Assembly: GCF_000316625.1 (NCBI RefSeq)
Contig: NC_019676.1
Location: 607,001-671,000, forward strand
Reading direction: 5' to 3'
Length of the DNA: 64,000 nucleotides
From: Nostoc sp. PCC 7107
GTDB lineage: Bacteria; Cyanobacteriota; Cyanobacteriia; Cyanobacteriales; Nostocaceae
Shown here: positions 1-64,000 of the stretch, piece by piece
How positions within the stretch are numbered: the stretch's first letter is position 1
Layout of the letters: each line of letters starts with the position of its first letter
Position numbers and translations under genes: made by a program
Notes under the pieces: model-generated
What the model was told of the DNA's origin: nothing
The model's database searches: none
What the model saw: only the letters and a program-made list of their open reading frames with translations

Positions 1-2
1 GT

Positions 3-770
3 CAAATTCAAGTAGAAAGTGAGTTTGGCAAAGGGAGCAACTTTTGGTTTGAGGTGGAACTACCAGAATCTAAAGATTGGGCAAAAGTTTCTAGAGTAGT
101 TGAACAGGGAACTATTATTGGTTATCAAGGGCAAAAACGGAGCATTTTAATTGTTGATGATAAATGGGAAAATCGCTCAGTGATTGTCAATTTACTAGAA
201 CCAGTAGGATTTACTGTCATAGAAGCAAGTCATGGTAAAGAAGGATGGGAACAGGTAAATGCCTACAAACTAGACTTGATTATCACAGATTTAGTTATGC
301 CTGTGATGGATGGATTTGAGTTTATTAAAACTTTACGCCAATCTGGTCAATCTGAAGGGATGCCTGTGATTGCTTCATCTGCCAGTGTGTTTGCAATTGA
401 CGAATATAAAAGTATTGATATGGGTGCTAATGCTTTTTTGCCCAAGCCGATAGAAGCAGAAACACTTCTGGAACTACTGCGGCAATTTTTGCATCTAGAA
501 TGGTTATATGACAATCAAAAAAATACTATTAACAAACCAAAAATAGATAATTCAGATACTTTAGTTGATGTAATTCCTCCTGATAAAGAGGTTTTACAAA
601 AATTTTTAGAACTGGCACAAGACGGCGATATTCAAAAAATTTTAGAAATAGCTGAACAACTTGCAGCATCCGATCAGAAATTTAGCAATTTTACTAGGCA
701 TATCATTCAGTTAGCCAGCAATTTCCAACTCAAACGTTTGGAAACTTTTATTCAACAACAAATTCATTAA
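3..770 (+). CDS. Hybrid sensor histidine kinase, C-terminal part (cut by window edge)
   Basis: The frame is open from base 3, so this is the 3' end of a larger gene and not a free-standing regulator starting at the GTG at 54. The first visible residues (ESEFGKGSNFWFEVELP) match the end of a HATPase_c kinase domain. A receiver domain follows: acidic pair in ILIVDD, phospho-acceptor Asp in IITDLVMP, conserved Lys in FLPKP. The last ~75 residues form a helical tail like the one that often closes cyanobacterial hybrid kinases. The role would be autophosphorylation and internal phosphotransfer. The next gene, 31 bases downstream on the same strand, is another REC-containing kinase, so the two probably form one signalling operon. 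The input domain lies outside the window, so the signal is unknown. Confidence 0.88.
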   Translation, partial: QIQVESEFGKGSNFWFEVELPESKDWAKVSRVVEQGTIIGYQGQKRSILIVDDKWENRSVIVNLLEPVGFTVIEASHGKEGWEQVNAYKLDLIITDLVMPVMDGFEFIKTLRQSGQSEGMPVIASSASVFAIDEYKSIDMGANAFLPKPIEAETLLELLRQFLHLEWLYDNQKNTINKPKIDNSDTLVDVIPPDKEVLQKFLELAQDGDIQKILEIAEQLAASDQKFSNFTRHIIQLASNFQLKRLETFIQQQIH

Positions 771-801
771 TTCAGCCTAAATTTAATTTTTAAATTGCAT
801 C

Positions 802-2064
802 ATGAATAAGGTTTCAACTAACGGATTTATTTTGATTGTCGATGATAATCCGACCAATTTATCTGTCTTGTCGGAAGCGCTGGCTAGTGAGGGTTGGCGT
901 TTTAGAGTAGCAGTTGATGGCGAAAGTGCGATCGCTCAAGCCGAACGCAATCAACCAGAATTAATTTTACTTGATGTGCAAATGCCGGGCATTGACGGAT
1001 TTGAAACTTGTCGCCGCCTGAAAGCTAATCCCACAACACAAAATGTGCCGATTATTTTCACTACAGCTTTAGCTGATACGGAAAGCAAAATCAAAGGATT
1101 TTTTCTTGGTGCAGTAGATTATATCCCTAAACCCTTTGCCCAAGAGGAAGTGATTGCTAGAGTGCGCGTGCATTTACAACTCCAGCAATTGAATCAATCT
1201 TTAGAACAACAAGTGCGCGATCGCACCAATGCGTTGCAAAAAGCGCAAGTGCAACTGGTACAGCAAGAAAAACTCTCAACTTTAGGTGAGTTAATCGCCG
1301 GTATTGCCCATGAGATGAACAATCCTATCAGTTTTATCACCAACAATATCCCACCTTTACAGGAATACATCGACGCACTCACCGAGCTTCTCCAACTTTA
1401 TGAACAAGCGTATCCAACCCCAACAGCCAAAATCACTAGTTTTATTAAAAACCTGGATCTGAAATTTGTTCTGGAAGATATTGTCAAAATTTTAGGTTCA
1501 CTCCAGGTAGGCTCTGAACGCATTCAGCACCTTTCGACTTCACTCCGCAGCTTTTCGCGCTCGGATAGTGATACCAAATTAGCTGCTGATTTGCATTTAG
1601 GACTGGATAGTACACTGATGATTTTACAACACCGTTTGAAAGCTAATGGCGATCGCCCAGGGATTGAAGTTATGCGGTGTTATAGCAAATTACCTCATGT
1701 CAATTGCTATGTGGGAGAGATGAATCAAGTATTTATGAATCTTCTGGCTAACGCCATTGACGCTCTTGATGAAGCGATTATCCAAGGCAAAATGTGCGAT
1801 CGCATTCCTCAAATTAAGATTACAACAGAGGTCAATTCTCAACAAATGGCGGTAATTAAAATTGCTGACAATGGAATTGGCATTCCTGAACGACTCAAGC
1901 AACGCTTATTTGAACCTTTATTTACGACAAAGCCTGTAGGTAAAGGTACTGGACTTGGCTTATCCATCGCCCATCAGATTATTGTCGAAAAACACAACGG
2001 CACAATGGAAGTTCATTCTCAGGTGGGTAACGGCACTGAGTTTGCGATCGCAATTCCCATCTAA
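802..2064 (+). CDS. Response regulator / histidine kinase fusion (REC-HisKA-HATPase_c)
   Basis: This 420-residue cytoplasmic protein has an N-terminal receiver domain (acidic pair in LIVDDN, Asp58 in LILLDVQMP, Lys110 in IPKPF), a coiled-coil linker (about residues 125-160) and a kinase core. The H-box is GIAHEMNNP with His170. The N-box is NQVFMNLLANAIDAL, the G1 box is IADNGIGIP, and the G2 region contains GKGTGLGLSIA. All catalytic motifs are present, so it should be active. There is no sensor or membrane segment: input probably arrives as phosphate on its own REC domain, perhaps from the hybrid kinase encoded 31 bases upstream. This REC-first arrangement is common in Nostoc phosphorelays. 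Confidence 0.92.
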   Translation: MNKVSTNGFILIVDDNPTNLSVLSEALASEGWRFRVAVDGESAIAQAERNQPELILLDVQMPGIDGFETCRRLKANPTTQNVPIIFTTALADTESKIKGFFLGAVDYIPKPFAQEEVIARVRVHLQLQQLNQSLEQQVRDRTNALQKAQVQLVQQEKLSTLGELIAGIAHEMNNPISFITNNIPPLQEYIDALTELLQLYEQAYPTPTAKITSFIKNLDLKFVLEDIVKILGSLQVGSERIQHLSTSLRSFSRSDSDTKLAADLHLGLDSTLMILQHRLKANGDRPGIEVMRCYSKLPHVNCYVGEMNQVFMNLLANAIDALDEAIIQGKMCDRIPQIKITTEVNSQQMAVIKIADNGIGIPERLKQRLFEPLFTTKPVGKGTGLGLSIAHQIIVEKHNGTMEVHSQVGNGTEFAIAIPI

Positions 2065-2257
2065 AATGCCACGGTATACTCCTATTTAGTAGTTTACTAA
2101 AATGGTTTAAGCCAAAGGTATACCAAAACATTTGTAGTCGTAGACTATTTTTATACCGTGCGATCGCCTAAATAAATTAAATAATACTTCTTCAGAAATT
2201 TGCTGTTTTGAAATTGATGATTTAAAGTAGTGCTGAGTTTTTTGGAAATAATCATCA

Positions 2258-2413
2258 ATGACTACCTTAACTACAGAAAATCAAAAATCTGCCAAGCAGA
2301 AAAAACAGTCTTTTCCACGTACGGATATTGGTTCTCCCAAAGTTCCATTTCGCAAAACCAAAAAAATCAAGCAAGAACATGAGTTGCTCAGTGACTGGGA
2401 ACATGCCAGTTAA
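2258..2413 (+). CDS. Small basic protein, 51 residues, hypothetical
   Basis: An ATG at 2258 opens a 51-codon frame ending in TAA at 2411. The product is rich in Lys and Gln in the first half (TENQKSAKQKKQSFPRTD) and ends acidic (LLSDWEHAS). It has no signal peptide or membrane segment. The codon composition looks protein-like, and the stop lies 7 bases before the stop of the convergent gene on the other strand, which suits tight gene packing. I do not recognise a family. It could be a chance frame, since no clear Shine-Dalgarno sequence precedes it. Confidence 0.45.
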   Translation: MTTLTTENQKSAKQKKQSFPRTDIGSPKVPFRKTKKIKQEHELLSDWEHAS

Positions 2414-2420
2414 TTAATTG

Positions 2421-2978
2421 CTACTTAATACTCCACTGACACAATTGAGATACTGGTGTCATCCGAGGGCGATTGTATTGGTAAAATCCCTCAAGATTTA
2501 GTGAAGCTTTGCGATACAAAATCCAATTAGCACTATCCTCGTCAACATTGACGGTATTGAGAATATTTGCCTGACTAAGTGTTAAATGTTTTTCTGAATC
2601 CCAGTTAAATTCAGCAGCATCAGGTGTATTTTTCGGCGGAATATCCCACACTATACCTAGACCTTTGCCATTAATGCGATTGCCCTCTAATATCCCACGA
2701 ATACAAATAAATTGATCAGAGTGCGGATAGCCATAATAGCCATTCACTCGGTTTCTATTTTTAGTGAAATTAAAACAAACGCCTGCACCATCTCGCCAAT
2801 CTTGAGGATCGGGTTGACTACAAAATTGATATTGACCGTTTACTAAATTTGCAATGTTGACTGCTTGATTAGCAAGGCTAAGGTTTTGATCAAAAAGAAA
2901 TTTAACAGAAATCAGTGAACTTGCTAATAGGGTGACACAAACAACACCCATTGGTAAGAAATTGCTTATTTTCAGCAT
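2421..2978 (-). CDS. Secreted or membrane-anchored hypothetical protein
   Basis: This 185-residue protein begins with a hydrophobic segment (about residues 9-30, including VVCVTLLASSLISVKFLF), either an uncleaved signal anchor or a signal peptide. The rest is polar and has four Cys (in YQFCSQP, GVCFNF, FICIRG and SQLCQW) that could pair into disulfides in the periplasm. The middle resembles a small beta-rich domain (INGKGLGIVWDIPP). It is a single gene facing the two signalling genes. I do not recognise the family; export is inferred from the N-terminus and the cysteines. Confidence 0.75.
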   Translation of the reverse strand: MLKISNFLPMGVVCVTLLASSLISVKFLFDQNLSLANQAVNIANLVNGQYQFCSQPDPQDWRDGAGVCFNFTKNRNRVNGYYGYPHSDQFICIRGILEGNRINGKGLGIVWDIPPKNTPDAAEFNWDSEKHLTLSQANILNTVNVDEDSANWILYRKASLNLEGFYQYNRPRMTPVSQLCQWSIK

Positions 2979-3045
2979 AATCTCACCGCTATATTTCTGG
3001 GAAACAAGCTTTTAAAAGAATAAGTAACCACGCAAAATTAATTAC

Positions 3046-3120
3046 AGTCATTGCGAGCGCAGCGAAGCAATCCCAACCCTTGCGATTGCTACATTTCGCT
3101 GCGCTCCATTCGCAATGACA
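3046..3120. repeat. Imperfect inverted repeat (MITE/REP-like)
   Basis: The left arm reads GTCATTGCGAGCGCAGCGAA and the right arm is nearly its reverse complement (TTCGCTGCGCTCCATTCGCAATGAC). Together they form a long hairpin of about 75 bases in the gap upstream of the secreted-protein gene. GTCATTGCGAGC-type palindromes are widely dispersed in bacterial genomes, so this is probably a non-coding mobile or REP-type repeat. Confidence 0.75.
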
Positions 3121-3151
3121 TTGTGTAATTAATTATGTTTAACTACTTATT

Positions 3152-3300
3152 TATAGCGGTAGTCAGATATGTTAGGACAATTTGAAAGCTTGAATGCCAG
3201 GAATAATCAGACTTTTCTTCCTGCCTCTCCGCAGTCGCTACAACGGGGGGAACCCCCGCAACGCGCGGCTCTCTGCCTCCTGCCTTCTGCCTTCTGCTAT
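3152..3300. repeat. Dispersed repeat, copy 1 (contains a nested insert)
   Basis: This stretch (TATAGCGGTAGTC ... AAGCTTGAATGCCAGGAATA ... GCCTTCTGCCTTCTGCTAT) has a second copy at 25512-25608. The outer parts match closely. This copy carries about 50 extra bases (around 3226-3275) that include a GGGGGGAACCCCC palindrome, which looks like one repeat inserted into another. The copy ends in GCCTTCT heptamers (STRR type). An open frame across it is not a credible gene. Confidence 0.8.
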
Positions 3301-3314
3301 AAATTAACTAATCT

Positions 3315-3428
3315 CTACACGACTGGAGCCGCAGCAACTACCATCAAAAGTATGAGTGCCAACATCAAAACGATCAGTTTGACAATTAGGTATGTTGTAG
3401 GATCAGAAAGTGGAAAATCGCTAAACAT
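3315..3428 (-). CDS. Tiny single-pass membrane protein, 37 residues
   Basis: Read on the minus strand, ATG at 3428-3426 opens a 37-codon frame ending in TAG at 3315. A strong Shine-Dalgarno sequence (GGAGGTG) sits 4 bases before the ATG. The product has a short polar start (MFSDFPLSDPTTY) and then one long hydrophobic helix (about residues 14-37, with KLIVLMLALILLMVV), ending at the membrane. It resembles in size and shape the small subunits of cyanobacterial photosystem, cytochrome b6f or NDH-1 complexes, but it does not match any I know (PsbM, PsbX, PetN, PsaM and others were compared from memory). The function is unknown. Confidence 0.6.
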   Translation of the reverse strand: MFSDFPLSDPTTYLIVKLIVLMLALILLMVVAAAPVV

Positions 3429-3568
3429 AAGACACCTCCAATTGCTATCTTTGCAAAGTTACTTGAGGCGATGAATTGTATTGAGAAATTTGTTGTCTAT
3501 ATCTATATTGTCTCTCAAAATCTGCTGCCGATAGGGTTATGTAATTATAGGTAACATTTCTGTTTAGC

Positions 3569-4234
3569 CTATAAAGGCGTGAGCGAGGTTTGGAGTTGAC
3601 TCGCAGCGATCGCAATTCCCTGTGGTAAAATTCGGTGTTCTTGAATTTGAATCCGGGCGTGGAGTGTCTCTGGCGTATCTTCTGGAAATACTGGCACAGC
3701 AGCTTGAATTAATATCGGGCCGCTGTCAACTTCTAAACAAACTAAATGCACTGTACAACCAGTAATTGTTACCTTAGCTTGCAAAGCTTGTTCCACAGCG
3801 TGAAGCCCTTTAAAACTCGGTAACAAACTAGGATGAATATTAATCATTCTGTGAGGAAAAGCATCAATTAACACAGATGTCACCAGTCGCATCCAACCAG
3901 CTAAAATCACCAAATCAACATCATGCTGGCGCAAAGTCTGGACAATTTTTCTATCCAAAGCTTCTCGATTTTTATATTCGCGGTGATTTAATAAAACGGT
4001 TTCTATCCCAAGACTAGCGGCTCGAATTGCTGCTTTCGCACCTGGATTATTGTAAATTAGAACTGGAATTTGGGCATTAATTTGCCCATTTTCAATAGCT
4101 TTGGCAACTGCTGCAAAATTGCTACCATTCCCCGAAGCCAGAACACCTAGTTTAATAGGAGTCTCACTAGATGATAGGCGATCGCTAATAACGGGAGAAA
4201 CCAAGCTAAAGGTAGAATCAGGGCGAAAGGTCAT
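3569..4234 (-). CDS. purN: Phosphoribosylglycinamide formyltransferase
   Basis: GAR transformylase, the third step of purine synthesis, transfers a formyl group from 10-formyl-THF to GAR. Seen in the 221 residues: the phosphate-binding loop LASGNGSNF near residues 33-41, the core LVILAGWMRL, the catalytic motif MINIHPSLLPSFKG with Asn and His, and the catalytic Asp in EVDSGPILIQ. The protein carries about 27 extra N-terminal residues compared with E. coli PurN (212 residues in total there), which is usual in cyanobacteria. Its start lies only 25 bases from the divergent permease gene, so at least one promoter must lie inside a neighbouring coding region. Confidence 0.95.
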   Translation of the reverse strand: MTFRPDSTFSLVSPVISDRLSSSETPIKLGVLASGNGSNFAAVAKAIENGQINAQIPVLIYNNPGAKAAIRAASLGIETVLLNHREYKNREALDRKIVQTLRQHDVDLVILAGWMRLVTSVLIDAFPHRMINIHPSLLPSFKGLHAVEQALQAKVTITGCTVHLVCLEVDSGPILIQAAVPVFPEDTPETLHARIQIQEHRILPQGIAIAASQLQTSLTPL

Positions 4235-4259
4235 AACAGCAACAAGGGAAAATTAATAG

Positions 4260-5144
4260 ATGCCAAAAATCTATAGTAATAAATCGTGGTTAGATAATGA
4301 TACATTTGCCGCTTGGACTTTTCTTGCGCCCGCACTAATTTTATTAGGTATTTTTGTAATTTGGCCGATCGCCTATTTGTTTTATCTCAGTTTCACGGCT
4401 GGTAGTTTTACATCCACCGGTACTTATTGGGTAGGTTTAAAAAACTACTGGCGCTTACTACTTAACCCAGATTTTTTGCAAGTTCTGGGTAACACCATCT
4501 ATTTTACCCTCGCTACTGTCATCCCCAGCTTAATTATTCCTTTGGGATTAGCAGTGTTATTAAATCGTTCTCTAGCTTTGCGAGGAATGTTAAGAAGTGC
4601 TTATTTTTTACCCTCTATCATTTCTCTAGTAGCGGCTGGTTTAGGATTTCGTTGGCTGTTTCAAACTACTGGCCCTGTCAACGCATTTTTACATTTATTT
4701 GGTATTGCACCCATTCCTTGGCTAGGCGATACATTTTGGGCAATGCCTGTTTTAATTATTTTGAGCATTTGGAAACAATTAGGCTTTAATATGGTTGTCT
4801 TTTTAGCCGGGTTGCAAGCAATTCCCCCCAGCCGTTATGAAGCAGCCGAATTAGATGGTGCAAATGCTTGGCAACAATTTTGGTATGTTACCTTACCAGG
4901 ATTACGCCCTACTTTAATTTTCGCTACAGTCACCACAGCAATTTTTACATTACGCAGTTTTGAGCAAGTTTACGTGATGACTGGTGGCGGCCCTTTAAAT
5001 TCTACTAATTTATTGGTTTACTACATTTATCAAGAAGCTTTTGGTCAATTTGATTTTGGTTATGCGGCGGCGGCGGCTATAGTTTTGTTAGCTGTAACTT
5101 TAGTTTTTGTATATTTTCAGTTACAGACTTGGGGCGAAGAATAA
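4260..5144 (+). CDS. Carbohydrate ABC transporter permease (MalF/UgpA type)
   Basis: This inner-membrane permease of 294 residues has six predicted helices. The first is LAPALILLGIFVIWPIAYLF, about residues 20-40. The conserved EAA loop that docks the ATPase is present (EAAELDGANAWQQFWYVTLP, about residues 195-215), and the C-terminal pattern MTGGGPLNST is typical of sugar permeases. It belongs to the MalF/UgpA family. No second permease, ATPase or sugar-binding protein lies nearby, so its partners must be encoded elsewhere. The substrate cannot be read from the sequence; glucosides, disaccharides and glycerol-phosphate are all possible. Confidence 0.9.
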   Translation: MPKIYSNKSWLDNDTFAAWTFLAPALILLGIFVIWPIAYLFYLSFTAGSFTSTGTYWVGLKNYWRLLLNPDFLQVLGNTIYFTLATVIPSLIIPLGLAVLLNRSLALRGMLRSAYFLPSIISLVAAGLGFRWLFQTTGPVNAFLHLFGIAPIPWLGDTFWAMPVLIILSIWKQLGFNMVVFLAGLQAIPPSRYEAAELDGANAWQQFWYVTLPGLRPTLIFATVTTAIFTLRSFEQVYVMTGGGPLNSTNLLVYYIYQEAFGQFDFGYAAAAAIVLLAVTLVFVYFQLQTWGEE

Positions 5145-5170
5145 TTATTTTTATTAGTGATTAACTAGAT

Positions 5171-5195
5171 AGCCGATTTTTTGAAGAAGTCGGCT
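5171..5195 (+). terminator. Possible hairpin after the sugar permease gene
   Basis: AGCCGA and TCGGCT pair around a 13-base loop 26 bases after the permease stop. No clean T-run follows, so termination activity is doubtful. Confidence 0.3.
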
Positions 5196-5397
5196 AACTT
5201 TATCTGCATATTATGAATATTTCCTGACATAAATCAGCATTTTTTGTTGTAAAAAACACACTTTGAGCCGATTTTGCGTGAATTTTCCAAATATTGTAAA
5301 TTTCTCATTCAGCTAATTATCTGGATTGGTGTAATCTCGATATACAGTGCCTCTGACAATTGAGCTTTGCAATTATTGACACTCTGAGGTGAGTACC

Positions 5398-6012
5398 ATG
5401 AGAAGTTTTGCTGATGTGCAAGAATTAGTCTCTAGCCAAATTACCGAAAAATGTTGGCAGCAGCAGGATTTCAGTGGATGTGATTTGCAGGGAATCGAGT
5501 TAAAAGAATTAAATTTAAGTGGTGCTAACTTTCGAGGAGCAAATTTAAACTGTGCTAATTTATCAGGTTCTATTTTGACTGATACGGATTTAAGTGAAGC
5601 AGATTTAACACAAGCAAATTTGAGTCATGCTGATTTAAGTTATGCAAATTTGTGTGGGTCTTATTTATGGCGATCGCAATGTAGCTATAGTAACTTTTGG
5701 GGAGCTTCTTTGTGTGGTTCAGATTTCACAGAAGCAGACTTGAGTTATGCTCAATTGATTGAAGCCTCTTTAATCGAAGCCAAATTAATCAGAGCTAATC
5801 TTCAAGAAGCTAGTCTCTGTGGCGCAATCTTATTGGAAGCTGATTTAACCGAAGCAAATTTAAATGGTGCAGACTTGACATGGACTAATTTAACTAAGGC
5901 AAATTTGTTAAATGCTAATCTTTGGGAGACAAAAATAATTTATAGCAAGCTCAGAGATACAATGATGCCTGAAGGGACAATTTATAAACCTGACATAATT
6001 ATTATCAATTAA
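5398..6012 (+). CDS. Pentapeptide repeat protein
   Basis: This 204-residue protein consists almost entirely of tandem A(D/N)LXX repeats (for example GANFRGANLNCANLSGS and ADLTEANLNGADLTWTNL), which fold into a right-handed quadrilateral beta-helix. I place the start at ATG 5398 because GAGGTGAG lies 5 bases upstream; a GTG nine bases earlier overlaps that ribosome-binding site. There is no signal peptide, so it is probably cytoplasmic. Cyanobacteria carry many such proteins of mostly unknown function; a few have been linked to gyrase protection or heterocyst glycolipid deposition. The repeat run breaks once near LWRSQCSYSNFWG (about residues 85-97), which still keeps the five-residue period. 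Confidence 0.9.
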   Translation: MRSFADVQELVSSQITEKCWQQQDFSGCDLQGIELKELNLSGANFRGANLNCANLSGSILTDTDLSEADLTQANLSHADLSYANLCGSYLWRSQCSYSNFWGASLCGSDFTEADLSYAQLIEASLIEAKLIRANLQEASLCGAILLEADLTEANLNGADLTWTNLTKANLLNANLWETKIIYSKLRDTMMPEGTIYKPDIIIIN

Positions 6013-6032
6013 TGTATTTGCTAAAAGTTTTC

Positions 6033-6086
6033 AACCCGCGTAGGCGGGTTTTGTTTGTTTAGCCTGCGACTTCAGTCGCTAAGGCT
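6033..6086 (+). terminator. Double hairpin, terminator-like repeat
   Basis: Two perfect hairpins stand in series. The first (AACCCGC, 3-4 base loop, GCGGGTT, 6033-6050) is followed by TTGTTTGTTT. The second is AGCCT-GCGACT-TC-AGTCGC-TAAGGCT (6061-6086). The first can end transcription of the pentapeptide gene. The same pair of palindromes recurs in Nostoc genomes, so it is also a dispersed repeat. Confidence 0.65.
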
Positions 6087-6108
6087 TCTTGATAATCACA
6101 GGAATTTA

Positions 6109-7428
6109 TTAAATATCTAACACCAATCTAGAACTACCGGGTTGAGAAATACAAATTAACACTTCACCTTCATCAGTTGCTGCACTTGGTTCTTCTTGAT
6201 AAGCAACTTCACCTTCGCGGATTTTACATATACAAGTCCCGCAAACTCCTACACGACAACTAAAAGGTGGATTAATATCATTAGCTTCAGCAAATTCTAA
6301 AATAGTACCATCACTAGGTTGCCATGTTAAAGTTTTTCCAGATTTTGCAAAGACAATTTCGGCAAATTCTTCACCTTGAGTTGCGGTTTGAGTTGGTTTT
6401 TCCGACTCACTTTTCATTGCTTTACCGAAAGATTCAAAGTAGACTTTATTATTAGCTACTCCCGCTGCTTTTAGCCCTTCAGTAACAGATTGAATAAATG
6501 GAGTAGAACCACACAAGAAATATTCAGCTTCTTGTATAGATAACTCCTGAATTAAAGCCGCATCAACATAACCAACACTATGATATCTACCTGTATCTTC
6601 TAGCTTGGGGCGACTGTAGCGAATATGTACATTTAAATTAGGGTTTTGTTGGGCTATTTCCATTACTTCATCTTGAAAAGCATGGAAGTCACTATCTCTA
6701 GCACCATGTATAAACCAAATAGGACGCTGAGGATTGAGACGAGTACAAGCTTTTGCCATACTAATCATCGGCGTAATTCCCACACCATTGCTAATCAAGA
6801 CTGCGGGGGTAGATTTATGCACATCCAAAGCAAATTTACCATTTGGTGGTTTGGCGGGAATAACTGAACCTTCATGAATGCGATCGTGCATAAAGTTAGA
6901 TGCTATACCAGGCATAACATCTAATCCATTTGGTGCAAGTTCCCGCTTAATTGAGAGACGATAGTATTCACAAGTTTTAGAATAATCGGAAAGTGAATAA
7001 GTTCTAATTACAGGCTTATTTTGTCCGGTAATATCTAATTTAATAGTCAAAAATTGTCCTGGTTGAAAGTTAGGAATTTCACCTTTATCTTCCGGTTGCA
7101 AATAAAAAGATGTGATTTCTTCGCTTTCTTTTACCTTCCGCACAACCACAAAGTTTCGCCAATCTTGCCAAACATCACTATCTAATGTTTTGATGTCTGG
7201 AGTGGAGTCATTTTCACTTGCCTTATTAGTATAAATTAAGCCAAATACTGCACCAGCTACAGCCCCAAATATAGAGGAATAGACACCAAGTTGATAGGCG
7301 GATTTATCTTTGGGATTGTTGACTCCAATGACAATAGCCGTAGATAAAGTAACTACTGAGCAAACTGTAGCAGCTGTGGCAACACTTCTAACTAATGGAT
7401 TGTTAATTCTTCCCAGACTTTCCAGCAT
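6109..7428 (-). CDS. Membrane-anchored flavin reductase with C-terminal 2Fe-2S domain
   Basis: The 439-residue protein contains, in order: two hydrophobic segments (about residues 15-35 and 48-66); an FAD-binding ferredoxin-reductase domain (RTYSLSDYS, where RxYS binds FAD); an NAD(P)-binding domain (LISNGVGITPMISM and YFLCGSTPF); and a plant-type 2Fe-2S ferredoxin domain (CRVGVCGTCICKI plus LICISQP, giving the four Cys ligands). The reductase part resembles flavohaemoglobin without its globin. It should move electrons from NAD(P)H through FAD and the cluster to an unknown acceptor at a membrane. The gene lies 172 bases downstream of fraE on the same strand, so co-transcription is possible but not shown. 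Confidence 0.88.
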   Translation of the reverse strand: MLESLGRINNPLVRSVATAATVCSVVTLSTAIVIGVNNPKDKSAYQLGVYSSIFGAVAGAVFGLIYTNKASENDSTPDIKTLDSDVWQDWRNFVVVRKVKESEEITSFYLQPEDKGEIPNFQPGQFLTIKLDITGQNKPVIRTYSLSDYSKTCEYYRLSIKRELAPNGLDVMPGIASNFMHDRIHEGSVIPAKPPNGKFALDVHKSTPAVLISNGVGITPMISMAKACTRLNPQRPIWFIHGARDSDFHAFQDEVMEIAQQNPNLNVHIRYSRPKLEDTGRYHSVGYVDAALIQELSIQEAEYFLCGSTPFIQSVTEGLKAAGVANNKVYFESFGKAMKSESEKPTQTATQGEEFAEIVFAKSGKTLTWQPSDGTILEFAEANDINPPFSCRVGVCGTCICKIREGEVAYQEEPSAATDEGEVLICISQPGSSRLVLDI

Positions 7429-7600
7429 TGTTGTTTCCTACCTAATACTTTTAGTTATGTTGGTATTTACCTGCGAAGATTCTGGTTTCAGCCATATTAC
7501 TGAAAGGTTATCTGCATCCTACCCTTCGTTTTTATTCCTATTTGGTCTCTTTAGATTTCCTTTAGAAAGAAGCACTGAATTAATTAAGAATTACGAATCT

Positions 7601-8413
7601 TTAAAACTCCCGCTTTGAGAAAACAAAACTAGCGATCGCCAACAGAAAAATGCTATAAAGTACACCGTAGCCTGCATTTGTGATTAACAAACCGGCATCA
7701 GGTAAGGCTTGCATTCCATAAACAGCATCATTTTTTAAATCTAAGCGAGATAAATCTGGCAAAACGAGATACATCCCTTGGGTAATGCCTTCCATCGTAG
7801 AATTTCGACTCAAACGACCCAATTTAACTAAATCTTGTGTGATATTCCCCATTAAATACACAGCAAAAGTTAAAGTTATCGCCAACAAAGAATTTGTAAA
7901 CACACCCAATGTAATAGCCACAGCATTGATTAAAGATAACTGTAAAAACAAAAAAACTGCGGCAATTACAATACTGAGTGTGGGATGAGGAATATTCTCT
8001 AGCTGTAAAAAGCCTAGATAAATAGCTGTCATTGTAGCTATTAAAACAGCTAAAACTGCTGACAAGCCCAAGAACTTGCCAGCAATAATTTCGCTGCGGC
8101 TAACTGGTTTAGCAATTAACACCAAAATAGTGCGTTTATCAATTTCTTTTTTAAGCAGTCCCGTACCTACGAATACAGCGATAATTAAGGTAATGACACT
8201 CATAGCCACTATCCCAAAGTCTAGCAAAATTTTATCTTCATTCGTAGCAGAAAATTCCGGTAATGCTCGCCCAGCGATCGCTAAAATCAAAGTATAAAAT
8301 CCAATCACATATAAAATGCGATCGCGCACTACTTCTTGAAATACATTCTTGGCAATTATCAAGGTTCTCATTGGTTTTAAAAAGTGCTGAATGCTGAGTT
8401 GTTTTTGATACAA
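7601..8413 (-). CDS. fraE: ABC-2 type permease FraE, filament integrity
   Basis: This 270-residue integral membrane protein has a core pattern of ABC-2/NosY permeases (ILVLIAKPVSRSEIIAGKFLG) and about six hydrophobic segments. Identity rests on order and size: it is the third gene of a minus-strand run whose first two products are 180 and 343 residues, exactly the layout of fraC-fraD-fraE in Anabaena PCC 7120. There, FraE is needed for long filaments and heterocyst function. The start is a TTG at 8413: AGGAGG lies 10 bases upstream (8429-8424), whereas the first internal ATG (8371) has no such site. The gene follows fraD by 21 bases. Confidence 0.88.
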   Translation of the reverse strand: MYQKQLSIQHFLKPMRTLIIAKNVFQEVVRDRILYVIGFYTLILAIAGRALPEFSATNEDKILLDFGIVAMSVITLIIAVFVGTGLLKKEIDKRTILVLIAKPVSRSEIIAGKFLGLSAVLAVLIATMTAIYLGFLQLENIPHPTLSIVIAAVFLFLQLSLINAVAITLGVFTNSLLAITLTFAVYLMGNITQDLVKLGRLSRNSTMEGITQGMYLVLPDLSRLDLKNDAVYGMQALPDAGLLITNAGYGVLYSIFLLAIASFVFSKREF

Positions 8414-8434
8414 ATTCCCTTTTCCTCCTATTTC

Positions 8435-9466
8435 CTACTGCTGCGGTGGAGGAGAACCAGCAATAAATTTACTGACGCGATCGCATTCTATTTCTCCAAC
8501 CGCAATTTTGTCTTCTGGGTTATTACTTGTAATCGCTTTTTTAGTAGAAGTTGCTACGGGTTCAATCCGACAAGATTTTTTCAAGTAATAACCTTTTTGG
8601 CTAGAACTTGGGCCGCGCCAAATACTCAACAAATCTAAAATATATCCACCTGATTTTGTATTCACTACACGCGGTTCAACACGCCATAAAGCTTTTTCTT
8701 CATACTTTGCCAGTTGTTTATCTATGACTCTATTACCCAAATTTCCCACCTGCAATCTTGCATCTAGTAGCCATTTTTCCACTTGAGACCAAGGTCTTGC
8801 ATCGATTTGTTGTTCTACTAATGGTTGCAGTTTATCTAAAATTACAACGCCATTTTTCGGCACTTTTTCGATAATATCTGTTCTTCTGACAAAGGTACTC
8901 CGCTGAAAATTATCTGCGCGTAAACTAGGATATTCTTGTAACCATTTATCCATGACAAAATAAAATTGCAACCAGCAACTTAAAATCATGCAACTTGCAA
9001 CTAAAATGATGATTTTTTGTCTAACTTCTGGTTTGGGAATTTGTGCTTTTGAGTCGGTATCTGAACCTTCAATAAATTCAGGAATTGCTGTAATTAAAGC
9101 CGATATAGTCGGCCAAAGTACGATGGTTCGGGGTGTAATCACATCCTGTTGATTACCAAAAGCAAAAACACTGACTAAGAACCCTGTAATTACTGCACCT
9201 ACTGGCATAAAAGTGCCAGGAACTCTCAGTGGATCATCAGTTGTATACCAAGCTGTACCAGCAATTAAAAATAACCAACCGCAAATTGCAATGATATCTC
9301 TGACATAACCTATAGCAAAATAAGATAACACTCCAGAAAATACGCTTAAATAAATAAATGTCTGCCAAGCATAAGCTTGAGACGGAACTAATATTTTCCT
9401 GACTCTGGCATAAATATCTTCAGTAAACTTAAATATGCCCAGCAAATCTTTAAATAGAACATTCAT
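8435..9466 (-). CDS. fraD: Septal junction protein FraD
   Basis: At 343 residues this equals the known length of FraD. The N-terminal half has about five hydrophobic helices (for example TFIYLSVFSGVLSYFAIGYV, ICGWLFLIAGTAWY and IIILVASCMILSCWLQFYFV). The C-terminal half is soluble and probably periplasmic, with no catalytic motif. In Anabaena, FraD is part of the septal junction that lets small molecules pass between neighbouring cells, and its loss fragments filaments. The gene lies between fraC (42 bases upstream) and fraE, all on one strand. The assignment uses family length, topology and operon order together, so I am confident of the operon even without an alignment. Confidence 0.9.
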   Translation of the reverse strand: MNVLFKDLLGIFKFTEDIYARVRKILVPSQAYAWQTFIYLSVFSGVLSYFAIGYVRDIIAICGWLFLIAGTAWYTTDDPLRVPGTFMPVGAVITGFLVSVFAFGNQQDVITPRTIVLWPTISALITAIPEFIEGSDTDSKAQIPKPEVRQKIIILVASCMILSCWLQFYFVMDKWLQEYPSLRADNFQRSTFVRRTDIIEKVPKNGVVILDKLQPLVEQQIDARPWSQVEKWLLDARLQVGNLGNRVIDKQLAKYEEKALWRVEPRVVNTKSGGYILDLLSIWRGPSSSQKGYYLKKSCRIEPVATSTKKAITSNNPEDKIAVGEIECDRVSKFIAGSPPPQQ

Positions 9467-9508
9467 GATTTCACCCTAAATAATTTATTCGACAAAAAAT
9501 CAGGCTAT

Positions 9509-10051
9509 TTATCTATTACGAATCAGCAAAATAATCGTAATTGCGCTATAGCTAAGAGAATTAGCTATTAATGTTGTAGTCACTAAATTAGTTGTTTGCA
9601 ATTTAATCCCAGGAATAGCGCGGCGTAACTGTCTTCGTTGAGAGGTTTCGACAATCTCTGGTTTTTTCCAACCATCTTCTCGTAATGTAAATACCAAAAG
9701 CTGTAACAGTAAAAATTTCATTAAAAAAGTAGTAAAGAAAATAATGAAAGTAGTTAAAATCAAAGTTGCTTGGGTATTGGGATATCTAAAGTTATTAAAA
9801 AATACATAATTAATTAATTCTGATTTAATTTCGGGCGGCAACATTGGTTCTAATACGAAAAATATGACCCAACCAAGAGTTGCTGAAAAGAGATTGGTGG
9901 CTATGGCATAAAAAATACTGGTTTTTTTGTCAAACTTGAGTCGGCGATTGAAGATATAAGCTTCAATGGGGATAGAAATGAGGAAAAATAACAGGTTAAA
10001 CAACATCACCCCAATGGGCAAAAGTCGCGGAAGGGTAAAATTTTCTAGCAT
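9509..10051 (-). CDS. fraC: Septal membrane protein FraC
   Basis: This small integral membrane protein of 180 residues (FraC of Anabaena is 179) has hydrophobic segments near residues 12-32, 46-68, 95-123 and 155-176. It lacks enzymatic motifs. It heads the fraCDE operon; the promoter should lie in the 237-base gap before the divergent cobalamin gene. FraC and FraD act at the intercellular septa: they are required for filament integrity, for nanopore formation in septal peptidoglycan, and for exchange of small molecules between vegetative cells and heterocysts. No NtcA box (GTA-N8-TAC) was found in the upstream gap. Confidence 0.88.
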
Positions 10052-10288
10052 AGAGAGTCAATGGTAAGGTTTAAGGTGAGAGGGTAAAGTTGGGACAATC
10101 AGGCTAATGGAGGCAATTATGGCATTACGATCGCTGTTTACCATCTTGGTGTGCCAGTATACCCCTATTTACCCTGTTAATATATCCTGCTAAATCTTGT
10201 ATGGAAGTACCCAAAAGAGATTTTTTATATCTGGAAGTGCAAGACGTTAGGTAAGATTAGAGACTGCCACGTTACAGGTTTTCGAGAG

Positions 10289-11425
10289 ATGACAAGGAAC
10301 GGCATCGGTATTCGCACAGCGCAAGCGCGTTCTGAACGACTCACAGGTCAAATTCACGTTTATGATGGTTTGGGTAAAGGTAAATCCCAAGCGGCTTTAG
10401 GGGTGGTTTTGCGCTCGATTGGCTTAGGGATAAATACACCAGCTAATTGCAATCGCGTTTTACTGCTGCGGTTTTTAAAAGGGCCAGAACGTGATTATGA
10501 TGAAGATGGTGCGATCGCAGCTTTGCAGCGTGGGTTTCCCCATTTAATTGATCAAGTACGGACTGGAAGAGCCGAATTTTTTAGTGCAGAAGAAATTATC
10601 CCCTACGATCGTGCCGAAGCCGCAAGAGGTTGGGATGTGGCTAAAGGTGCGATCGCATCTGGTTTGTATTCGGTAGTAGTTTTAGATGAACTTAACCCCG
10701 TCCTCGATTTGGGTTTGCTACCAGTTGATGAAGTGGTGCAGACGTTAAAAGCCAAACCCCAAGAATTAGAAATTATCGCCACAGGACGCGGCGCACCAGA
10801 AAAATTGCTGGAAATTGCCGATTTACACTCAGAAATGAAGCCGCAGCACCACCCCACCGCCCAACAGCTATTAATTGAGGGAATTGAAATTTATACTGGT
10901 GCAGGTAAAGGTAAATCGACTAGTGCCTTGGGTAAAGCCTTACAAGCCATTGGTAGAGGGATTAACCATCCCGGTTCTACCCGCGTGTTAATTATGCAAT
11001 GGCTTAAAGGTGGTAGCGGTTATACAGAAGATGCAGCGATCGCCGCTTTACAACAATCATACCCAGAAGTGGTAGATCATCAACGTTGTGGTCGAGATGC
11101 CATTGTGTGGCGCAATTCTCGGCAAGAATTAGATTATGTCGAAGCCGAACGCGGTTGGGAAATTGCCAAAACTGCGATCGCCTCTGGGTTGTATAAAACT
11201 ATCATCTTAGATGAACTCAACCCCACTGTCGATTTAGAACTTCTCCCAGTAGAACCCATCGTCCAAGCCTTACTCCGCAAACCCCGCGATACAGAAATTA
11301 TTATTACTGGTCGTTGTCAACAGCAACCAGCTTACTTTGATTTAGCCAGTATCCACTCTGAGGTATACTGCCACAAACACTATGCAAATCACGGCGTAGA
11401 ACTCAAACGCGGAGTTGATTTTTAA
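10289..11425 (+). CDS. Tandem-duplicated cob(I)alamin adenosyltransferase (CobO/BtuR family)
   Basis: The 378 residues hold two full copies of the CobO/BtuR fold. Copy 1 (about residues 20-190) has the P-loop-like GLGKGKSQ, the strand motif VLDELNPVLDLG and EIIATGRGAPEKL. Copy 2 (about 195-370) has GAGKGKST, ILDELNPTVDLE and EIIITGR. Enzymes of this family transfer an adenosyl group from ATP to cobalt in corrinoids and are usually about 190-residue homodimers, so this looks like a covalent dimer. Copy 1 has KSQ where KT/S-T is usual in the loop, so the halves may have diverged. The gene is monocistronic apart from a tiny frame 1 base after its stop. Confidence 0.87.
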   Translation: MTRNGIGIRTAQARSERLTGQIHVYDGLGKGKSQAALGVVLRSIGLGINTPANCNRVLLLRFLKGPERDYDEDGAIAALQRGFPHLIDQVRTGRAEFFSAEEIIPYDRAEAARGWDVAKGAIASGLYSVVVLDELNPVLDLGLLPVDEVVQTLKAKPQELEIIATGRGAPEKLLEIADLHSEMKPQHHPTAQQLLIEGIEIYTGAGKGKSTSALGKALQAIGRGINHPGSTRVLIMQWLKGGSGYTEDAAIAALQQSYPEVVDHQRCGRDAIVWRNSRQELDYVEAERGWEIAKTAIASGLYKTIILDELNPTVDLELLPVEPIVQALLRKPRDTEIIITGRCQQQPAYFDLASIHSEVYCHKHYANHGVELKRGVDF

Positions 11426-11426
11426 G

Positions 11427-11534
11427 ATGGACAACACTAATGTACTGGATTGGGCAACTGGTGGATTAGCACTCGCAATTTTAATTGGTGGAATGTTAAT
11501 GATGTTCTCAACAATATTGACCACCAAGAAATGA
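11427..11534 (+). CDS. Tiny single-pass membrane protein, 35 residues
   Basis: An ATG one base after the adenosyltransferase stop opens 35 codons to TGA at 11532. The product has a short polar head (MDNTNVLDWATGG), one hydrophobic helix (LALAILIGGMLMMFSTIL) and a TTKK tail, the layout of a small membrane subunit or regulator. The immediate coupling to the upstream stop and a hairpin pair right after it support a real transcript end. No strong ribosome-binding site is visible (a GGAG lies 12 bases upstream). No family recognised. Confidence 0.5.
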   Translation: MDNTNVLDWATGGLALAILIGGMLMMFSTILTTKK

Positions 11535-11548
11535 TTATCTTATACACT

Positions 11549-11590
11549 GCCCCTAGTGGGGTCTTTGCGTGGGAAATATTTTTTCCACGC
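11549..11590 (+). terminator. Hairpin pair downstream of the 35-residue frame
   Basis: GCCCC-TAGT-GGGG followed by TCTTT (11549-11566) is a compact terminator-like stem. It is followed at once by GCGTGG ... CCACGC (11567-11590) around an A/T-rich loop. Together they could end transcripts from the adenosyltransferase operon. Confidence 0.5.
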
Positions 11591-11796
11591 AGTAGCGCCA
11601 AGAATATGATCAGCAAGCGATCGTCTTTTAAGCTATTCAGATGATTCTGTTTTTTGATTTGGCAATAGAAGCTAGACAGAATAAGAATTGTGAGAGCCAA
11701 TGCTGCATAACTTCCTTGCTCGGTCGCGGCTTGACAACCTTTGGAAATTCAAAATTAAATTACTTCAAAATCTCAGCTATTTTTCCGCTCTCTTGA

Positions 11797-12492
11797 TTAA
11801 CTACTATTTTTGTCAACCTCTAAACTCTTGTTCCAATTTATGTATTCTTCATACAATTCAAAAAATTTCTGTAGTGCCTCGTACTCATCTATAGAATAGA
11901 AAAGAATTATCTTAGCCCATGACTGACCTGTCTTAATGCCATATTTTTCTTGAATCCATGATTGAAAACCTTCAAAGCTCTTTTCCGACTTAGTTGGGGC
12001 TACGCCAGCTTCTCTTCGAGCCAGACTAGCTCCTCGCAGAACCATGTCAAGCTTAGTAATTGAACTACTACCTAAGAACATACCCGGTCTCTTCTTTACA
12101 CCCTTTAAAATCTCGTCATAAATATCAAGCTGACGAAACCTTAAATTGTCCTCAGTAGTACTATATTTTTCCTCAGATTCTTGAGTTTTTGAACTATTTT
12201 TCTGATTTAAAAACTGCTCAAATTCTTCAAAAAATCTATAGAAAGCAATTCTCTCAGTTCCAGAACCAAATAGAATTATTCCAGACCATGATTGAGATAC
12301 TTGAGTATTTGCTTTTTCTTGTATCCAATCTTGAAATCCTTCAATTCCAGAACCTTCTCTATCTAAGCCTAGATTACTTCGATAATCTAAATATCCATTC
12401 AAGAATGAATGAAGAGAAATAATTGATGGCTTGTCTAGGTACATGACCGGGTTATTTTTAATGTCTTGGAGAAGTCTAGAGAGATTACTCAT
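11797..12492 (-). CDS. Two-repeat immunity-like protein beside a toxin gene
   Basis: The 231 residues consist of two copies of one domain joined by a Ser/Lys/Glu-rich linker. Copy 1 (about residues 1-100) and copy 2 (about 125-225) share the pattern P-x-M(Y/F)L-x4-SI, then GF-x2-WIQEK, then QSW-x2-IILF-x5-E, and an acidic FFELYEE-type end. There is no signal peptide, so the protein is cytoplasmic. It lies 22 bases downstream of the papain-fold toxin part on the same strand, the usual place for a polymorphic-toxin immunity gene. Such immunity proteins are often duplicated to cover toxin variants. The function is inferred from position, acidic small-domain character and duplication; no family name is certain. 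Confidence 0.65.
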   Translation of the reverse strand: MSNLSRLLQDIKNNPVMYLDKPSIISLHSFLNGYLDYRSNLGLDREGSGIEGFQDWIQEKANTQVSQSWSGIILFGSGTERIAFYRFFEEFEQFLNQKNSSKTQESEEKYSTTEDNLRFRQLDIYDEILKGVKKRPGMFLGSSSITKLDMVLRGASLARREAGVAPTKSEKSFEGFQSWIQEKYGIKTGQSWAKIILFYSIDEYEALQKFFELYEEYINWNKSLEVDKNSS

Positions 12493-12513
12493 AATGATTA
12501 CTTACAATTGGGT

Positions 12514-13077
12514 TTAGAACAAGTATCCTGATTTTCTAAAACTGTCTCCTCGATATTCTTTACCATAATATGTCAGGTTATTCATCCACTGCTCTCTTGG
12601 AACTCCATCTGGGTGGTGGTTGTCAAAAACTTTTTCTTCTCCATTGATTTTAATAGCAATTCCTTCATGATGACCATTGGTTGAAATAACATACTCTGGT
12701 GCTGCTTTTGGCGGGTGGCTATTATCATATATGAAGTCATCAGCTGCTCTTAGTTTGACAGTATCAAGTTTAATCCGCTCTCCATGAATACCTTGCTCTT
12801 TCAAGTAAGTCTCAATTTCAGCAGCGCATCGAACACAGTATTCATTCGGGTACTTATTGACGATATCGGTAATATCTTGAAGAACTTCAGGAGTAACTTC
12901 TCCTGACTGATCGGGCGAACTACTTGCGAATGGAATATTAGGATTATATGGTTCTGGATCATTTGTATTTACTATTCCATCATTATCATTATCTAAATCA
13001 TTTGCATCAGGAATACCATCTTTATCAAAGTCTGGAACTCCAGGGAAAATAAAAAATCCAGACTCTTTTGTTAACAA
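12514..13077 (-). CDS. Papain-fold toxin domain with Ca-binding repeats (C-terminal half of a split gene)
   Basis: The visible product starts from a TTG but the frame is open back to 13161. In order it shows thrombospondin-type-3-like Asp repeats (DFDKDGIPDANDLDNDNDG), a linker and a C-terminal domain with CVRCAAEIETYLKE, a His pair in STNGHHEGIAI and VFDNHHPDG. This Cys-His-Asp/Asn order and spacing resemble the papain-fold toxin 2 family (Tox-PL-2) of polymorphic toxins. Reading without one A in a four-A run (minus strand, 13163-13160) joins this frame in phase to the secreted protein upstream, so the gene was probably one secreted toxin of about 454 residues. A sequencing error is possible. 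The immunity-like gene lies 22 bases downstream. Confidence 0.65.
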   Translation of the reverse strand: MLTKESGFFIFPGVPDFDKDGIPDANDLDNDNDGIVNTNDPEPYNPNIPFASSSPDQSGEVTPEVLQDITDIVNKYPNEYCVRCAAEIETYLKEQGIHGERIKLDTVKLRAADDFIYDNSHPPKAAPEYVISTNGHHEGIAIKINGEEKVFDNHHPDGVPREQWMNNLTYYGKEYRGDSFRKSGYLF

Positions 13078-13141
13078 ACGCTCATCTGCTGGCGTATTCG
13101 GGTCGTCTGTTTCTTGTCCTGGAATTATAATTGTAGGGGCA

Positions 13142-13879
13142 TTAATCTTGTCTCCAGGATTTTAATACACCACCTTCTGGCATTGAAGTAATGAAACCTT
13201 GCCAATCAGAGGGATTAAGTAATCTAACCGCCTCATCACGCTTTTCTTGAGGCCAATTCGCCCAAACAATCCCATTCTTTGGCCCTAGAATTCGTGTTTT
13301 GTCTCTAGGATCAGCATGAAAGACATGGTTGTTTAAAGAGTCAACATAAATTATACATGCGCCATCACAATCAGATTTAGCAATAATTGAACCTACAGCC
13401 GTAAATTCTCCCCAAAAATATTCATATCCCTCATCTTCCCAATATGGCTTAATGTAGACCTCGTAAATGTCCCCACAAACCGAATCGTATGGATTGGCAA
13501 TACAATATCTTTCTCTAGCCTTATTTTGGGCTTGCTCATTTTGACCTTGGCTCCAATGTTGCCAAATTGCATATCCCCCAACAGCATTACTTCCAACAAT
13601 TGCCACCCCAGCAACAGTTCTTAAAACTGCACTGGTAGATCCAATAGATGTAGTAGTGCTAAGAGTTGAAGCACCAAAACCAACACCAGTTGGAGCAGAA
13701 ATGACAGGTGCTAATTCAGCACCGACCGCAGCAATACATTCTGGATCAGTAGCACACTTATCTAAGGTCGTTAATTGTGCATAAGCAGGTTTAATAAAAA
13801 TACCTTTAAATACCAAAAGGAAAATAAATGTCCAAATTCCTATTAATTTAGATATAGAATTTTTTGTATTTAACTGCAA
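13142..13879 (-). CDS. Secreted N-terminal half of a split toxin-like protein
   Basis: The 245 residues start with a signal sequence (hydrophobic stretch IGIWTFIFLLVFKGIF, cleavage likely after PAYAQ, about residue 35). A Gly/Ser/Ala-rich region with a second hydrophobic segment follows (AVLRTVAGVAIVGSNAVGGYAIW, about 85-107; quoted in part), then a soluble domain with paired Cys (CIANPYDSVC; SDCDGACII) and a motif NHVFHADPRDK. The frame ends in SWRQD, 6 codons after the four-A run, and overlaps the downstream toxin frame. With one A fewer it would run on as GGVLNPGDKINAPTIIIPG into the toxin half. The middle domain may be a trafficking or processing module; I do not recognise it. Confidence 0.65.
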   Translation of the reverse strand: MQLNTKNSISKLIGIWTFIFLLVFKGIFIKPAYAQLTTLDKCATDPECIAAVGAELAPVISAPTGVGFGASTLSTTTSIGSTSAVLRTVAGVAIVGSNAVGGYAIWQHWSQGQNEQAQNKARERYCIANPYDSVCGDIYEVYIKPYWEDEGYEYFWGEFTAVGSIIAKSDCDGACIIYVDSLNNHVFHADPRDKTRILGPKNGIVWANWPQEKRDEAVRLLNPSDWQGFITSMPEGGVLKSWRQD

Positions 13880-14208
13880 AATTGCTACTCCTAAAACTAT
13901 ACAGAAGTAAGTTTTTATATTTTTCTATATCTAGTTTCTTTAAGAACAAGAAGAAATAGCTTAGTAGAATTACTGTTATTTTTTTAAGTTTGTGAAAAGT
14001 TAAATAATATTTTCTAGATATTCGTATTATAGCCCCGACCTCGCAATAGAGATGCACAATACTGGCTCTCAAAACCATTGATTTAGCTGGTTGATGACAA
14101 GTATTAGTAAGAAATTCAGGGCGGAATTGGCTTACTGTTCGCGCATTGTAATTATTGCTTGACTTGGGGCGATCAGATATACATACATCTTGGTAGCAGC
14201 CTTTTTGG
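13880..14208. other. A/T-rich gap upstream of the toxin island
   Basis: Mostly A/T-rich sequence (13880-14030) where the toxin promoter should lie, followed by a more balanced stretch (14031-14200) without a convincing gene. The frames crossing it lack a start with a ribosome-binding site. Confidence 0.4.
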
Positions 14209-14487
14209 GTGGAACACTTTGAATCAGAACAAATGTTATCAGAAACATTGGTATTGATAACAAAATGCCTTGGAGATCGCATCATCAAGCTAAAATCTTG
14301 GAAAGGCGATTATTTACACCGTCCTGACTCAGAACAAGGTGTCACCACTTGGGGGACTGGTATCAGTAATGCGCGGTTGTTTGAGTCGGTTGGCGATCGC
14401 ATATATACTTTTTTCCCATATCATCGCCCAAACAAGCCCGTACTATGGCAATCTGAGAAACAGAGATTGTTCAATCTGATATTTTAG
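14209..14487 (+). pseudogene. Fragment of a beta-trefoil/fascin-like repeat protein
   Basis: The frame contains DRIIKLKSWKGDYLHRPDS and QGVTTWGTGI, a strikingly conserved unit I recall from repeat proteins of the beta-trefoil/fascin-like kind, where it normally recurs several times with GNEWTVE between units. Here only one unit is intact; what follows (ISNARLFESVGDRIYTFF) looks like a decayed second unit, and the part before it does not resemble the family. The only start is a GTG without a good ribosome-binding site. I read it as a gene remnant beside the toxin island; the family name is uncertain. Confidence 0.4.
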
Positions 14488-14512
14488 CTATAAAAATTTA
14501 CTTCCTAGAGTT

Positions 14513-15739
14513 ATGCAAACTCTGCCTACACCTACAAGTTCCAACACCACATCTAGTCAACCCACCTTCGATACTACAATCAAGCGGCGTAAAACCCGTC
14601 CTGTCAAGGTAGGTAATGTCACCATCGGCGGCGGACACCCTGTGGTGGTGCAGTCAATGATTAACGAAGACACTCTTGATATTGATGGTTCTGTAGCTGC
14701 AATTCGTCGCTTGCACGAAGTCGGCTGCGAAATCGTGCGTGTCACAGTGCCTAGCCTTGCTCATGCTGTAGCATTGGCAGAAATTAAGCAAAAAATCATT
14801 AAAACCTACCAAGATGTGCCAATTGTAGCTGATGTGCATCACAATGGCATGAAAATTGCCTTAGAAGTTGCCAAACACATCGAGAAAGTCCGAATTAATC
14901 CAGGTTTGTATGTGTTTGAAAAACCAAACACCAATCGCACCGAATATACACAAGCTGAATTTGAGGAAATTGGCGATAAAATCCGCGAAACTCTAGAACC
15001 GCTGGTAGTTTCCTTGCGCGACCAAGGTAAAGCTATGCGGATTGGGGTAAATCATGGTTCTCTAGCAGAAAGAATGCTATTTACCTACGGAGACACCCCA
15101 GAAGGAATGGTGGAATCAGCTTTAGAATTCATTCGCATTTGTGAATCATTAGATTTCCGCAACTTAGTGGTTTCCATGAAAGCCTCAAGGGTTCCCGTGA
15201 TGGTAGCCGCCTATCGTCTGTTAGCCAAGCGCATGGATGAATTAGGTATGGATTATCCTTTACATTTGGGTGTAACAGAAGCAGGTGATGGCGAATACGG
15301 CAGAATCAAATCTACAGCTGGTATTGCCACCTTACTAGCAGATGGCATTGGTGATACCATCCGCGTCTCCCTCACAGAAGCACCAGAAAACGAAATTCCT
15401 GTATGCTACAGCATTTTGCAAGCGTTGGGATTGCGAAAAACAATGGTGGAATATGTCGCCTGTCCTTCCTGCGGACGCACCTTATTTAATCTAGAAGAAG
15501 TGCTACATAAAGTCCGGGAAGCCACCAAACACCTAACAGGGCTGGACATAGCTGTGATGGGGTGTATTGTAAATGGCCCAGGAGAAATGGCAGATGCTGA
15601 CTACGGGTATGTGGGCAAAACGCCTGGTTACATTTCTTTATATCGTGGAAGAGAAGAAATTAAAAAAGTACCAGAAACAGAAGGTGTAGAAGAGTTAATC
15701 AGGCTAATTAAAACAGACGGACGTTGGGTAGACCCATAA
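14513..15739 (+). CDS. ispG: 4-hydroxy-3-methylbut-2-enyl diphosphate synthase (IspG/GcpE)
   Basis: This is the penultimate enzyme of the MEP isoprenoid pathway, converting MEcPP to HMBPP with an oxygen-sensitive [4Fe-4S] cluster; cyanobacterial forms use reduced ferredoxin. In the 408 residues: the N-terminal barrel ([36 protein letters not shown]), [16 protein letters not shown] mid-protein, and the C-terminal cluster domain with Cys in [14 protein letters not shown] and [17 protein letters not shown]. Length and motifs match the short bacterial form without the plant-type insertion. The product feeds carotenoid, chlorophyll phytyl and quinone synthesis, and also UppS encoded later in the window. 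A strong hairpin follows the stop. Confidence 0.97.
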
Positions 15740-16122
15740 TAAGTATGAAGTATGAAGTTATGTAGAAGTGATGTGGGCTGTTTCTCTGCGAGCAGCGACT
15801 GTTGTTAGGGAGGCAGGAGCATTACCGGAAGGACTAGAATACCAATTCATTAATCCTGAAAAAACTCTCCCCCAACCCCTCTCTACGTCGGAGAGGGGTT
15901 TTTAGTCATCCGGTAGCTCATGGGGAAGAGGTTTTTAATTCCTGAATTGATGCTCTAGTAGAGGCTGAATTTCAGACTTCAGACTTCAGATTTTCTACTT
16001 CCCCATTTCACCGGATTGTCAAGTATTTTAATGAAGTTAGGAATACACGCCCGGTCTTTGCAGAATACCTGTGTTAGATTGGGCATACTGACTATTATTT
16101 TCCCTCTGACACAGCTGTCATT
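15740..16122. other. Gap with repeats between ispG and the CtpA-type protease gene
   Basis: Contains TATGAAG heptamers near 15745-15760, the ispG terminator, a CAGACTT heptamer run at 15973-15990, and then the upstream region of the protease gene. A 44-codon frame at 15771-15905 runs straight through the terminator hairpin and is not a credible gene. Confidence 0.5.
15874..15903 (+). terminator. Rho-independent-like terminator of ispG
   Basis: AACCCCTCTC (15874-15883) pairs perfectly with GAGAGGGGTT (15891-15900) around a 7-base loop and is followed by TTT. The same CCCCTCTC-GAGAGGGG palindrome is dispersed in many Nostoc genomes. Confidence 0.7.
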
Positions 16123-17409
16123 ATGGTGATTACAAAAAGTAGGCTTGTTCTGGGTGCTACGGCAGTAACACTCTCCACAATCGCTGTCACTAGCCTGGGC
16201 ATTCACTCGCGTGGTCAGGCTTTATTTAAAGCAAGTCCCAAAGAAACATTAGACGAAGTTTGGCAAATTGTTAACCGCCAATATGTAGATGGTACTTTTA
16301 ACCAGGTAGATTGGCAGGCTGTTCGTAAGGAGTACCTGAACAAGTCCTACAGTAATCAGCAAGAAGCGTATAAATCCATCCGGGAAATGCTGAAAAAGCT
16401 TGGTGATCCTTACACCCGGTTTATGGATCCTGAAGAATTCAAGAATATGCAGGTTGATACCTCTGGGGAACTCACAGGTATCGGTATCACGATTAGTCAG
16501 GACGAGAAAACCAAGCAATTAGTTGTGATTGCGCCAATTGAAGATACACCGGCATTCAAAGCTGGCATTTTAGCTAAAGATGTTATTCTGAAAATTGACG
16601 GTAAAAATACTCAGGGGATGGATACTAACCAAGCTGTATCCTTAATCCGAGGTGAACCAAATACCAAAGTCACGCTCACAATTCAGCGTAACAATACTAT
16701 CAAGCAGTTTAATATTACACGCGCCAGAATTGAAATCCATCCAGTACGTTATTCTCAAAAACAAACACCAGCTGGTAATGTGGGCTACATCCGCTTGAAC
16801 CAATTCAGTGCTAATGCTGGTAAGGAAATGCAAAACGCGATCAAAGACTTAGAGTCTAAGAAAGTTGCTGGCTATGTTCTAGATTTGCGTGGGAACCCTG
16901 GAGGCTTGTTGTTCTCTAGTGTAGAGATTGCCAGAATGTGGCTTGATCAAGGCACCATTGTTTCCACGATTGACCGCCAAGGTGAGCAAGAAAAAGAAAT
17001 AGCTAGAGGGCGAGCGTTAACTAATAAACCATTGGTAGTTTTGGTAGATAAAGGTTCTGCTAGTGCAAGTGAAATTTTATCTGGAGCCTTGCAGGATAAT
17101 AAGCGGGCTGTTTTAGTCGGTACTCAAACTTTTGGTAAAGGTCTAGTACAATCGGTGCGCCCCTTAGAAGATGGCTCAGGACTGGCGGTGACAATTGCTA
17201 AATATCACACTCCCAGCGGTAAAGATATTAACAAGCATGGGATTGATCCAGATGTGAAGGTGGATTTGACCGATGCTCAAAGACAAGATTTATGGCTACA
17301 TGAGCGTGATAAATTAGCGACTATGGCAGACCCACAATTTGCTAAAGGAGTGGAAATTTTAGGTAAGCAAATTGCTGCTAAAGGTCTCACTAGCGCCGAG
17401 AAAAAATAA
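16123..17409 (+). CDS. Carboxyl-terminal processing protease, S41 family
   Basis: The 428-residue serine protease has an N-terminal hydrophobic segment (about residues 8-26, directing export to the lumen or periplasm), a helical region, a PDZ domain (about 105-190, GELTGIGITISQDE and IEDTPAFKAGI) and an S41 core. The catalytic Ser lies in DKGSASASEILSGAL and the Lys in TFGKGLVQ, about 25 residues later, as in CtpA, which trims the precursor of photosystem II protein D1. Cyanobacteria carry three Ctp paralogues; this sequence alone does not tell which one it is, so no symbol is given. The GTG/ATG choice favours ATG at 16123. Confidence 0.93.
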   Translation: MVITKSRLVLGATAVTLSTIAVTSLGIHSRGQALFKASPKETLDEVWQIVNRQYVDGTFNQVDWQAVRKEYLNKSYSNQQEAYKSIREMLKKLGDPYTRFMDPEEFKNMQVDTSGELTGIGITISQDEKTKQLVVIAPIEDTPAFKAGILAKDVILKIDGKNTQGMDTNQAVSLIRGEPNTKVTLTIQRNNTIKQFNITRARIEIHPVRYSQKQTPAGNVGYIRLNQFSANAGKEMQNAIKDLESKKVAGYVLDLRGNPGGLLFSSVEIARMWLDQGTIVSTIDRQGEQEKEIARGRALTNKPLVVLVDKGSASASEILSGALQDNKRAVLVGTQTFGKGLVQSVRPLEDGSGLAVTIAKYHTPSGKDINKHGIDPDVKVDLTDAQRQDLWLHERDKLATMADPQFAKGVEILGKQIAAKGLTSAEKK

Positions 17410-17415
17410 CGAGGT

Positions 17416-17601
17416 TCATAAGGGTTGGCATTTACCAGCCCGGATTAACCCAATTCGCCGCGCGATCGCTTCTTCTTGGGAAGCAAAACTCCCCCACTTT
17501 TCAATAATTTCTGGATCATCGTCTCTAACTAAATTGCTAGGGACTATTTCACAGTTTTTAGTTTTATGCTTGACAATATACCAAAGTTGTGCATCGTTCA
17601 T
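17416..17601 (-). CDS. Small conserved hypothetical protein, 61 residues
   Basis: A compact acidic-basic protein (MNDAQLWYIVKHK ... DDDPEIIEKWGSFASQEEAI) with no membrane segment or signal. The regular alternation, the ATG start and its position 6 bases from the convergent protease stop suggest a real gene. The pattern SQEEAIARRIGLIRAGKC resembles small SPOR-like or repeat-guided helper proteins of cyanobacteria, but I cannot name a family. It lies 15 bases downstream of the kinase-like gene on the same strand, so the two may be co-transcribed. Confidence 0.65.
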   Translation of the reverse strand: MNDAQLWYIVKHKTKNCEIVPSNLVRDDDPEIIEKWGSFASQEEAIARRIGLIRAGKCQPL

Positions 17602-17616
17602 AAAAACTACTAGACA

Positions 17617-18747
17617 TTAAATTATGACTGTAAAAATACTACCCTGAGTATGATTATTTGCGATGTTAATTGTGCCGCAGTGTGCTTCAACTGCCATTTT
17701 ACAAAAAGCTAATCCTAGCCCAATTTGCGAAACTTCCGGCATCCGAGTTCCCACTTCATATTTCTCAAAAATAATTTGGCGTAATTCTTCAGAAACGCCC
17801 TTACCTGAATCAGCGACTTGTAATTTTGCACCACCTGCTGGTAGATATTCAGCACGCAAGGTAACTTGAGAGTTTGATGGTGAAAATTTAATGGCATTAG
17901 TAAACAAATTATCCAAAACTCGGCGGAACATTAAAGCATCTATTTCAATCATGCCACCAGGTTCAGGTAATTCACTAATCAAGGTGATTCTCTTTTGGGC
18001 TGCGATCGCTTCTACATCTGCCAATGCTGAACTACATAGCGCACAAAGATCGACTGGGCTAATATATTTGACCTTATCCGCTAACAGTCCTTCGATTCTC
18101 TGATATGAACTATTAGCCTCTGCATCATTGGTTACAGAAGCAGGACAGATACAAACTATGTGGGGAATTGGCGATCGCACTGCTGCTGTTTTTAAAGCAT
18201 TACCGAAATCTTTGACAATTTGCTCTAATTGGGATGCGTTTTTGTTAAGCTGTTGTGGTTCTAGAGTTTGGTTCTGGTTGTAGCGAGTCGCATAAATATT
18301 AAAGAGTCCCGAACCATGTAGAAGAAACTCTTCATCGACAACAAATTGAAAGCCTTCAAGGAAGATTTCTTGGTACAGATACTCAGTTTCATACTGATTT
18401 AGATGGGCAATTTCTATATGATTAGGTAAGGTTTTACGCAGGCGATCGCCGAAAATTTCTGCTTTTAAATTCTCGTCAACTTGCAATTGCAAACGATTTT
18501 TATTCCCTTCCCAATCCTCAAATCTTACCAGAAGTACATTGACTCCATCTTGATTGTTAGCCATGAGGCTGATTGGATTGAGCAGTTCTTGAAATACCTG
18601 GTTATAAGGCGTAAACTCTAATAAATAAGGTATGCCGATTTCTTGCAGCCAATACGACAAGAAATCTTCTACTGGTTCGCTGGTAAATGTTGCTGTGATA
18701 ACAATTTTCTGTTTAGAGATGTGTTTGAATAAATTGAATCCAGCCAT
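17617..18747 (-). CDS. Kinase-type ATPase fused to an NRPS-associated N-terminal domain
   Basis: The N-terminal ~225 residues (ITATFTSEPVEDFLSYWLQ, FTPYNQVFQELLNP, NVLLVRFEDWE, ALKTAAVRSPIPHIVCICPA) match a domain I know from cyanobacterial NRPS/PKS proteins, where ATFTAEP and FAPYNQVFQQLLDP are the hallmarks. The C-terminal part (about 235-376) is a HATPase_c domain: N-box RRVLDNLFTNAIKFSP, G1 VADSGKGVS, G2 IGLGLAFCK. The region between has no H-box histidine in a dimerisation helix, so self-phosphorylation is not expected in the usual way. Cytoplasmic. The role could be a kinase with an unusual acceptor or an ATP-binding sensor. The 61-residue gene follows 15 bases downstream. Confidence 0.8.
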   Translation of the reverse strand: MAGFNLFKHISKQKIVITATFTSEPVEDFLSYWLQEIGIPYLLEFTPYNQVFQELLNPISLMANNQDGVNVLLVRFEDWEGNKNRLQLQVDENLKAEIFGDRLRKTLPNHIEIAHLNQYETEYLYQEIFLEGFQFVVDEEFLLHGSGLFNIYATRYNQNQTLEPQQLNKNASQLEQIVKDFGNALKTAAVRSPIPHIVCICPASVTNDAEANSSYQRIEGLLADKVKYISPVDLCALCSSALADVEAIAAQKRITLISELPEPGGMIEIDALMFRRVLDNLFTNAIKFSPSNSQVTLRAEYLPAGGAKLQVADSGKGVSEELRQIIFEKYEVGTRMPEVSQIGLGLAFCKMAVEAHCGTINIANNHTQGSIFTVII

Positions 18748-18937
18748 AAAACTCTGGATATGGTTGGCTATTGATCAATTTCAGCGAAAATAGTGTATGA
18801 GTTGCCTTATTTTATACTAGTAAATATATTTAACTATTACAAAACATTACAAAATTTGTCATAATATTGGGTTTGCAACCATCTTTTAGCACTCCTATTT
18901 TTTTGTAGGTGTGAACTTTATTTGCCGTAAAAAACCC

Positions 18938-19585
18938 ATGAGTCAAATAGTCTGGATCGCAAGACACGCCAACCGCCTCGACTTTGTAAATCCTGATTGG
19001 TTCCTCACCGCTGAACGACGCTACGATCCGCCTTTATCTGACGATGGTTTCGTGCAGGCAATACAATTAGCCCAACGCTTGAAAACTGAGAAAATTAGCC
19101 ATATTTTTGCTTCTCCCTTTTTGCGAACGGTGCAAACAGCTAATGCTGTGGCTGAAGCCTTGGATTTATCTATTAAATTAGAAACAGGCTTGAGCGAATG
19201 GCTAAATCCTGAATGGATGACAGAAGAACCAGAAAGACTTTCTGTTCCAGCTTTAAAAGAACTATTTCCCAGGATTGATCATAGCTACACACCACGTATT
19301 GCGGCCAAATACCCCGAAACACACGAACAAGTACGCGCACGTTCAGGACAAACTGCTAGATGTCTAGCAACAGAATTCTTTCCAGAACATATCTTATTGG
19401 TAGCACATGGTGCTTCTGTGCTAGGGGCTGCAATGGGGTTAGTTGGTGAAGTTGCCAAAACGGAAGTAAAGGCTTCCTTATGTTCTTTGGTCAAAGTTGT
19501 GCTTCAAGGCCCAGAATGGTTGCTAGAACTAAAAGGGGATACTGCCCATTTAAATCAATTAGAAGAAGTGATCAGATTTGCGTAA
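18938..19585 (+). CDS. Histidine phosphatase family protein (phosphoglycerate mutase-like)
   Basis: In the 215 residues the phospho-acceptor motif is IARHANR near residue 9 (RHA instead of the usual RHG), the second-half His is in LLVAHGAS (about residue 155), and the conserved Arg/Glu positions are in SPFLRTVQTA and LSEWLNPEW. The fold is that of small two-histidine phosphatases; the substrate (sugar phosphate, SixA-like phosphoprotein or other) cannot be told. The ATG at 18938 starts right at the conserved core; a GTG at 18911 would add nine residues (NFICRKKP) of no family resemblance. Located upstream of glucokinase with a 255-base gap. Confidence 0.88.
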   Translation: MSQIVWIARHANRLDFVNPDWFLTAERRYDPPLSDDGFVQAIQLAQRLKTEKISHIFASPFLRTVQTANAVAEALDLSIKLETGLSEWLNPEWMTEEPERLSVPALKELFPRIDHSYTPRIAAKYPETHEQVRARSGQTARCLATEFFPEHILLVAHGASVLGAAMGLVGEVAKTEVKASLCSLVKVVLQGPEWLLELKGDTAHLNQLEEVIRFA

Positions 19586-19611
19586 ATTCTTCAACAGGGC
19601 AGAAGACTAGT

Positions 19612-19665
19612 ACAAAAAGGCAAAAGTAAAAAGTCAAAAGGAAAAAGTCAAAAGGAAAAAGAAAG
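19612..19665. repeat. A/G-rich short tandem repeats
   Basis: Heptamer-based repeats AAAAGTC/AAAAGGA (AAAAGTCAAAAGGAAAAAGT) lie between the phosphatase and glucokinase genes. This is the STRR type common in filamentous cyanobacteria. Confidence 0.7.
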
Positions 19666-19840
19666 AATAGTGATACCACAAGCCTTTTAGCAATTCCAAA
19701 TGGTCTGTTTATTTCCGCCGGCCTGTACTTGACTTAAAAGCTAAGAAAGGATTAAGTATTAATCCAGTTTCACCCAACTTTCTTCCTCAAGCTCGAATTG
19801 ACTCTACAAAAACAGCAACTAAATTACTAAGTATTTATTT

Positions 19841-20866
19841 ATGACTTTGTTACTAGCAGGAGATATCGGTGGCACAAAAACCATTTTGCGATTAGTGGAA
19901 ACATCAGAAACACAAGATTTACAGACTATTTATGAGGACAGTTATCGTAGTGGGGATTTTCCTGATTTAGTGCCGATGGTACAGCAGTTTTTACTTAAAG
20001 CAAATACAGGAATTCCTCAAAAAGCTTGTTTTGCGATCGCTGGGCCAGTAGTCAATAACACAGCAAAATTAACTAACCTTGCATGGTATTTAGATACCGA
20101 ACGTCTGCAACAAGAATTAAGTATTGCGGCAATTTCGCTGATTAATGACTTTGCGGCTGTGGGCTATGGAATTTTCGGTTTAAGTGCAGAAGATTTACTG
20201 ACTTTACAACCAGGGAAACAGAAACTAGCAGCACCTATCGCGGTGATTGGTGCAGGTACTGGATTAGGACAAGGCTTTTTGATGAAGCAGGGAGATAATT
20301 ATCAAGTTTTTCCTTCTGAAGGTGGTCACGCCGACTTTGCCCCTCGCAATGAGTTAGAATTTCAGCTGATGAAATATTTGCTGGATAAACATGATATCCA
20401 GCGTGTTTCTGTAGAACGCGTTGTATCCGGGTTGGGTATTGTGGCGATTTACCAATTTCTGCGCGACCGCAAACATGCGACGGAATCCCCAGAAATCGCC
20501 CAAGCTGTGAGAACTTGGGAACAAGAAGCCGGACAGCCAGAAAAAAGTGTTGATCCTGGTGCGGTGATTGGTAAAGCCGCAGTGCAGAAAAGCGATCGCC
20601 TCTCGGAACAAACTCTACAGTTATTTGTTGATGCTTACGGTGCAGAAGCTGGAAATCTCGCCTTGAAACTTTTGCCTTACGGTGGTTTGTACATCGCTGG
20701 TGGAATTGCCCCAAAAATTCTACCTTTAATTCAAAACGGTAATTTCTTATTGAACTTCACGCAAAAAGGCCGAATGCGTTCTCTTTTGGCAGATGTACCA
20801 GTATATATTATTCTCAACCCCCAAGTAGGATTAATAGGTGCAGCTTTGTGTGCAGCTAGGTTATAA
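19841..20866 (+). CDS. glk: Glucokinase
   Basis: ATP-dependent phosphorylation of glucose to glucose-6-phosphate, entry to the oxidative pentose phosphate pathway that feeds respiration and nitrogen fixation in the dark. Seen in the 341 residues: phosphate-1 loop LLAGDIGGTKT at the N-terminus, AGPVVNNTAKLTNL-like sugar site, LINDFAAVGYG with the catalytic Asp, VIGAGTGLGQGFL, EGGHADFAPR, and GLYIAGGIAPKIL (adenosine motif) near the end. These match the bacterial Glk family (Pfam PF02685). The preceding 255 bases hold tandem repeats and no evident regulator site. Confidence 0.95.
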   Translation: MTLLLAGDIGGTKTILRLVETSETQDLQTIYEDSYRSGDFPDLVPMVQQFLLKANTGIPQKACFAIAGPVVNNTAKLTNLAWYLDTERLQQELSIAAISLINDFAAVGYGIFGLSAEDLLTLQPGKQKLAAPIAVIGAGTGLGQGFLMKQGDNYQVFPSEGGHADFAPRNELEFQLMKYLLDKHDIQRVSVERVVSGLGIVAIYQFLRDRKHATESPEIAQAVRTWEQEAGQPEKSVDPGAVIGKAAVQKSDRLSEQTLQLFVDAYGAEAGNLALKLLPYGGLYIAGGIAPKILPLIQNGNFLLNFTQKGRMRSLLADVPVYIILNPQVGLIGAALCAARL

Positions 20867-20909
20867 CACTAACATCATCAGTGATATCTGCATCAGCAAA
20901 GCTAAAACT

Positions 20910-21509
20910 ATGACATTCAAAAAATTATTACCATTGATAGCTGCCACACTTGTTTGTGGTAGCTGTTTTGTTGCGGAAGCACGCCAACCCCAGCAACCAG
21001 CAACTAAAAAGCCGGAAACTGCGGCGCAACCAGTCCAACCAAAATGGAAGTTATTCCGTGCGCCTGATGGACGTTTTACAGTATTAATGCCGGGAACACC
21101 AAACAAAGAAACTCAAACCCAAAAAACTTATATGGGGGAAATAGATTTAGAAATCTTCTTTGCTCAACCACCAAAACAACAAGTTGCCTACGTAGTTGTT
21201 TATAATGAGTTTCCCCACAGTTACGGCACATTGACCAATCCGCAAACGATCTTAGAGCAAGCACAAGCTATGGTGCTAAAAACTACGAAAAGTAATTTAA
21301 TTAGTCAGCGCAATATTCGTAGTTCCAATGGTCATCCTGGCAAAGAAATTGAGTTTGTAAATGCTGGAGGTAAAATTACGAAAAGTAGGATGTATGTTGC
21401 CGAAGGTAGACTTTATCAAGTCATGGCAATTACAACTAAAAAGCAACAACAAACTCTCAGCAAAACTATTACAGGTTATTTGAATTCCTTTCAAGTTGTT
21501 TTGAGATAG
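20910..21509 (+). CDS. Exported hypothetical protein, 199 residues
   Basis: Starting from ATG 20910, the protein opens with a typical signal peptide (MTFKKLLPLIAATLVCGSC) with a likely cleavage near VAEA, about residue 25. A Pro/Gln/Ala/Lys-rich stretch follows, then a domain beginning WKLFRAPDGRFTVLMPGTP that continues to a helical end. The FTVLMPG pattern recurs in many cyanobacterial periplasmic proteins of unknown role (PsbP-like proportions, about 150 residues after cleavage). An upstream in-frame GTG (20838) would overlap glk and hide the signal peptide. The gene follows glk by 43 bases and may share its transcript. Confidence 0.82.
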   Translation: MTFKKLLPLIAATLVCGSCFVAEARQPQQPATKKPETAAQPVQPKWKLFRAPDGRFTVLMPGTPNKETQTQKTYMGEIDLEIFFAQPPKQQVAYVVVYNEFPHSYGTLTNPQTILEQAQAMVLKTTKSNLISQRNIRSSNGHPGKEIEFVNAGGKITKSRMYVAEGRLYQVMAITTKKQQQTLSKTITGYLNSFQVVLR

Positions 21510-21665
21510 CAGCATTATCTATCGCCTTGGATTTTAAGTCTGAGGCGATCGCTTTACCTCAACGCTCACAGATAAAGTTAATCATTAATTATAATCGAAG
21601 TCAGATAAGCAAGCGTAGGCTCCTGCGATACTATTTTTATAATGTAAACCACATCACATAAATTT

Positions 21666-22019
21666 ATGGAGCCAGACTCTCTACCAACTGAGGTGATACT
21701 GACGCACCCGCGTCAGTCCCTCGGTAAAGTGCAACTTGACTGGACACCCCAACCGGGAAACTATCTTGATTTTCAGGGCAAAACCTACGCTGTTCTGGAG
21801 CGTCGCCATCGATATCAATTTAAATTCGGGCGTTATCGACTTTATAATATAGCTCTCTATGTGCAGTTTGCTCAAAGACCAGCAGAAAAAACTTTGGTAG
21901 ATGGCCGTTGGGTGGTTGGTGATGCGACTTGTGTTTATAATGCTAATTCAGAAATTGTGCGTTGTGCAGTCAACCCCCACGGCCCTTGCCAGGATTGTCG
22001 CTACTATGAAAAAGTATGA
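21666..22019 (+). CDS. DUF6464-like conserved cyanobacterial protein
   Basis: This 117-residue cytoplasmic protein has no membrane segment. Its N-terminal half is beta-rich (LDFQGKTYAVLERRHRYQF) and its C-terminus has a Cys pattern (DATCVYN, IVRCAVNPHGPCQDCRYYEKV) that looks like a small metal site. It matches my memory of the cyanobacterial DUF6464 family. No function is known. The gene stands alone between repeats. Confidence 0.75.
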   Translation: MEPDSLPTEVILTHPRQSLGKVQLDWTPQPGNYLDFQGKTYAVLERRHRYQFKFGRYRLYNIALYVQFAQRPAEKTLVDGRWVVGDATCVYNANSEIVRCAVNPHGPCQDCRYYEKV

Positions 22020-22030
22020 AGTGTGAAGTC

Positions 22031-22104
22031 TGTTCGCCTTTGGCGTTCCCGTACCCCTACGGAGAAGCAAGCTACGCGTAGCGTCTCCCTTTGGGAGAAG
22101 GGTA
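22031..22104. repeat. Dispersed Nostoc-type repeat
   Basis: The stretch contains the palindrome GCTACGCGTAGC (22071-22082) and flanking GGAGAAG / TCTCCCTTTGGGAGA hairpin-forming blocks. Elements built on CTACGCGTAGC are common between genes in Nostoc. It separates the convergent DUF6464-like and fmt genes. Confidence 0.7.
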
Positions 22105-22121
22105 GTCTGAAATTTTGTACT

Positions 22122-23126
22122 TCATAATTCATACTTCAGAATTTCGCCTGTTGTTAAACGAGTCCCATTGACAAAATCCCATCCCGATTGGGTACGTTTA
22201 CCAGCTAACTGAACCTCCCGTAATAATAATAAACCTGCTCCAGTTTGGGCGATCGCTCCTATTCCCTTGGCAATGCTGACTATTTCTCCTGGGCTACCAG
22301 ATATATTGGATAAATCAGGCAATTTTTGACATATTTTTGCTAAATCTGGTGGTATTTCTTCAGCGTCAGCAGAACCAAGGGGAAGGGTGGCTGTAATTTT
22401 GAGAGCCTGGTTCCGAAAAGTTGTTAAGCAATTAGGATAAAAACCCCGAATTTGATTGTGTAATTGTGTAGCGCTCTTTGACCAATCTAACTCGTAATCT
22501 TGCTTTTGTATCAAAGGTGCGTAAGTAGCTTCTGCGTTATTTTGCGGAACTGGTTGAATTTCTTGCAGCTTCAGTTTTAACAAAGTTTCTATTAATAAAT
22601 CTCCACCAATTGTCGCTAATCTCTCGGCTAAACTATCAGCATTATCGAATAATCCAATGGGTGTGGTTGCTTTAAGTAACATATCCCCTGTATCCATACC
22701 GACATCCATCAACATTGTGGTAATTCCTGTTTCTGGTTCACCATTACATACAGACCACTGAATCGGAGCCGCACCACGATACTTAGGTAAAATTGAGCCA
22801 TGCACATTAATGCAACCCAATTTAGGCATCTTCAAGATTTTTTTTGATAAAATTTGTCCATAAGCTACCACAACAAATACATCAGCTTCTGTTTGTTGCA
22901 GATGGGTTAGAGTTTCACTATCTTTTTTGATTCGCTCTGGTTGCCACACTAGCAAATTATGATTGAGCGCAAGTGTTTTTACAGGTGAAGGAGTGAGTTT
23001 GTTTCCTCGTTCTCGACGTTTATCTGGTTGAGTAACTACTGCCAAAATTTCAAATTCGGGATGATTCAGTAGTTTTTCTAGGGTAGGAATAGCAAATTCA
23101 GGAGTGCCAAAAAATACAACTTTCAT
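22122..23126 (-). CDS. fmt: Methionyl-tRNA formyltransferase
   Basis: Formylates Met-tRNA(fMet) with 10-formyl-THF for translation initiation. The N-terminal domain has [19 protein letters not shown], then the Rossmann-like core and [19 protein letters not shown] with the catalytic Asn/His; [11 protein letters not shown] supplies the catalytic Asp. The C-terminal OB-like domain (about residues 210-334) ends TGEILKYEL. The length of 334 residues is normal. The start is well defined because MKVVFFGTP is the conserved beginning. It is a paralogue of purN earlier in the window (same formyl-donor fold). Confidence 0.96.
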
Positions 23127-24085
23127 TAATTAAGAATCAATGGTTAATAGTCAATAGGTAATAATTACTTAGTTATTTATTATTATCCTTCTTATTCTCT
23201 ATTTTCTATATAAAGTTGGCGAAACGAAGTTTTATTGATAAACTAAGAATAATTTAACCCAATATGTTGATAAATTGATATCAACTTGATATTTTATCTA
23301 GCTGGCTGATTCAGCTAAAAACAAAAAAGAGCTTTGTGAGGTTTGCCAAAGCAAAGCCATGAGGCCATTTTTTCTAAAATACAGTTACAAGTTTAGCTGC
23401 TCCTTTCCAATTATTACAGTTAGATATTAATTTAGTCCCAGGAGTGGATACTAACTCTGTTTTTCGAGTATCATGTGTTGTGCGTCAGCTTTCCCAGCTT
23501 TTAAAGTAACGCCTCACTCACTTTTCACGTTACCGGGGTCTGTACTGTTGTAGTAGGTACACATGGGGGAACCTCCTGCGGCTTGGCAGTTGCTAAAGTC
23601 TATCCCAACAGTTCGGCTATTTGCTCTACCTGTAGGCTGTTAGTACAACAAGGCTGAAGTCTGAAATAAAAAAACCTTTATAGTGAGCTTTTCAGCCATT
23701 TATCATAGGTGATTTATTTCCGCCAACCTTTACTAGTATTTGTAGCCAACATAATGCGCCTGATACTTCTTAATCAATTATCAGTTTTCTGCTGTGGTTA
23801 ATGATGTGTTAAAGGTGTAAAACCTTAGTTTATGCAGTAATCTTTTGATGAATCTGCATCGATTTTGTGCTGGCAAAACTGTCGTAAGTGAATAGTATTT
23901 ATTAAGCAAAAAGCGTAGCTCATGATAATCAATTTTTGTGACGCAGTGCAAATTTAAAAAAATTATTTCTCACAACTCGTTAAAACCGTGAGTTTATTGT
24001 TATACCTGTAGTCATCACCTTTCTTCTTGCTACATAGACATCGATTGCTCCTCACACAGCACCCGCACTTCTAGAGAGTCCACAC
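23127..24085. other. Long non-coding gap (about 960 bases)
   Basis: No credible coding frame on either strand. The left part (23127-23330) is A/T-rich and contains an inverted repeat GTTGATA-AATTGA-TATCAAC (around 23267). The middle (23395-23670) is richer in G/C and can form several hairpins (listed separately as a possible RNA). The right part (23680-24085) is A/T-rich and includes the upstream region of the exported-protein gene. Confidence 0.6.
23395..23670 (+). ncRNA. Possible structured RNA
   Basis: Within the long gap this stretch forms several short perfect stems: GATA...CTC with GAG...TATC (23447-23472), GTAACG with CGTTAC (23506-23533), and a GTAC/GTAC pair near 23551-23567. It stands out from the A/T-rich surroundings by composition. 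It matches no RNA family I can recall in detail (6S, tmRNA, RNase P RNA, SRP RNA, Yfr1 and cobalamin riboswitch were considered). Strand and ends are guesses. Confidence 0.25.
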
Positions 24086-25426
24086 ATGCTCAAACCCCTC
24101 TTGCTGTCAGGATGGTTCCGTGTGCAACCATTTCTTAATTCCGTTGTTTTAGTGATGCTGATTGCTCCTTTAGTTGCAGCATCAGGTCACTCTACCTCTG
24201 CTAAACAATCCAAAGTAGTAGCTGAAGTTGCTCCTGACGCTGGAGAATCTGAAGCTGTACCTCAAGAGAAAGCTAACTTTGGTGAACCTGATTTAGCAGG
24301 AATGTTTCAAGATGCTCCGCATAACTCCAGCACCGGAGAATCTACTTCAGTTTCACAGAATCTGGTTGTAGTTGGGGAACAGCCAGTGATACAGGCACAA
24401 AAAATCGAGTCTTTGGTGGTAGCAGATCATGCAATCAAAAATGGTTCTTATGCAAGCGGTGATATGACTACTGCTGATCCCTTAGCAGCAGTAGAACTAG
24501 CTCCAATTCCCAACATCAGCGTTAATGACCTCAAGTTAGCAACAAAACTCCAAGCCGCTGAGATTGAGTCGTTAGTGCAAGAAAAGTATTTTGCATCAGC
24601 AAAAAATTCTCTTGTTGGCTCATCAGGATTAAATCGCCTTCCAGGGGTCGTACCAATACCCCAAGAGCCAGGATCAGAATCTACAACTGATGAACCCGCA
24701 ATGGAAATCCCTAGCGATGAGCAAGCAGAACAAGTAGATCCTATTGGTAGCCCCCATCCAATTCCTTGGAAATGGATTGTGGCGACTCAAGAAGCAATTG
24801 GCGCAAAAGGTAATAGTGGAGTGCGCTATTACCGGAGTTTACCTGTGGTTTCTCCTGATGGTAAGTATGCTGTTTACAGCCGGGTGCAGATGGAGATTAA
24901 ACCGGAAATGTATAACAGTCATGTTAGCAGTACGATGTTTGTTGAAGATAGACAAACTAAGAAATTGCGGGTAATGGCTTCAACTTCACAAGTTAAAGAT
25001 CCGTTATTACATAGTAATGTTGCACCACCAGAACAGATCCAAGAAAATGGCAAAATTGGGGTATTAGTTCCTGTTAGTTGGTCAGAAAAAAGCGATCGCT
25101 TTTTAGCACGTAAGTTTGAGGGTGTATTCAATACAGGCGACGCGACAGATCGTGCAGTTATCTGGGATCGACAAAAAAATCACACCAATACCGTTGCTCC
25201 ATCTCGCCAGGAAGAAGAACATGAAAAGATTGCGGTACTTCTAGGTTGGAGTAAAAACCAACCAGATCACGTACTTTTCCGCGAAGGAGAAATGGGTGAA
25301 GAAGAATGGCCTCTGGTAAAAGTTGCTACTGATGGTAAGACAGTAAATACAACAGATGCCGATCAGCCTGTAACTTTTGGGGATCAGACAGAAGTGTGGT
25401 CAGGGCCACAAGTTGCGACTCGATAA
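24086..25426 (+). CDS. Exported hypothetical protein with propeller-like segments
   Basis: The 446-residue protein has an N-terminal hydrophobic segment (FLNSVVLVMLIAPLVAASG, about residues 12-32) and then a long disordered acidic linker rich in Glu, Ser, Pro and Ala to about residue 220. A folded C-terminal part follows (HPIPWKWIVATQEAIG onward) with SPDGKYAVYSRVQ, VIWDRQKN and DHVLFREGEM, which recall the blades of TolB/WD40-like beta-propellers, although too few blades are evident for a full propeller. It is probably periplasmic or outer-membrane associated. No family recognised. A strong terminator follows. Confidence 0.72.
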   Translation: MLKPLLLSGWFRVQPFLNSVVLVMLIAPLVAASGHSTSAKQSKVVAEVAPDAGESEAVPQEKANFGEPDLAGMFQDAPHNSSTGESTSVSQNLVVVGEQPVIQAQKIESLVVADHAIKNGSYASGDMTTADPLAAVELAPIPNISVNDLKLATKLQAAEIESLVQEKYFASAKNSLVGSSGLNRLPGVVPIPQEPGSESTTDEPAMEIPSDEQAEQVDPIGSPHPIPWKWIVATQEAIGAKGNSGVRYYRSLPVVSPDGKYAVYSRVQMEIKPEMYNSHVSSTMFVEDRQTKKLRVMASTSQVKDPLLHSNVAPPEQIQENGKIGVLVPVSWSEKSDRFLARKFEGVFNTGDATDRAVIWDRQKNHTNTVAPSRQEEEHEKIAVLLGWSKNQPDHVLFREGEMGEEEWPLVKVATDGKTVNTTDADQPVTFGDQTEVWSGPQVATR

Positions 25427-25455
25427 TTGCTAAAGTTTATTGAAAATAATATCTA

Positions 25456-25494
25456 TTCCCGTTATTACTACAGCTAATAGCGGGAAATTTTTTT
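25456..25494 (+). terminator. Terminator of the exported-protein gene
   Basis: TTCCCGTTATT (25456-25466) pairs with AATAGCGGGAA (25476-25486), with one G-T wobble-type mismatch, and is followed by ATTTTTTT. A textbook intrinsic terminator 30 bases after the stop. Confidence 0.8.
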
Positions 25495-25511
25495 GAATAG
25501 TGATGTAACTA

Positions 25512-25608
25512 TATAGCGGTAGTCGTATGTGTTAGGACAACTTGAAAGCTTGAATGCCAGGAATAGTAAAACTTTTCCTTCTGCCTTCTGCCTTCTGCCT
25601 TCTGCTAT
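25512..25608. repeat. Dispersed repeat, copy 2
   Basis: Second copy of the element at 3152-3300 (TATAGCGGTAGTC, AAGCTTGAATGCCAGGAATA, then GCCTTCT heptamers ending CTGCTAT), without the nested insert found in copy 1. Confidence 0.8.
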
Positions 25609-25618
25609 GATTAACTTT

Positions 25619-25915
25619 TCAAATTTTGAAACTTTGCATTCTTTTCCCACTATTCAGTAAACCTAACTGTTGAGATAGTTGTAAAGATTTTACCCAAGTT
25701 TGTTCTGATAGCTGGGAAATTGCATTTGCTGATAAGGTAGCGGTAAAAGTATCTTTATCGCTAGTAACATCACTAACATCGAAACTTTGTAAAATTGCGA
25801 TCGCCGCCTCGGAAATTGGTTCAGTATGAATAAATATCGTTAAACTCGGTGTTGCTGGATCTTGAACCTCATTAAGTGCCATCGCCAGTGCTGCGCCTAG
25901 CTTTTGATAGTTCAT
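25619..25915 (-). CDS. Small protein resembling the neighbouring subtilase's propeptide
   Basis: The ATG at 25915 (AGGAAA 6-11 bases upstream) gives 98 residues; an earlier in-frame start at 25963 has no such site. The pattern LTIFIHTEPISEAAIAILQ ... TFTATLSANAISQLSEQTWV resembles the N-terminal region of the subtilase encoded just upstream (SLVFIYCDDDADLSHLAQ ... VRTAFLPIESLDALSEEPAI): strand, helix, strand, helix, strand, as in I9-type propeptide/inhibitor folds. It could be a free inhibitor or intramolecular-chaperone-like helper of the protease. The gene lies 119 bases downstream of the protease on the same strand. Confidence 0.72.
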   Translation of the reverse strand: MNYQKLGAALAMALNEVQDPATPSLTIFIHTEPISEAAIAILQSFDVSDVTSDKDTFTATLSANAISQLSEQTWVKSLQLSQQLGLLNSGKRMQSFKI

Positions 25916-26034
25916 AAGTATTTCCTGAGTAAAAGGGTAGGCAGTGGGAAACTGGCCTAACACTAAGCTATCAAATTTTGAGGTTTTGATTACCTACCCT
26001 TATACAGACGTAGTACACCAATCTATACGTCTTA

Positions 26035-27762
26035 TTACAGATTCTCTGTATTAATCAAGCCATAACCCCATTTATGATCAAAGGTTCCGGCTGGTTTACC
26101 AGGAATTGAACTGTTTTTGCGGAATAACTCTTTGATGGCTTGGGAATCTAAATTGCGATCGCGCTGCAATAATAATGCTACCAACCCTGTAACAAAAGGT
26201 GTCGCCATACTAGTGCCAGCCATCGCCAAAAATTTAGAATTAATCGTCATCGAACGGTCAGCATTGGCATTAGAAGACAGAGCAGAAACAATCATTGCTC
26301 CAGGTGCGGCAACATCAGGTTTTTGGGCATTATTGCGTAACGGCCCCTCACTACTAAACTCAGAAATGCAGTTGGGTTCTAAACCCATTTCTCGCACTTG
26401 GTTATCAATATCTGTGTACTTAACTTTAGTGGTGTAAGCTGCGACTGTAACTGCACTATCCGCAGATCCAGGCGCACCAATTTTCACAGAATCTTTGACA
26501 CTATTACCTGTAAAAAATACTGAGGACGTATCATCTAATGTCCATACATCTAGGCGGGTATCATTGGCAGATGTGTTACGGACTCTTAGCTGCCAAATAC
26601 CGCCCATTACTTGGGAGGGGCCATTTCCGCGAATCTGCACGAAGAAATTATAGTCGCCGTTGGACGCATCTGGGGCGGGGGTGACAATTTGCACCCGTGC
26701 ATCGGGGAGTTGATGATTTACGGCTGGGTTCCCGTTAGGAATAATTTTTTGGAAAGGAGTCACAAACCCGTTAGGACTGCGTAAGGAAACTTCTAATTGG
26801 CTGTCTTTGGCATACCAAGCATTCAACCAAACAATACCCACTTGATTTAACGGTACATTAAACCGCATTCCCCGCATCTTGCCACTGGCGATGATGGCTT
26901 GACCATGAATATTGTCGTTGCCTTCGTTACCAGCTGCACAGCAAACAATTCTGCCAGGGCCGGTTTCTGCGTCAATCACTTGAGAAAGGGAGTCGCTACC
27001 ATCGTGAGCATCGGCGTGTCCACCTAAACTGAGATTGACTACAGCTGGCCGTCCTAACTCACCAGCTACTCGAAAAACGTAGCGGACAGCATCGGCAATG
27101 TGGGCATCCTGTAAATCAGATTTGACAATTACTAATTCTGCGTCTGGTGCGACACCACCGTAGGTAACATCAGCACCAGACGCGATACCTGCAACATGAG
27201 TACCATGACCGTCAGTATCTTGGGAAACGGTTAGTAAGGCATCTGTTAATTCCGCACCATAAGCACCTTCTTTAACTCCTGGCCCTGGTAAGGTTTGATC
27301 CCATAACCGTAAAATCCGCCCAGCAAAAGCAGGATGTTTTGGGTCAATCCCACTGTCAACCACGCCGATAATTACACCCTTGCCGGACAGTCCAGTTTTG
27401 TTCTTAAATTCTGGTAATTTTACAGCTTGGGGCGCAACATCCATCCGCAGTTTGAGTTTGCGCGATGGTTTAATCCGCTGGATGGCTGGTTCTTCGGATA
27501 AAGCATCTAAACTTTCAATGGGGAGGAAAGCTGTACGTACATGGCCTACATTTTGGTTAATTTCTATGCCATATTGTGCCAAGTGGCTTAAATCTGCGTC
27601 ATCGTCACAGTAGATAAACACCAGACTTTTGGTAGGTTTGACAATGTTTTTGGGTGTCATGATACCAAGCGATCGCTTATGTGTTATCAATGCTGGTAGC
27701 CCTTCGTGTTGATAATCTTCCATTGCCAACAGCAGCCCAGGAGAAAGTTTTTCATGTCTCAT
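26035..27762 (-). CDS. Subtilisin-like serine protease (S8 family)
   Basis: The 575-residue enzyme has the full catalytic triad: Asp in VIIGVVDSGIDPKHPAF (about residue 137), His in DTDGHGTHVAGIASG (about 185) and Ser in MAGTSMATPFVTGLVALLL (about 515). The oxyanion Asn lies in CCAAGNEGNDNIHG. Residues ~40-110 form a propeptide-like domain, and a beta-rich insert sits between His and Ser (about 300-420). There is no classical signal peptide, so it may be cytoplasmic or exported by a non-standard route. The small protein downstream resembles its propeptide region. Starts at ATG 27762; 700 bases of non-coding DNA lie upstream. Confidence 0.93.
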   Translation of the reverse strand: MRHEKLSPGLLLAMEDYQHEGLPALITHKRSLGIMTPKNIVKPTKSLVFIYCDDDADLSHLAQYGIEINQNVGHVRTAFLPIESLDALSEEPAIQRIKPSRKLKLRMDVAPQAVKLPEFKNKTGLSGKGVIIGVVDSGIDPKHPAFAGRILRLWDQTLPGPGVKEGAYGAELTDALLTVSQDTDGHGTHVAGIASGADVTYGGVAPDAELVIVKSDLQDAHIADAVRYVFRVAGELGRPAVVNLSLGGHADAHDGSDSLSQVIDAETGPGRIVCCAAGNEGNDNIHGQAIIASGKMRGMRFNVPLNQVGIVWLNAWYAKDSQLEVSLRSPNGFVTPFQKIIPNGNPAVNHQLPDARVQIVTPAPDASNGDYNFFVQIRGNGPSQVMGGIWQLRVRNTSANDTRLDVWTLDDTSSVFFTGNSVKDSVKIGAPGSADSAVTVAAYTTKVKYTDIDNQVREMGLEPNCISEFSSEGPLRNNAQKPDVAAPGAMIVSALSSNANADRSMTINSKFLAMAGTSMATPFVTGLVALLLQRDRNLDSQAIKELFRKNSSIPGKPAGTFDHKWGYGLINTENL

Positions 27763-28462
27763 TGTGGTTTTAGCCTCTATTCTTGGGAAAAACAGTAATT
27801 TTTTCAGTAAGAGAATTCACTCTAAATTAGTAAAATTCAGGTGATGTTTGTTGCTTTATTTCTGGAGGATTTATGGGTATCTATAGTTTTCTTAGATAAC
27901 CATAAATCAGTTTATGAATGAATCAATAACTCATAAATTTTAATGCGAGAATTTTCATTTTTCCCTAATTTTTATGAATTATTTCTCTCCTCATTTGATG
28001 TTGTTGTAACTGCTGAAATATCCTATTGTCAATAAATGTAGTAGAAATGATTAGCTGAATTACTTGGTTATGAGTGTCTAAATTCAATGTTTATTTCAAA
28101 AGTGCTTTTTAGTAATTCAGTGCCAGTACCAATGATTACGGAAAAAGTTATCACTTTGCTCGTTTTGGTTAAGATATATATTTTTGCGGTAAATAGGTAA
28201 AGGCAAGAGTTTACTTTGTGTAATTACTAAATGTTATGAATAAACATCAAGAATTATAAAGCTAAAAGTTCGTAGTAATTAATACAAAATTGTTTGTAAG
28301 TAACTCTGAGAGCAAGTTATGTAAAGTCAGCTTTTCACCCTATCAAGCGTCAAAAATTTATCCATAGATAGTCATTTTCTCGTCATATTTGTTGCTAAGA
28401 CTAAAAACAAATCTAGCAAAGCTCAGAGCTTTCTCAGTTTATGTATGTTTTTGGTAGGCAAA
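27763..28462. other. A/T-rich gap between divergent genes
   Basis: About 700 bases separate the subtilase gene (minus) from the stress-protein-like gene (plus). The sequence is A/T-rich with many stops in all frames. It should hold both promoters, but I see no clear operator, repeat or RNA. Confidence 0.5.
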
Positions 28463-28987
28463 ATGACTTTAGGTAAACTCCAGCACGCTATTGGCATATT
28501 TGGCGATCGCCAAATTGTACTACAAGCGATCGCCGAATTAAAAAATACAGGCTTTTCGATGAATAAAATTTCTGTAATTACTCGCCAGCCTGAACTTGAC
28601 GATAATAACACCAGAGCAAATAATATTACTCAATCTGAAGGGGCAGCTATAGGTGCATTAGCAACTGCGAGAACAGCCGGTTTACTTACCTTAGTCGCAG
28701 GTTTTGGGGTTTTACTTATTCCTGGGTTTGGCCCAGCCCTCGCTGTTGAGTCTGCTTTAGCCACACTTTTAGGAAGTGGTGCGAGTGCAGCAGCTGGCGG
28801 AATCATTGGTGCGCTGCGGGGTTGGTTTCTGCCGGAAGAAGCAGCGCAACTTTATCATGATCAAGTATTTCAGGGCAATTATTTAGTAACCATAGAAGGC
28901 ACAGAAGCAGATATTCTCCATGCTGAACCAATTTTGCAACGTTGGGGTATTCAGGAATGGCGTGTTATTGATGTGCCTCAAAGTTGA
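28463..28987 (+). CDS. General stress protein-like membrane protein with Gly-zipper
   Basis: From ATG 28463 (GGTAGG 5-10 bases upstream) the product is 174 residues. The N-terminal part (GKLQHAIGIFGDRQIVLQAI ... ISVITRQPE) resembles the domain opening general stress protein 17M-like and low-temperature-induced proteins. A Gly/Ala-rich double membrane segment follows (residues ~60-115: LLTLVAGFGVLLIPGFGPAL and ASAAAGGIIGALRG), then a soluble tail repeating the first fold (YLVTIEGTEADILHAEPIL). A second ATG at 28445 adds six residues. The role is inferred as membrane stress response only from resemblance. Confidence 0.78.
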   Translation: MTLGKLQHAIGIFGDRQIVLQAIAELKNTGFSMNKISVITRQPELDDNNTRANNITQSEGAAIGALATARTAGLLTLVAGFGVLLIPGFGPALAVESALATLLGSGASAAAGGIIGALRGWFLPEEAAQLYHDQVFQGNYLVTIEGTEADILHAEPILQRWGIQEWRVIDVPQS

Positions 28988-29090
28988 AATAGTGAGTACC
29001 AAAGTATTTCTCACAATATCCAACAAGGTCGTCAAATTCACTTTCTTGTTAACCTGTAAAGGAGAAAGTTTTTGAGTATCAGGAGTAGCC

Positions 29091-29768
29091 ATGTACGTGC
29101 TAGTGGGTGGAGCAGGCTTAGTAGGGCTTTCTTTGGCTCAAAAATTGGTAGAACTAGGACATACTGTCGCCGTCATTGATATAGAGCCTACAGCTTGCCG
29201 CTATGCTCGTGAACAAGTAGGTGCAATGGCGTTTGAAGGCAGTGCTGTGAGTACGGAAGTGTTGTTAGAGGCGGGAATTCGTAAAGCCGATGCCTTAGTA
29301 GCAGTTTTGAGAAGTGATGCGTTGAACTTGGCAATGGTAACTTTGGCTAAACATTATGGTGTGACGCATATTTTAAGTCGCTTGCGTCATGGTGATTTTG
29401 CAGAACCACTGCGTTTAGCAGGTGCAAACCATGTGATTAGCACCGTTGAACTATCAGTTTCCACAATGGTTAATGCCATTGAATATCCCCAAGTAGAATC
29501 AATGATGCACTTTGAGCAAGGGCAGATTGAAGTTTTAAAACTGGCTATTCCCAATAATTGTTATGTAGTCAATCGCAGTCTTGCCGAAATAGCGCAAGAT
29601 TCTCGATTTCCTAGTGGTTCTTTGATTATTGGCTATCAACCTCATCCCCATGAAGATTTGATGATTCCGAATGGTAGTACAGTTCTAGAGCCAGGTTCGA
29701 CTGTATTGATTGCGACTAAACCAGGAAGTGTACATCAAGTCATTGATTTTATCGAAGGTTGTAAGTAA
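29091..29768 (+). CDS. TrkA-type NAD-binding potassium-channel regulator
   Basis: The 225 residues hold a TrkA_N Rossmann domain (VLVGGAGLVGLSLAQKLVE with GxGxxG-like loop at the N-terminus and the acidic strand end VIDIEP) and a TrkA_C domain (about residues 140-220, VLKLAIPNNCYVVNRSLAE and GSTVLIATKPG). Such proteins bind NAD(H) or nucleotides and gate K+ channels or antiporters. No Trk/Ktr membrane subunit lies next to it, but a CPA1 antiporter is encoded 566 bases further on the opposite strand. The lipoprotein gene follows after 5 bases. Confidence 0.9.
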   Translation: MYVLVGGAGLVGLSLAQKLVELGHTVAVIDIEPTACRYAREQVGAMAFEGSAVSTEVLLEAGIRKADALVAVLRSDALNLAMVTLAKHYGVTHILSRLRHGDFAEPLRLAGANHVISTVELSVSTMVNAIEYPQVESMMHFEQGQIEVLKLAIPNNCYVVNRSLAEIAQDSRFPSGSLIIGYQPHPHEDLMIPNGSTVLEPGSTVLIATKPGSVHQVIDFIEGCK

Positions 29769-29773
29769 TTTGC

Positions 29774-30316
29774 ATGAAATTTTATTTACAGATTTGTTTA
29801 GCGATCGCAGTTATTTTCCTGTCTGCTTGTCAAGCATCAGAAAATTCTGTCAAGTCACAAACTAAGCCAACTCCCAGTGGTCAAGCTTATAAAATTGTGA
29901 CTTTAGATCAGAATTTTAAAATAGCAACAGGTCAAACTATTTATGTTCCTATTTATTCTGAGATATATCATCATAATCGCCAAGAAATTTTTAATTTAGC
30001 AGCTACCTTGAGTATTAGAAATACAGATGTAACTAATCCTATAATTATTACTTCTGTGCGTTATTACGACTCCAACGGTAAACTAATTGAGCAATATTTA
30101 GAAAAGCCAATTCAACTAGATCCACTCGCCTCTACAGAATTTTTTGTGAATCGCAATGATAGCCGGGGCGGTGTCGGCGCAAATTTTATTGTCGAGTGGG
30201 TGTCTTCAACAGCAATATCTGAGCCGATAGTTGAAGCGGTGATGATTGGCACAGACTTTCAGCAAGGAATTTCGTTTATTAGTCCGGGAAAAGTGATAAA
30301 AAGGCAAAACAAATAG
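29774..30316 (+). CDS. DUF3124 lipoprotein
   Basis: The N-terminus is a lipoprotein signal peptide with lipobox LSAC (about residues 16-19), so Cys19 should be lipidated and the protein anchored in a membrane facing the periplasm. The rest (IYVPIYSEIYHHNRQEIF, LAATLSIRNTD, VRYYDSNGKLIEQY, GANFIVEWVS) matches the DUF3124 beta-sandwich family. Function unknown. It is cotranscribed with the TrkA-like gene (5-base gap), which suggests an ion-homeostasis role. Confidence 0.85.
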   Translation: MKFYLQICLAIAVIFLSACQASENSVKSQTKPTPSGQAYKIVTLDQNFKIATGQTIYVPIYSEIYHHNRQEIFNLAATLSIRNTDVTNPIIITSVRYYDSNGKLIEQYLEKPIQLDPLASTEFFVNRNDSRGGVGANFIVEWVSSTAISEPIVEAVMIGTDFQQGISFISPGKVIKRQNK

Positions 30317-30333
30317 GTAGTCTTCAAAAGATA

Positions 30334-31887
30334 TCAATCATCATCCAGTTGTAGCATTTGCTCATCAAGAGATTGTATCCGTCCGCGGACAATTTCTTCC
30401 GAAAGAATTCGCTTACGCAGCGCCTCGTTGAGAACACCCTTTTCGGCTAACAGTAAGCGACGACGAATAGCATCTAATTTGCTCAAATCGCTATTTTTGG
30501 TATCCAAACTGTTAACACGGCGATTATATAAGTCTCTCAGAGCTTTTTCAGCCCCAGCCACTCGGACTTGATAAGCCGATCGCATTTCCTCGTAAACTGA
30601 TTTTGGTAATACCCCTGACTTCAACAAGCTATCTAATTCATCCTGGGCGGCTTTACCTGTCATCAGTTGCGCTTGTAATTCTTCCACTTGCTGCTGAGTT
30701 GCGGAGAATTTCGATAATTTTAAGCGTTTGACTAACCAAGGCAAGCTTAAACCCTGTCCGACTAATGAAACTAGCACACTACCAAAAACTAAAGCAATTA
30801 AAACATCTCTACTTGGTAAACCAATAGGTAAACTCAAAGCCAAAGCCATTGACAGTGAGCCTTTGATATTGCCTAAAAACAGTAAATGTTGCCAACGCAG
30901 AGGAATTGGGCGATCGAACCACCGAACTGTTGCTAGTAGTGGATAAACTGTTAGTATTCGTCCAGCTTGATAAGCTAAAACAGCCAGTAAAACAGCAGGT
31001 AAAGTTTTCCAGAATGTGACTAAGTTGATTTCTAAACCAATCAACAGAAAAATAAACGTGTTCACCGTAAAACTGGCATATTCCCAGAAACTCAACAAAG
31101 TGATACGACTGGAAGCCGAAGTATTGCGCGAAAGTCCCAGATTGCCGAAAATTAAGCCAGCGACAACTACCGCCACAGCACCTGATACACCGAGAAATTG
31201 CCCAACCTGAAAAGTTCCTAAAGCAACTGCAACCGTTAACAACAGACTACTGAGAGGATCATCTAAACGAGCAAATACAGGTATGCTTAAGTAGCCTAAT
31301 ACTAACCCGACAACGCAACCACCTAAAGAAATAAATAGTAGTTGTTGAATTCCTCCTACTAAGGTGAGTGAACCTGTGGAATATACTTGCAAAATTAGGT
31401 TGAATGAAACTAACGCCGCCGCATCATTGAATAAAGTTTCGCCTTCAACAATAGTAGATAGTCGGGAAGGTACGGGTATTTCCTTAAATACTGCAATCAT
31501 GGAAACAGTGTCTGTGTTTGCCAGAATTACACCCACCAGTAAAGCAGGTATCCAAGTTAATCCCAGCCCTAGTTTTAACACGACGGCAATAATCGCACTA
31601 GAAACTACAGCCCCAGGTAAAGCTAAAAGGGCAATGGGTTTAAAAGTGCTGCGGAGACGACTAACATCTGTATTGATCCCAGCTTCAAAAATCAGAATTG
31701 GTAAAAACAGATTTAATACCAAAGAAGGATCTAAACCAATGCGATGAGATAATAATTCCGTTATGGGCAACCCTGCTAATACCAAACCCGTAACATAAGG
31801 AACTCGCAACCGACGGGATAGTAAGGCTACACCAGTGGCAACTAGTAAGAGAATAATAGAAATTTTAACTAATTCAGTAACATTCAC
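30334..31887 (-). CDS. Na+/H+ antiporter, CPA1/NhaP type
   Basis: The 517-residue transporter has about 12 membrane helices in the first 390 residues. The ion-binding Asp pair region is seen in ILANTDTVSMIAVFKE (helix 5-like TD motif) and NDAAALVSFNLIL (the ND motif of CPA1 antiporters). A soluble tail of about 125 residues follows (ATQQQVEELQAQLMTG onward), charged and probably helical. It exports Na+ (or K+/Ca2+) against H+. The gene converges on the TrkA/DUF3124 pair with only 17 bases between stops, so the three may form one functional locus. Confidence 0.93.
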   Translation of the reverse strand: MNVTELVKISIILLLVATGVALLSRRLRVPYVTGLVLAGLPITELLSHRIGLDPSLVLNLFLPILIFEAGINTDVSRLRSTFKPIALLALPGAVVSSAIIAVVLKLGLGLTWIPALLVGVILANTDTVSMIAVFKEIPVPSRLSTIVEGETLFNDAAALVSFNLILQVYSTGSLTLVGGIQQLLFISLGGCVVGLVLGYLSIPVFARLDDPLSSLLLTVAVALGTFQVGQFLGVSGAVAVVVAGLIFGNLGLSRNTSASSRITLLSFWEYASFTVNTFIFLLIGLEINLVTFWKTLPAVLLAVLAYQAGRILTVYPLLATVRWFDRPIPLRWQHLLFLGNIKGSLSMALALSLPIGLPSRDVLIALVFGSVLVSLVGQGLSLPWLVKRLKLSKFSATQQQVEELQAQLMTGKAAQDELDSLLKSGVLPKSVYEEMRSAYQVRVAGAEKALRDLYNRRVNSLDTKNSDLSKLDAIRRRLLLAEKGVLNEALRKRILSEEIVRGRIQSLDEQMLQLDDD

Positions 31888-32176
31888 AGTGAATAATCAG
31901 AATTTATTTGAATGCCATTGATCAAAGTTGCAAAAAAGTTGTACACCTGTCAACTAACTTCAGAGCCTATTTATCAAGTAAATATTCACTACTGCATGAG
32001 ATTTTAGAGCAAAAAGCGCAGATAAATTGATCACTTATCAGGCTAAGTAACGCGACAATCTAAAATTTCAAATCTAAAATTCCTATTAAACTCTTTGGTA
32101 TTTTTCCATCATAGGTAAGAGTCATAAATGTAGAAATATTTGCCACAATCTCTCCTGAAGGTACAAATAATTACCT

Positions 32177-33634
32177 ATGCAAATTCAAACACCAGACTGG
32201 GTTAAGCACGCTGTTTTCTACCAAATATTTCCCGATCGCTTTGCTAGAAGCAAACAGCCGCGTAAACGATTGTTACACGAAGCCCGTTGGGAAGATTGGG
32301 AAGCAATGCCCACACTCCAAGGTTATAAAGGCGGCGATTTGTGGGGCATTATTGAGGGATTGGACTACATTCAAGGTTTAGGAATTAACGCGATTTATTT
32401 CACGCCGATTTTTCAGTCTGCGAGTAATCACCGTTATCATACTCACGATTATTACCAAGTTGATCCGTTGTTGGGAGGAAATGAAGCGTTTAAAGAATTG
32501 CTAGAAGCAGCCCATCAACGGAATATTAAAGTAGTTTTGGATGGAGTGTTTAATCATTCGAGTCGTGGGTTTTTCTTTTTCCATGATGTGTTGGAAAATG
32601 GCCCCCATTCGCCTTGGGTAAATTGGTTTAAAATTCATAGCTGGCCGCTGTCTGCTTACAATGGTGATTTTCCCGCTAATTATGAAGGTTGGGCGGATAA
32701 TCGGGCTTTGCCAGTATTTAACCACGACAACCCAGAAGTGCGAGAATATATCATGGAAATTGCCGAATATTGGATGAAGTTCGGCATTGATGGCTGGCGG
32801 TTAGATGTGCCATTTGAAATTAAAACTCCTGGTTTTTGGCAAGAATTTCGAGAGCGAGTCAAAGCCATTAACCCTGAAGCTTATATTGTGGGCGAAGTCT
32901 GGGGAGATTCCCGCGAGTGGTTAGATGGGACGCAATTTGACGGTGTAATGAATTATTTATTTGCTGGGCCGACAATTGCCTTTGCCGCAGGCGATCGCGT
33001 AGTCTTAGAACAAGTTCAAAGTCGGGACTATCAACCTTATCCACCTTTATTTGCTGCTGAGTATGCCACTAAAATCCAAGAACTATTGCAACTATATCCT
33101 TGGGAAATTCAGCTAACGCAACTCAACTTACTTGCTAGTCACGATACCGCACGTTTGATGACCATTGCGGGCGGCGATAAAGCCAGCATCAAATTATCAA
33201 CTTTACTTTTACTCACCTTTCCTGGTGCGCCCAGTATTTATTATGGTGATGAAGTGGGTTTACCTGGTGCAATCGACCCCGACTCCCGCCGCAGCTTTCC
33301 TTTAGAAGCGAATTGGGATCAGGAAATTTTGCAAACTCACCGCCAATTAATTGACATTCGACAAGCTTACCAAGCTTTGCGGATAGGAGATTATCAAGTT
33401 CTCTATGCCCAAGGAACACTATACGTTTTTGCCCGGACTTTAGGCACAGAAGAATTAATGATAGTTGTTAATATTGGCACAGCATCTGCTCAAGCAAACA
33501 TAGATATTACTAGTTTGCAAACTCAACCCAACAAGCTGCTATTTGGCTATGCAGAATTTGCATGGAATAACGCCGGAGAAACTAAACAACTTTCTCTCAC
33601 TGTTCCTCCTCGGACTGGTTGCATTTTGGTTTAA
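32177..33634 (+). CDS. GH13 alpha-glucan hydrolase (neopullulanase/cyclodextrinase-like)
   Basis: The 485-residue enzyme has the four GH13 signature regions: DGVFNHSSRG, DGWRLDVPFEI (nucleophile Asp), VGEVWGDSREWLDG (acid/base Glu) and LLASHDTARL (transition-state Asp). The N-terminus starts directly with the barrel (WVKHAVFYQIFPDRFARS), without the starch-binding N-domain of many neopullulanases, and there is no signal peptide, so it is cytoplasmic and probably acts on glycogen-derived maltodextrins. The C-terminal ~75 residues are the usual beta-sandwich. Exact substrate unknown; alpha-amylase, maltogenic or branching activities are possible. Confidence 0.93.
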   Translation: MQIQTPDWVKHAVFYQIFPDRFARSKQPRKRLLHEARWEDWEAMPTLQGYKGGDLWGIIEGLDYIQGLGINAIYFTPIFQSASNHRYHTHDYYQVDPLLGGNEAFKELLEAAHQRNIKVVLDGVFNHSSRGFFFFHDVLENGPHSPWVNWFKIHSWPLSAYNGDFPANYEGWADNRALPVFNHDNPEVREYIMEIAEYWMKFGIDGWRLDVPFEIKTPGFWQEFRERVKAINPEAYIVGEVWGDSREWLDGTQFDGVMNYLFAGPTIAFAAGDRVVLEQVQSRDYQPYPPLFAAEYATKIQELLQLYPWEIQLTQLNLLASHDTARLMTIAGGDKASIKLSTLLLLTFPGAPSIYYGDEVGLPGAIDPDSRRSFPLEANWDQEILQTHRQLIDIRQAYQALRIGDYQVLYAQGTLYVFARTLGTEELMIVVNIGTASAQANIDITSLQTQPNKLLFGYAEFAWNNAGETKQLSLTVPPRTGCILV

Positions 33635-34069
33635 ATAAGCTAAAACACGTCTAAATTACGGAATTCCCCGTAAAGGTCGTCCTTGGTTAATCAATTTTGG
33701 ACTTTGGATTGACTCCACCCTAAAATGTGGAGCTTGATAGCGCAGCGTTAGCGAGTCGTTGAGCGTCGGATTTTAGATTGGCGTTAGGGAAGCGTAAGCA
33801 GCGCAGCGAGTATTTTGAATTAATTCCGCCCTGAAGGGGTGGTGCTTGTACCGAAAATTCCCCATCCAAAATCTCAAATCCGAAATCTCAAATTTTTTGG
33901 TCATCGGTCATTTGTGTTGACAAGGGACAAATGACTGATGACTAAGCACTCGCGGCGGACATACCCCTCTCCTAAGAAACAAGGCAGGAGGCAGAAGGGA
34001 AGAGGATTTTCCTTGTTTCTTCCATCCATAACGGACGCGATCGCGTCCGTAAACAGCTTCTGTCACTTC
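33635..34069. other. Repeat-rich gap between GH13 and aroE genes
   Basis: Contains dispersed repeat material (AGCGCAGCGTTAGCGAGTC near 33740, GAAGCGTAAGCAGCGCAGCGAG near 33790, CCGCCCTGAAGGGGTGG near 33825) and short inverted repeats. No coding frame stands out. The end (34026-34055) has GCGATCGC-type palindromes and GGACGCGATCGCGTCC. Confidence 0.6.
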
Positions 34070-34942
34070 CTACAAACCTAAATGTTGGCGCAGTGCTTGG
34101 CGCATTACATCAACTGGTACAGTTTCTTGTTGTAACCAAATTTTTAAAGCCGCTGCGCCTTGTTGTACTAGCATTTCTAATCCATCAATAACAATCGCGC
34201 CTTGTTTTTCTGCCTGTTGCAGAAACTTTGTCGGCTGGGGAATATAAATTAAATCATAGGCGATCGCACCTGACGGCAGATCATTCATTTCCGCAGCAGT
34301 CAATGGCGAGTCATCAACATTCGGATACATCCCCATTGGTGTAGTATTCACTAACAAATTAGCTTGGGGAATTAGTTTGACAAGAGTAGGCCATGTATGA
34401 ACTTGCAGTTTCTCGGCTATGGGTGAACTTCCCCAACTATCCCGGAACTCGATTAATCTTTGTTCGTTGCGTCCCACAACATGAATTTCAGCAAAACCCA
34501 GTTGATAACAACCTGCAACCACTGCTCTCGCTGCACCACCATTACCTAAAATTATCGCTACCTTTTGACTCCAATCTTGCTGATATGTTGTTTGTAATGG
34601 GGCGATAAATCCCTCGATATCAGTGTTTGTACCTACCCATTGCTGATTTTTACGGGTAACAGTATTGACTGCACCTATAGCTTGTGCTACAAGTGTAATT
34701 TCTGATAGTAAAGGCATAATTGCCTGTTTATGGGGGATTGTCACACTAAAACCTGTCACCCCAATTGTGGCAAAACCTGCGATCGCTATTTGTAAATTCT
34801 CTGGTGCGATCGGAAAAGGTAGATAAATATAATCTACGCCTAACGCGGCTAATGCTGCATTGTGCATCACCGGCGACAGTGAATGTTCCACCGGATGCCC
34901 AATTACCCCTAATAATTCGGTAGTACCTGTAACTTTGGTCAT
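34070..34942 (-). CDS. aroE: Shikimate dehydrogenase
   Basis: NADPH-dependent reduction of 3-dehydroshikimate, step four of aromatic amino acid synthesis. In the 290 residues: substrate-binding HPVEHSLSPVMHNAAL near the N-terminus, FSVTIPHKQAIMPLL with the catalytic Lys, NTDIEGF, the nucleotide loop ILGNGGAARAVVAG, VNTTPMGMYP, and the C-terminal GLEMLVQQGAAALKIW. Length is typical of bacterial AroE (about 270-290). Single gene; no neighbour from the same pathway. Confidence 0.97.
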   Translation of the reverse strand: MTKVTGTTELLGVIGHPVEHSLSPVMHNAALAALGVDYIYLPFPIAPENLQIAIAGFATIGVTGFSVTIPHKQAIMPLLSEITLVAQAIGAVNTVTRKNQQWVGTNTDIEGFIAPLQTTYQQDWSQKVAIILGNGGAARAVVAGCYQLGFAEIHVVGRNEQRLIEFRDSWGSSPIAEKLQVHTWPTLVKLIPQANLLVNTTPMGMYPNVDDSPLTAAEMNDLPSGAIAYDLIYIPQPTKFLQQAEKQGAIVIDGLEMLVQQGAAALKIWLQQETVPVDVMRQALRQHLGL

Positions 34943-35078
34943 TGATTAATAGTCAAGAGTCAATGGTCAATGGTTATTGTCTCTTATTCTTGTTCTCGTC
35001 AATTGTCATTAGTTATTCCTACTCCTTCTTCTATCCTGCTCTACAATTATTAAGAGCTACTTAACATTTCTGGTAACT

Positions 35079-36017
35079 ATGCAGGTAAGTACAGCCCCCT
35101 CTACAAATGCAGTTCCTGGTCAATATTGGCAGTGGCGAGGGCAAAAAGTTTACTATGTGCGTGCGGGAAATTCGCAAACACAACGTCTGCCTTTGTTGTT
35201 GGTGCATGGGTTTGGTGCTTCCACAGACCACTGGCGCAAAAACATCAATGGATTAGATCAAGATTTTGAAGTGTTTGCCATTGATTTATTGGGATTTGGG
35301 CGATCGGCTAAACCCAAATTGCAGTACAGTGGCGATCTATGGCGTGACCAACTCCATGATTTTATTAGTGAAGTGATTGGTCGCAAAGCGATCATAGCAG
35401 GCAACTCTCTAGGTGGTTATGCCAGCTTGTGTGTTGCAGCCCAATATCCTGATAGTGTTGCTGGGGTAGTATTACTCAATAGTGCTGGCCCTTTTAGCGA
35501 AAACCAAACCACAGCCGAACCAGAAGCGTTACAATCACAAATTCAACCGCCGAAACAACTGTCACCACTACAAAAAATTTTGGCTAATGGTGTTAAGTGG
35601 GTTTTGAAACAATCTTTTTCCCGGTTTTTAATATTTCAATATGTGCGACAACGTTGGGTAATTCGCCGCACTTTAGAAAAAGTTTATTTAGATAAAACTG
35701 CAATTACAGACCAATTAGTAGAAGATATTTATCGCCCTGCTTTTGATACTGGCGCTTTTGATGTGTTTGTTTCTGTGTTCAGTAGTCCTCAAGGAGAAAA
35801 AGTTGATGTGCTATTGCAGCGATTAACTTGTCCTTTGTTATTATTATGGGGCGAAGCTGATCCTTGGATGAAGGCGCGAGAACGTTCCCAAAAATTTCGC
35901 CAATATTATCCTCAACTGACTGAATATTTTCTCAAAGCAGGTCATTGTCCCCATGATGAAATTCCCAATCAGGTCAATCAACTTTTAAAGGATTGGGTTG
36001 TGTCTATTTCTCAGTAG
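35079..36017 (+). CDS. Alpha/beta hydrolase
   Basis: The 312-residue protein has the alpha/beta-hydrolase landmarks: oxyanion loop LLLVHGFGASTDHWRKN, nucleophile elbow IAGNSLGGYASLC (Ser about 108), charge-relay Asp in LLLWGEADPWMK (about 260) and His in AGHCPHDEIPNQ (about 288). A helical cap lies between residues ~140 and 230. There is no signal peptide. Close resemblances exist in chloroplast/cyanobacterial pheophytinase-like and epoxide-hydrolase-like enzymes, but the substrate cannot be told from sequence. It is divergent from aroE with a 136-base gap. Confidence 0.9.
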   Translation: MQVSTAPSTNAVPGQYWQWRGQKVYYVRAGNSQTQRLPLLLVHGFGASTDHWRKNINGLDQDFEVFAIDLLGFGRSAKPKLQYSGDLWRDQLHDFISEVIGRKAIIAGNSLGGYASLCVAAQYPDSVAGVVLLNSAGPFSENQTTAEPEALQSQIQPPKQLSPLQKILANGVKWVLKQSFSRFLIFQYVRQRWVIRRTLEKVYLDKTAITDQLVEDIYRPAFDTGAFDVFVSVFSSPQGEKVDVLLQRLTCPLLLLWGEADPWMKARERSQKFRQYYPQLTEYFLKAGHCPHDEIPNQVNQLLKDWVVSISQ

Positions 36018-36060
36018 AAATAGAGGAATCCGATTTGATTCCTAAAAAATCTCTGTATAT

Positions 36061-36171
36061 TTAGTGGCGTGGCAAAGCTAAAATGTTGCAATAGATTTTG
36101 GATAAAATTGAGATAAATCAATGTTTTGTACTTTTTTCTAATGCGCTACTTTAGCCTTGTCACGCTACTAA
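36061..36171. repeat. MITE-like element with terminal inverted repeats
   Basis: The first 22 bases (TTAGTGGCGTGGCAAAGCTA...) and the last 22 (...AGCCTTGTCACGCTACTAA) are inverted copies with only three mismatches, all of the transition kind. The 111-base element lies between convergent genes and encodes no protein, so it fits a small non-autonomous transposable element or a long hairpin. Confidence 0.6.
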
Positions 36172-36190
36172 TGCGGATTACCCACTTTAT

Positions 36191-37339
36191 TTACACCAAA
36201 CAATCCTTGAGCGCATAAATCACCTGATCTTGCTGCTGGGTTGTAAGTTCAGGAAACATAGGCAAAGATAAAACCTCATGACAGGTTTGCTCGGCTACTG
36301 GCAATTGCCCTGATTGATAACCCAAATGTTGATAAACTGGCTGTAAATGCAGTGGATAGGGATAGTAAACCATCGAATTTATACCCCGTTCTTGCAATTG
36401 ATTCTTTACCCAATCACGCCGTGAAGCACTAGCACCATTTCGTGATTCACTGACTACGCGAATTGTGAATTGATTCCAGACACTCTCCCCATCAGGAAGT
36501 TCTTCAGGGACAACAATTCCCGGAAGTTGGCTGAGGAACTGCTGGTAATAAGAGGCGATCGCTTGTCGTTGTTGATTCCAATTATCGAGATAACGCAGTT
36601 TAATTTGCAAAATCGCGGCTTGAATGGCATCTAAACGGCTATTTACGCCAACTTCTTCGTAGTAATAACGATTTCTTTGCCCATGTTCTTTAATTACCCG
36701 CATCTTTGCAGCTAACTCTGGATTATTAGTTGTAATTGCCCCTCCATCGCCACAACCGCCGAGATTCTTGGTAGGATAAAAACTAAAGCAACCAATCTGC
36801 CCAATACTGCCAACTTTTTGATAATCCCAACTTGCACCTGTAGATTGAGCGCAGTCTTCAATGACAGCTAAATTATGAATCTGCGCGATCGCCATTAACT
36901 CAGTCATATCGACAGGCTGTCCGAATAAATGCACCGGAATAATCGCCTTGGTTTTGGGTGTAACCGCCGCAGCTATTTGCCGCAAATCTAAGTTAAATGT
37001 ATTAATATCTATATCCACAAATACAGGCTTGGCTCCTACAGCACTGATTACCTCAGCCGTAGCAATAAAGGTAAACGGTGTCGTAATTACCTCATCGCCT
37101 GCACCAATTTCTAAAGCTCGTAGCGCTAAGTAGAGTGCATCAGTTCCAGAGTTACAAGCTATACAATTAGTTACACCATGATAGACAGCAAATTGTTGCT
37201 CAAAGCTTTCAATGATGGGGCCACCAATATAACACCCGGAAGACAAAACTTCTAGCACTGCTGCACTCACTTCTGCTTCGATAGTGATGTATTGCTGCTT
37301 GATATCAAATGCTGGAACAGAATTTATGCTTTGGAACAT
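36191..37339 (-). CDS. DegT/DnrJ/EryC1/StrS family aminotransferase
   Basis: PLP-dependent sugar aminotransferase of 382 residues, fold type I. Seen: the substrate/PLP region CNSGTDALYLALRALEIG, the Asp that holds the pyridine N in LAVIEDCAQSTGA, and the catalytic Lys in FSFYPTKNLGGCGDGGAI (about residue 190). The VNSRLDAIQAAILQIKL pattern is typical of this family. These enzymes make amino sugars for polysaccharides, lipopolysaccharide or natural products. No other sugar-nucleotide gene is adjacent, so the pathway is unknown. Confidence 0.94.
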   Translation of the reverse strand: MFQSINSVPAFDIKQQYITIEAEVSAAVLEVLSSGCYIGGPIIESFEQQFAVYHGVTNCIACNSGTDALYLALRALEIGAGDEVITTPFTFIATAEVISAVGAKPVFVDIDINTFNLDLRQIAAAVTPKTKAIIPVHLFGQPVDMTELMAIAQIHNLAVIEDCAQSTGASWDYQKVGSIGQIGCFSFYPTKNLGGCGDGGAITTNNPELAAKMRVIKEHGQRNRYYYEEVGVNSRLDAIQAAILQIKLRYLDNWNQQRQAIASYYQQFLSQLPGIVVPEELPDGESVWNQFTIRVVSESRNGASASRRDWVKNQLQERGINSMVYYPYPLHLQPVYQHLGYQSGQLPVAEQTCHEVLSLPMFPELTTQQQDQVIYALKDCLV

Positions 37340-37750
37340 GAGTTTTTATGTGATTTGAAGATACAAAGGATGCACTTCGACAGTAGATTTTAGCTGCTTG
37401 ACTTTTTATCAAACAGTTGGCTAATAGACTGTCTCCCCGGATACGCATCAACAAGGGTGATTACTGAAATTATTGTATTGGTAAAAATATCATACTAATT
37501 CGTAATTTGTAATTTGTAATTTGTAATTAGGCCACTCTGAAAAAGTGTCAATCAACAAGACTTCTAGGGAGTCATTTTATGAAATTGATCAAAACCTCAC
37601 GCAAAGATGATAGAGAATTATTCTGTTTAGCAGACATAATCTGATTCATGTAACGGATCTGAGGTGAATACTCTGCACTTGAATAATTGAAATTCCACTC
37701 TCAAGTATGTAAGCTGTTGTGATCAGACAATTCCCGGAGGTGAAAAAACT
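37340..37750. other. Gap with tandem heptamers before the FetB-like gene
   Basis: Contains a STRR run GTAATTT repeated four times (37501-37528), A/T-rich sequence, and the upstream region of the permease gene with GGAGG at 37736-37740. A 21-codon frame at 37579 is not convincing. Confidence 0.55.
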
Positions 37751-38527
37751 GTGCCGGATTTAATCAAACTAGATTTAGCTGATTTAGCCTTGGTTGTGGG
37801 GTTAATGGCGATCGCCATTGGTTTATCCGCCTGGGAAAAATTGGGATTAGAGTTAAACTTAGGAATTGCAACTGGCAGAACCATCTTACAGCTGTTGGTA
37901 TTGGGGTACGTTTTCGATTTCATCTTTGCCGTAAATAATCCTTGGGCGGTCTTGGGGACTTTAGCAATTATGCTGACAATGGGAGCAATTGTCGCCCGAA
38001 ATCGGATCAGCCAGAAAATTCCCTTAGTCTTACCTGTGGTTTGGGGAGCAATTTTAGTCAGTACAGCTTTCACGCTGTTCTACACCAACTTCTTAATTCT
38101 CCAACCAGATAGATGGTACGAATCAAAGTATATGATTCCTTTTGCTGGAATCATTATTGGTAACGCCATGAATGCAGCGGCGATCGCAGGTGAACGTCTT
38201 GTGAGTACAGTAAATAATTCCGCTGGGGAAATTGAAACTCACTTAAGTTTAGGCGCAAATCCCCAACAAGCCGTCACTCAATACCGCCGAGAAGCCATTC
38301 GCGCCGCATTCCTTCCTACCATCAATCAAATGATGCTTATTGGTATGGCTACCCTTCCCAGCATTACAGCCGGACAGTTATTAGGCGGTGTGAACCCTTT
38401 AGATGCTGTGTCTTATGAGATTTTAATTGTGTTTATGGTTGCTGTGGCTAACTTACTGACGACAATTTTAGTTACACGGGGATTGTGTCGTCAGTTTTTT
38501 AACTCAGCGGCGCAGTTAATCAGGTGA
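37751..38527 (+). CDS. FetB/UPF0014-type ABC permease
   Basis: This 258-residue protein has about six to seven membrane helices (LADLALVVGLMAIAIGLSAW, TILQLLVLGYVFDFIF and others). The motif MIPFAGIIIGNAMNAAAIAGE and the cytoplasmic LGANPQQAVTQYRREAIRAA are the hallmarks of the FetB/UPF0014 family; E. coli FetAB exports iron. A GTG start is chosen because GGAGG lies 10 bases upstream. No FetA-like ATPase is adjacent, so its partner is elsewhere. Substrate in cyanobacteria unproven. Confidence 0.88.
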   Translation: MPDLIKLDLADLALVVGLMAIAIGLSAWEKLGLELNLGIATGRTILQLLVLGYVFDFIFAVNNPWAVLGTLAIMLTMGAIVARNRISQKIPLVLPVVWGAILVSTAFTLFYTNFLILQPDRWYESKYMIPFAGIIIGNAMNAAAIAGERLVSTVNNSAGEIETHLSLGANPQQAVTQYRREAIRAAFLPTINQMMLIGMATLPSITAGQLLGGVNPLDAVSYEILIVFMVAVANLLTTILVTRGLCRQFFNSAAQLIR

Positions 38528-38876
38528 TTGTGGAACACAAAAGTACTTTGATACGTTGACTTTCAAAATCCAATAGTATTTGCTTTTTTCTGAGAATTAA
38601 GCGATCGCCCAGATTAATTTATCGGCAAATTGAGAGAGGTGCTAGATTTTTTGTCTTCTTTCGCAGGGGAGAAGACTGATTTATCTCTAGTGTGAGAGTA
38701 TGCGATCGCTTGTTGATCAAAAAGTAACTCAGTTATTCAGACAATATTCAAGCAAGGCGAAGTATCTTGAGCCGACATCAATTCTTCTGCTTCAGTGCAT
38801 TGATCTAAATCCCGCAGTATCCCCGCCAAGAAACTAGCTAACGCCCTTGATTAGACTGCTCATGGATAGATTTATT
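38528..38876. other. Gap downstream of the FetB-like gene
   Basis: About 350 bases with several GCGATCGC sites. On the minus strand a stop-bounded stretch (around 38750-38850) reads ALASFLAGILRDLDQCTEA..., which looks protein-like but has no start, so it may be a gene remnant. Confidence 0.35.
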
Positions 38877-39119
38877 ATGCCACACAACAGCGATGACAAA
38901 GATTTCTCCTCAGAAACGCAGACTCAGGTATTTGCTTATAAAGAACGGCTAAATTCTTGGATTGTTGCACGGTTATTTCCAGATATGCAAAGAGTAACAG
39001 TTGCGAGATTTCGCAGCCGTTCTGATGCAGATGGTTATGTACAAAGTTTACGCCAACTCATGCCGGAAGCTAATTTTGTCGTGGTGTTTGATTGTCCACG
39101 TCAGAAAGTAGCAATTTAA
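38877..39119 (+). CDS. Small conserved hypothetical protein, 80 residues
   Basis: From ATG 38877 the protein begins MPHNSDDKDFSSE and contains LNSWIVARLFPDMQRVTVAR and ADGYVQSLRQLMPEANFVVV, an alternating beta/alpha pattern of a small single domain. The conserved-looking region begins only after residue 12, so ATGs at 38862 or a TTG at 38847 cannot be excluded; none has a strong ribosome-binding site. Soluble, no signal peptide. No function known to me; the size and pattern suit a cyanobacterial conserved protein. Confidence 0.65.
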   Translation: MPHNSDDKDFSSETQTQVFAYKERLNSWIVARLFPDMQRVTVARFRSRSDADGYVQSLRQLMPEANFVVVFDCPRQKVAI

Positions 39120-39159
39120 ATTTTAGGAGAGGCGATCGCCTAAATCGTCTTCTCCTTCA

Positions 39160-42100
39160 TTAATAATTAATATCATCCGCAAAACCATAACCACCACCGC
39201 CGGGTGTCTCAATGACAAACACATCACCAATATTCATTTTCACCACAGCTTTACTACCTAAATCCTCAACTGTTCCATCACATCTTTCCACATAATTTTT
39301 TCCTAATTTCCCTGCTGCACCACCAGATAAACCAAAAGGTGCAACTACACGATGATTTGACAAAATTGCTGCTGTCATCGGTTCTAAAAAACGTACGCGG
39401 CGAATGACACCATTACCACCATAATGACAGCCTTTACCACCACTATTTTTACGAATAGCAAAATTTTCTAACATAATTGGAAAACGCCATTCTAATACTT
39501 CTGGATCTGTCAGACGGGAATTAGTCATGTGTGTTTGAACTGCATCTGTACCAGCAAAATTTGCACCTGCACCAGAACCACCGCAGATTGTTTCATAATA
39601 TTGATAGCGTTCATTCCCAAAGGTAAAATTGTTCATTGTTCCTTGAGAAGCCGCTAAAACACCCAACGCGCCATATAGAGCATCGGTTATTGCTTGAGAA
39701 GTTTCCACGTTTCCTGCTACCACAGCCACAGGGTAAGAGGGATTTAATATACAACCTTCAGGTATGTGAATTTCTAAAGGTTTCAGACAGCCAGCATTTA
39801 AAGGAATATCATCATTAACTAATGTGCGAAAAACATATAAAACTGCTGCTTTACAAACTGCTGCTGGAGCATTAAAATTATTATCTACTTGCTGATCTGA
39901 AGTACCTGCAAAATCAATTTTTGCGCTGCGGTTTTCTCGATTAATGGTAATTGCAACTTGAATCATTACACCATTATCTAAGGCATAACTGAAACTGCCA
40001 TCTGGCAAAAATTCAATAACACGCCGTACAGATTCTTCCGCATTATCTTGCACAAAAACCATGTAAGCTTGTACAGTTTCTAAGCCATAGTGTTCTACCA
40101 TTTTCAACAATTCTTGCACACCGCGTTTGTTTGCAGCGATTTGTGCTTGTAAATCTGCTAAATTTTGGGTGATATTGCGTGCAGGGTAAGGTTCACTTGT
40201 GAGCAAACTTACTAATTCTGCTTCGCGGAGTTTACCTGCTGCAACTAACTGAAAATTATCGATTAATATACCTTCTTCTACCACATTTGTACTATTGGGT
40301 GGCATTGAACCGGGAGTAATACCGCCGATATCTGCATGGTGTCCCCGTGAGGCGACATAAAATAGTGGGGAGTCGGGAGTACTGAGTGCTGAGTGGGGAA
40401 AGACTGGGGTGACAACGGTAATATCTGGTAAGTGAGTACCACCGTTATAGGGGTTATTAGAGGCAAAGACATCACCAGGTTTGATGGTATCACCATAGTG
40501 AGTAATTAAAGCTTGCACACTTTCACTCATCGAACCCAAATGCACAGGAATGTGTGGCGCATTCGCTACTAATTGTCCAGCACCATCAAAAATTGCACAG
40601 GAGAAATCGAGCCTTTCTTTGATGTTTACAGAGGAACTAGTATTTTGTAAGGTTATACCCATTTGTTCCGCGATCGCCCGAAACAAATTATTAAAAATCT
40701 CCAGCATCACCGGATCTTGTTGAGTGCTGAGTTGTGTAAAGCCCTGCGGGCATTGCTGCGCGTAGAGCGGTAGCGGGGCGTTTAACCCGTGTTGAGTGCT
40801 GAGTGCTGAGTGTCTTGTTAAAACCAAGTGATTGCGTGTAGTTAATTCAGCTTGCCAATGGGGTTCAATAACATTTGTACCCGTCGCCTCCACAATAATG
40901 GCTGGCCCTGCAATACAATCTCCTGGTTGTAAATCTTGGCGTTGATACACTGGTGTAGTTTGCCATAACCCAGCAGTATACATTTGTATCGTCGCTACTG
41001 CTACAGATTTTTGCTCATTCCTACGTGTAATTACATTCTCTTCCGGCGCATCATGTTTCACCACCACCTCAACCGCCACTGCTTCCACAATCAACCGCTT
41101 TTCAGCCGCAATAAACCCATAACGCTGACGATGTAACTCCTCAAACTGACGTTGCATTAACACCACATCACCAAAATCCACAATCAACGGCGCATCCGTC
41201 CCCTCATATCTAAGATGCAGCTTGCGATAAACATCTAAAAAGGGTGTAGAGGTGTCGGGTATATCAGCCTCTCCTCTCTCTGCGTCCTCTGTACCTCTGC
41301 GGTTCGTTTCCCTGATAGCCTCCGCCACCAACCCTACAAACTCTGACTCCAACGCCGCCAACAAACCCTCACTCAAAACCGCTTCCACCGACTTTTCTCG
41401 AATCACCCTAATATCTGCCAAACCCATACCATAAGCAGACAACACCCCTGCGAATGGATGAATAAACACCTGCTTCATCCCCAAAGCATCAGCAATTAAA
41501 CAAGCGTGTTGCCCACCAGCACCGCCGAAACAACACAAAGTATACTCCGACACATCATAACCACGCTGGAGAGAGATTTTTTTGATAGCATTCGCCATCT
41601 TATCAACTGCGATCGCCAAAAATCCCGTAGCGACTTCTTCCGCTGTTCTCCCATCTCCAATTTCCGCAGTTAATTGCCTAAACTTCAGCCGTACCACCTC
41701 TGCATCTAACGGCAAATCCCCATTCGCCCCAAACACCTTGGGGAAAAACTCTGGTTGCAACTTACCTACCATCACATTGCAATCAGTTACCGTCAACCTT
41801 CCACCTTGAGAATAAGCCGCCGGGCCAGGATTCGCCCCCGCAGATTCCGGCCCCACCCGATACCGCGAACCATCAAACTGCACAATTGAACCACCACCAG
41901 CTGCAACGGTATGAATTGCCATCATCGGTGTTCGCAGACGCACTCCGGCGACTTCCGTTTCAAAGGTGCGTTCATACTCGCCATTGTAATGCGCCACATC
42001 AGTTGATGTACCGCCCATATCAAAGCTGATAATCTTGTTAAATCCAGCCATCCGGCTTGTTTGTACTGCCCCAACTATCCCACCCGCCGGGCCGGATAAA

Positions 42101-42894
42101 ATGCTATCTTTACCTTGAAAGTTCTCTGCATCCGCTAGTCCGCCGTTGGATTGCATGAACATTAGTTTTGTGGTTTGTTCGTTATTGAGTTGATGAGAGA
42201 CTTGATCAACATATCGCCGCAAAATCGGTGATAAATAGGCATCAACAACAGTCGTATCACCCCGACTAACTAATTTCATTAAAGGGCTGACTATATGCGA
42301 TACAGAAACTTGAGTAAAGCCAATACTTTTGGCTAAAGTGGCGACTTGTTGTTCATGGGCTGTGTAGCGGTAGCCGTGCATGAACACAATGGCACAACAA
42401 CGAATCCCATCATTGTATGCTGCTTGTAATTGCGGACGCACAGCATCAAGATTCAGCAGGATTAATTCTTTCCCTTGGGCGCTGTAACGTTCTCCTACTT
42501 CAATTACTTGTTCGTACAGCATTTCTGGCAAAATTATCTGACGCGCGAAGATATCGGGACGGTTTTGATAACCGATGCGTAAAGCGTCCCGAAATCCTTG
42601 GGTAATTACAAGAACAGTGCGATCGCCTTTTCTTTCTAATAAGGCATTTGTCGCCACAGTTGTTCCCATCTTCACCGCCGCGATGCGATCGCCGGGAATT
42701 GGCACATCAGCAGGAATTCCCAGTAGTTCTCGAATTCCTTGCACTACTGCATCAGTATAGCGATCGGGATTTTCTGACAGCAGCTTGTGAATTACCAACT
42801 CCCCATCAGGACGCTTCGCCACAATATCGGTGAACGTCCCGCCTCTATCAATCCAGAATTCCCAAAGCGCCGAAGATGGTGATACCCCAGTCAT
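39160..42894 (-). CDS. 5-oxoprolinase (HyuA-HyuB fusion)
   Basis: ATP-dependent opening of 5-oxoproline (or hydantoins) to glutamate. Residues ~1-690 form the HyuA half ([48 protein letters not shown], and [18 protein letters not shown]); ~720-1244 form the HyuB half ([47 protein letters not shown], and near the C-terminus ETPGGGGYG). At 1244 residues it is close to eukaryotic and bacterial fused oxoprolinases. Three spots carry peptides encoded by dispersed repeats: near [30 protein letters not shown] and [14 protein letters not shown], all in frame. It recycles glutamate from glutathione or cyclised peptides. Confidence 0.95.
40737..40785. repeat. Dispersed repeat inside the oxoprolinase frame
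   Basis: The plus-strand sequence GCCCTGCGGGCATTGCTGCG ... AGCGGTAGCGGGGCGTTTA is, as its reverse complement, nearly identical to 53831-53878 in a non-coding gap. It lies exactly at the linker between the HyuA and HyuB halves, flanked by GAGTGCT heptamers on both sides (from about 40720 and to about 40812). Confidence 0.85.
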
Positions 42895-42997
42895 AGTGAA
42901 TTCCTCAATGCCGATTTTGCTACCGCCAAGGTTATGATTTTTAAGTTATCAGATACTTGCTTGATTTGTTACCTAGATATTCCTTGAGGTAAGTTAC

Positions 42998-43909
42998 ATG
43001 AAACTTGAGAAATTTCACTGGTTTCAAATGGCCTTTCAGTTAAAAGGTTCAGTTATCGCATCAATTTATCCGCGTGTTTTGTGGTGTGCCTTCTTTGGAT
43101 TTATTATTTCTATTCTTGACTATTTTGGCTTACCTGTATCTCATCCTATGCTAGGAACTGTAATTCCTAGTCTTGTTTTAGGTTTATTATTGGTTTTTCG
43201 GACAAATACTGCTTACGAGCGTTTTTGGGAAGGTAGAAGATGCTGGGGAAACTTGGTTAATACCACTAGGAATTTAGCCCGCCAAATTTGGGTATCTGTT
43301 GATGAAATAACTCCAGAAGATAGAGAACAAAAAGTTTCTGTATTAAAGCTTTTAGTTGTTTTTGCCGTCACCACTAAGTTACATTTGCGTGATGAAAAAG
43401 TAAATAGCGAACTAAAAGAATTATTACCAGATGCTAAGTATGATAAATTATCTACTATGAATAATCCACCTTTAGAGGTGGCTTTTTGGATTAGTGACTA
43501 TTTACAAAAGCAACATGATCGCAACTGTTTAAATATACATCAACTAATAAATCTGCAAGAATTATTAAATATACTTGTAGATAACTTAGGTTCTTGCGAA
43601 CGCATTTTAAGAACCCCAATGCCTCTAGCTTATGCGATTCATCTTAAGCAACTGTTATTATTATATTGTTGCTTGTTACCCTTTCAAATAGTAGATGATT
43701 TGCAATGGGGGACAGGATTTGTGGTTGGTTTAATTAGTTTTACATTATTAGGCATTGAAGCCATTGGTCTGGAAATTGAAAACCCCTTTGGCTATGATGA
43801 AAATGACTTACCCCTAGATGCGATTTGCAACACCATGAAACGCAACATTGATGATTTAATTAGTCTGCCGCCTAATGTGCGATCGCATCCAGACAACATC
43901 ACAAATTAA
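42998..43909 (+). CDS. Bestrophin-like anion channel
   Basis: The 303-residue protein has N-terminal helices (VLWCAFFGFIISILDYFGLP and LGTVIPSLVLGLLLVFRTNT) followed by the family signature AYERFWEGRRCWGNLVNTTRNLARQ and a C-terminal EIENPFGYDENDLPLDAI. These are hallmarks of bestrophins (UPF0187), which form pentameric chloride/bicarbonate channels; thylakoid forms in algae adjust the proton-motive force and carbon supply. It may have such a role in thylakoids here. It converges on the M28 gene with a 4-base overlap of stops. Confidence 0.9.
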   Translation: MKLEKFHWFQMAFQLKGSVIASIYPRVLWCAFFGFIISILDYFGLPVSHPMLGTVIPSLVLGLLLVFRTNTAYERFWEGRRCWGNLVNTTRNLARQIWVSVDEITPEDREQKVSVLKLLVVFAVTTKLHLRDEKVNSELKELLPDAKYDKLSTMNNPPLEVAFWISDYLQKQHDRNCLNIHQLINLQELLNILVDNLGSCERILRTPMPLAYAIHLKQLLLLYCCLLPFQIVDDLQWGTGFVVGLISFTLLGIEAIGLEIENPFGYDENDLPLDAICNTMKRNIDDLISLPPNVRSHPDNITN

Positions 43910-44814
43910 TTTAAACGTCTGATTCCCTGTTCCAAACCTTGGCAAACACCTGTGAGAAAATCTAAATCTAGACTGGCAATATTATCACTAGGCTTGTGAT
44001 AATTGGGATTCCGTAAAAATGCCGTATCTGTCACCATAATTGCTGGATAGCCCAAATCCCAAAAAGGTGCATGATCACTAAGTCTGGTTTGAGGTACGAT
44101 TAAGCCTCGGTTGGGTACTGGTAGCCACTGACTGGGTAAACCGACTTTCCGAATACTCCGACTGAGACTGATTAAATCCCGAATTGTCCGCAAATTCCCA
44201 ATGAAAGCAATAAAATCACCTTGATTGGGATAAAATTTCTCCAATGGACGGGGATAAGCCTGAGAACCTGGGGTAGAGTTGCAATAACCCAGCATTTCCA
44301 GCGATATCATTAAGCGGAGTTGTTGCTGTTGTTGATGCAATAAACCTGCATATTCAGCACTGCCTAGTAAGCCATATTCTTCCATATCAAAAGCTACTAG
44401 GCGCAAAGGATATTTAACAGGTTCCACCGCAAATTTTCGAGCTAATTCTAATAACACCGCTACACCTGTAGCATTATCATCCGCCCCTGGTGTTCCCGGT
44501 ACAGCATCGTAGTGCGCCCCAATCAAAATTGGGGGTAAATCTTGATGCTTCCCTGTTTTTTGACTTGATAAATTTAAAATTAGGTTGTTGCAGCTTTTCC
44601 CTCTCACTTTAAAGGTGTGGATTTCCACACTTCCCCATTGCGCTAATTCTTGCAGAATGTATTCTTGGACAAAAAAATGTCCTGCTGTTGCGAAGAAAGG
44701 ATCGCGTTCTCTAGCGATTTCATGCAAGTGAATTCGTAATTGTTCTTGTAAATTCAAAGCTTGTAAGTATTCTGCAAATAAACTTCTGATTGTCAGGAGT
44801 AAGTCAAAAACCAA
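43906..44814 (-). CDS. M28 family zinc peptidase
   Basis: Zinc-dependent aminopeptidase of 302 residues. Metal and catalytic motifs: IGAHYDAVPGTPGADDNATG (His and bridging Asp), DMEEYGLLGSAEY (general-base Glu and Glu ligand), LEMLGYCN (Asp-type region) and a late His in LSDHAPFWDLGYP. A short N-terminal region without signal peptide suggests a cytoplasmic location, although a periplasmic form by alternative start cannot be excluded. Substrate unknown. Confidence 0.9.
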   Translation of the reverse strand: MVFDLLLTIRSLFAEYLQALNLQEQLRIHLHEIARERDPFFATAGHFFVQEYILQELAQWGSVEIHTFKVRGKSCNNLILNLSSQKTGKHQDLPPILIGAHYDAVPGTPGADDNATGVAVLLELARKFAVEPVKYPLRLVAFDMEEYGLLGSAEYAGLLHQQQQQLRLMISLEMLGYCNSTPGSQAYPRPLEKFYPNQGDFIAFIGNLRTIRDLISLSRSIRKVGLPSQWLPVPNRGLIVPQTRLSDHAPFWDLGYPAIMVTDTAFLRNPNYHKPSDNIASLDLDFLTGVCQGLEQGIRRLN

Positions 44815-45000
44815 TTCAAAAAGGGTGGATTACCCAACTTAAAGCACTGATAAAGTAGAGTTTTTCGACTATGGAGATTTAGAGCTACTTAGACATACTC
44901 AGCATTGTGAATGCTATCCTAGTTTTGCAACTAGCTCCTTAACCTTAAATTTATTCAACTTTTGCCTTAGTTGACTATTATACCATTGAGGTGTTTTCCA

Positions 45001-45021
45001 CTAATAGCTTCGTGCTATTGG
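45001..45021 (+). promoter_or_regulatory. Hairpin in the dnaK leader
   Basis: CTAATAGC and GCTATTGG pair around TTCGT 60 bases upstream of dnaK, whose ribosome-binding site is GGAGAAG (45068-45074). It may be a transcript-stability or temperature-sensitive element. No CIRCE (TTAGCACTC-N9-GAGTGCTAA) is present. Confidence 0.25.
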
Positions 45022-45081
45022 TAGTCCTGGCCAATCATAATAAATTAATAGATATAAGACACACTAGGAGAAGAGTAACGC

Positions 45082-47175
45082 ATGGGCAAGGTAGTCGGCA
45101 TCGACTTGGGTACAACCAACTCAGTAGTCGCCGTGATGGAGGGTGGCAAGCCGGTGGTGATTGCCAATGCAGAAGGAATGCGAACAACACCCTCCGTAGT
45201 TGGTTTCAGCAAAGATGGCGAAAGAGTGGTTGGGCAAATGGCACGGCGGCAAACCGTCCTCAACCCACAAAATACTTTTTTTGCAGTCAAACGCTTCATT
45301 GGGCGGAAGTATGGTGAACTCAGCCCAGATTCTAAGCGTGTACCATATACTATCCGCAAAGACGAAATCGGGAATATCAAAATTGCCTGTCCCCGCCTGA
45401 GTAAAGATTTTGCCCCCGAAGAAGTTTCGGCAATGGTACTCAAGAAATTAGCCGATGATGCCAGTCGTTATTTAGGGGAACCAGTGACAGGCGCAGTTCT
45501 GACAGTTCCCGCTTATTTTAACGATTCTCAAAGACAAGCAACTCGTGATGCAGGGAGAATTGCCGGCTTAGAAGTGTTGCGAATTCTCAACGAACCCACC
45601 GCTGCTTCCTTAGCTTATGGTTTAGATCGTGGTGACACCGAAACCATTTTAGTATTTGACTTGGGTGGGGGGACTTTTGACGTATCAATTTTAGACGTTG
45701 GCGATGGGGTATTTGAAGTTAAAGCCACCAGTGGTGATACCCAGCTGGGTGGGAATGACTTTGATAAAAAGATAGTTGATTGGTTGGCAGAGCAATTTTT
45801 AGAAACTGAAGGTGTAGACTTAAGACGCGATCGCCAAGCTCTACAACGATTAATGGAAGCAGCAGAAAAAGCTAAAATTGAATTATCTGCTGTGAGCATC
45901 ACCGATATCAATTTGCCCTTCATCACCGCCACAGAAGACGGGCCAAAACATATCGAAACTCGCCTGACGCGTTCTCAATTTGAAGGTTTGTGTAGTGATT
46001 TAGTCGGACGTGTCCGCACACCAGTCAAACGGGCATTAAAAGATGCTGGACTCAGACCAGAAGATATCGAAGAAGTTGTGTTAGTTGGCGGTTCGACAAG
46101 AATGCCAATGGTAAAGCAACTAGTCCGTGACTTAATTGGTATTGAACCCAACGAAAACGTTAACCCTGATGAAGTCGTTGCAGTTGGCGCAGCCATTCAA
46201 GCAGGTATCCTTGCAGGTGAACTGAAGGATTTGCTGTTATTGGATGTCACACCTTTATCTTTGGGACTGGAAACCATTGGCGGCGTGATGAAGAAACTCA
46301 TTCCCCGCAATACAACCATCCCCGTTCGGCGTTCGGATATCTTCTCCACTTCGGAAAATAACCAAAACACCGTGGAAATTCACGTAGTCCAAGGTGAGAG
46401 GGAAATGGCCGGAGACAACAAATCTCTGGGACGCTTCAAACTATATGGCATTCCCCCAGCGCCGCGCGGCATCCCCCAAGTCCAAGTATCATTTGATATT
46501 GATGCCAATGGGATTTTACAGGTAACAGCTTTAGATAGAACAACAGGTAGAGAACAAAGTATCACGATTCAAGGTGCTTCCACCTTAAGTGAATCAGAAA
46601 TTAATAGGATGATTCAGGACGCGCAAAAATACGCTGATGTTGACCGCGAACGCAAAGAACGTGTCGAAAAGCGCACCCGTTCGGAAGCATTGATTTTACA
46701 AGCAGAACGACAACTGCGAGAAGTCGCCCTAGAATTTGGTATGCAATTTGCTCGCAGTCGTCGCCAACGCATTGATAATATTAGCCGTGAACTCAAGGAG
46801 AGTTTACAAGCAAACGACGATCGCGGCATTGATCAAGCTTACGCTGACCTGCAAGATGCCCTTTATGAACTAAATCGAGAAGTGCGTCAGTATTATGCTG
46901 AAGATGAAGACGACGACTTGTTTGGCACCATCAAAGAAATCTTTACCGGAGGCGGCGATAAAGAGCGAGAACGAGAACGGGAACGGGAACCTGATTACTA
47001 CCGAGATAGCTACCGCGATCGCGATTCTTATAGCAGCAGAGACTACGGTAGAGACAATGGCAAAGATTACGGTAGAGACAGCCGTTCTTCAGCCTATGAC
47101 AGTCGTCCTTCTCGCCGCACATCTCGCCCTAGTTATCAAGACAATTGGGATGAAAATGACGATGATTGGTTGTAA
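45082..47175 (+). CDS. dnaK: Molecular chaperone DnaK (Hsp70) with charged tail
   Basis: ATP-dependent chaperone of 697 residues. Seen: [19 protein letters not shown] at the N-terminus, [20 protein letters not shown], phosphate loop [29 protein letters not shown], the interdomain linker [17 protein letters not shown] (about 390), and a peptide-binding domain. After about residue 620 the tail is an Arg/Asp/Tyr/Ser-rich disordered stretch ([19 protein letters not shown]) ending DDDWL, unlike the EEVD-type end of canonical DnaK. Cyanobacteria have several DnaKs; the length (close to Synechocystis DnaK1, 692) suggests the DnaK1 type but this is not proven. The type-II DnaJ gene follows. Confidence 0.94.
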
Positions 47176-47200
47176 TACTCCCCTTAGATGGCAGCAACTA

Positions 47201-47234
47201 CCTTACTAAGGTGAGAACCTTACTAAGGTGAGAA
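47201..47234 (+). repeat. Perfect 17-base tandem repeat after dnaK
   Basis: CCTTACTAAGGTGAGAA occurs twice in direct succession (47201-47217, 47218-47234). Each unit contains the near-palindrome CCTTA-C-TAAGG, so the RNA can form two small hairpins in the dnaK-dnaJ gap. Confidence 0.75.
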
Positions 47235-47359
47235 ATTTAATTCAAAATACGGATTTAGCCATTGGTGATAAGTAATAAGTAATGGGTAAATTGTATTACT
47301 GATTACTTAATAATTATTACCAACATCTAAAATCTAAAATCTAATTTAAATAACTGACT

Positions 47360-48355
47360 ATGCAAAATTTGCAGAATTTCCGCGATTACTACGAGATTTT
47401 GGGAGTAGCTAAAGATGCCTCTAATGAAGAAATTAAAAAGAATTATCGGCGATTAGCTAGACAATATCACCCTGATTTAAATCCAGGAAATAAAACCGCC
47501 GAAGAAAAATTTAAAGACATTGGCGAAGCTTACGAAATTCTTTCCGACACAACCAAAAGAGCGCAATATGATCAATTTAGTCGCTATTGGAAAAAACAAG
47601 GCTTTGCAGGCAAAAAAACCCCAAAACCAAAAGGCTGGGCTGAAAGTCCCAGCGATCGCAGCAACGGCAATCAAACTGTAGATCCCAGTCAATTTGCTAA
47701 TTTTGAAGACTTTATCAATCAAGTCGTTGGTGTGGGTAGTCGCCAAGACACGAGAAATGGTAATACGACTAAAACCGATCCGTTTCGTTCGCCAAATAGC
47801 AAAGTTCAATACACAGTTCCCAAAAATCCACCAAAAACTGCTCGTCGGGATATCGAAGCCCGATTAACCTTACCATTAGAAAAAGCTTATCAAGGTGGTA
47901 ACGAGCGCATTCGATTAGAAGATGGGCGATCTCTAGAAGTAACAATGCCACCAGCTATGGTTACAGGTCAGAGTATCCGCCTGAAAAACCAAGGTATCAG
48001 CGGTGGCGATTTGTACCTAAAAATTACCGTCGAGCCACATCCTTTATTTAAACTAGAAGGCGTAAATATCGCCTGTCAAGTACCAGTCACTCCCAGTGAA
48101 GCAGTTCTTGGCGGATCTGTAGAAGCACCTACCCTCGACGGCCCTGTGAAAATGACTATCCCACCTGGTGTGAGGTCTGGTCAAAGGTTCCGCTTGGCAA
48201 ATAAAGGCTATCCCACCGACAACGGTAAACGCGGCGACCAATTGGTGGAAATTCAGATAGTTACACCAAAAAATATTAGCCCTGAAGAAAAAGAACTTTA
48301 CGAAAAGATCCGGCAAATTGAGACCTTTAAACCTCGCGCTGATTTACTAGGTTAA
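47360..48355 (+). CDS. DnaJ family co-chaperone without zinc finger (type II)
   Basis: The 331-residue protein begins with a J-domain ([19 protein letters not shown], with HPD in [11 protein letters not shown], about residue 35). A flexible, Lys/Gln/Ser-rich region follows (about 75-160; no G/F region and no CxxCxGxG zinc repeats), then two beta-sandwich peptide-binding domains ([19 protein letters not shown]) like CbpA. It should stimulate ATPase of the DnaK encoded 184 bases upstream; the order suggests a chaperone pair. A second DnaJ-domain protein is encoded at 49364-49927. Confidence 0.92.
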
Positions 48356-48373
48356 GGTTTTTTACGCATAAAC

Positions 48374-49243
48374 CTATAAAATTTGTTGCAGTTCCTCAAC
48401 GGTGTTAACAGTTTTAATTGCTTGCTGAATAGCTTTTAACTGCTGTAAATCACTGATTTGGGAAATATTTGGCATCAATTCTAAACCAGCATTGCCGAAC
48501 TTAATCTCCAAGGCCAGTTCAATCCCGGCAAATAATTCCTCCCTTCGACCACGTTCTTCACCCCGCGCCTCACCCCGCGCCTCGCCTTCGCGTAAAATTT
48601 CTTGATACCAAGGTGACTCACGTAGCACAGCCATATCCCACCTCATAATTTCCTGAACTAACGCACTTTCTAAAACAAACGTAGCAAAAAAAGCTAAGAC
48701 TGTTTCTAATTGGTTTAACTGTTCATCAGCACGGAGAATTTGTAATGCTTCTCGAATTATCGACTCATTCTCACCGCCTTTCAGAATCGGTACAAAGGGA
48801 AGTAGAGATGGGAGGGGTTGTTTCAAAACAATATTCACATCTACTTCCCACAAGTTAATCACTCGATAATCTTGTAATGCCCGCAATCCGGCAATCTGTG
48901 ATTCAAACTTAGTAGGTATTGGTTCATTAGTAGTTTTAAGAATATTAATTAAAACAGGGTATGTTGGTAAATTATATTTTTCTTCCGCAAGGGCTGAATA
49001 TGCACGCATCCGACGCGGCATTTGCGGTTGATAGCGTAATTGTAATTCGTTGAGAACAAGAAATTCTCCATAATCAGAACTGGTAGCACGGACTAAAACA
49101 TCACTTTCGCGGCTGATCCATTGAAATTCAGAACTGAGAATTTCCCCTGCAACAACATCAGGTATTTGTGTTACCCATCTTACCCAGTTGTCAGGTGCAA
49201 GGCTGATTAATTTTTTAGTACTGACATCTGCGCGTTTCGTCAT
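48374..49243 (-). CDS. Rpn/PDDEXK-like family protein (putative transposase/nuclease)
   Basis: From ATG 49243 the protein has 289 residues; a TTG at 49267 adds eight residues of no family resemblance. The N-terminal part (FQWISRESDVLVRATS, YGEFLVLNELQLRYQPQMPRRM) resembles the Rpn/PD-(D/E)XK-type families that Nostocales carry in many copies. The C-terminal half is helical with a Glu/Arg/Gly run (EGEARGEARGEERGRREE). The family is linked to recombination-promoting nucleases in E. coli; here activity is unproven because a clear DxxxLxEE site is not obvious. Single gene on the minus strand between two chaperone genes. Confidence 0.75.
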   Translation of the reverse strand: MTKRADVSTKKLISLAPDNWVRWVTQIPDVVAGEILSSEFQWISRESDVLVRATSSDYGEFLVLNELQLRYQPQMPRRMRAYSALAEEKYNLPTYPVLINILKTTNEPIPTKFESQIAGLRALQDYRVINLWEVDVNIVLKQPLPSLLPFVPILKGGENESIIREALQILRADEQLNQLETVLAFFATFVLESALVQEIMRWDMAVLRESPWYQEILREGEARGEARGEERGRREELFAGIELALEIKFGNAGLELMPNISQISDLQQLKAIQQAIKTVNTVEELQQIL

Positions 49244-49363
49244 TGAGGTGAAGAAGTACTTAGGCAATGAAATTTATCGTACCTTGTAGATGTCATCACG
49301 ATAAAAGATTCAGATGGAGTGGGAGTGAGCGGTTTACAATATTAGAAAAAACCTCAAACAGCC

Positions 49364-49927
49364 GTGAATCAAAATGGGGCAATGCCACAAAGTAGTGAAA
49401 CTTCCTACTACTCGCTGCTAGGACTGCATCCGTCAGCATCGGTGATTGATATTCGCCGTGCCTATCGGGAACTCAGCAAGCGTTATCATCCTGACACTAC
49501 AGAATTACCTGCTGTCCTTGCTATTGATAAATTTCAGCAAATTAATGAAGCTTATGCGACTTTAAGCCATCCAGAACGGCGACTCAGCTATGATTTGAAA
49601 ATTGGCTATTCTCGCTTTGGTGTAATTCAAGCACCTGCGGATTTGCATCGTCCTGTGCGTTATTCTTATGATTACTCTAAATCAGCTTACCTTGATGCCA
49701 GCGATCGCCCACTTTCTTCTGGCGAAATTTTCGCTTTATTTATCCTGGGACTGACCTTTGTGGGATGTTTATTACTCGCACTTGCGATCGGATTTGCTCG
49801 TGGTGAAGCTGCTTTTCAAACTCAATCACCTCTACTTACCCCCAAAGTCGAACAGCATATTTCTGACGTATCCCAATTAACTAGTTCTGGGGAATCTCAA
49901 AACTATAACTTTTCCATATTCAAATAA
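49364..49927 (+). CDS. J-domain membrane protein
   Basis: The 187 residues include a J-domain (TSYYSLLGLHPSASVIDIRR; HPD in KRYHPDTTEL, about residue 44) ending near 80, a linker, and one hydrophobic helix (EIFALFILGLTFVGCLLLALAIGFA, about 122-146; quoted in part). The J-domain faces the cytosol, so it may recruit a DnaK to a membrane. The start GTG 49364 keeps NQNGAMPQSSE; an ATG at 49382 is also possible. Its 3' end precedes the DUF3143 gene by 31 bases on the same strand. Confidence 0.85.
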   Translation: MNQNGAMPQSSETSYYSLLGLHPSASVIDIRRAYRELSKRYHPDTTELPAVLAIDKFQQINEAYATLSHPERRLSYDLKIGYSRFGVIQAPADLHRPVRYSYDYSKSAYLDASDRPLSSGEIFALFILGLTFVGCLLLALAIGFARGEAAFQTQSPLLTPKVEQHISDVSQLTSSGESQNYNFSIFK

Positions 49928-49958
49928 ACGGTTTTCCACCTCAAAATCTCAAATTCTT

Positions 49959-50231
49959 ATGTCTATTCTGCCAGCAGATACACCTTTATATAATCATCCT
50001 CTGCCACAAATTGAGCAATGGTTAAAAGACCAAGGTTGTCAACAAGATGAAACACAACGTCATTGTTGGCGTGTGCAAAGACCCGATTGGCAAGCTGAAC
50101 TTTGGCTAGATACTGAGCAAATTGTAGTTAGATATCGTGAGGCTGGAGACAATCAACAAGACATCCAACGCTCCTTCAAGTATTCTCTTAGCCGTGAAGA
50201 TATAGAACAAGCCGTATTTTCTGGCCCTTAA
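49959..50231 (+). CDS. DUF3143 domain protein
   Basis: A 90-residue soluble protein: TPLYNHPLPQIEQWLKDQGC, then WRVQRPDWQAELWLDTEQIV and VRYREAG, then SFKYSLSREDIEQAVFSGP. The order and motifs match the cyanobacterial DUF3143 family, usually 85-95 residues. Function unknown. It lies 31 bases after the J-domain membrane protein and is likely in the same transcript; DUF3143 genes beside J-domain genes are a recurrent arrangement I recall from cyanobacteria. Confidence 0.82.
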   Translation: MSILPADTPLYNHPLPQIEQWLKDQGCQQDETQRHCWRVQRPDWQAELWLDTEQIVVRYREAGDNQQDIQRSFKYSLSREDIEQAVFSGP

Positions 50232-50326
50232 TAAAGTATGGAGTAGGAAGTATAAAAAAAGTCTGAAACTATCAAAGCTCAAAGCTCATAACTGAATTAT
50301 GAAATTTATATTTCAGACTTTAAACT

Positions 50327-51076
50327 TCAGACTTTTCCGAATCTTCGCTCTCGTTGCTGGTAAGCACACAAAGCCCGGTGGAATTCAGTACGGTCAAAAT
50401 CAGGCCAAAGAGTATCAGTAATGTACATTTCCCCATAAGCCATTTGCCACAGGAGAAAATTGGAAAGGCGCATTTCGCCGCTAGTGCGGATTAATAAATC
50501 AGGGTCATCAATTCCAGCAGTGTAAAGATGGCTTTCAAATACTGATTCATCAATTTCATCTGGTTTGAGGATACCTTGCTGAACTTTTTGGGCGATCACG
50601 CGACAAGCTTGTAAAATTTCTTGCCGTCCACCATAATTAGTAGCCACAGAAAAGCGGATACTACGATTATTCTTAGTCGCTTCCATTGAACGAGTAATTT
50701 CATCTTGGAGCGATCGCGGTAAAGCTTGCAAATTTCCCACAAACTGAATTTTCACATTTTCCTCGACCATTTCCCGCAGTTCTTGGCGTAAAACGACTTG
50801 GAATAATGTCATCAAAAAATCTACTTCTTCTTGGGGTCTTTTCCAATTTTCTGTGGAAAAAGCATAAGCTGTCAGTGCCTGGATTCCCCAGTCTTTGCAA
50901 CAACGCAGCAAATCTTTCAAAGCATCAACACCACGCTTATGACCCATGATTCGCGGCAAACCTTGACGTTTAGCCCATCGACCATTGCCATCCATAATCA
51001 CCGCAATGTGTTTGGGCAGTAGTTCCCGTTTCAAGTCGGGGGGTAAATATTGCAGTTCAGTTTGTTGTACAGTCAT
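50327..51076 (-). CDS. uppS: Isoprenyl (di-trans,poly-cis) diphosphate synthase
   Basis: Cis-prenyltransferase of 249 residues that builds undecaprenyl diphosphate, the lipid carrier for peptidoglycan and polysaccharide synthesis. Seen: [20 protein letters not shown] near residue 23 with the Mg-binding Asp, [38 protein letters not shown], and [20 protein letters not shown] with the conserved Arg-x-Ser-Gly. The start overlaps the cdaA stop by 4 bases (ATGA), so the two are translationally coupled. Confidence 0.96.
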
Positions 51077-52017
51077 TTTTTATCTCGAGAAGCGGTCGTT
51101 CGCGTAGCGTGTCGAAGACATGGTAAACCAAGTAAACGTGAAACCAGTACCAGTGCTTTACTACCAATCTGACGCACCCAGCTTAACAGACCAGGAGCCA
51201 CAGCTTCCCGATCTACCGTTGGAGATAATCGAGCCTCTAACGACTCTTTGAGCTTTCTAATGGTCAGTGGTCTATTTAGGGTTCCCCGTTCCGCTAAAGA
51301 AATAGAACCCGTTTCTTCTGATACAACTACACAAATACAATTTTCGACCCGCTCAGTAATTCCCATTGCTGCCCGATGGCGTGTACCCAGCTGGCGCGAG
51401 GCTGTGCGTCCCGAAAGTGGTAAAATTACACCTGATGATACAATTCTTGAGCCGCGAATCAAAGTCGCCCCATCATGTAACAAAGTTTTCGGCTGAAAAA
51501 TTGTTTGTATGAGTTCCTTAGAAACCTCAGCATTCAGCTTAACTCCAGGCACAGAAAAATCTCGCTCGTCAATTGGGCCAGTGGTTTCCAAAATTAGCAA
51601 AGCTCCAATTCGGTTTTTTGAAAGTTCTTTAACCGCATCCACAATTTCATCAATCACACTATCAGATTTGGGGATGGACAAACTGGATGTTTGAAATAAC
51701 TGGCGTATTTCTCCACGGCCTAATTGTTCCAAAAATCTCCGAAATTCTGATTGTAGAGCTACCGCCATCGCCACAGCACAACCAATCACTAATTTTTCTA
51801 GGACAAAATTTAGCAGGGGTAAGCCCAATCTACCGCTGATTGCCGATGCCAGCATTAAAATAATAAATCCTCGCACCATCCAGAGTGTCCGGCGCTCGCT
51901 AATAATAACTAGTATCATGTACGTCAGCGCCAGCACTAATACAATATCCAGAGTCCCAAGTAGCAAGGACTGCGACCATCCTAGGTTTGTCAGCCAATGC
52001 TTTGACCAATCTCTCAT
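51073..52017 (-). CDS. cdaA: Diadenylate cyclase CdaA (c-di-AMP synthase)
   Basis: Membrane-bound cyclase of 314 residues making c-di-AMP, which controls K+ and osmotic balance. Two to three N-terminal helices ([40 protein letters not shown]) are followed by the DAC domain with [15 protein letters not shown] (DGA motif) and [14 protein letters not shown] (RHR motif), both intact. The last ~17 residues ([17 protein letters not shown]) come from a dispersed repeat (TTCGCGTAGCGTG on the plus strand at 51098). The start is 157 bases downstream of lysA, in a gap full of heptamers. Confidence 0.95.
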
Positions 52018-52027
52018 GACATCTGGA

Positions 52028-52189
52028 ATGAAGTGTGAAGTGTAAAGTTATGAAGTATGAAGTATGAAGTGTGAAGTGGGAAATATAAATTTCATCCTTT
52101 AGTTTTTAACCTAGCCTGCGGCAAGTCCCTTCGGGTCTACAGCTTTCAGCCTTACTACTTCATACTTCTGACTTCATACTTCTGACTTC
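52028..52189. repeat. STRR heptamer arrays flanking the lysA end
   Basis: Two arrays of TGAAGTA/TGAAGTG (52028-52077) and of its reverse complement, ACTTCAT/ACTTCTG (52158-52189), face each other and could form a hairpin. The second runs into the lysA 3' end and supplies its last codons (KKSEV). Confidence 0.75.
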
Positions 52190-53580
52190 TTAAGTCTCTC
52201 TGGTAGACAATCTTGCCGAATCAAATCTTGATAAGTTTCGCGTTGCAAAATCAAATTTGCTTCGCCATTAGCCACTACTACTGCTGCTGGCCTGGGTAAG
52301 CGGTTGTAGTTAGATGCCATACTGTAATTGTAAGCACCAGTTGCCATAACCACTAGAATATCGCCTGGTTCAGTTTTTGGTAGTTGGGCATTCTTAATTA
52401 GGATATCTCCTGATTCGCAATGTTTACCAGCTACTGTGACTGTTTGTGTAATCGGAGCAGACATTTGATTAGCAACTATAGCCCGATAAACTGACTGGTA
52501 AGTGATTGGTCGGGGATTATCGGACATTCCACCATCAACAGATACGTAGGTACGAATTTCTGGGACTACTTTTGTTGCGCCAATTGTATAGGCAGTAACA
52601 CAAGATGTCGCAATTAGCGATCGCCCTGGTTCACATAATAGCTTTGGTAAAGGGATATTTTCTGTTGCACAAGTTTCTTGAATAACTTCACAAATTATCT
52701 TTACCCAATCTTCAATACTTGGTGGATCATCTGATTCTGTATAACAAATGCCTAAACCACCACCAATATTTAGCTCGGTTAAATTTAAACCATACTTAGC
52801 TGTATCTCGAAACCATTGCACCATCACCGCTGCTAAATCTTGATGGGGTTGCAGTTCAAAAATTTGTGAACCAATATGGGCGTGCAAACCTACACAGTTT
52901 AAAGAAGGTTGCTTGCTGACAAAGGTAAATACTTCGTCTAAGTCGTTGGGGTCAAAGCCAAACTTACTATCTAAGTGTCCTGTGCGAATATATTCGTGTG
53001 TGTGGCATTCAATACCAGGAGTCAACCGCAGCATAATGCGAATCGGTTGGGTATTTTCGGTTAATTTCACCAACGTGTGTAATTCATGCCAGTTATCTAC
53101 AACAATGGTGACACCTGATTCAATTGCTAAAACTAGCTCAGGTTGTGATTTATTATTGCCGTGGAGGTAGATTTTATCGGGATGAACGCCAGCACTCAAG
53201 GCTGTGTAAAGTTCACCACCAGATACTACATCTATTCCCAAACCTTCTGAGGCAGCGATCGCACAAACCGCTAGACAATTCCATGCTTTGGAAGCGTACA
53301 ATACTTGAGATTCACCTTGGTAGTATTGCTCAAAAGCATCTCGGTATTGCCGACAAGCGGAACGGAGAGTTTCTTCATCTAAAATATATAAAGGCGAACC
53401 AAACTGTTGAACTAGGGTTGTGACATCACACCCACCAATTTCCAGACAGTCATCACTGTTAACTTTGGCCGTTAAAGGTAACAGTTCCTGGTTAGGCGAA
53501 ATAGTTTTGTTTGGGTTGCGCTTTTGCGGCAAATACTGAACACCAGTATTTTGAACCTCAGTGGGGTGAGTCGATACCAT
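52174..53580 (-). CDS. lysA: Diaminopimelate decarboxylase
   Basis: PLP enzyme of 468 residues, last step of lysine synthesis. Seen: the PLP Lys in VLYASKAWNCLAV (about 85), LHGNNKS, HAHIGSQIFE, LNIGGGLGI, CEPGRSLIA, and the Cys/Asp near KHCESGDIL and MATGAYNYSMASNYN. The N-terminal ~40 residues before the barrel are usual for cyanobacterial LysA. The last codons are encoded by a heptamer repeat, so the C-terminus has probably been replaced. It heads a minus-strand series with cdaA and uppS. Confidence 0.96.
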   Translation of the reverse strand: MVSTHPTEVQNTGVQYLPQKRNPNKTISPNQELLPLTAKVNSDDCLEIGGCDVTTLVQQFGSPLYILDEETLRSACRQYRDAFEQYYQGESQVLYASKAWNCLAVCAIAASEGLGIDVVSGGELYTALSAGVHPDKIYLHGNNKSQPELVLAIESGVTIVVDNWHELHTLVKLTENTQPIRIMLRLTPGIECHTHEYIRTGHLDSKFGFDPNDLDEVFTFVSKQPSLNCVGLHAHIGSQIFELQPHQDLAAVMVQWFRDTAKYGLNLTELNIGGGLGICYTESDDPPSIEDWVKIICEVIQETCATENIPLPKLLCEPGRSLIATSCVTAYTIGATKVVPEIRTYVSVDGGMSDNPRPITYQSVYRAIVANQMSAPITQTVTVAGKHCESGDILIKNAQLPKTEPGDILVVMATGAYNYSMASNYNRLPRPAAVVVANGEANLILQRETYQDLIRQDCLPERLKKSEV

Positions 53581-53909
53581 AACTATATAGATTGTCCTTG
53601 TTTAAATTTAAGGATGTGAGGAAGTATCCCGATTCTCAGTTTACCAACTCATTGTTGAGTACTGAGTGTTGAGTTACCGAAGTTTGCCCAGAGGGAAACC
53701 CCCGCAACGGACTGGCTGCTCCTTACAACTTCTCGCTGAGTAAAAAGTACGAGAGAACTTTCGCACAGCCGGAAATTAGGCATTAAGTGAAGGTAGTTTG
53801 AAATCAACAATTTCAACTCAGCACGCTGCTCAACGCCCCGCTACCGCTCTAAGCGCAGCCATGCCCGCAGGGCTTTACAGCGCTTTCAATTTAGTACTTT
53901 GAATAAATT
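53581..53909. repeat. Repeat-filled gap between lysA and rimI
   Basis: Contains TGTTGAGTACTGAGTGTTGAG heptamer-type repeat at 53655, a GGAAACCCCCGCAACG block also seen near 3250, and the CGCCCCGCTACCGCTCT element at 53831-53878 that is also inside the oxoprolinase gene. Both divergent promoters must lie here; no specific site was recognised. Confidence 0.75.
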
Positions 53910-54458
53910 GTGATTTCATCAGATTTAAAATTGCGATCGCTCACAACACACGATCTTAGTAACATCCTCGAACTAGATCAAACCTGTTTTGGTGGACTTT
54001 GGACAATGGAGGGCTACCAGCGCGAGTTAGATAGTCCAAATAGTGAATTACTTGGGTTATTTTCGCCATTGTCCCCCATTAAACTTTTGGGAATGGGTTG
54101 CTTTTGGTCGATTGTAGACGAAGCCCACATTACAATTTTGGCGATTCATCCCCAATATCACCGTCAAGGTTTGGGACAGGCTTTATTGTACGCCCTCCTC
54201 AAGGCAGCTGGCGATCGCGGTTTAGAGCGAGCCACCCTCGAAGTTAGGGCTTCCAACCTGGCCGCCATATCCTTATATCAGAAATTTGGCTTTAAAACCG
54301 CTGGCCTGCGACGGCGTTATTACCAAGATAACGGCGAGGATGCTTTGATTCTTTGGCTATCGGAATTGCAATATCCCCAGTTTCAAAAGACTTTAGACAC
54401 TTGGCACACCACAGTTAGCAAACAGTTGAGCCAATTCTCTTGGCAGCTGATTAATTAG
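53910..54458 (+). CDS. rimI: Ribosomal protein alanine acetyltransferase RimI
   Basis: GNAT acetyltransferase of 182 residues. Seen: LDQTCFGGLWTMEGYQRELD near residue 20, the beta-strand VDEAHITILAIHPQYHRQG and the acetyl-CoA loop QYHRQGLGQALLYALL (pattern RxxGxG/A), then LEVRASNLAAISLYQKFGF and AGLRRRYYQDNGEDAL, all hallmarks of RimI (N-alpha-acetylation of S18 or similar N-termini). Starts with GTG; no strong ribosome-binding site is evident. It stands upstream of clpC with 577 bases between. Confidence 0.9.
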   Translation: MISSDLKLRSLTTHDLSNILELDQTCFGGLWTMEGYQRELDSPNSELLGLFSPLSPIKLLGMGCFWSIVDEAHITILAIHPQYHRQGLGQALLYALLKAAGDRGLERATLEVRASNLAAISLYQKFGFKTAGLRRRYYQDNGEDALILWLSELQYPQFQKTLDTWHTTVSKQLSQFSWQLIN

Positions 54459-55035
54459 TCGCAAAGAGAGGATAGGGGCTAGTATTTTTACTCAGTGCGC
54501 TCCTCAACTCTTGCTACCGTTAGCAGCACTTTTTCAACAAAGCTAATCATGAGAGAATCTCACAACCAAACATGAAAAACTTTCTTTTCTAGCCTCTCTT
54601 TTCAATCACCGGGATCAGGGACAGCAGAGGGAAGCAGAAAAACTAACGAGTAATGACAACCGAGAAAATAACAAATTTTAGGCTGATTAAATTATTAGAA
54701 TATTTAATCAATATGAGTTTTTTATTTTAAATAAGAAATACTTTGAGAAAAATTTTGACTTTTGAAGTCTAACTATGCTAATAATTAGTATTTGTGACTG
54801 GTAAAAAATAATTTTAAATCGTAGCGGCTAACTATTTACAACTCAAGCTGAAAAGCTAGTAAATAAAAGCTCCTCAATCCAGTAGCCGCAACAAAATTCA
54901 TCAATAGTTGACAAACTCACCCATCAATTTGAGTAGTATCTCGAATATGTCTATTATCTCTGATACAGACACCCAAAACCTTAGCCTGTGCTAAAATCAG
55001 CGTACCGGCACGACGCAGGTGATGGGAAAAATGCC
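54459..55035. other. Leader region of clpC
   Basis: About 577 bases, A/T-rich from 54660 to 54840 and more balanced before the clpC start. It may hold a long 5' UTR. An in-frame extension to 54988 lacks family resemblance. No repeat or operator stands out. Confidence 0.5.
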
Positions 55036-57507
55036 ATGTTTGAACGCTTCACAGAAAAAGCCATTAAGGTAATCATGCTGGCCCAAGAAGAGGCCCGCCG
55101 TTTAGGTCACAACTTTGTGGGAACCGAACAGATCCTCCTGGGTCTAATCGGGGAAGGCACAGGAGTTGCGGCCAAGGTGCTGAAATCAATGGGTGTCAAT
55201 CTCAAAGATGCCCGTATTGAAGTAGAAAAAATCATAGGCCGGGGTTCAGGCTTTGTGGCCGTGGAAATTCCGTTTACGCCACGGGCAAAGCGGGTTCTGG
55301 AACTATCCCTAGAAGAAGCGCGCCAATTAGGGCATAACTACATTGGCACCGAGCATCTGCTGTTGGGCCTGATCCGGGAAGGGGAAGGTGTAGCAGCCAG
55401 GGTGCTAGAAAACCTTGGGGTGGATCTATCTAAGGTGAGAACCCAAGTCATCCGAATGCTGGGAGAAACAGCAGAGGTTTCGGCGACCGGGCAATCGGGA
55501 CGCACTAAGACTCCTACCTTGGATGAATTTGGCTCGAACCTAACCCAGATGGCGACGGACAATAAACTTGATCCAGTCGTAGGACGCGCGAAAGAAATTG
55601 AGCGTGTAATTCAAATCTTGGGTCGCCGGACAAAAAATAACCCAGTGCTGATTGGTGAACCAGGGGTTGGTAAAACAGCGATCGCCGAAGGTCTGGCGAG
55701 CCGCATTGCCAACAAAGATGTCCCCGACATCCTGGAAGACAAGCGCGTAGTCACACTAGATATTGGATTGCTGGTAGCAGGAACCAAATACCGGGGTGAA
55801 TTTGAAGAACGCCTGAAAAAAATCATGGACGAAATCCGTTCTGCGGGTAACGTCATTTTGGTGATTGATGAGGTACACACCCTAATTGGTGCAGGTGCAG
55901 CCGAAGGTGCGATCGACGCAGCAAATATCCTCAAGCCAGCCTTGGCCAGAGGTGAATTGCAGTGTATCGGTGCCACCACCCTCGACGAATACCGCAAACA
56001 CATCGAGCGCGATGCAGCCTTAGAACGCCGCTTCCAACCAGTAATGGTGGGTGAGCCATCAGTTGATGAAACTATAGAAATATTGCATGGACTGCGCGAT
56101 CGCTACGAGCAACATCACAAGTTGAAAATTTCTGATGAAGCTTTAATTGCAGCAGCGAAATTGTCTGACCGTTATATCAGCGATCGCTACTTGCCAGATA
56201 AAGCCATCGACTTGATTGATGAAGCAGGTTCGCGTGTGCGGTTAATCAACTCCCAACTGCCCCCCGCAGCCAAAGAGTTAGATAAAGAACTGCGCCAAAT
56301 CTTAAAAGAAAAAGATGATGCCGTGCGTTCCCAAGACTTTGACAGAGCCGGGGAACTGCGTGATCGGGAAATGGAAATTAAAGCCGAAATTCGGGCGATC
56401 GCTCAAAGCAAAACCAACGGTGCAAGTGGTGACGGTGTAGAACCCGTTGTTACCGAAGAAGACATTGCTCACATCGTTGCTTCCTGGACAGGTGTACCAG
56501 TGAACAAGCTCACCGAGTCTGAATCCGAGAAGCTGCTGCACATGGAAGACACCTTGCATCAGCGCCTCATCGGTCAAGAAGACGCTGTGAAAGCAGTTTC
56601 ACGGGCAATCCGTCGGGCGCGTGTCGGTTTGAAAAACCCCAACCGACCCATTGCCAGCTTTATCTTCTCCGGGCCAACTGGGGTAGGTAAAACTGAGTTG
56701 GCAAAATCCTTGGCTTCATACTTCTTCGGTTCCGAAGAAGCAATGATCCGCCTGGATATGTCGGAATATATGGAACGCCACACCGTCAGCAAACTAATTG
56801 GTTCGCCTCCTGGTTACGTTGGTTATAACGAAGGCGGTCAATTAACCGAAGCTGTGCGCCGTCGTCCTTATACCGTGGTGCTATTCGACGAAATCGAAAA
56901 AGCTCACCCCGATGTCTTCAATATGCTATTGCAAATTTTAGAAGACGGTCGGTTAACTGATGCTAAAGGTCGCACCGTTGACTTCAAGAATACCTTGCTG
57001 ATTTTGACATCCAACATCGGTTCCAAGGTAATTGAAAAAGGCGCTTCCACCATCGGCTTCGAGTTCACCGAAGATGCAGGCGAATCGCAATATAACCGCA
57101 TTAAAACTCTGGTTAACGAAGAACTCAAGCAGTACTTCCGCCCAGAATTTCTCAACCGTTTGGATGAAATTATCGTCTTCCGTCAACTCAACCGCGAAGA
57201 AGTCACCCAAATCGCCGATATCATGCTCAAAGAAGTCTTTGGTCGCCTGACAGAAAAAGGTATCACCTTAGAAGTCACCGAACGCTTCAAAGACCGCCTC
57301 ATCCAAGAAGGCTACAGCCCAAGCTACGGTGCAAGACCGTTACGTCGGGCAATTATGCGCTTGTTAGAAGATAGTCTAGCAGAAGAAATTCTGTCTGGTC
57401 GCATCAAAGATGGCGATACCGCCGTTGTTGATGTCGATGAAAACGGCACTGTCCAAGTTAGTTCTCAACAGCGCCGGGAGTTGTTACCTCAAGGAATTGA
57501 GTCATAA
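55036..57507 (+). CDS. clpC: ATP-dependent Clp protease ATPase ClpC
   Basis: Hsp100 unfoldase of 823 residues that feeds proteins to the ClpP/ClpR core; essential in cyanobacteria and the chloroplast homologue. Order: two Clp_N repeats ([20 protein letters not shown] and [20 protein letters not shown]), AAA-1 with Walker [17 protein letters not shown], a UVR coiled-coil segment (about 415-455, [16 protein letters not shown]), AAA-2 with [16 protein letters not shown] and [20 protein letters not shown], and the C-terminal D2-small domain. Start ATG 55036, because MFERFTEKA is the conserved beginning; an earlier start at 54988 would add sixteen extra residues. Confidence 0.97.
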
Positions 57508-57864
57508 TTCACGTTTGAGATTAAGTCTCAAATAAATATTAGACAACGGTAGAGTGTTAATTGCTCTACCGTTTTTATTGTTAAACCTATAAGCTAGAGT
57601 TAAGTAAATGCAAAATTCTTCTCCCAAATGGCACCACATATACATATAGGGGAGCATCCGACCTGTGCTAAGGCGCACGCTACGCGAACAGACTAGAAGT
57701 CTGGGGCTATACAAACTAAACATCGACCTACTTAGTACCGTAGATTCTTTTTTCGTTCTAGAAAACAATTCTTCTAAGAAAAAATTTACCAGCAATATTA
57801 ATCAAGTATTAAATTGTCGAGAATATGTTTTTTAGTATTCTTTTGGTTTTACTAATTTAATTAA
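57508..57864. other. Gap after clpC
   Basis: Holds the clpC terminator (listed separately) and a dispersed repeat around 57660-57715 (GCACGCTACGCGAACAGACTAGAAGTCT-type, with AGACTAGAAGTCT palindrome) that shares CACGCTACGCGAAC with the cdaA tail. No coding frame is supported. Confidence 0.6.
57546..57577 (+). terminator. Intrinsic terminator of clpC
   Basis: ACGGTAGAG (57546-57554) pairs perfectly with CTCTACCGT (57564-57572) around a 9-base loop and runs into TTTTA. It lies 38 bases after the clpC stop. Confidence 0.85.
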
Positions 57865-59193
57865 TTACAAACTAAATTCCGCTGCATCATCTTCATCTAT
57901 ACCGACATTTTTACCAACGGCTATAGGTTTGAATAGAGAACTTTGAATTAATTCACTGAATGTAATTTTCGGATTTTGGTGCAGGATATTCAGCACGCTA
58001 ATAAAATCTCGGATGATTTCGCCGGGTGTGAGTAATGCGTCTGCACCTAGGCGGCTAACGATTTCTTGTAAGAATTCTTGTAAGTTGCGATCGCTCAACG
58101 TTTTATCATAGCCATAGTGAGTTACATGAATGTCTTTGAGGCGTTGTAACAGAGTTAAAATTTCAGCTTCACTCAACGGGTTTAAGCGAATCACAGGGCC
58201 TAAAAACTCCTGGACATTGGCTTGGGTAGCAAAACGGCTTTCCTTTGTGCGTCTGCGCCAAGCTTGGTCAGCAAAAAGTCCGCGATTTTGGTCTTCTAAA
58301 AACTTAGTTGTGCCACCGATAAAAATACCCAGATGCTCGGCTTTGCATTGCATGGTATCATTAAACATTGTCAGCAGTCTGTTGTAGTTTTTCTCGCGGG
58401 TGACAGTAGTAGATATTTGATACAAATTTACCGCTTCATCTAACAAAATTAATAAACCTTTATAGCCAATCTCGGCAACAAATTTAGCGAATAATTTAAT
58501 GTAGTCATACCAACTTTCATCATCAATAATTACCCGCACTCCTAAAGCAGCCCTCGCTTCAATTTTGGTGCTGAATTCTCCGCGCAACCAACGCAAAGCT
58601 GCATTTTTTAAATTATCATCATCTAACCGATAACCACGCCAATAGGCAATAATGACGTTACCAAAATCAAAGCCATGAACTAAGTCTTCAATATACTGCA
58701 CGACTTCTCGAATTTTGGCTTCAACTTGGTCATCAAAACCTTCATCATTTGGCCGCATATTAGTTTCTTTGGCCACTTCTTGCTGGATTTTGTTAATCCA
58801 ACCTTCTAAAATTGAAACTAAAGCACCACCATCAGGGCGTGTTTTTGTGGAAAGGTGACTCATTAGTTCTCGATAAGTAGCTAAACCTTCGTTGTTGCTT
58901 CCTGCGAGGCGACGTTCTGATGATAAATCAGCATCGGCTACTACAAAACCTTGTTCCATCGCTCGGTTGCGAATCATTTGGAGGAGAAAGCTTTTACCTG
59001 AACCATAGTTACCAATAATAAAGCGGAATGCGGCGACACCTTCGGCAATGTCATCTAGATTTTGTATGAGGCTTTTAAGTTCTTGTTCTCGACCAACTGC
59101 TATATGTTCAACTCCTAGTCTCGGTACTACTCCCGCACCTAGGGAATTAATTAAAGCAGTGGAAATTTTCTTCGAGATTTTGAGCTTTGCCAT
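57865..59193 (-). CDS. P-loop ATPase, DUF2791/BrxD-like
   Basis: The 442 residues (ATG 59193; a GTG at 59202 adds three) have VGREQELKSLIQNLDDIAEG, Walker A FIIGNYGSGKSFLLQM (about residue 65), Walker B KGLLILLDEAVNLYQI (about 240) and the sensor region FIGGTTKFLEDQNRGLF. The C-terminal part ends with a helical winged-like segment (LTPGEIIRDFISVLNILHQN). This fits the DUF2791 ATP-binding family found with TerB-type proteins and as BrxD in BREX phage-defence loci. Here no methyltransferase, PglZ or BrxA/B gene is near, so it is not a BREX system. It closes the three-gene operon, 56 bases after the coiled-coil gene. Confidence 0.85.
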   Translation of the reverse strand: MAKLKISKKISTALINSLGAGVVPRLGVEHIAVGREQELKSLIQNLDDIAEGVAAFRFIIGNYGSGKSFLLQMIRNRAMEQGFVVADADLSSERRLAGSNNEGLATYRELMSHLSTKTRPDGGALVSILEGWINKIQQEVAKETNMRPNDEGFDDQVEAKIREVVQYIEDLVHGFDFGNVIIAYWRGYRLDDDNLKNAALRWLRGEFSTKIEARAALGVRVIIDDESWYDYIKLFAKFVAEIGYKGLLILLDEAVNLYQISTTVTREKNYNRLLTMFNDTMQCKAEHLGIFIGGTTKFLEDQNRGLFADQAWRRRTKESRFATQANVQEFLGPVIRLNPLSEAEILTLLQRLKDIHVTHYGYDKTLSDRNLQEFLQEIVSRLGADALLTPGEIIRDFISVLNILHQNPKITFSELIQSSLFKPIAVGKNVGIDEDDAAEFSL

Positions 59194-59249
59194 GTACTTC
59201 ACTAGATTTTATATTTCACGCAATAATAATTTTACGATAACAAGTAATA

Positions 59250-60521
59250 TTAATTTGATGAGGCTTGCCTACTCATGAGGTCTTCGTACATAGCAATCAT
59301 TTTGCGGATATTGTTCAGGTGTTCTTGATAAACTTCGGGAATGTCTTCTCCAGGCTCAATGATTAATTCGCCAATAGTATCATTGGCGCGGTCATTAATC
59401 GAATCAATTAATAAATTTGGCATGGTAATGTTGGCTTCAGCAATTTGTTTAATCGCCGCTTTGGGGTTATCTGCTTGCAATATCGCTTTTAATACTTCTA
59501 TTTCATGACCTGGTAATTTTTCTAATAAATTAGTCCATTCTTCAGGTAAATCTTCAATGATATCTTCTGAAGATGCTATTAAGTCGGCAAAAGGAAATAA
59601 ATCAGGTTCCTCTTCTGAGCGGAGATTTACAGGTATATAGTCTAAATTAAGTGTTTCTGTTTGTTGGAGTAATTCCCAAACTTGGTTTTGTAATAAATCT
59701 CGTTCTGCTTGTAATATTGAAACTTGATCATTTAGCTGTTGTAGTTCTGATTCTTTATCTAATGTTTGCTGATTTAAATTATTCAGGGTACTAATGATGT
59801 CGTTTCTTTCGGTTATGGTATCGGCTAATAATTTATTTTGCTGAGAGACAACAATTTCTAGCTCTTGAATTTGAATTCGGAGTTCATACATTTTTTCCTC
59901 TAGCTGAGGCTTGAGCCTACCTAGTAAGGTTAAATTATTCTCCAGTTCTTGTTTATCTTGTCGCAGTTGATCAATTTGAGTTTGTAATTGGACAATTTCT
60001 GCATGAGACACATTACTGTGTAATTCTAAGCGGCGTTTTTCCGCTGTGAGGTTAGAGCAAGTGTGACTCAATTCTGTATTGGTTTGTTCTAGAGTTTGAA
60101 TTGTAGTTTTTAAGTTATTAGTTTCAGTTTCTAATTGTTTTTTCTGCCCAGCAAAATTACTCAATTCTCGATGCAGACTATCTCTTTGGTTGCGAGATTC
60201 TGCAATTTGATTTTGGAGTTTTTGTGTCTCGCCATATAATAAGCTGCGATGTTCTTCTATTTGTTTTATTTCTCGATAAATGCGATTTTTTAAAGCTTCT
60301 TGCTCTTTAATTCGTTTACGCAAGGTTACTAACACTAACATTTCATGATGTCTACGGCGTTTATCAACAAATAATGCTGCGGCATAAGTAGCAAGTACAG
60401 TAATTATGCCTGTAATGAAAGCTTGACTAAAATTCCAGTTGGGAACCAGACTAAGCCCAAAACTTACACTAAAGGCAACTACACCTAAAAGAAATCGATT
60501 GCTGACCATTACTGCTTGCAT
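59250..60521 (-). CDS. Membrane coiled-coil protein with TerB_C-like C-terminus
   Basis: The 423-residue protein has two hydrophobic segments near the N-terminus (NRFLLGVVAFSVSFGLSLVP and FITGIITVLATYAAALF, about residues 8-55), then a long coiled coil (about 65-290: KEQEALKNRIYREIKQIEE, many heptads), an acidic linker (EEEPDLFPF) and a C-terminal domain (about 325-420: WTNLLEKLPGHEIEVLKAIL, MPNLLIDSINDRANDTIGEL, IIEPGEDIPEVYQE). The C-terminal pattern resembles the TerB_C domain found in tellurite/stress-linked ATPase systems. Middle gene of three, with short gaps (28 and 56 bases). It may anchor the two ATPases to a membrane. No enzymatic motif. Confidence 0.72.
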   Translation of the reverse strand: MQAVMVSNRFLLGVVAFSVSFGLSLVPNWNFSQAFITGIITVLATYAAALFVDKRRRHHEMLVLVTLRKRIKEQEALKNRIYREIKQIEEHRSLLYGETQKLQNQIAESRNQRDSLHRELSNFAGQKKQLETETNNLKTTIQTLEQTNTELSHTCSNLTAEKRRLELHSNVSHAEIVQLQTQIDQLRQDKQELENNLTLLGRLKPQLEEKMYELRIQIQELEIVVSQQNKLLADTITERNDIISTLNNLNQQTLDKESELQQLNDQVSILQAERDLLQNQVWELLQQTETLNLDYIPVNLRSEEEPDLFPFADLIASSEDIIEDLPEEWTNLLEKLPGHEIEVLKAILQADNPKAAIKQIAEANITMPNLLIDSINDRANDTIGELIIEPGEDIPEVYQEHLNNIRKMIAMYEDLMSRQASSN

Positions 60522-60549
60522 ATTGCTGGTGTTAATTCGTAATTCGTAA

Positions 60550-61905
60550 TTAAAATTGTGGCTGAGGTTCAGAATTAATATTAGTTGTACTAAAGAGAGA
60601 TATATCTGCTTTCAAAAAATCAATAAATTGCCGTGCTGTGCGTCCAGAACGACCGTTATGACGTGTTGCCCACTGTAATGCTTGATATTCTAAATCTTCT
60701 GGGCTGAGATTAATTTTTGCTTGTGCTGCTAAATGGCGAATAATTGTTAAATAAGTCTGTTGATTTGCTGGTTCAAAGGTTAAGGTCAAACCAAAGCGAT
60801 CGCTAAATGATAACTTCTCCTGCATGGTATCCCAAGCATGGATTTCTTCGTGATCTTTGGGGGTGGGTCTATCGGCGAAATATTCCCGAATCAGGTGGCG
60901 GCGGTTGGAGGTAGCGAAGACAACTACATTTTGCGGCCTCGCAGTTAAATTCCCTTCTAAAACTACCTTAAGGGCTTTAAACGCATCGTCATCTTCCTCA
61001 AAGGAGAGGTCATCAACAAAGATGATAAATTTTTGGGGTAAACCGCGTAACTGTTCAACAATTTTAGGTAAATCTTGTAAGTCAGATTTGCCTACTTCTA
61101 GTACACGCAGTTGACGTTCTCCATACTCGTTCAACAAGGCTTTGACTAAAGAAGATTTACCCGAACCGCGACTACCATAAAGTAATACATGCAATGCTGT
61201 TTCGCCGCATAATAAAAACTCTGTATTTTTCAGCAAAGCATCACGCTGCCATTCATAGCCTACCAGGGTATTTAACTTGATTGGATCAGGATACGGAATA
61301 CCGACAAACTGCCCACTTTGCCAACGTAAGGCGCGATACTCAGCAAATAAACCTACACCAAATTTTTGATAATAAGCAGCTAATTCTTCGACAGCATCAG
61401 CCCAATGTTCCCAGTCTGGTAAATTCAGGGTTGTATTGCTGCTGAGATGATGGTGTTCTTGATACCAAACTACGGGCGAAACAGGCAAATGAGCAACAGT
61501 CTGCACCCATTCGCTAAGACAAGCAGTGCTGCATTCATAAAGACTTTGTAATATCTGTAAATCATTTTGGGCGGCTGCAATTAAAGTTAGAGGTAACTCC
61601 GAGAAATCTTTTTGTTGCGCCATTCGGCTAAAGGGATTTTCACAAAGGAGAATTTGCGAAATTAAATGGTCTTCCCAATTTTGATTGCGTGCTGCTAAGG
61701 CGTGGAAGTAATTTCCGTAGGCTTGGAGACAACCCCTAGCGTCGGCATCAGTGTAACGTATTGCTTGCAACAGTTCCATAAAGGCGATCGCGGCTTCGCT
61801 CTGGAGAACAGATTGGTAGAGTAAAAGAGATGCTGTTTGACGCTGGAGAAATTGAACCTGGGCTAATAAAGTACTTGCCGTTGCCATCGCTGGAATATCC
61901 ATCAA
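60550..61905 (-). CDS. DUF815 family P-loop ATPase
   Basis: The 451-residue protein has a helical N-terminal part (about 1-200) and a P-loop domain: TLVGYEWQRDALLKNTEF, Walker A LLYGSRGSGKSSLVKALL (about 240), Walker B KFIIFVDDLSFEEDDDAFKAL, FATSNRRHLIREYF (sensor Asn) and FSDRFGLTLTFEPANQQTYL (Arg finger region), matching the DUF815 AAA+ family. The N-terminal region is longer than in simple DUF815 proteins. First gene of the operon with the coiled-coil and DUF2791 genes; the promoter should lie in the 84-base gap shared with the TMEM14-like gene. Confidence 0.88.
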   Translation of the reverse strand: MMDIPAMATASTLLAQVQFLQRQTASLLLYQSVLQSEAAIAFMELLQAIRYTDADARGCLQAYGNYFHALAARNQNWEDHLISQILLCENPFSRMAQQKDFSELPLTLIAAAQNDLQILQSLYECSTACLSEWVQTVAHLPVSPVVWYQEHHHLSSNTTLNLPDWEHWADAVEELAAYYQKFGVGLFAEYRALRWQSGQFVGIPYPDPIKLNTLVGYEWQRDALLKNTEFLLCGETALHVLLYGSRGSGKSSLVKALLNEYGERQLRVLEVGKSDLQDLPKIVEQLRGLPQKFIIFVDDLSFEEDDDAFKALKVVLEGNLTARPQNVVVFATSNRRHLIREYFADRPTPKDHEEIHAWDTMQEKLSFSDRFGLTLTFEPANQQTYLTIIRHLAAQAKINLSPEDLEYQALQWATRHNGRSGRTARQFIDFLKADISLFSTTNINSEPQPQF

Positions 61906-61989
61906 TCAACTGGGTGATGTAGCTAAATAGCTATGGTAAATTGTCTGCCGACCTTGGCTGTAAAGTCAAAATCTACATAGGTTGTAACA

Positions 61990-62307
61990 ATGAATTTAAG
62001 TATAATTGCTGCTTTTGCTTACGGTATCTTAGCAATTGTCGGTGGAATTATGGGCTACGTTCAGGCGCGGAGTAAAGTTTCGCTCCTCAGTGGTGGTATT
62101 AGCGGTTTGTTGCTGATTTTATCTGCTTACTGGCAACTTCAAGGGCAACCTTGGGGTTTGACTTTAGCGGTTTGTGTGACTGGAGTTTTGGTGGTTGTGT
62201 TTGCTGTACGGTTTGCCAAGACACGCAAGTTTATGCCTGCGGGATTGATGATTGTTTTAGGTGCATTGACGCTGGCTGTGATGGCGCATCAGCTATTGGG
62301 ACGGTAA
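61990..62307 (+). CDS. TMEM14 family membrane protein
   Basis: A 105-residue protein with four hydrophobic helices and Gly-rich packing (AFAYGILAIVGGIMGYVQAR, LLSGGISGLLLILSAYW, FMPAGLMIVLGALTLAVMA). This is the UPF0136/TMEM14 pattern, also known in chloroplasts (FAX proteins that export fatty acids). In cyanobacteria the role is unproven. It is divergent from the DUF815 operon with a shared 84-base gap. Confidence 0.88.
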   Translation: MNLSIIAAFAYGILAIVGGIMGYVQARSKVSLLSGGISGLLLILSAYWQLQGQPWGLTLAVCVTGVLVVVFAVRFAKTRKFMPAGLMIVLGALTLAVMAHQLLGR

Positions 62308-62501
62308 GAATATATGAGTTTTTTATAATAGTACATTTATATTATTGTATAGCTGTGGCGATCGCCTCATTGATGAGAAGTTACATCTGTATTGAACAAC
62401 CTGGGAAATGGTTAAATTCTCGCCATAAATTCTTATAGAACCCATTTGACATCTTTTAGGGTATTGAAGTAAAGTGGCGGCAAAAGCCATATCCAGAAGC
62501 C

Positions 62502-62846
62502 ATGCCGTACTCTAGCAGCCTAACAGATGAAGAATGGGAAATTCTAGAACCCCTACTGCCGACTATATTGCCTGCGAAGAAACAGACTAGACCCTCGAAC
62601 TGGACAAAAAGAGAACTCTTAGATGGCATCTTCTATCAACTAAAGAATGGCTGCAATTGGGAAAACTTACCCCAGGACTTGCCCCCTTACTCAACTGTAT
62701 ACTGGCATTACAAGCAGTGGCGGGCCCAAGGAGTGATAGAAGAACTAATGAGAGTTTTACATGGACAAGTGCGTGAACAGGTAAAAAAAAGCCAAGTGGA
62801 CGACGTTGATAATTATCGACTCTCAAGCGGTGAAAAATACCTGTAA
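62502..62846 (+). CDS. IS5 transposase, first frame (orfA)
   Basis: The 114-residue product carries the N-terminal region of IS5-type transposases (SLTDEEWEILEPLLP, LLDGIFYQLKNGCNWENLP, PYSTVYWHYKQWRAQGVIEE). The catalytic DDE domain is not in this frame: after an eight-A run (62783-62790) the frame continues only as SQVDDVDNYR to a stop. Losing one A, or slippage of RNA polymerase on the A-run, joins it to the second frame. DUF4096-type helix-turn-helix DNA-binding N-domain inferred from the family. Confidence 0.85.
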   Translation: MPYSSSLTDEEWEILEPLLPTILPAKKQTRPSNWTKRELLDGIFYQLKNGCNWENLPQDLPPYSTVYWHYKQWRAQGVIEELMRVLHGQVREQVKKSQVDDVDNYRLSSGEKYL

Positions 62847-63354
62847 TGCTCGCATTACATCGAAAGGATATTGTTTCTACAAATCGACGAATGGCATTAA
62901 AAGACATCTAGCGGTTGATACCCTGGGTTTTCCCTTCTTTACTCACTGCACCAAAGCAAATGTGTCTGACGATATGGGTTTGATTGAGATGTTGACTAAA
63001 AACATCGATTATTTCCAATCGAAACCCGTCAATATTCCCAAAATCACCATTCTGCTAGACCACGGTTATCATCCTGAGTATTTGAGGGAGGAGCTAGAAA
63101 AAGTTTATCCCCAAATAATGACGAAAATCAGGTTTGAACTTTCGGCAAAACCATCAAAACAAGAAAAGAAAGAACTAGGGATATCTGGGTTTGTTCCGGT
63201 GGCTGCGAGGTGGGTAATTGAACGCTCAAATGCCTGGATGGAGAGATGCAAAATTCTTGTCAAGAACTTTGAGAGAACTCTAGTTAATGCAACTGCCAAG
63301 GTTAATCTTTGTTTTATTCGGTTGATGCTTAAGAGGCTGCAAGCCTCTTCTTAG
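62806..63354 (+). CDS. IS5 transposase, second frame (orfB, catalytic part)
   Basis: The open stretch begins upstream of the first usable start (KAKWTTLIIIDSQAVKNTC in phase after the A-run) and holds the transposase core: IIIDSQAVKNT (first Asp), HLAVDTLGFPFFTHCTKANV, ILLDHGYHPEYLREEL (second Asp), and RWVIERSNAWMERCKILVKN (Glu). All three acidic residues of the DDE triad are present, so the element could still move if the fusion protein is made. The C-terminus ends just before the right inverted repeat. Confidence 0.85.
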   Translation: MIIIDSQAVKNTCNARITSKGYCFYKSTNGIKRHLAVDTLGFPFFTHCTKANVSDDMGLIEMLTKNIDYFQSKPVNIPKITILLDHGYHPEYLREELEKVYPQIMTKIRFELSAKPSKQEKKELGISGFVPVAARWVIERSNAWMERCKILVKNFERTLVNATAKVNLCFIRLMLKRLQASS

Positions 63355-63368
63355 ATGTCAAATGAGTT

Positions 63369-64000
63369 CTATAACCAATTCCCAATTAAGACAAAAGCTG
63401 CCCAATGAACAGGCTTAGAGAATCGCTCATCGTGTAGAATTGCCAGTTGAGCTTGACGGAGAGCTTCTGCTTTCGTTACCTTTTTATTACGTAATTCTTG
63501 ATAAAATCGGATCATTAACAAGGTAGTCGAATCATCTGGGACTACCCACAAAGAGCCTACAGTACTTCGCGCTCCAGCCCGGATTGCTACCCCTGCCATT
63601 CCTAAAGCTGCTCTTGTATCGCCTTCAGCCGTACTACAAGCACTCAGAACCAGTAATTCAATCGGCTGCCTATATCCTGTATCAGTCCGAAAAAATTCAT
63701 CTAACTCTTTGGCATTGATTTTATCGTTATAAGTCAGTAGGAAAGTGTTTTCGGAACGGGAACTAAATTTGCCGTGAGTTGCAACATGAATAATTGAAAA
63801 AGGTAGCGAATTAATTGTTTGTGTGAATTTTGATTTAGTAAACATCTCATTCAGCAATATTTTTGCTGGAATTTGCTGACGGATACCCTTGAATTCTTCC
63901 TCAACTCCAGGAAGCGAATCAAAATCCTGCACAGATTTACTCAGACCGGCAGCCAAGATATTCAAGTTATCCAGTTTTATTGGTTTAGGATCTAGTAGCT
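63369..64000 (-). CDS. CHAT-domain caspase-like protease, C-terminal part (cut by window edge)
   Basis: The frame is open to the window edge (LLDPKPIKLDNLNILAAG before the TTG at 63965), so this is the 3' end of a larger gene. It shows the CHAT/peptidase C80-like catalytic His in IIHVATHGKFSSRSENTF and the Cys in LLVLSACSTAEGDTRAALG, plus the end ILHDERFSKPVHWAAFVLIG. The TAG stop lies in the IS5 terminal repeat, so the insertion removed or replaced the last few residues. Cyanobacterial CHAT proteins usually carry TPR or other repeats upstream and may act in programmed cell death or regulated proteolysis; CHAT domains in other bacteria also cleave gasdermins and toxins. Confidence 0.9.
   Translation of the reverse strand, partial: LLDPKPIKLDNLNILAAGLSKSVQDFDSLPGVEEEFKGIRQQIPAKILLNEMFTKSKFTQTINSLPFSIIHVATHGKFSSRSENTFLLTYNDKINAKELDEFFRTDTGYRQPIELLVLSACSTAEGDTRAALGMAGVAIRAGARSTVGSLWVVPDDSTTLLMIRFYQELRNKKVTKAEALRQAQLAILHDERFSKPVHWAAFVLIGNWL

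What the first reader, a model, noticed from the sequence alone, without database searches (positions are those of the whole stretch)
57865..61905. Three-gene operon: DUF815 ATPase, membrane coiled-coil with TerB_C-like end, DUF2791/BrxD-like ATPase
Seen: three minus-strand genes with gaps of 28 and 56 bases; two different P-loop ATPases flank a protein with two membrane segments, a ~225-residue coiled coil and a C-terminal domain whose pattern (LEKLPGHEIEVLKAIL ... SINDRANDTIGELIIE) resembles TerB_C. Known: DUF2791 ATPases occur with TerB domains and as BrxD in BREX defence. Inference: a membrane-tethered, ATP-driven stress or phage-defence machine, different from BREX because none of the other BREX genes are here. 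The combination with DUF815 is not one I know.
Basis: partly seen in the sequence, partly recalled or inferred. Interest (0 to 1): 0.75.

Follow-up and report, generated by a model that had tools for sequence, protein, structure and literature searches.

The report
Membrane-tethered Shango-like ATPase-helicase system
Three neighbouring bacterial genes look like most of a Shango-type anti-phage machine whose usual adaptor protein is replaced by a membrane-anchored one and whose helicase gene sits elsewhere in the chromosome; it is kept by most relatives, so it may do more than fight phages.

Summary
The three genes are real, with the stated coordinates and domains. The "BrxD-like" ATPase (57865-59202) is SngB of Shango: 604 bits with PADLOC's SngB against 182 for BrxD, and below NCBIfam's BrxD cut-off. 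Shango is SngA adaptor, SngB ATPase, SngC helicase. The helicase exists: in several close relatives SngC follows SngB; here it lies 1.2 Mb away (835 bits) with its outer flank unchanged, so a rearrangement split the pair. In 192 family genomes SngB and SngC are both present in 166 and both missing in 23, though further than 5 kb apart in 10 of 20 checked. In place of SngA (TerB_N plus TerB_C) stands a protein with a membrane hairpin, a long coiled coil and only a TerB_C end; TerB_N was found in 0 of 27 such genomes and in 5 of the 6 other genomes or records searched alongside. DUF815 has its own, wider distribution. Best reading: a membrane-tethered Shango variant, inherited vertically in this family, with TerB_C docking SngB. 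Docking and antiphage function are inferred; a housekeeping role remains open.

The parts
60550..61905 (-). DUF815 AAA+ ATPase, 451 aa; about 190-residue N-terminal region without a Pfam hit in the rows shown, then the AAA+ core
   Evidence: PF05673 317 bits over residues 189-433; Walker A GSRGSGKS and acidic Walker B FVDD visible in the translation
59250..60521 (-). Membrane hairpin + long coiled coil + TerB_C adaptor, 423 aa ('MID' in the report); stands in the place of SngA
   Evidence: PF15615 72.1 bits; the only TerB_C match in the genome at E<=0.001; helical layout of the first 289 residues
59304..59555 (-). TerB_C region proper (about residues 323-406), with the pattern IKxIAExxITMPxxLIDxINxxAxxxIGELI
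   Evidence: columns conserved in at least 90% of 29 SngB-bearing family rows, window included; TMPxL..DxIN and IG(D/E)L shared with two Paenibacillus SngA proteins
57865..59202 (-). SngB-type ATPase, 445 aa
   Evidence: PADLOC SngB 604 bits, BrxD 182 bits; NCBIfam BrxD 183 bits, cut-off 350; Walker A and Walker B residues invariant with 23 Paenibacillus-type SngB

Best explanation
The genes encode a membrane-tethered variant of the Shango system. The middle protein is anchored by a two-helix membrane hairpin, holds its TerB_C domain away from the membrane on a long coiled coil, and through TerB_C docks the SngB ATPase; SngB in turn works with the SngC helicase, encoded 1.2 Mb away in this genome. 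SngB and SngC would form an ATP-driven DNA-processing motor held at the membrane, where phage DNA enters; DUF815, a separate AAA+ ATPase with a wider distribution in the phylum, would remodel or regulate the anchor protein. Shown: domains, gene order, co-occurrence of SngB with SngC, lack of a TerB_N match. Inferred: the TerB_C-SngB contact, the membrane position of the motor, the role of DUF815, and defence as the purpose.
For: SngB 604 bits and SngC 835 bits with PADLOC's Shango models. SngC lies on the same strand beside SngB in relatives (within 5 kb in 10 of 20 SngB-bearing family genomes of the phylum sample; within 2.3 kb in 8 of 11 same-genus genomes, counted by hand from coordinates). 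The own-genome SngC keeps the three genes that flank SngC in relative G355, at 97-99% identity, but not SngB. In 244 phylum genomes, 38 match SngB at E<=0.001; the 24 above 570 bits are the same 24 that have SngC above 600 bits in one piece. In 192 family genomes: both 166, SngB only 1, SngC only 2, neither 23; the 3 exceptions are assemblies of 860-1300 contigs. All 167 SngB genomes have the membrane protein; 187 of 192 have it. TerB_C aligns with the TerB_C end of two SngA proteins. TerB_N: 0 of 27 genomes of this type, 5 of the other 6 searched. TerB_C is missing or cut in 5 of 20 SngB-less and 0 of 34 SngB-bearing genomes fetched.
Against: No phage assay. 15 of 20 SngB-less family genomes with the membrane protein keep a TerB_C-like end, so TerB_C has another use or the losses are recent. 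Corrected for kinship the TerB_C/SngB link is not significant: 2-4 of 5 independent pairs go the same way, none the other, median p 0.25. The SngB/SngC link goes the same way in 5 of 5 pairs, p 0.0625, the least that 5 pairs can give, with SngC states that I assigned by hand. Genome G345 has an intact SngB but its membrane-protein gene is broken into three frames. Kept in most of the family, unlike Shango on plasmids. Outside the family TerB_C is weak: G062 gives no Pfam match at E 0.01.
Confidence: 0.62

Rival explanations
1. A domesticated housekeeping machine: SngB and SngC, once part of a mobile Shango, now serve chromosome maintenance, repair or envelope work at the membrane, and antiphage activity is lost or secondary.
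For: 167 of 192 family genomes carry SngB, 77-98% identical to the window's in the full-length rows printed; neighbours look like clpC, lysA and uppS (lysA and uppS by eye); DUF815 and the membrane protein stay when SngB and SngC are lost.
Against: At least 5 changes of the SngB state are forced by starred branches among 52 rows (7 in the best tree), so it is dispensable; SngB and SngC still match the models of the tested defence system over nearly their whole length; SngABC with TerB_N is also widespread in Paenibacillus, so wide presence in a group need not mean loss of the defence role.
Confidence: 0.27
2. Ordinary Shango that has merely lost the N-terminal half of SngA; the coiled coil and membrane segments add nothing, and DUF815 is a chance neighbour.
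For: SngB and SngC are full members by profile; DUF815 occurs without a strong SngB in 64 of the 88 genomes that match it.
Against: The N-terminal half is not a truncated SngA but a different module: a similar hairpin with coil also occurs with other C-terminal ends. The membrane protein is within 5 kb of DUF815 in 18 of 20 SngB-bearing family genomes, and the two are neighbours in 18 of 19 SngB-less family stretches fetched.
Confidence: 0.08
3. A divergent BREX-type module (BrxC/BrxD ATPase with accessory genes).
For: PF10923 covers BrxC, BrxD and this ATPase alike.
Against: BrxD equivalog model 183 bits against a cut-off of 350; only one PF10923 match in the whole genome, so no separate BrxC of this family.
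Confidence: 0.03

Closest known systems
Shango (SngA-SngB-SngC), PMC10250203 (passages read)
   Same: SngB ATPase and SngC helicase, both nearly full length by profile; a TerB_C domain; SngC beside SngB in several close relatives
   Different: SngA replaced by membrane hairpin + coiled coil + TerB_C without a TerB_N match; extra DUF815 neighbour; SngC often unlinked; kept in most of the family
SngABC of Paenibacillus and close kin (80 best of 463 confirmed loci; A-B-C in order in 79 of 80)
   Same: SngB 53-59% identical to the window's and SngC 46-52% to the relative's, in the ORFs labelled
   Different: SngA is TerB_N + TerB_C (two proteins scanned; TerB_N match in 80 of 80 loci); a hydrophobic stretch was flagged in SngA-labelled ORFs of 2 loci only (L159, L206)
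BREX BrxD/BrxC
   Same: same Pfam family PF10923
   Different: fails the BrxD equivalog cut-off; no second PF10923 match in the genome
DruE-like plasmid cluster of Fremyella (AP018241.1, L239)
   Same: 30% identical membrane hairpin and start of coil over residues 2-221, near a DruE-like helicase (371 bits)
   Different: no TerB_C or other Pfam match in that protein; its C-terminal end is different by eye; no SngB among the five proteins scanned

Membership tests
Shango | SngB ATPase | tested here: met
   PADLOC SngB 604 bits over residues 4-427
Shango | SngC DEAD/DEAH helicase | tested here: met
   Own genome C1:1885255-1887417, PADLOC SngC 835 bits; unlinked here, beside SngB in several relatives
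Shango | SngA adaptor with TerB_N and TerB_C | tested here: not met
   TerB_C only; SngA model 56 bits over coil and TerB_C; TerB_N matched in 0 of 27 genomes of this type and in 5 of the other 6 searched; the earlier search of the own genome alone had no ringing control
Shango | three genes together in one operon | tested here: not met
   SngC 1.2 Mb away in this genome; SngB-SngC within 5 kb in 10 of 20 family genomes
Shango | antiphage activity | not testable with these tools
   needs phage assay
BREX | BrxD equivalog score | tested here: not met
   183 bits, cut-off 350
BREX | second PF10923 ATPase (BrxC) | tested here: not met
   one PF10923 match in the whole genome
BREX | PglZ and BrxX genes | not tested
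   not searched for genome-wide
TerB_C domain | Pfam gathering score | tested here: met
   72.1 bits, cut-off 26.3
DUF815 | Pfam gathering score | tested here: met
   317 bits, cut-off 23.8

The most novel reading that the evidence does not exclude
Cyanobacteria own a reusable membrane-anchor module (TM hairpin plus coiled coil) that is plugged, through exchangeable C-terminal domains, onto helicase machines of defence type: through TerB_C onto Shango's SngB and SngC, and on a plasmid onto a DruE-like cluster. The Shango form has become a standing, membrane-posted DNA surveillance device of a whole family, with its genes dispersed but inherited as a set.
Probability: 0.3. Interest if true: 0.75.

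Novelty: new variant of a known kind. Interest (0 to 1): 0.55.

Why it matters
The passages on Shango that I read report its domains and its phage protection; none gives a mechanism. A variant that keeps SngB and SngC but not TerB_N would show which parts are the core, point to TerB_C as the docking piece, and put the machine at a membrane. A search that requires SngA or operon linkage would be expected to miss it (not tested). Natural losses in the family offer ready comparisons.

Tried and rejected
BrxD/BREX reading: rejected by profile scores and the single PF10923 match. A trio without a helicase: rejected once SngC was recognised beside SngB in relatives and found unlinked in this genome. 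DUF815 as an obligate Shango part: rejected, since 88 of 244 genomes match it (two only at E 5e-4 and 9e-4) and 24 have a strong SngB. TerB_C loss as proof of docking: downgraded after the kinship-aware test. Structure: the SngB model was poor (mean pLDDT 62.5); its nearest Foldseek hits, RADAR RdrA and BREX BrxC, have TM-scores of 0.34 or less and are not used as evidence. Solved structures by sequence, SngB only: no hit. Viral contigs with SngB, close relatives only: none. Plasmids with DUF815: 123 records, none covering 80% of the query; one neighbourhood looked at, mostly metabolic genes. Literature, in the held PMC library only and as listings: DUF2791 with TerB and alone 0 papers; at least 3 of Shango, defence, TerB, ATPase 87 papers, 20 listed; at least two of SngA, SngB, SngC 2 papers; DUF815 2 papers, unrelated by title and start of abstract; guessed Anabaena locus names, recalled, 0 papers; at least two of Shango, helicase, TerB since 2023, 118 papers, 25 listed; Shango with cyanobacteria 15 papers, none on this subject by title and start of abstract. 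PMC10250203, PMC10952713 and PMC11096173 were seen as found passages only.
Full report
What is there. Three minus-strand genes at 57865-61905, as described. In transcription order: DUF815 AAA+ ATPase, a membrane-hairpin/coiled-coil/TerB_C protein (called MID below), and a BrxC/BrxD-family ATPase. All three pass their Pfam cut-offs.

The ATPase is SngB. PADLOC gives SngB 604 bits over residues 4-427 and BrxD 182 bits; NCBIfam's BrxD equivalog scores 183 against a cut-off of 350. It is the only PF10923 match in the genome. Shango is a three-gene antiphage system with TerB, ATPase and helicase parts, shown in Pseudomonas aeruginosa with modest plaque reduction and protection in liquid culture (PMC10250203, passages read). 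On plasmids 692 records match the window's SngB, 542 of them typed conjugative; of the 40 rows shown, 28 have a TerB N-terminal or helicase gene under the match and one more a TerB C-terminal gene.

The missing helicase. In relatives a gene of about 724 codons lies beside SngB on the same strand; six such proteins are 45-48% identical to SngC of a Paenibacillus Shango. In the window's genome the same gene, 93% identical to that of relative G355, lies at C1:1885255-1887417, 1.2 Mb from SngB, and scores 835 bits with PADLOC's SngC. On its far side it keeps the three genes that flank SngC in G355, at 97-99% identity, but SngB is not beside it, so a rearrangement separated SngB from SngC. Beside SngB this genome has a clpC-like gene instead.

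Co-occurrence. In 244 phylum genomes 38 match SngB at E<=0.001. The 24 above 570 bits are the 24 with SngC above 600 bits. Below that, three genomes (G018, G016, G122) have SngB at 308-334 bits with SngC at 358-417 bits beside it; G038 has SngB at 332 bits on one contig and SngC at 281 bits on another, next to a weaker SngB-like match; the other ten have only weaker SngB-like matches, some with SngC-like matches of 230-275 bits. In 192 family genomes SngB is in 167 and SngC, at E<=1e-60, in 168: both 166, SngB only 1 (G310), SngC only 2 (G275, G328), neither 23 (Fisher p 2e-26, which ignores kinship). Three of the 168 SngC matches are partial or diverged (G254, G257, G291, best E 1e-62 to 1e-124), and one SngB is a fragment (G371). 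Five SngB-less genomes were not printed; I take them to be G380, G383, G389, G392 and G394, which are missing from the printed positives. SngB and SngC are within 5 kb in only 10 of 20 SngB-bearing family genomes of the phylum sample, so joint loss is not simply one deletion. With kinship taken into account, 5 of 5 independent pairs on well-supported branches agree, p 0.0625, the least possible for five (SngC states assigned by hand).

The adaptor is different. SngA of two Paenibacillus records has TerB_N and TerB_C. MID has TerB_C alone, the only TerB_C match in the genome. TerB_N was matched in none of 27 genomes of this type (the window's, 22 others of its family, 4 outside it) and in 5 of the other 6 genomes or records in the same search (the miss is G016). 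The TerB_C ends share TMPxL..DxIN and IG(D/E)L, among the best conserved columns of MID's C-terminus in 29 SngB-bearing family rows. MID is matched in 187 of 192 family genomes and in all 167 SngB-bearing ones, and lies within 400 bases of SngB in the 20 family genomes. In four SngB-bearing genomes outside the family the parts are paired in other ways: DUF815 with SngB (G060), DUF815 with MID and SngB with SngC (G062), MID with SngB (G185, G116). There TerB_C is weak: 41.5 and 28.5 bits in G060 and G116, no match at E 0.01 in G062; G185 was not scanned.

Natural losses. Of 20 SngB-less family genomes with MID, four have lost or cut TerB_C (G149, G233, G256, G394), one is cut by a contig end (G275), and 15 keep a TerB_C-like end, three of them with altered motifs (G274, G306, G307). 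In the fetched set TerB_C is missing in 5 of 20 SngB-less and 0 of 34 SngB-bearing genomes (p 0.005 without kinship; the fifth is G005 of another family). With kinship it is not significant (median p 0.25). Against the model, G345 keeps SngB while its MID gene is broken into three frames. DUF815 and MID are neighbours in 18 of 19 SngB-less family stretches fetched, so the pair has a life of its own.

DUF815. 88 of 244 phylum genomes match it, two only at E 5e-4 and 9e-4; 64 of the 88 lack a strong SngB. I treat it as a partner of MID rather than as a Shango gene.

A reusable anchor. The hairpin and the start of the coil of MID (residues 2-221, 30% identity) recur on a Fremyella plasmid and two Tolypothrix plasmids. 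In the Fremyella record this is an 856-residue protein without a Pfam match, in a cluster with a DruE-like helicase (371 bits) and a DpdE-like SNF2 protein (648 bits). Two proteins of the phylum sample (L059, L064) carry a similar hairpin with C-terminal ends that look like methyltransferases by eye (no profile run). This suggests a membrane tether with exchangeable ends.

Kept, not mobile. Presence in 167 of 192 family genomes and the clpC-like neighbour argue for vertical inheritance. In Paenibacillus and close kin the ordinary set is also widespread: of 463 confirmed loci the best 80 were kept, all with TerB_N, SngB and SngC matches, 79 with A-B-C in order and close together; in the exception, L199, SngC is split.

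How it works, most likely. MID sits in the membrane and presents TerB_C; SngB docks there; SngC supplies the helicase; ATP hydrolysis by SngB drives or licenses DNA processing near the membrane; DUF815 remodels MID. Only the domains, gene order and co-occurrence are shown here. The rest is inference.

Noticed in passing
L239 (AP018241.1, 31129-43830): A Fremyella plasmid cluster: DpdE-like SNF2 protein, integrase (as annotated), an 856-aa protein whose hairpin-plus-coil start resembles the window's membrane protein, two small proteins without Pfam match, and a DruE-like helicase; looks like a defence-type cluster.
   Followed up: partly
L104:11829-14001, L105:11496-13925: Upstream of DUF815 in relatives lie an APH-type kinase gene and a HopA1-family gene; from memory this pair resembles class V lanthipeptide enzymes. 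In the window transposase-like ORFs follow the Tmemb_14 gene instead.
   Followed up: no
62502-63354: Two transposase-like ORFs in different frames beside the trio, probably one insertion element (judged by eye, no family scan).
   Followed up: no
63369-63965: CHAT-like protease fragment by eye; weak PADLOC BovA match, 32 bits.
   Followed up: no
L103:5917-7191 (G345): The membrane-protein gene is broken into three frames while SngB (96% identical) and SngC are full length; either a real loss or an assembly error.
   Followed up: no
L059:4989-6362 and L064:5280-6650: Two proteins with the same kind of membrane hairpin and a short coil but C-terminal ends that look like methyltransferases by eye.
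   Followed up: no
L139-L218: SngABC with TerB_N is widespread in Paenibacillus genomes with varied flanks, so ordinary Shango may be a standing feature there too.
   Followed up: partly
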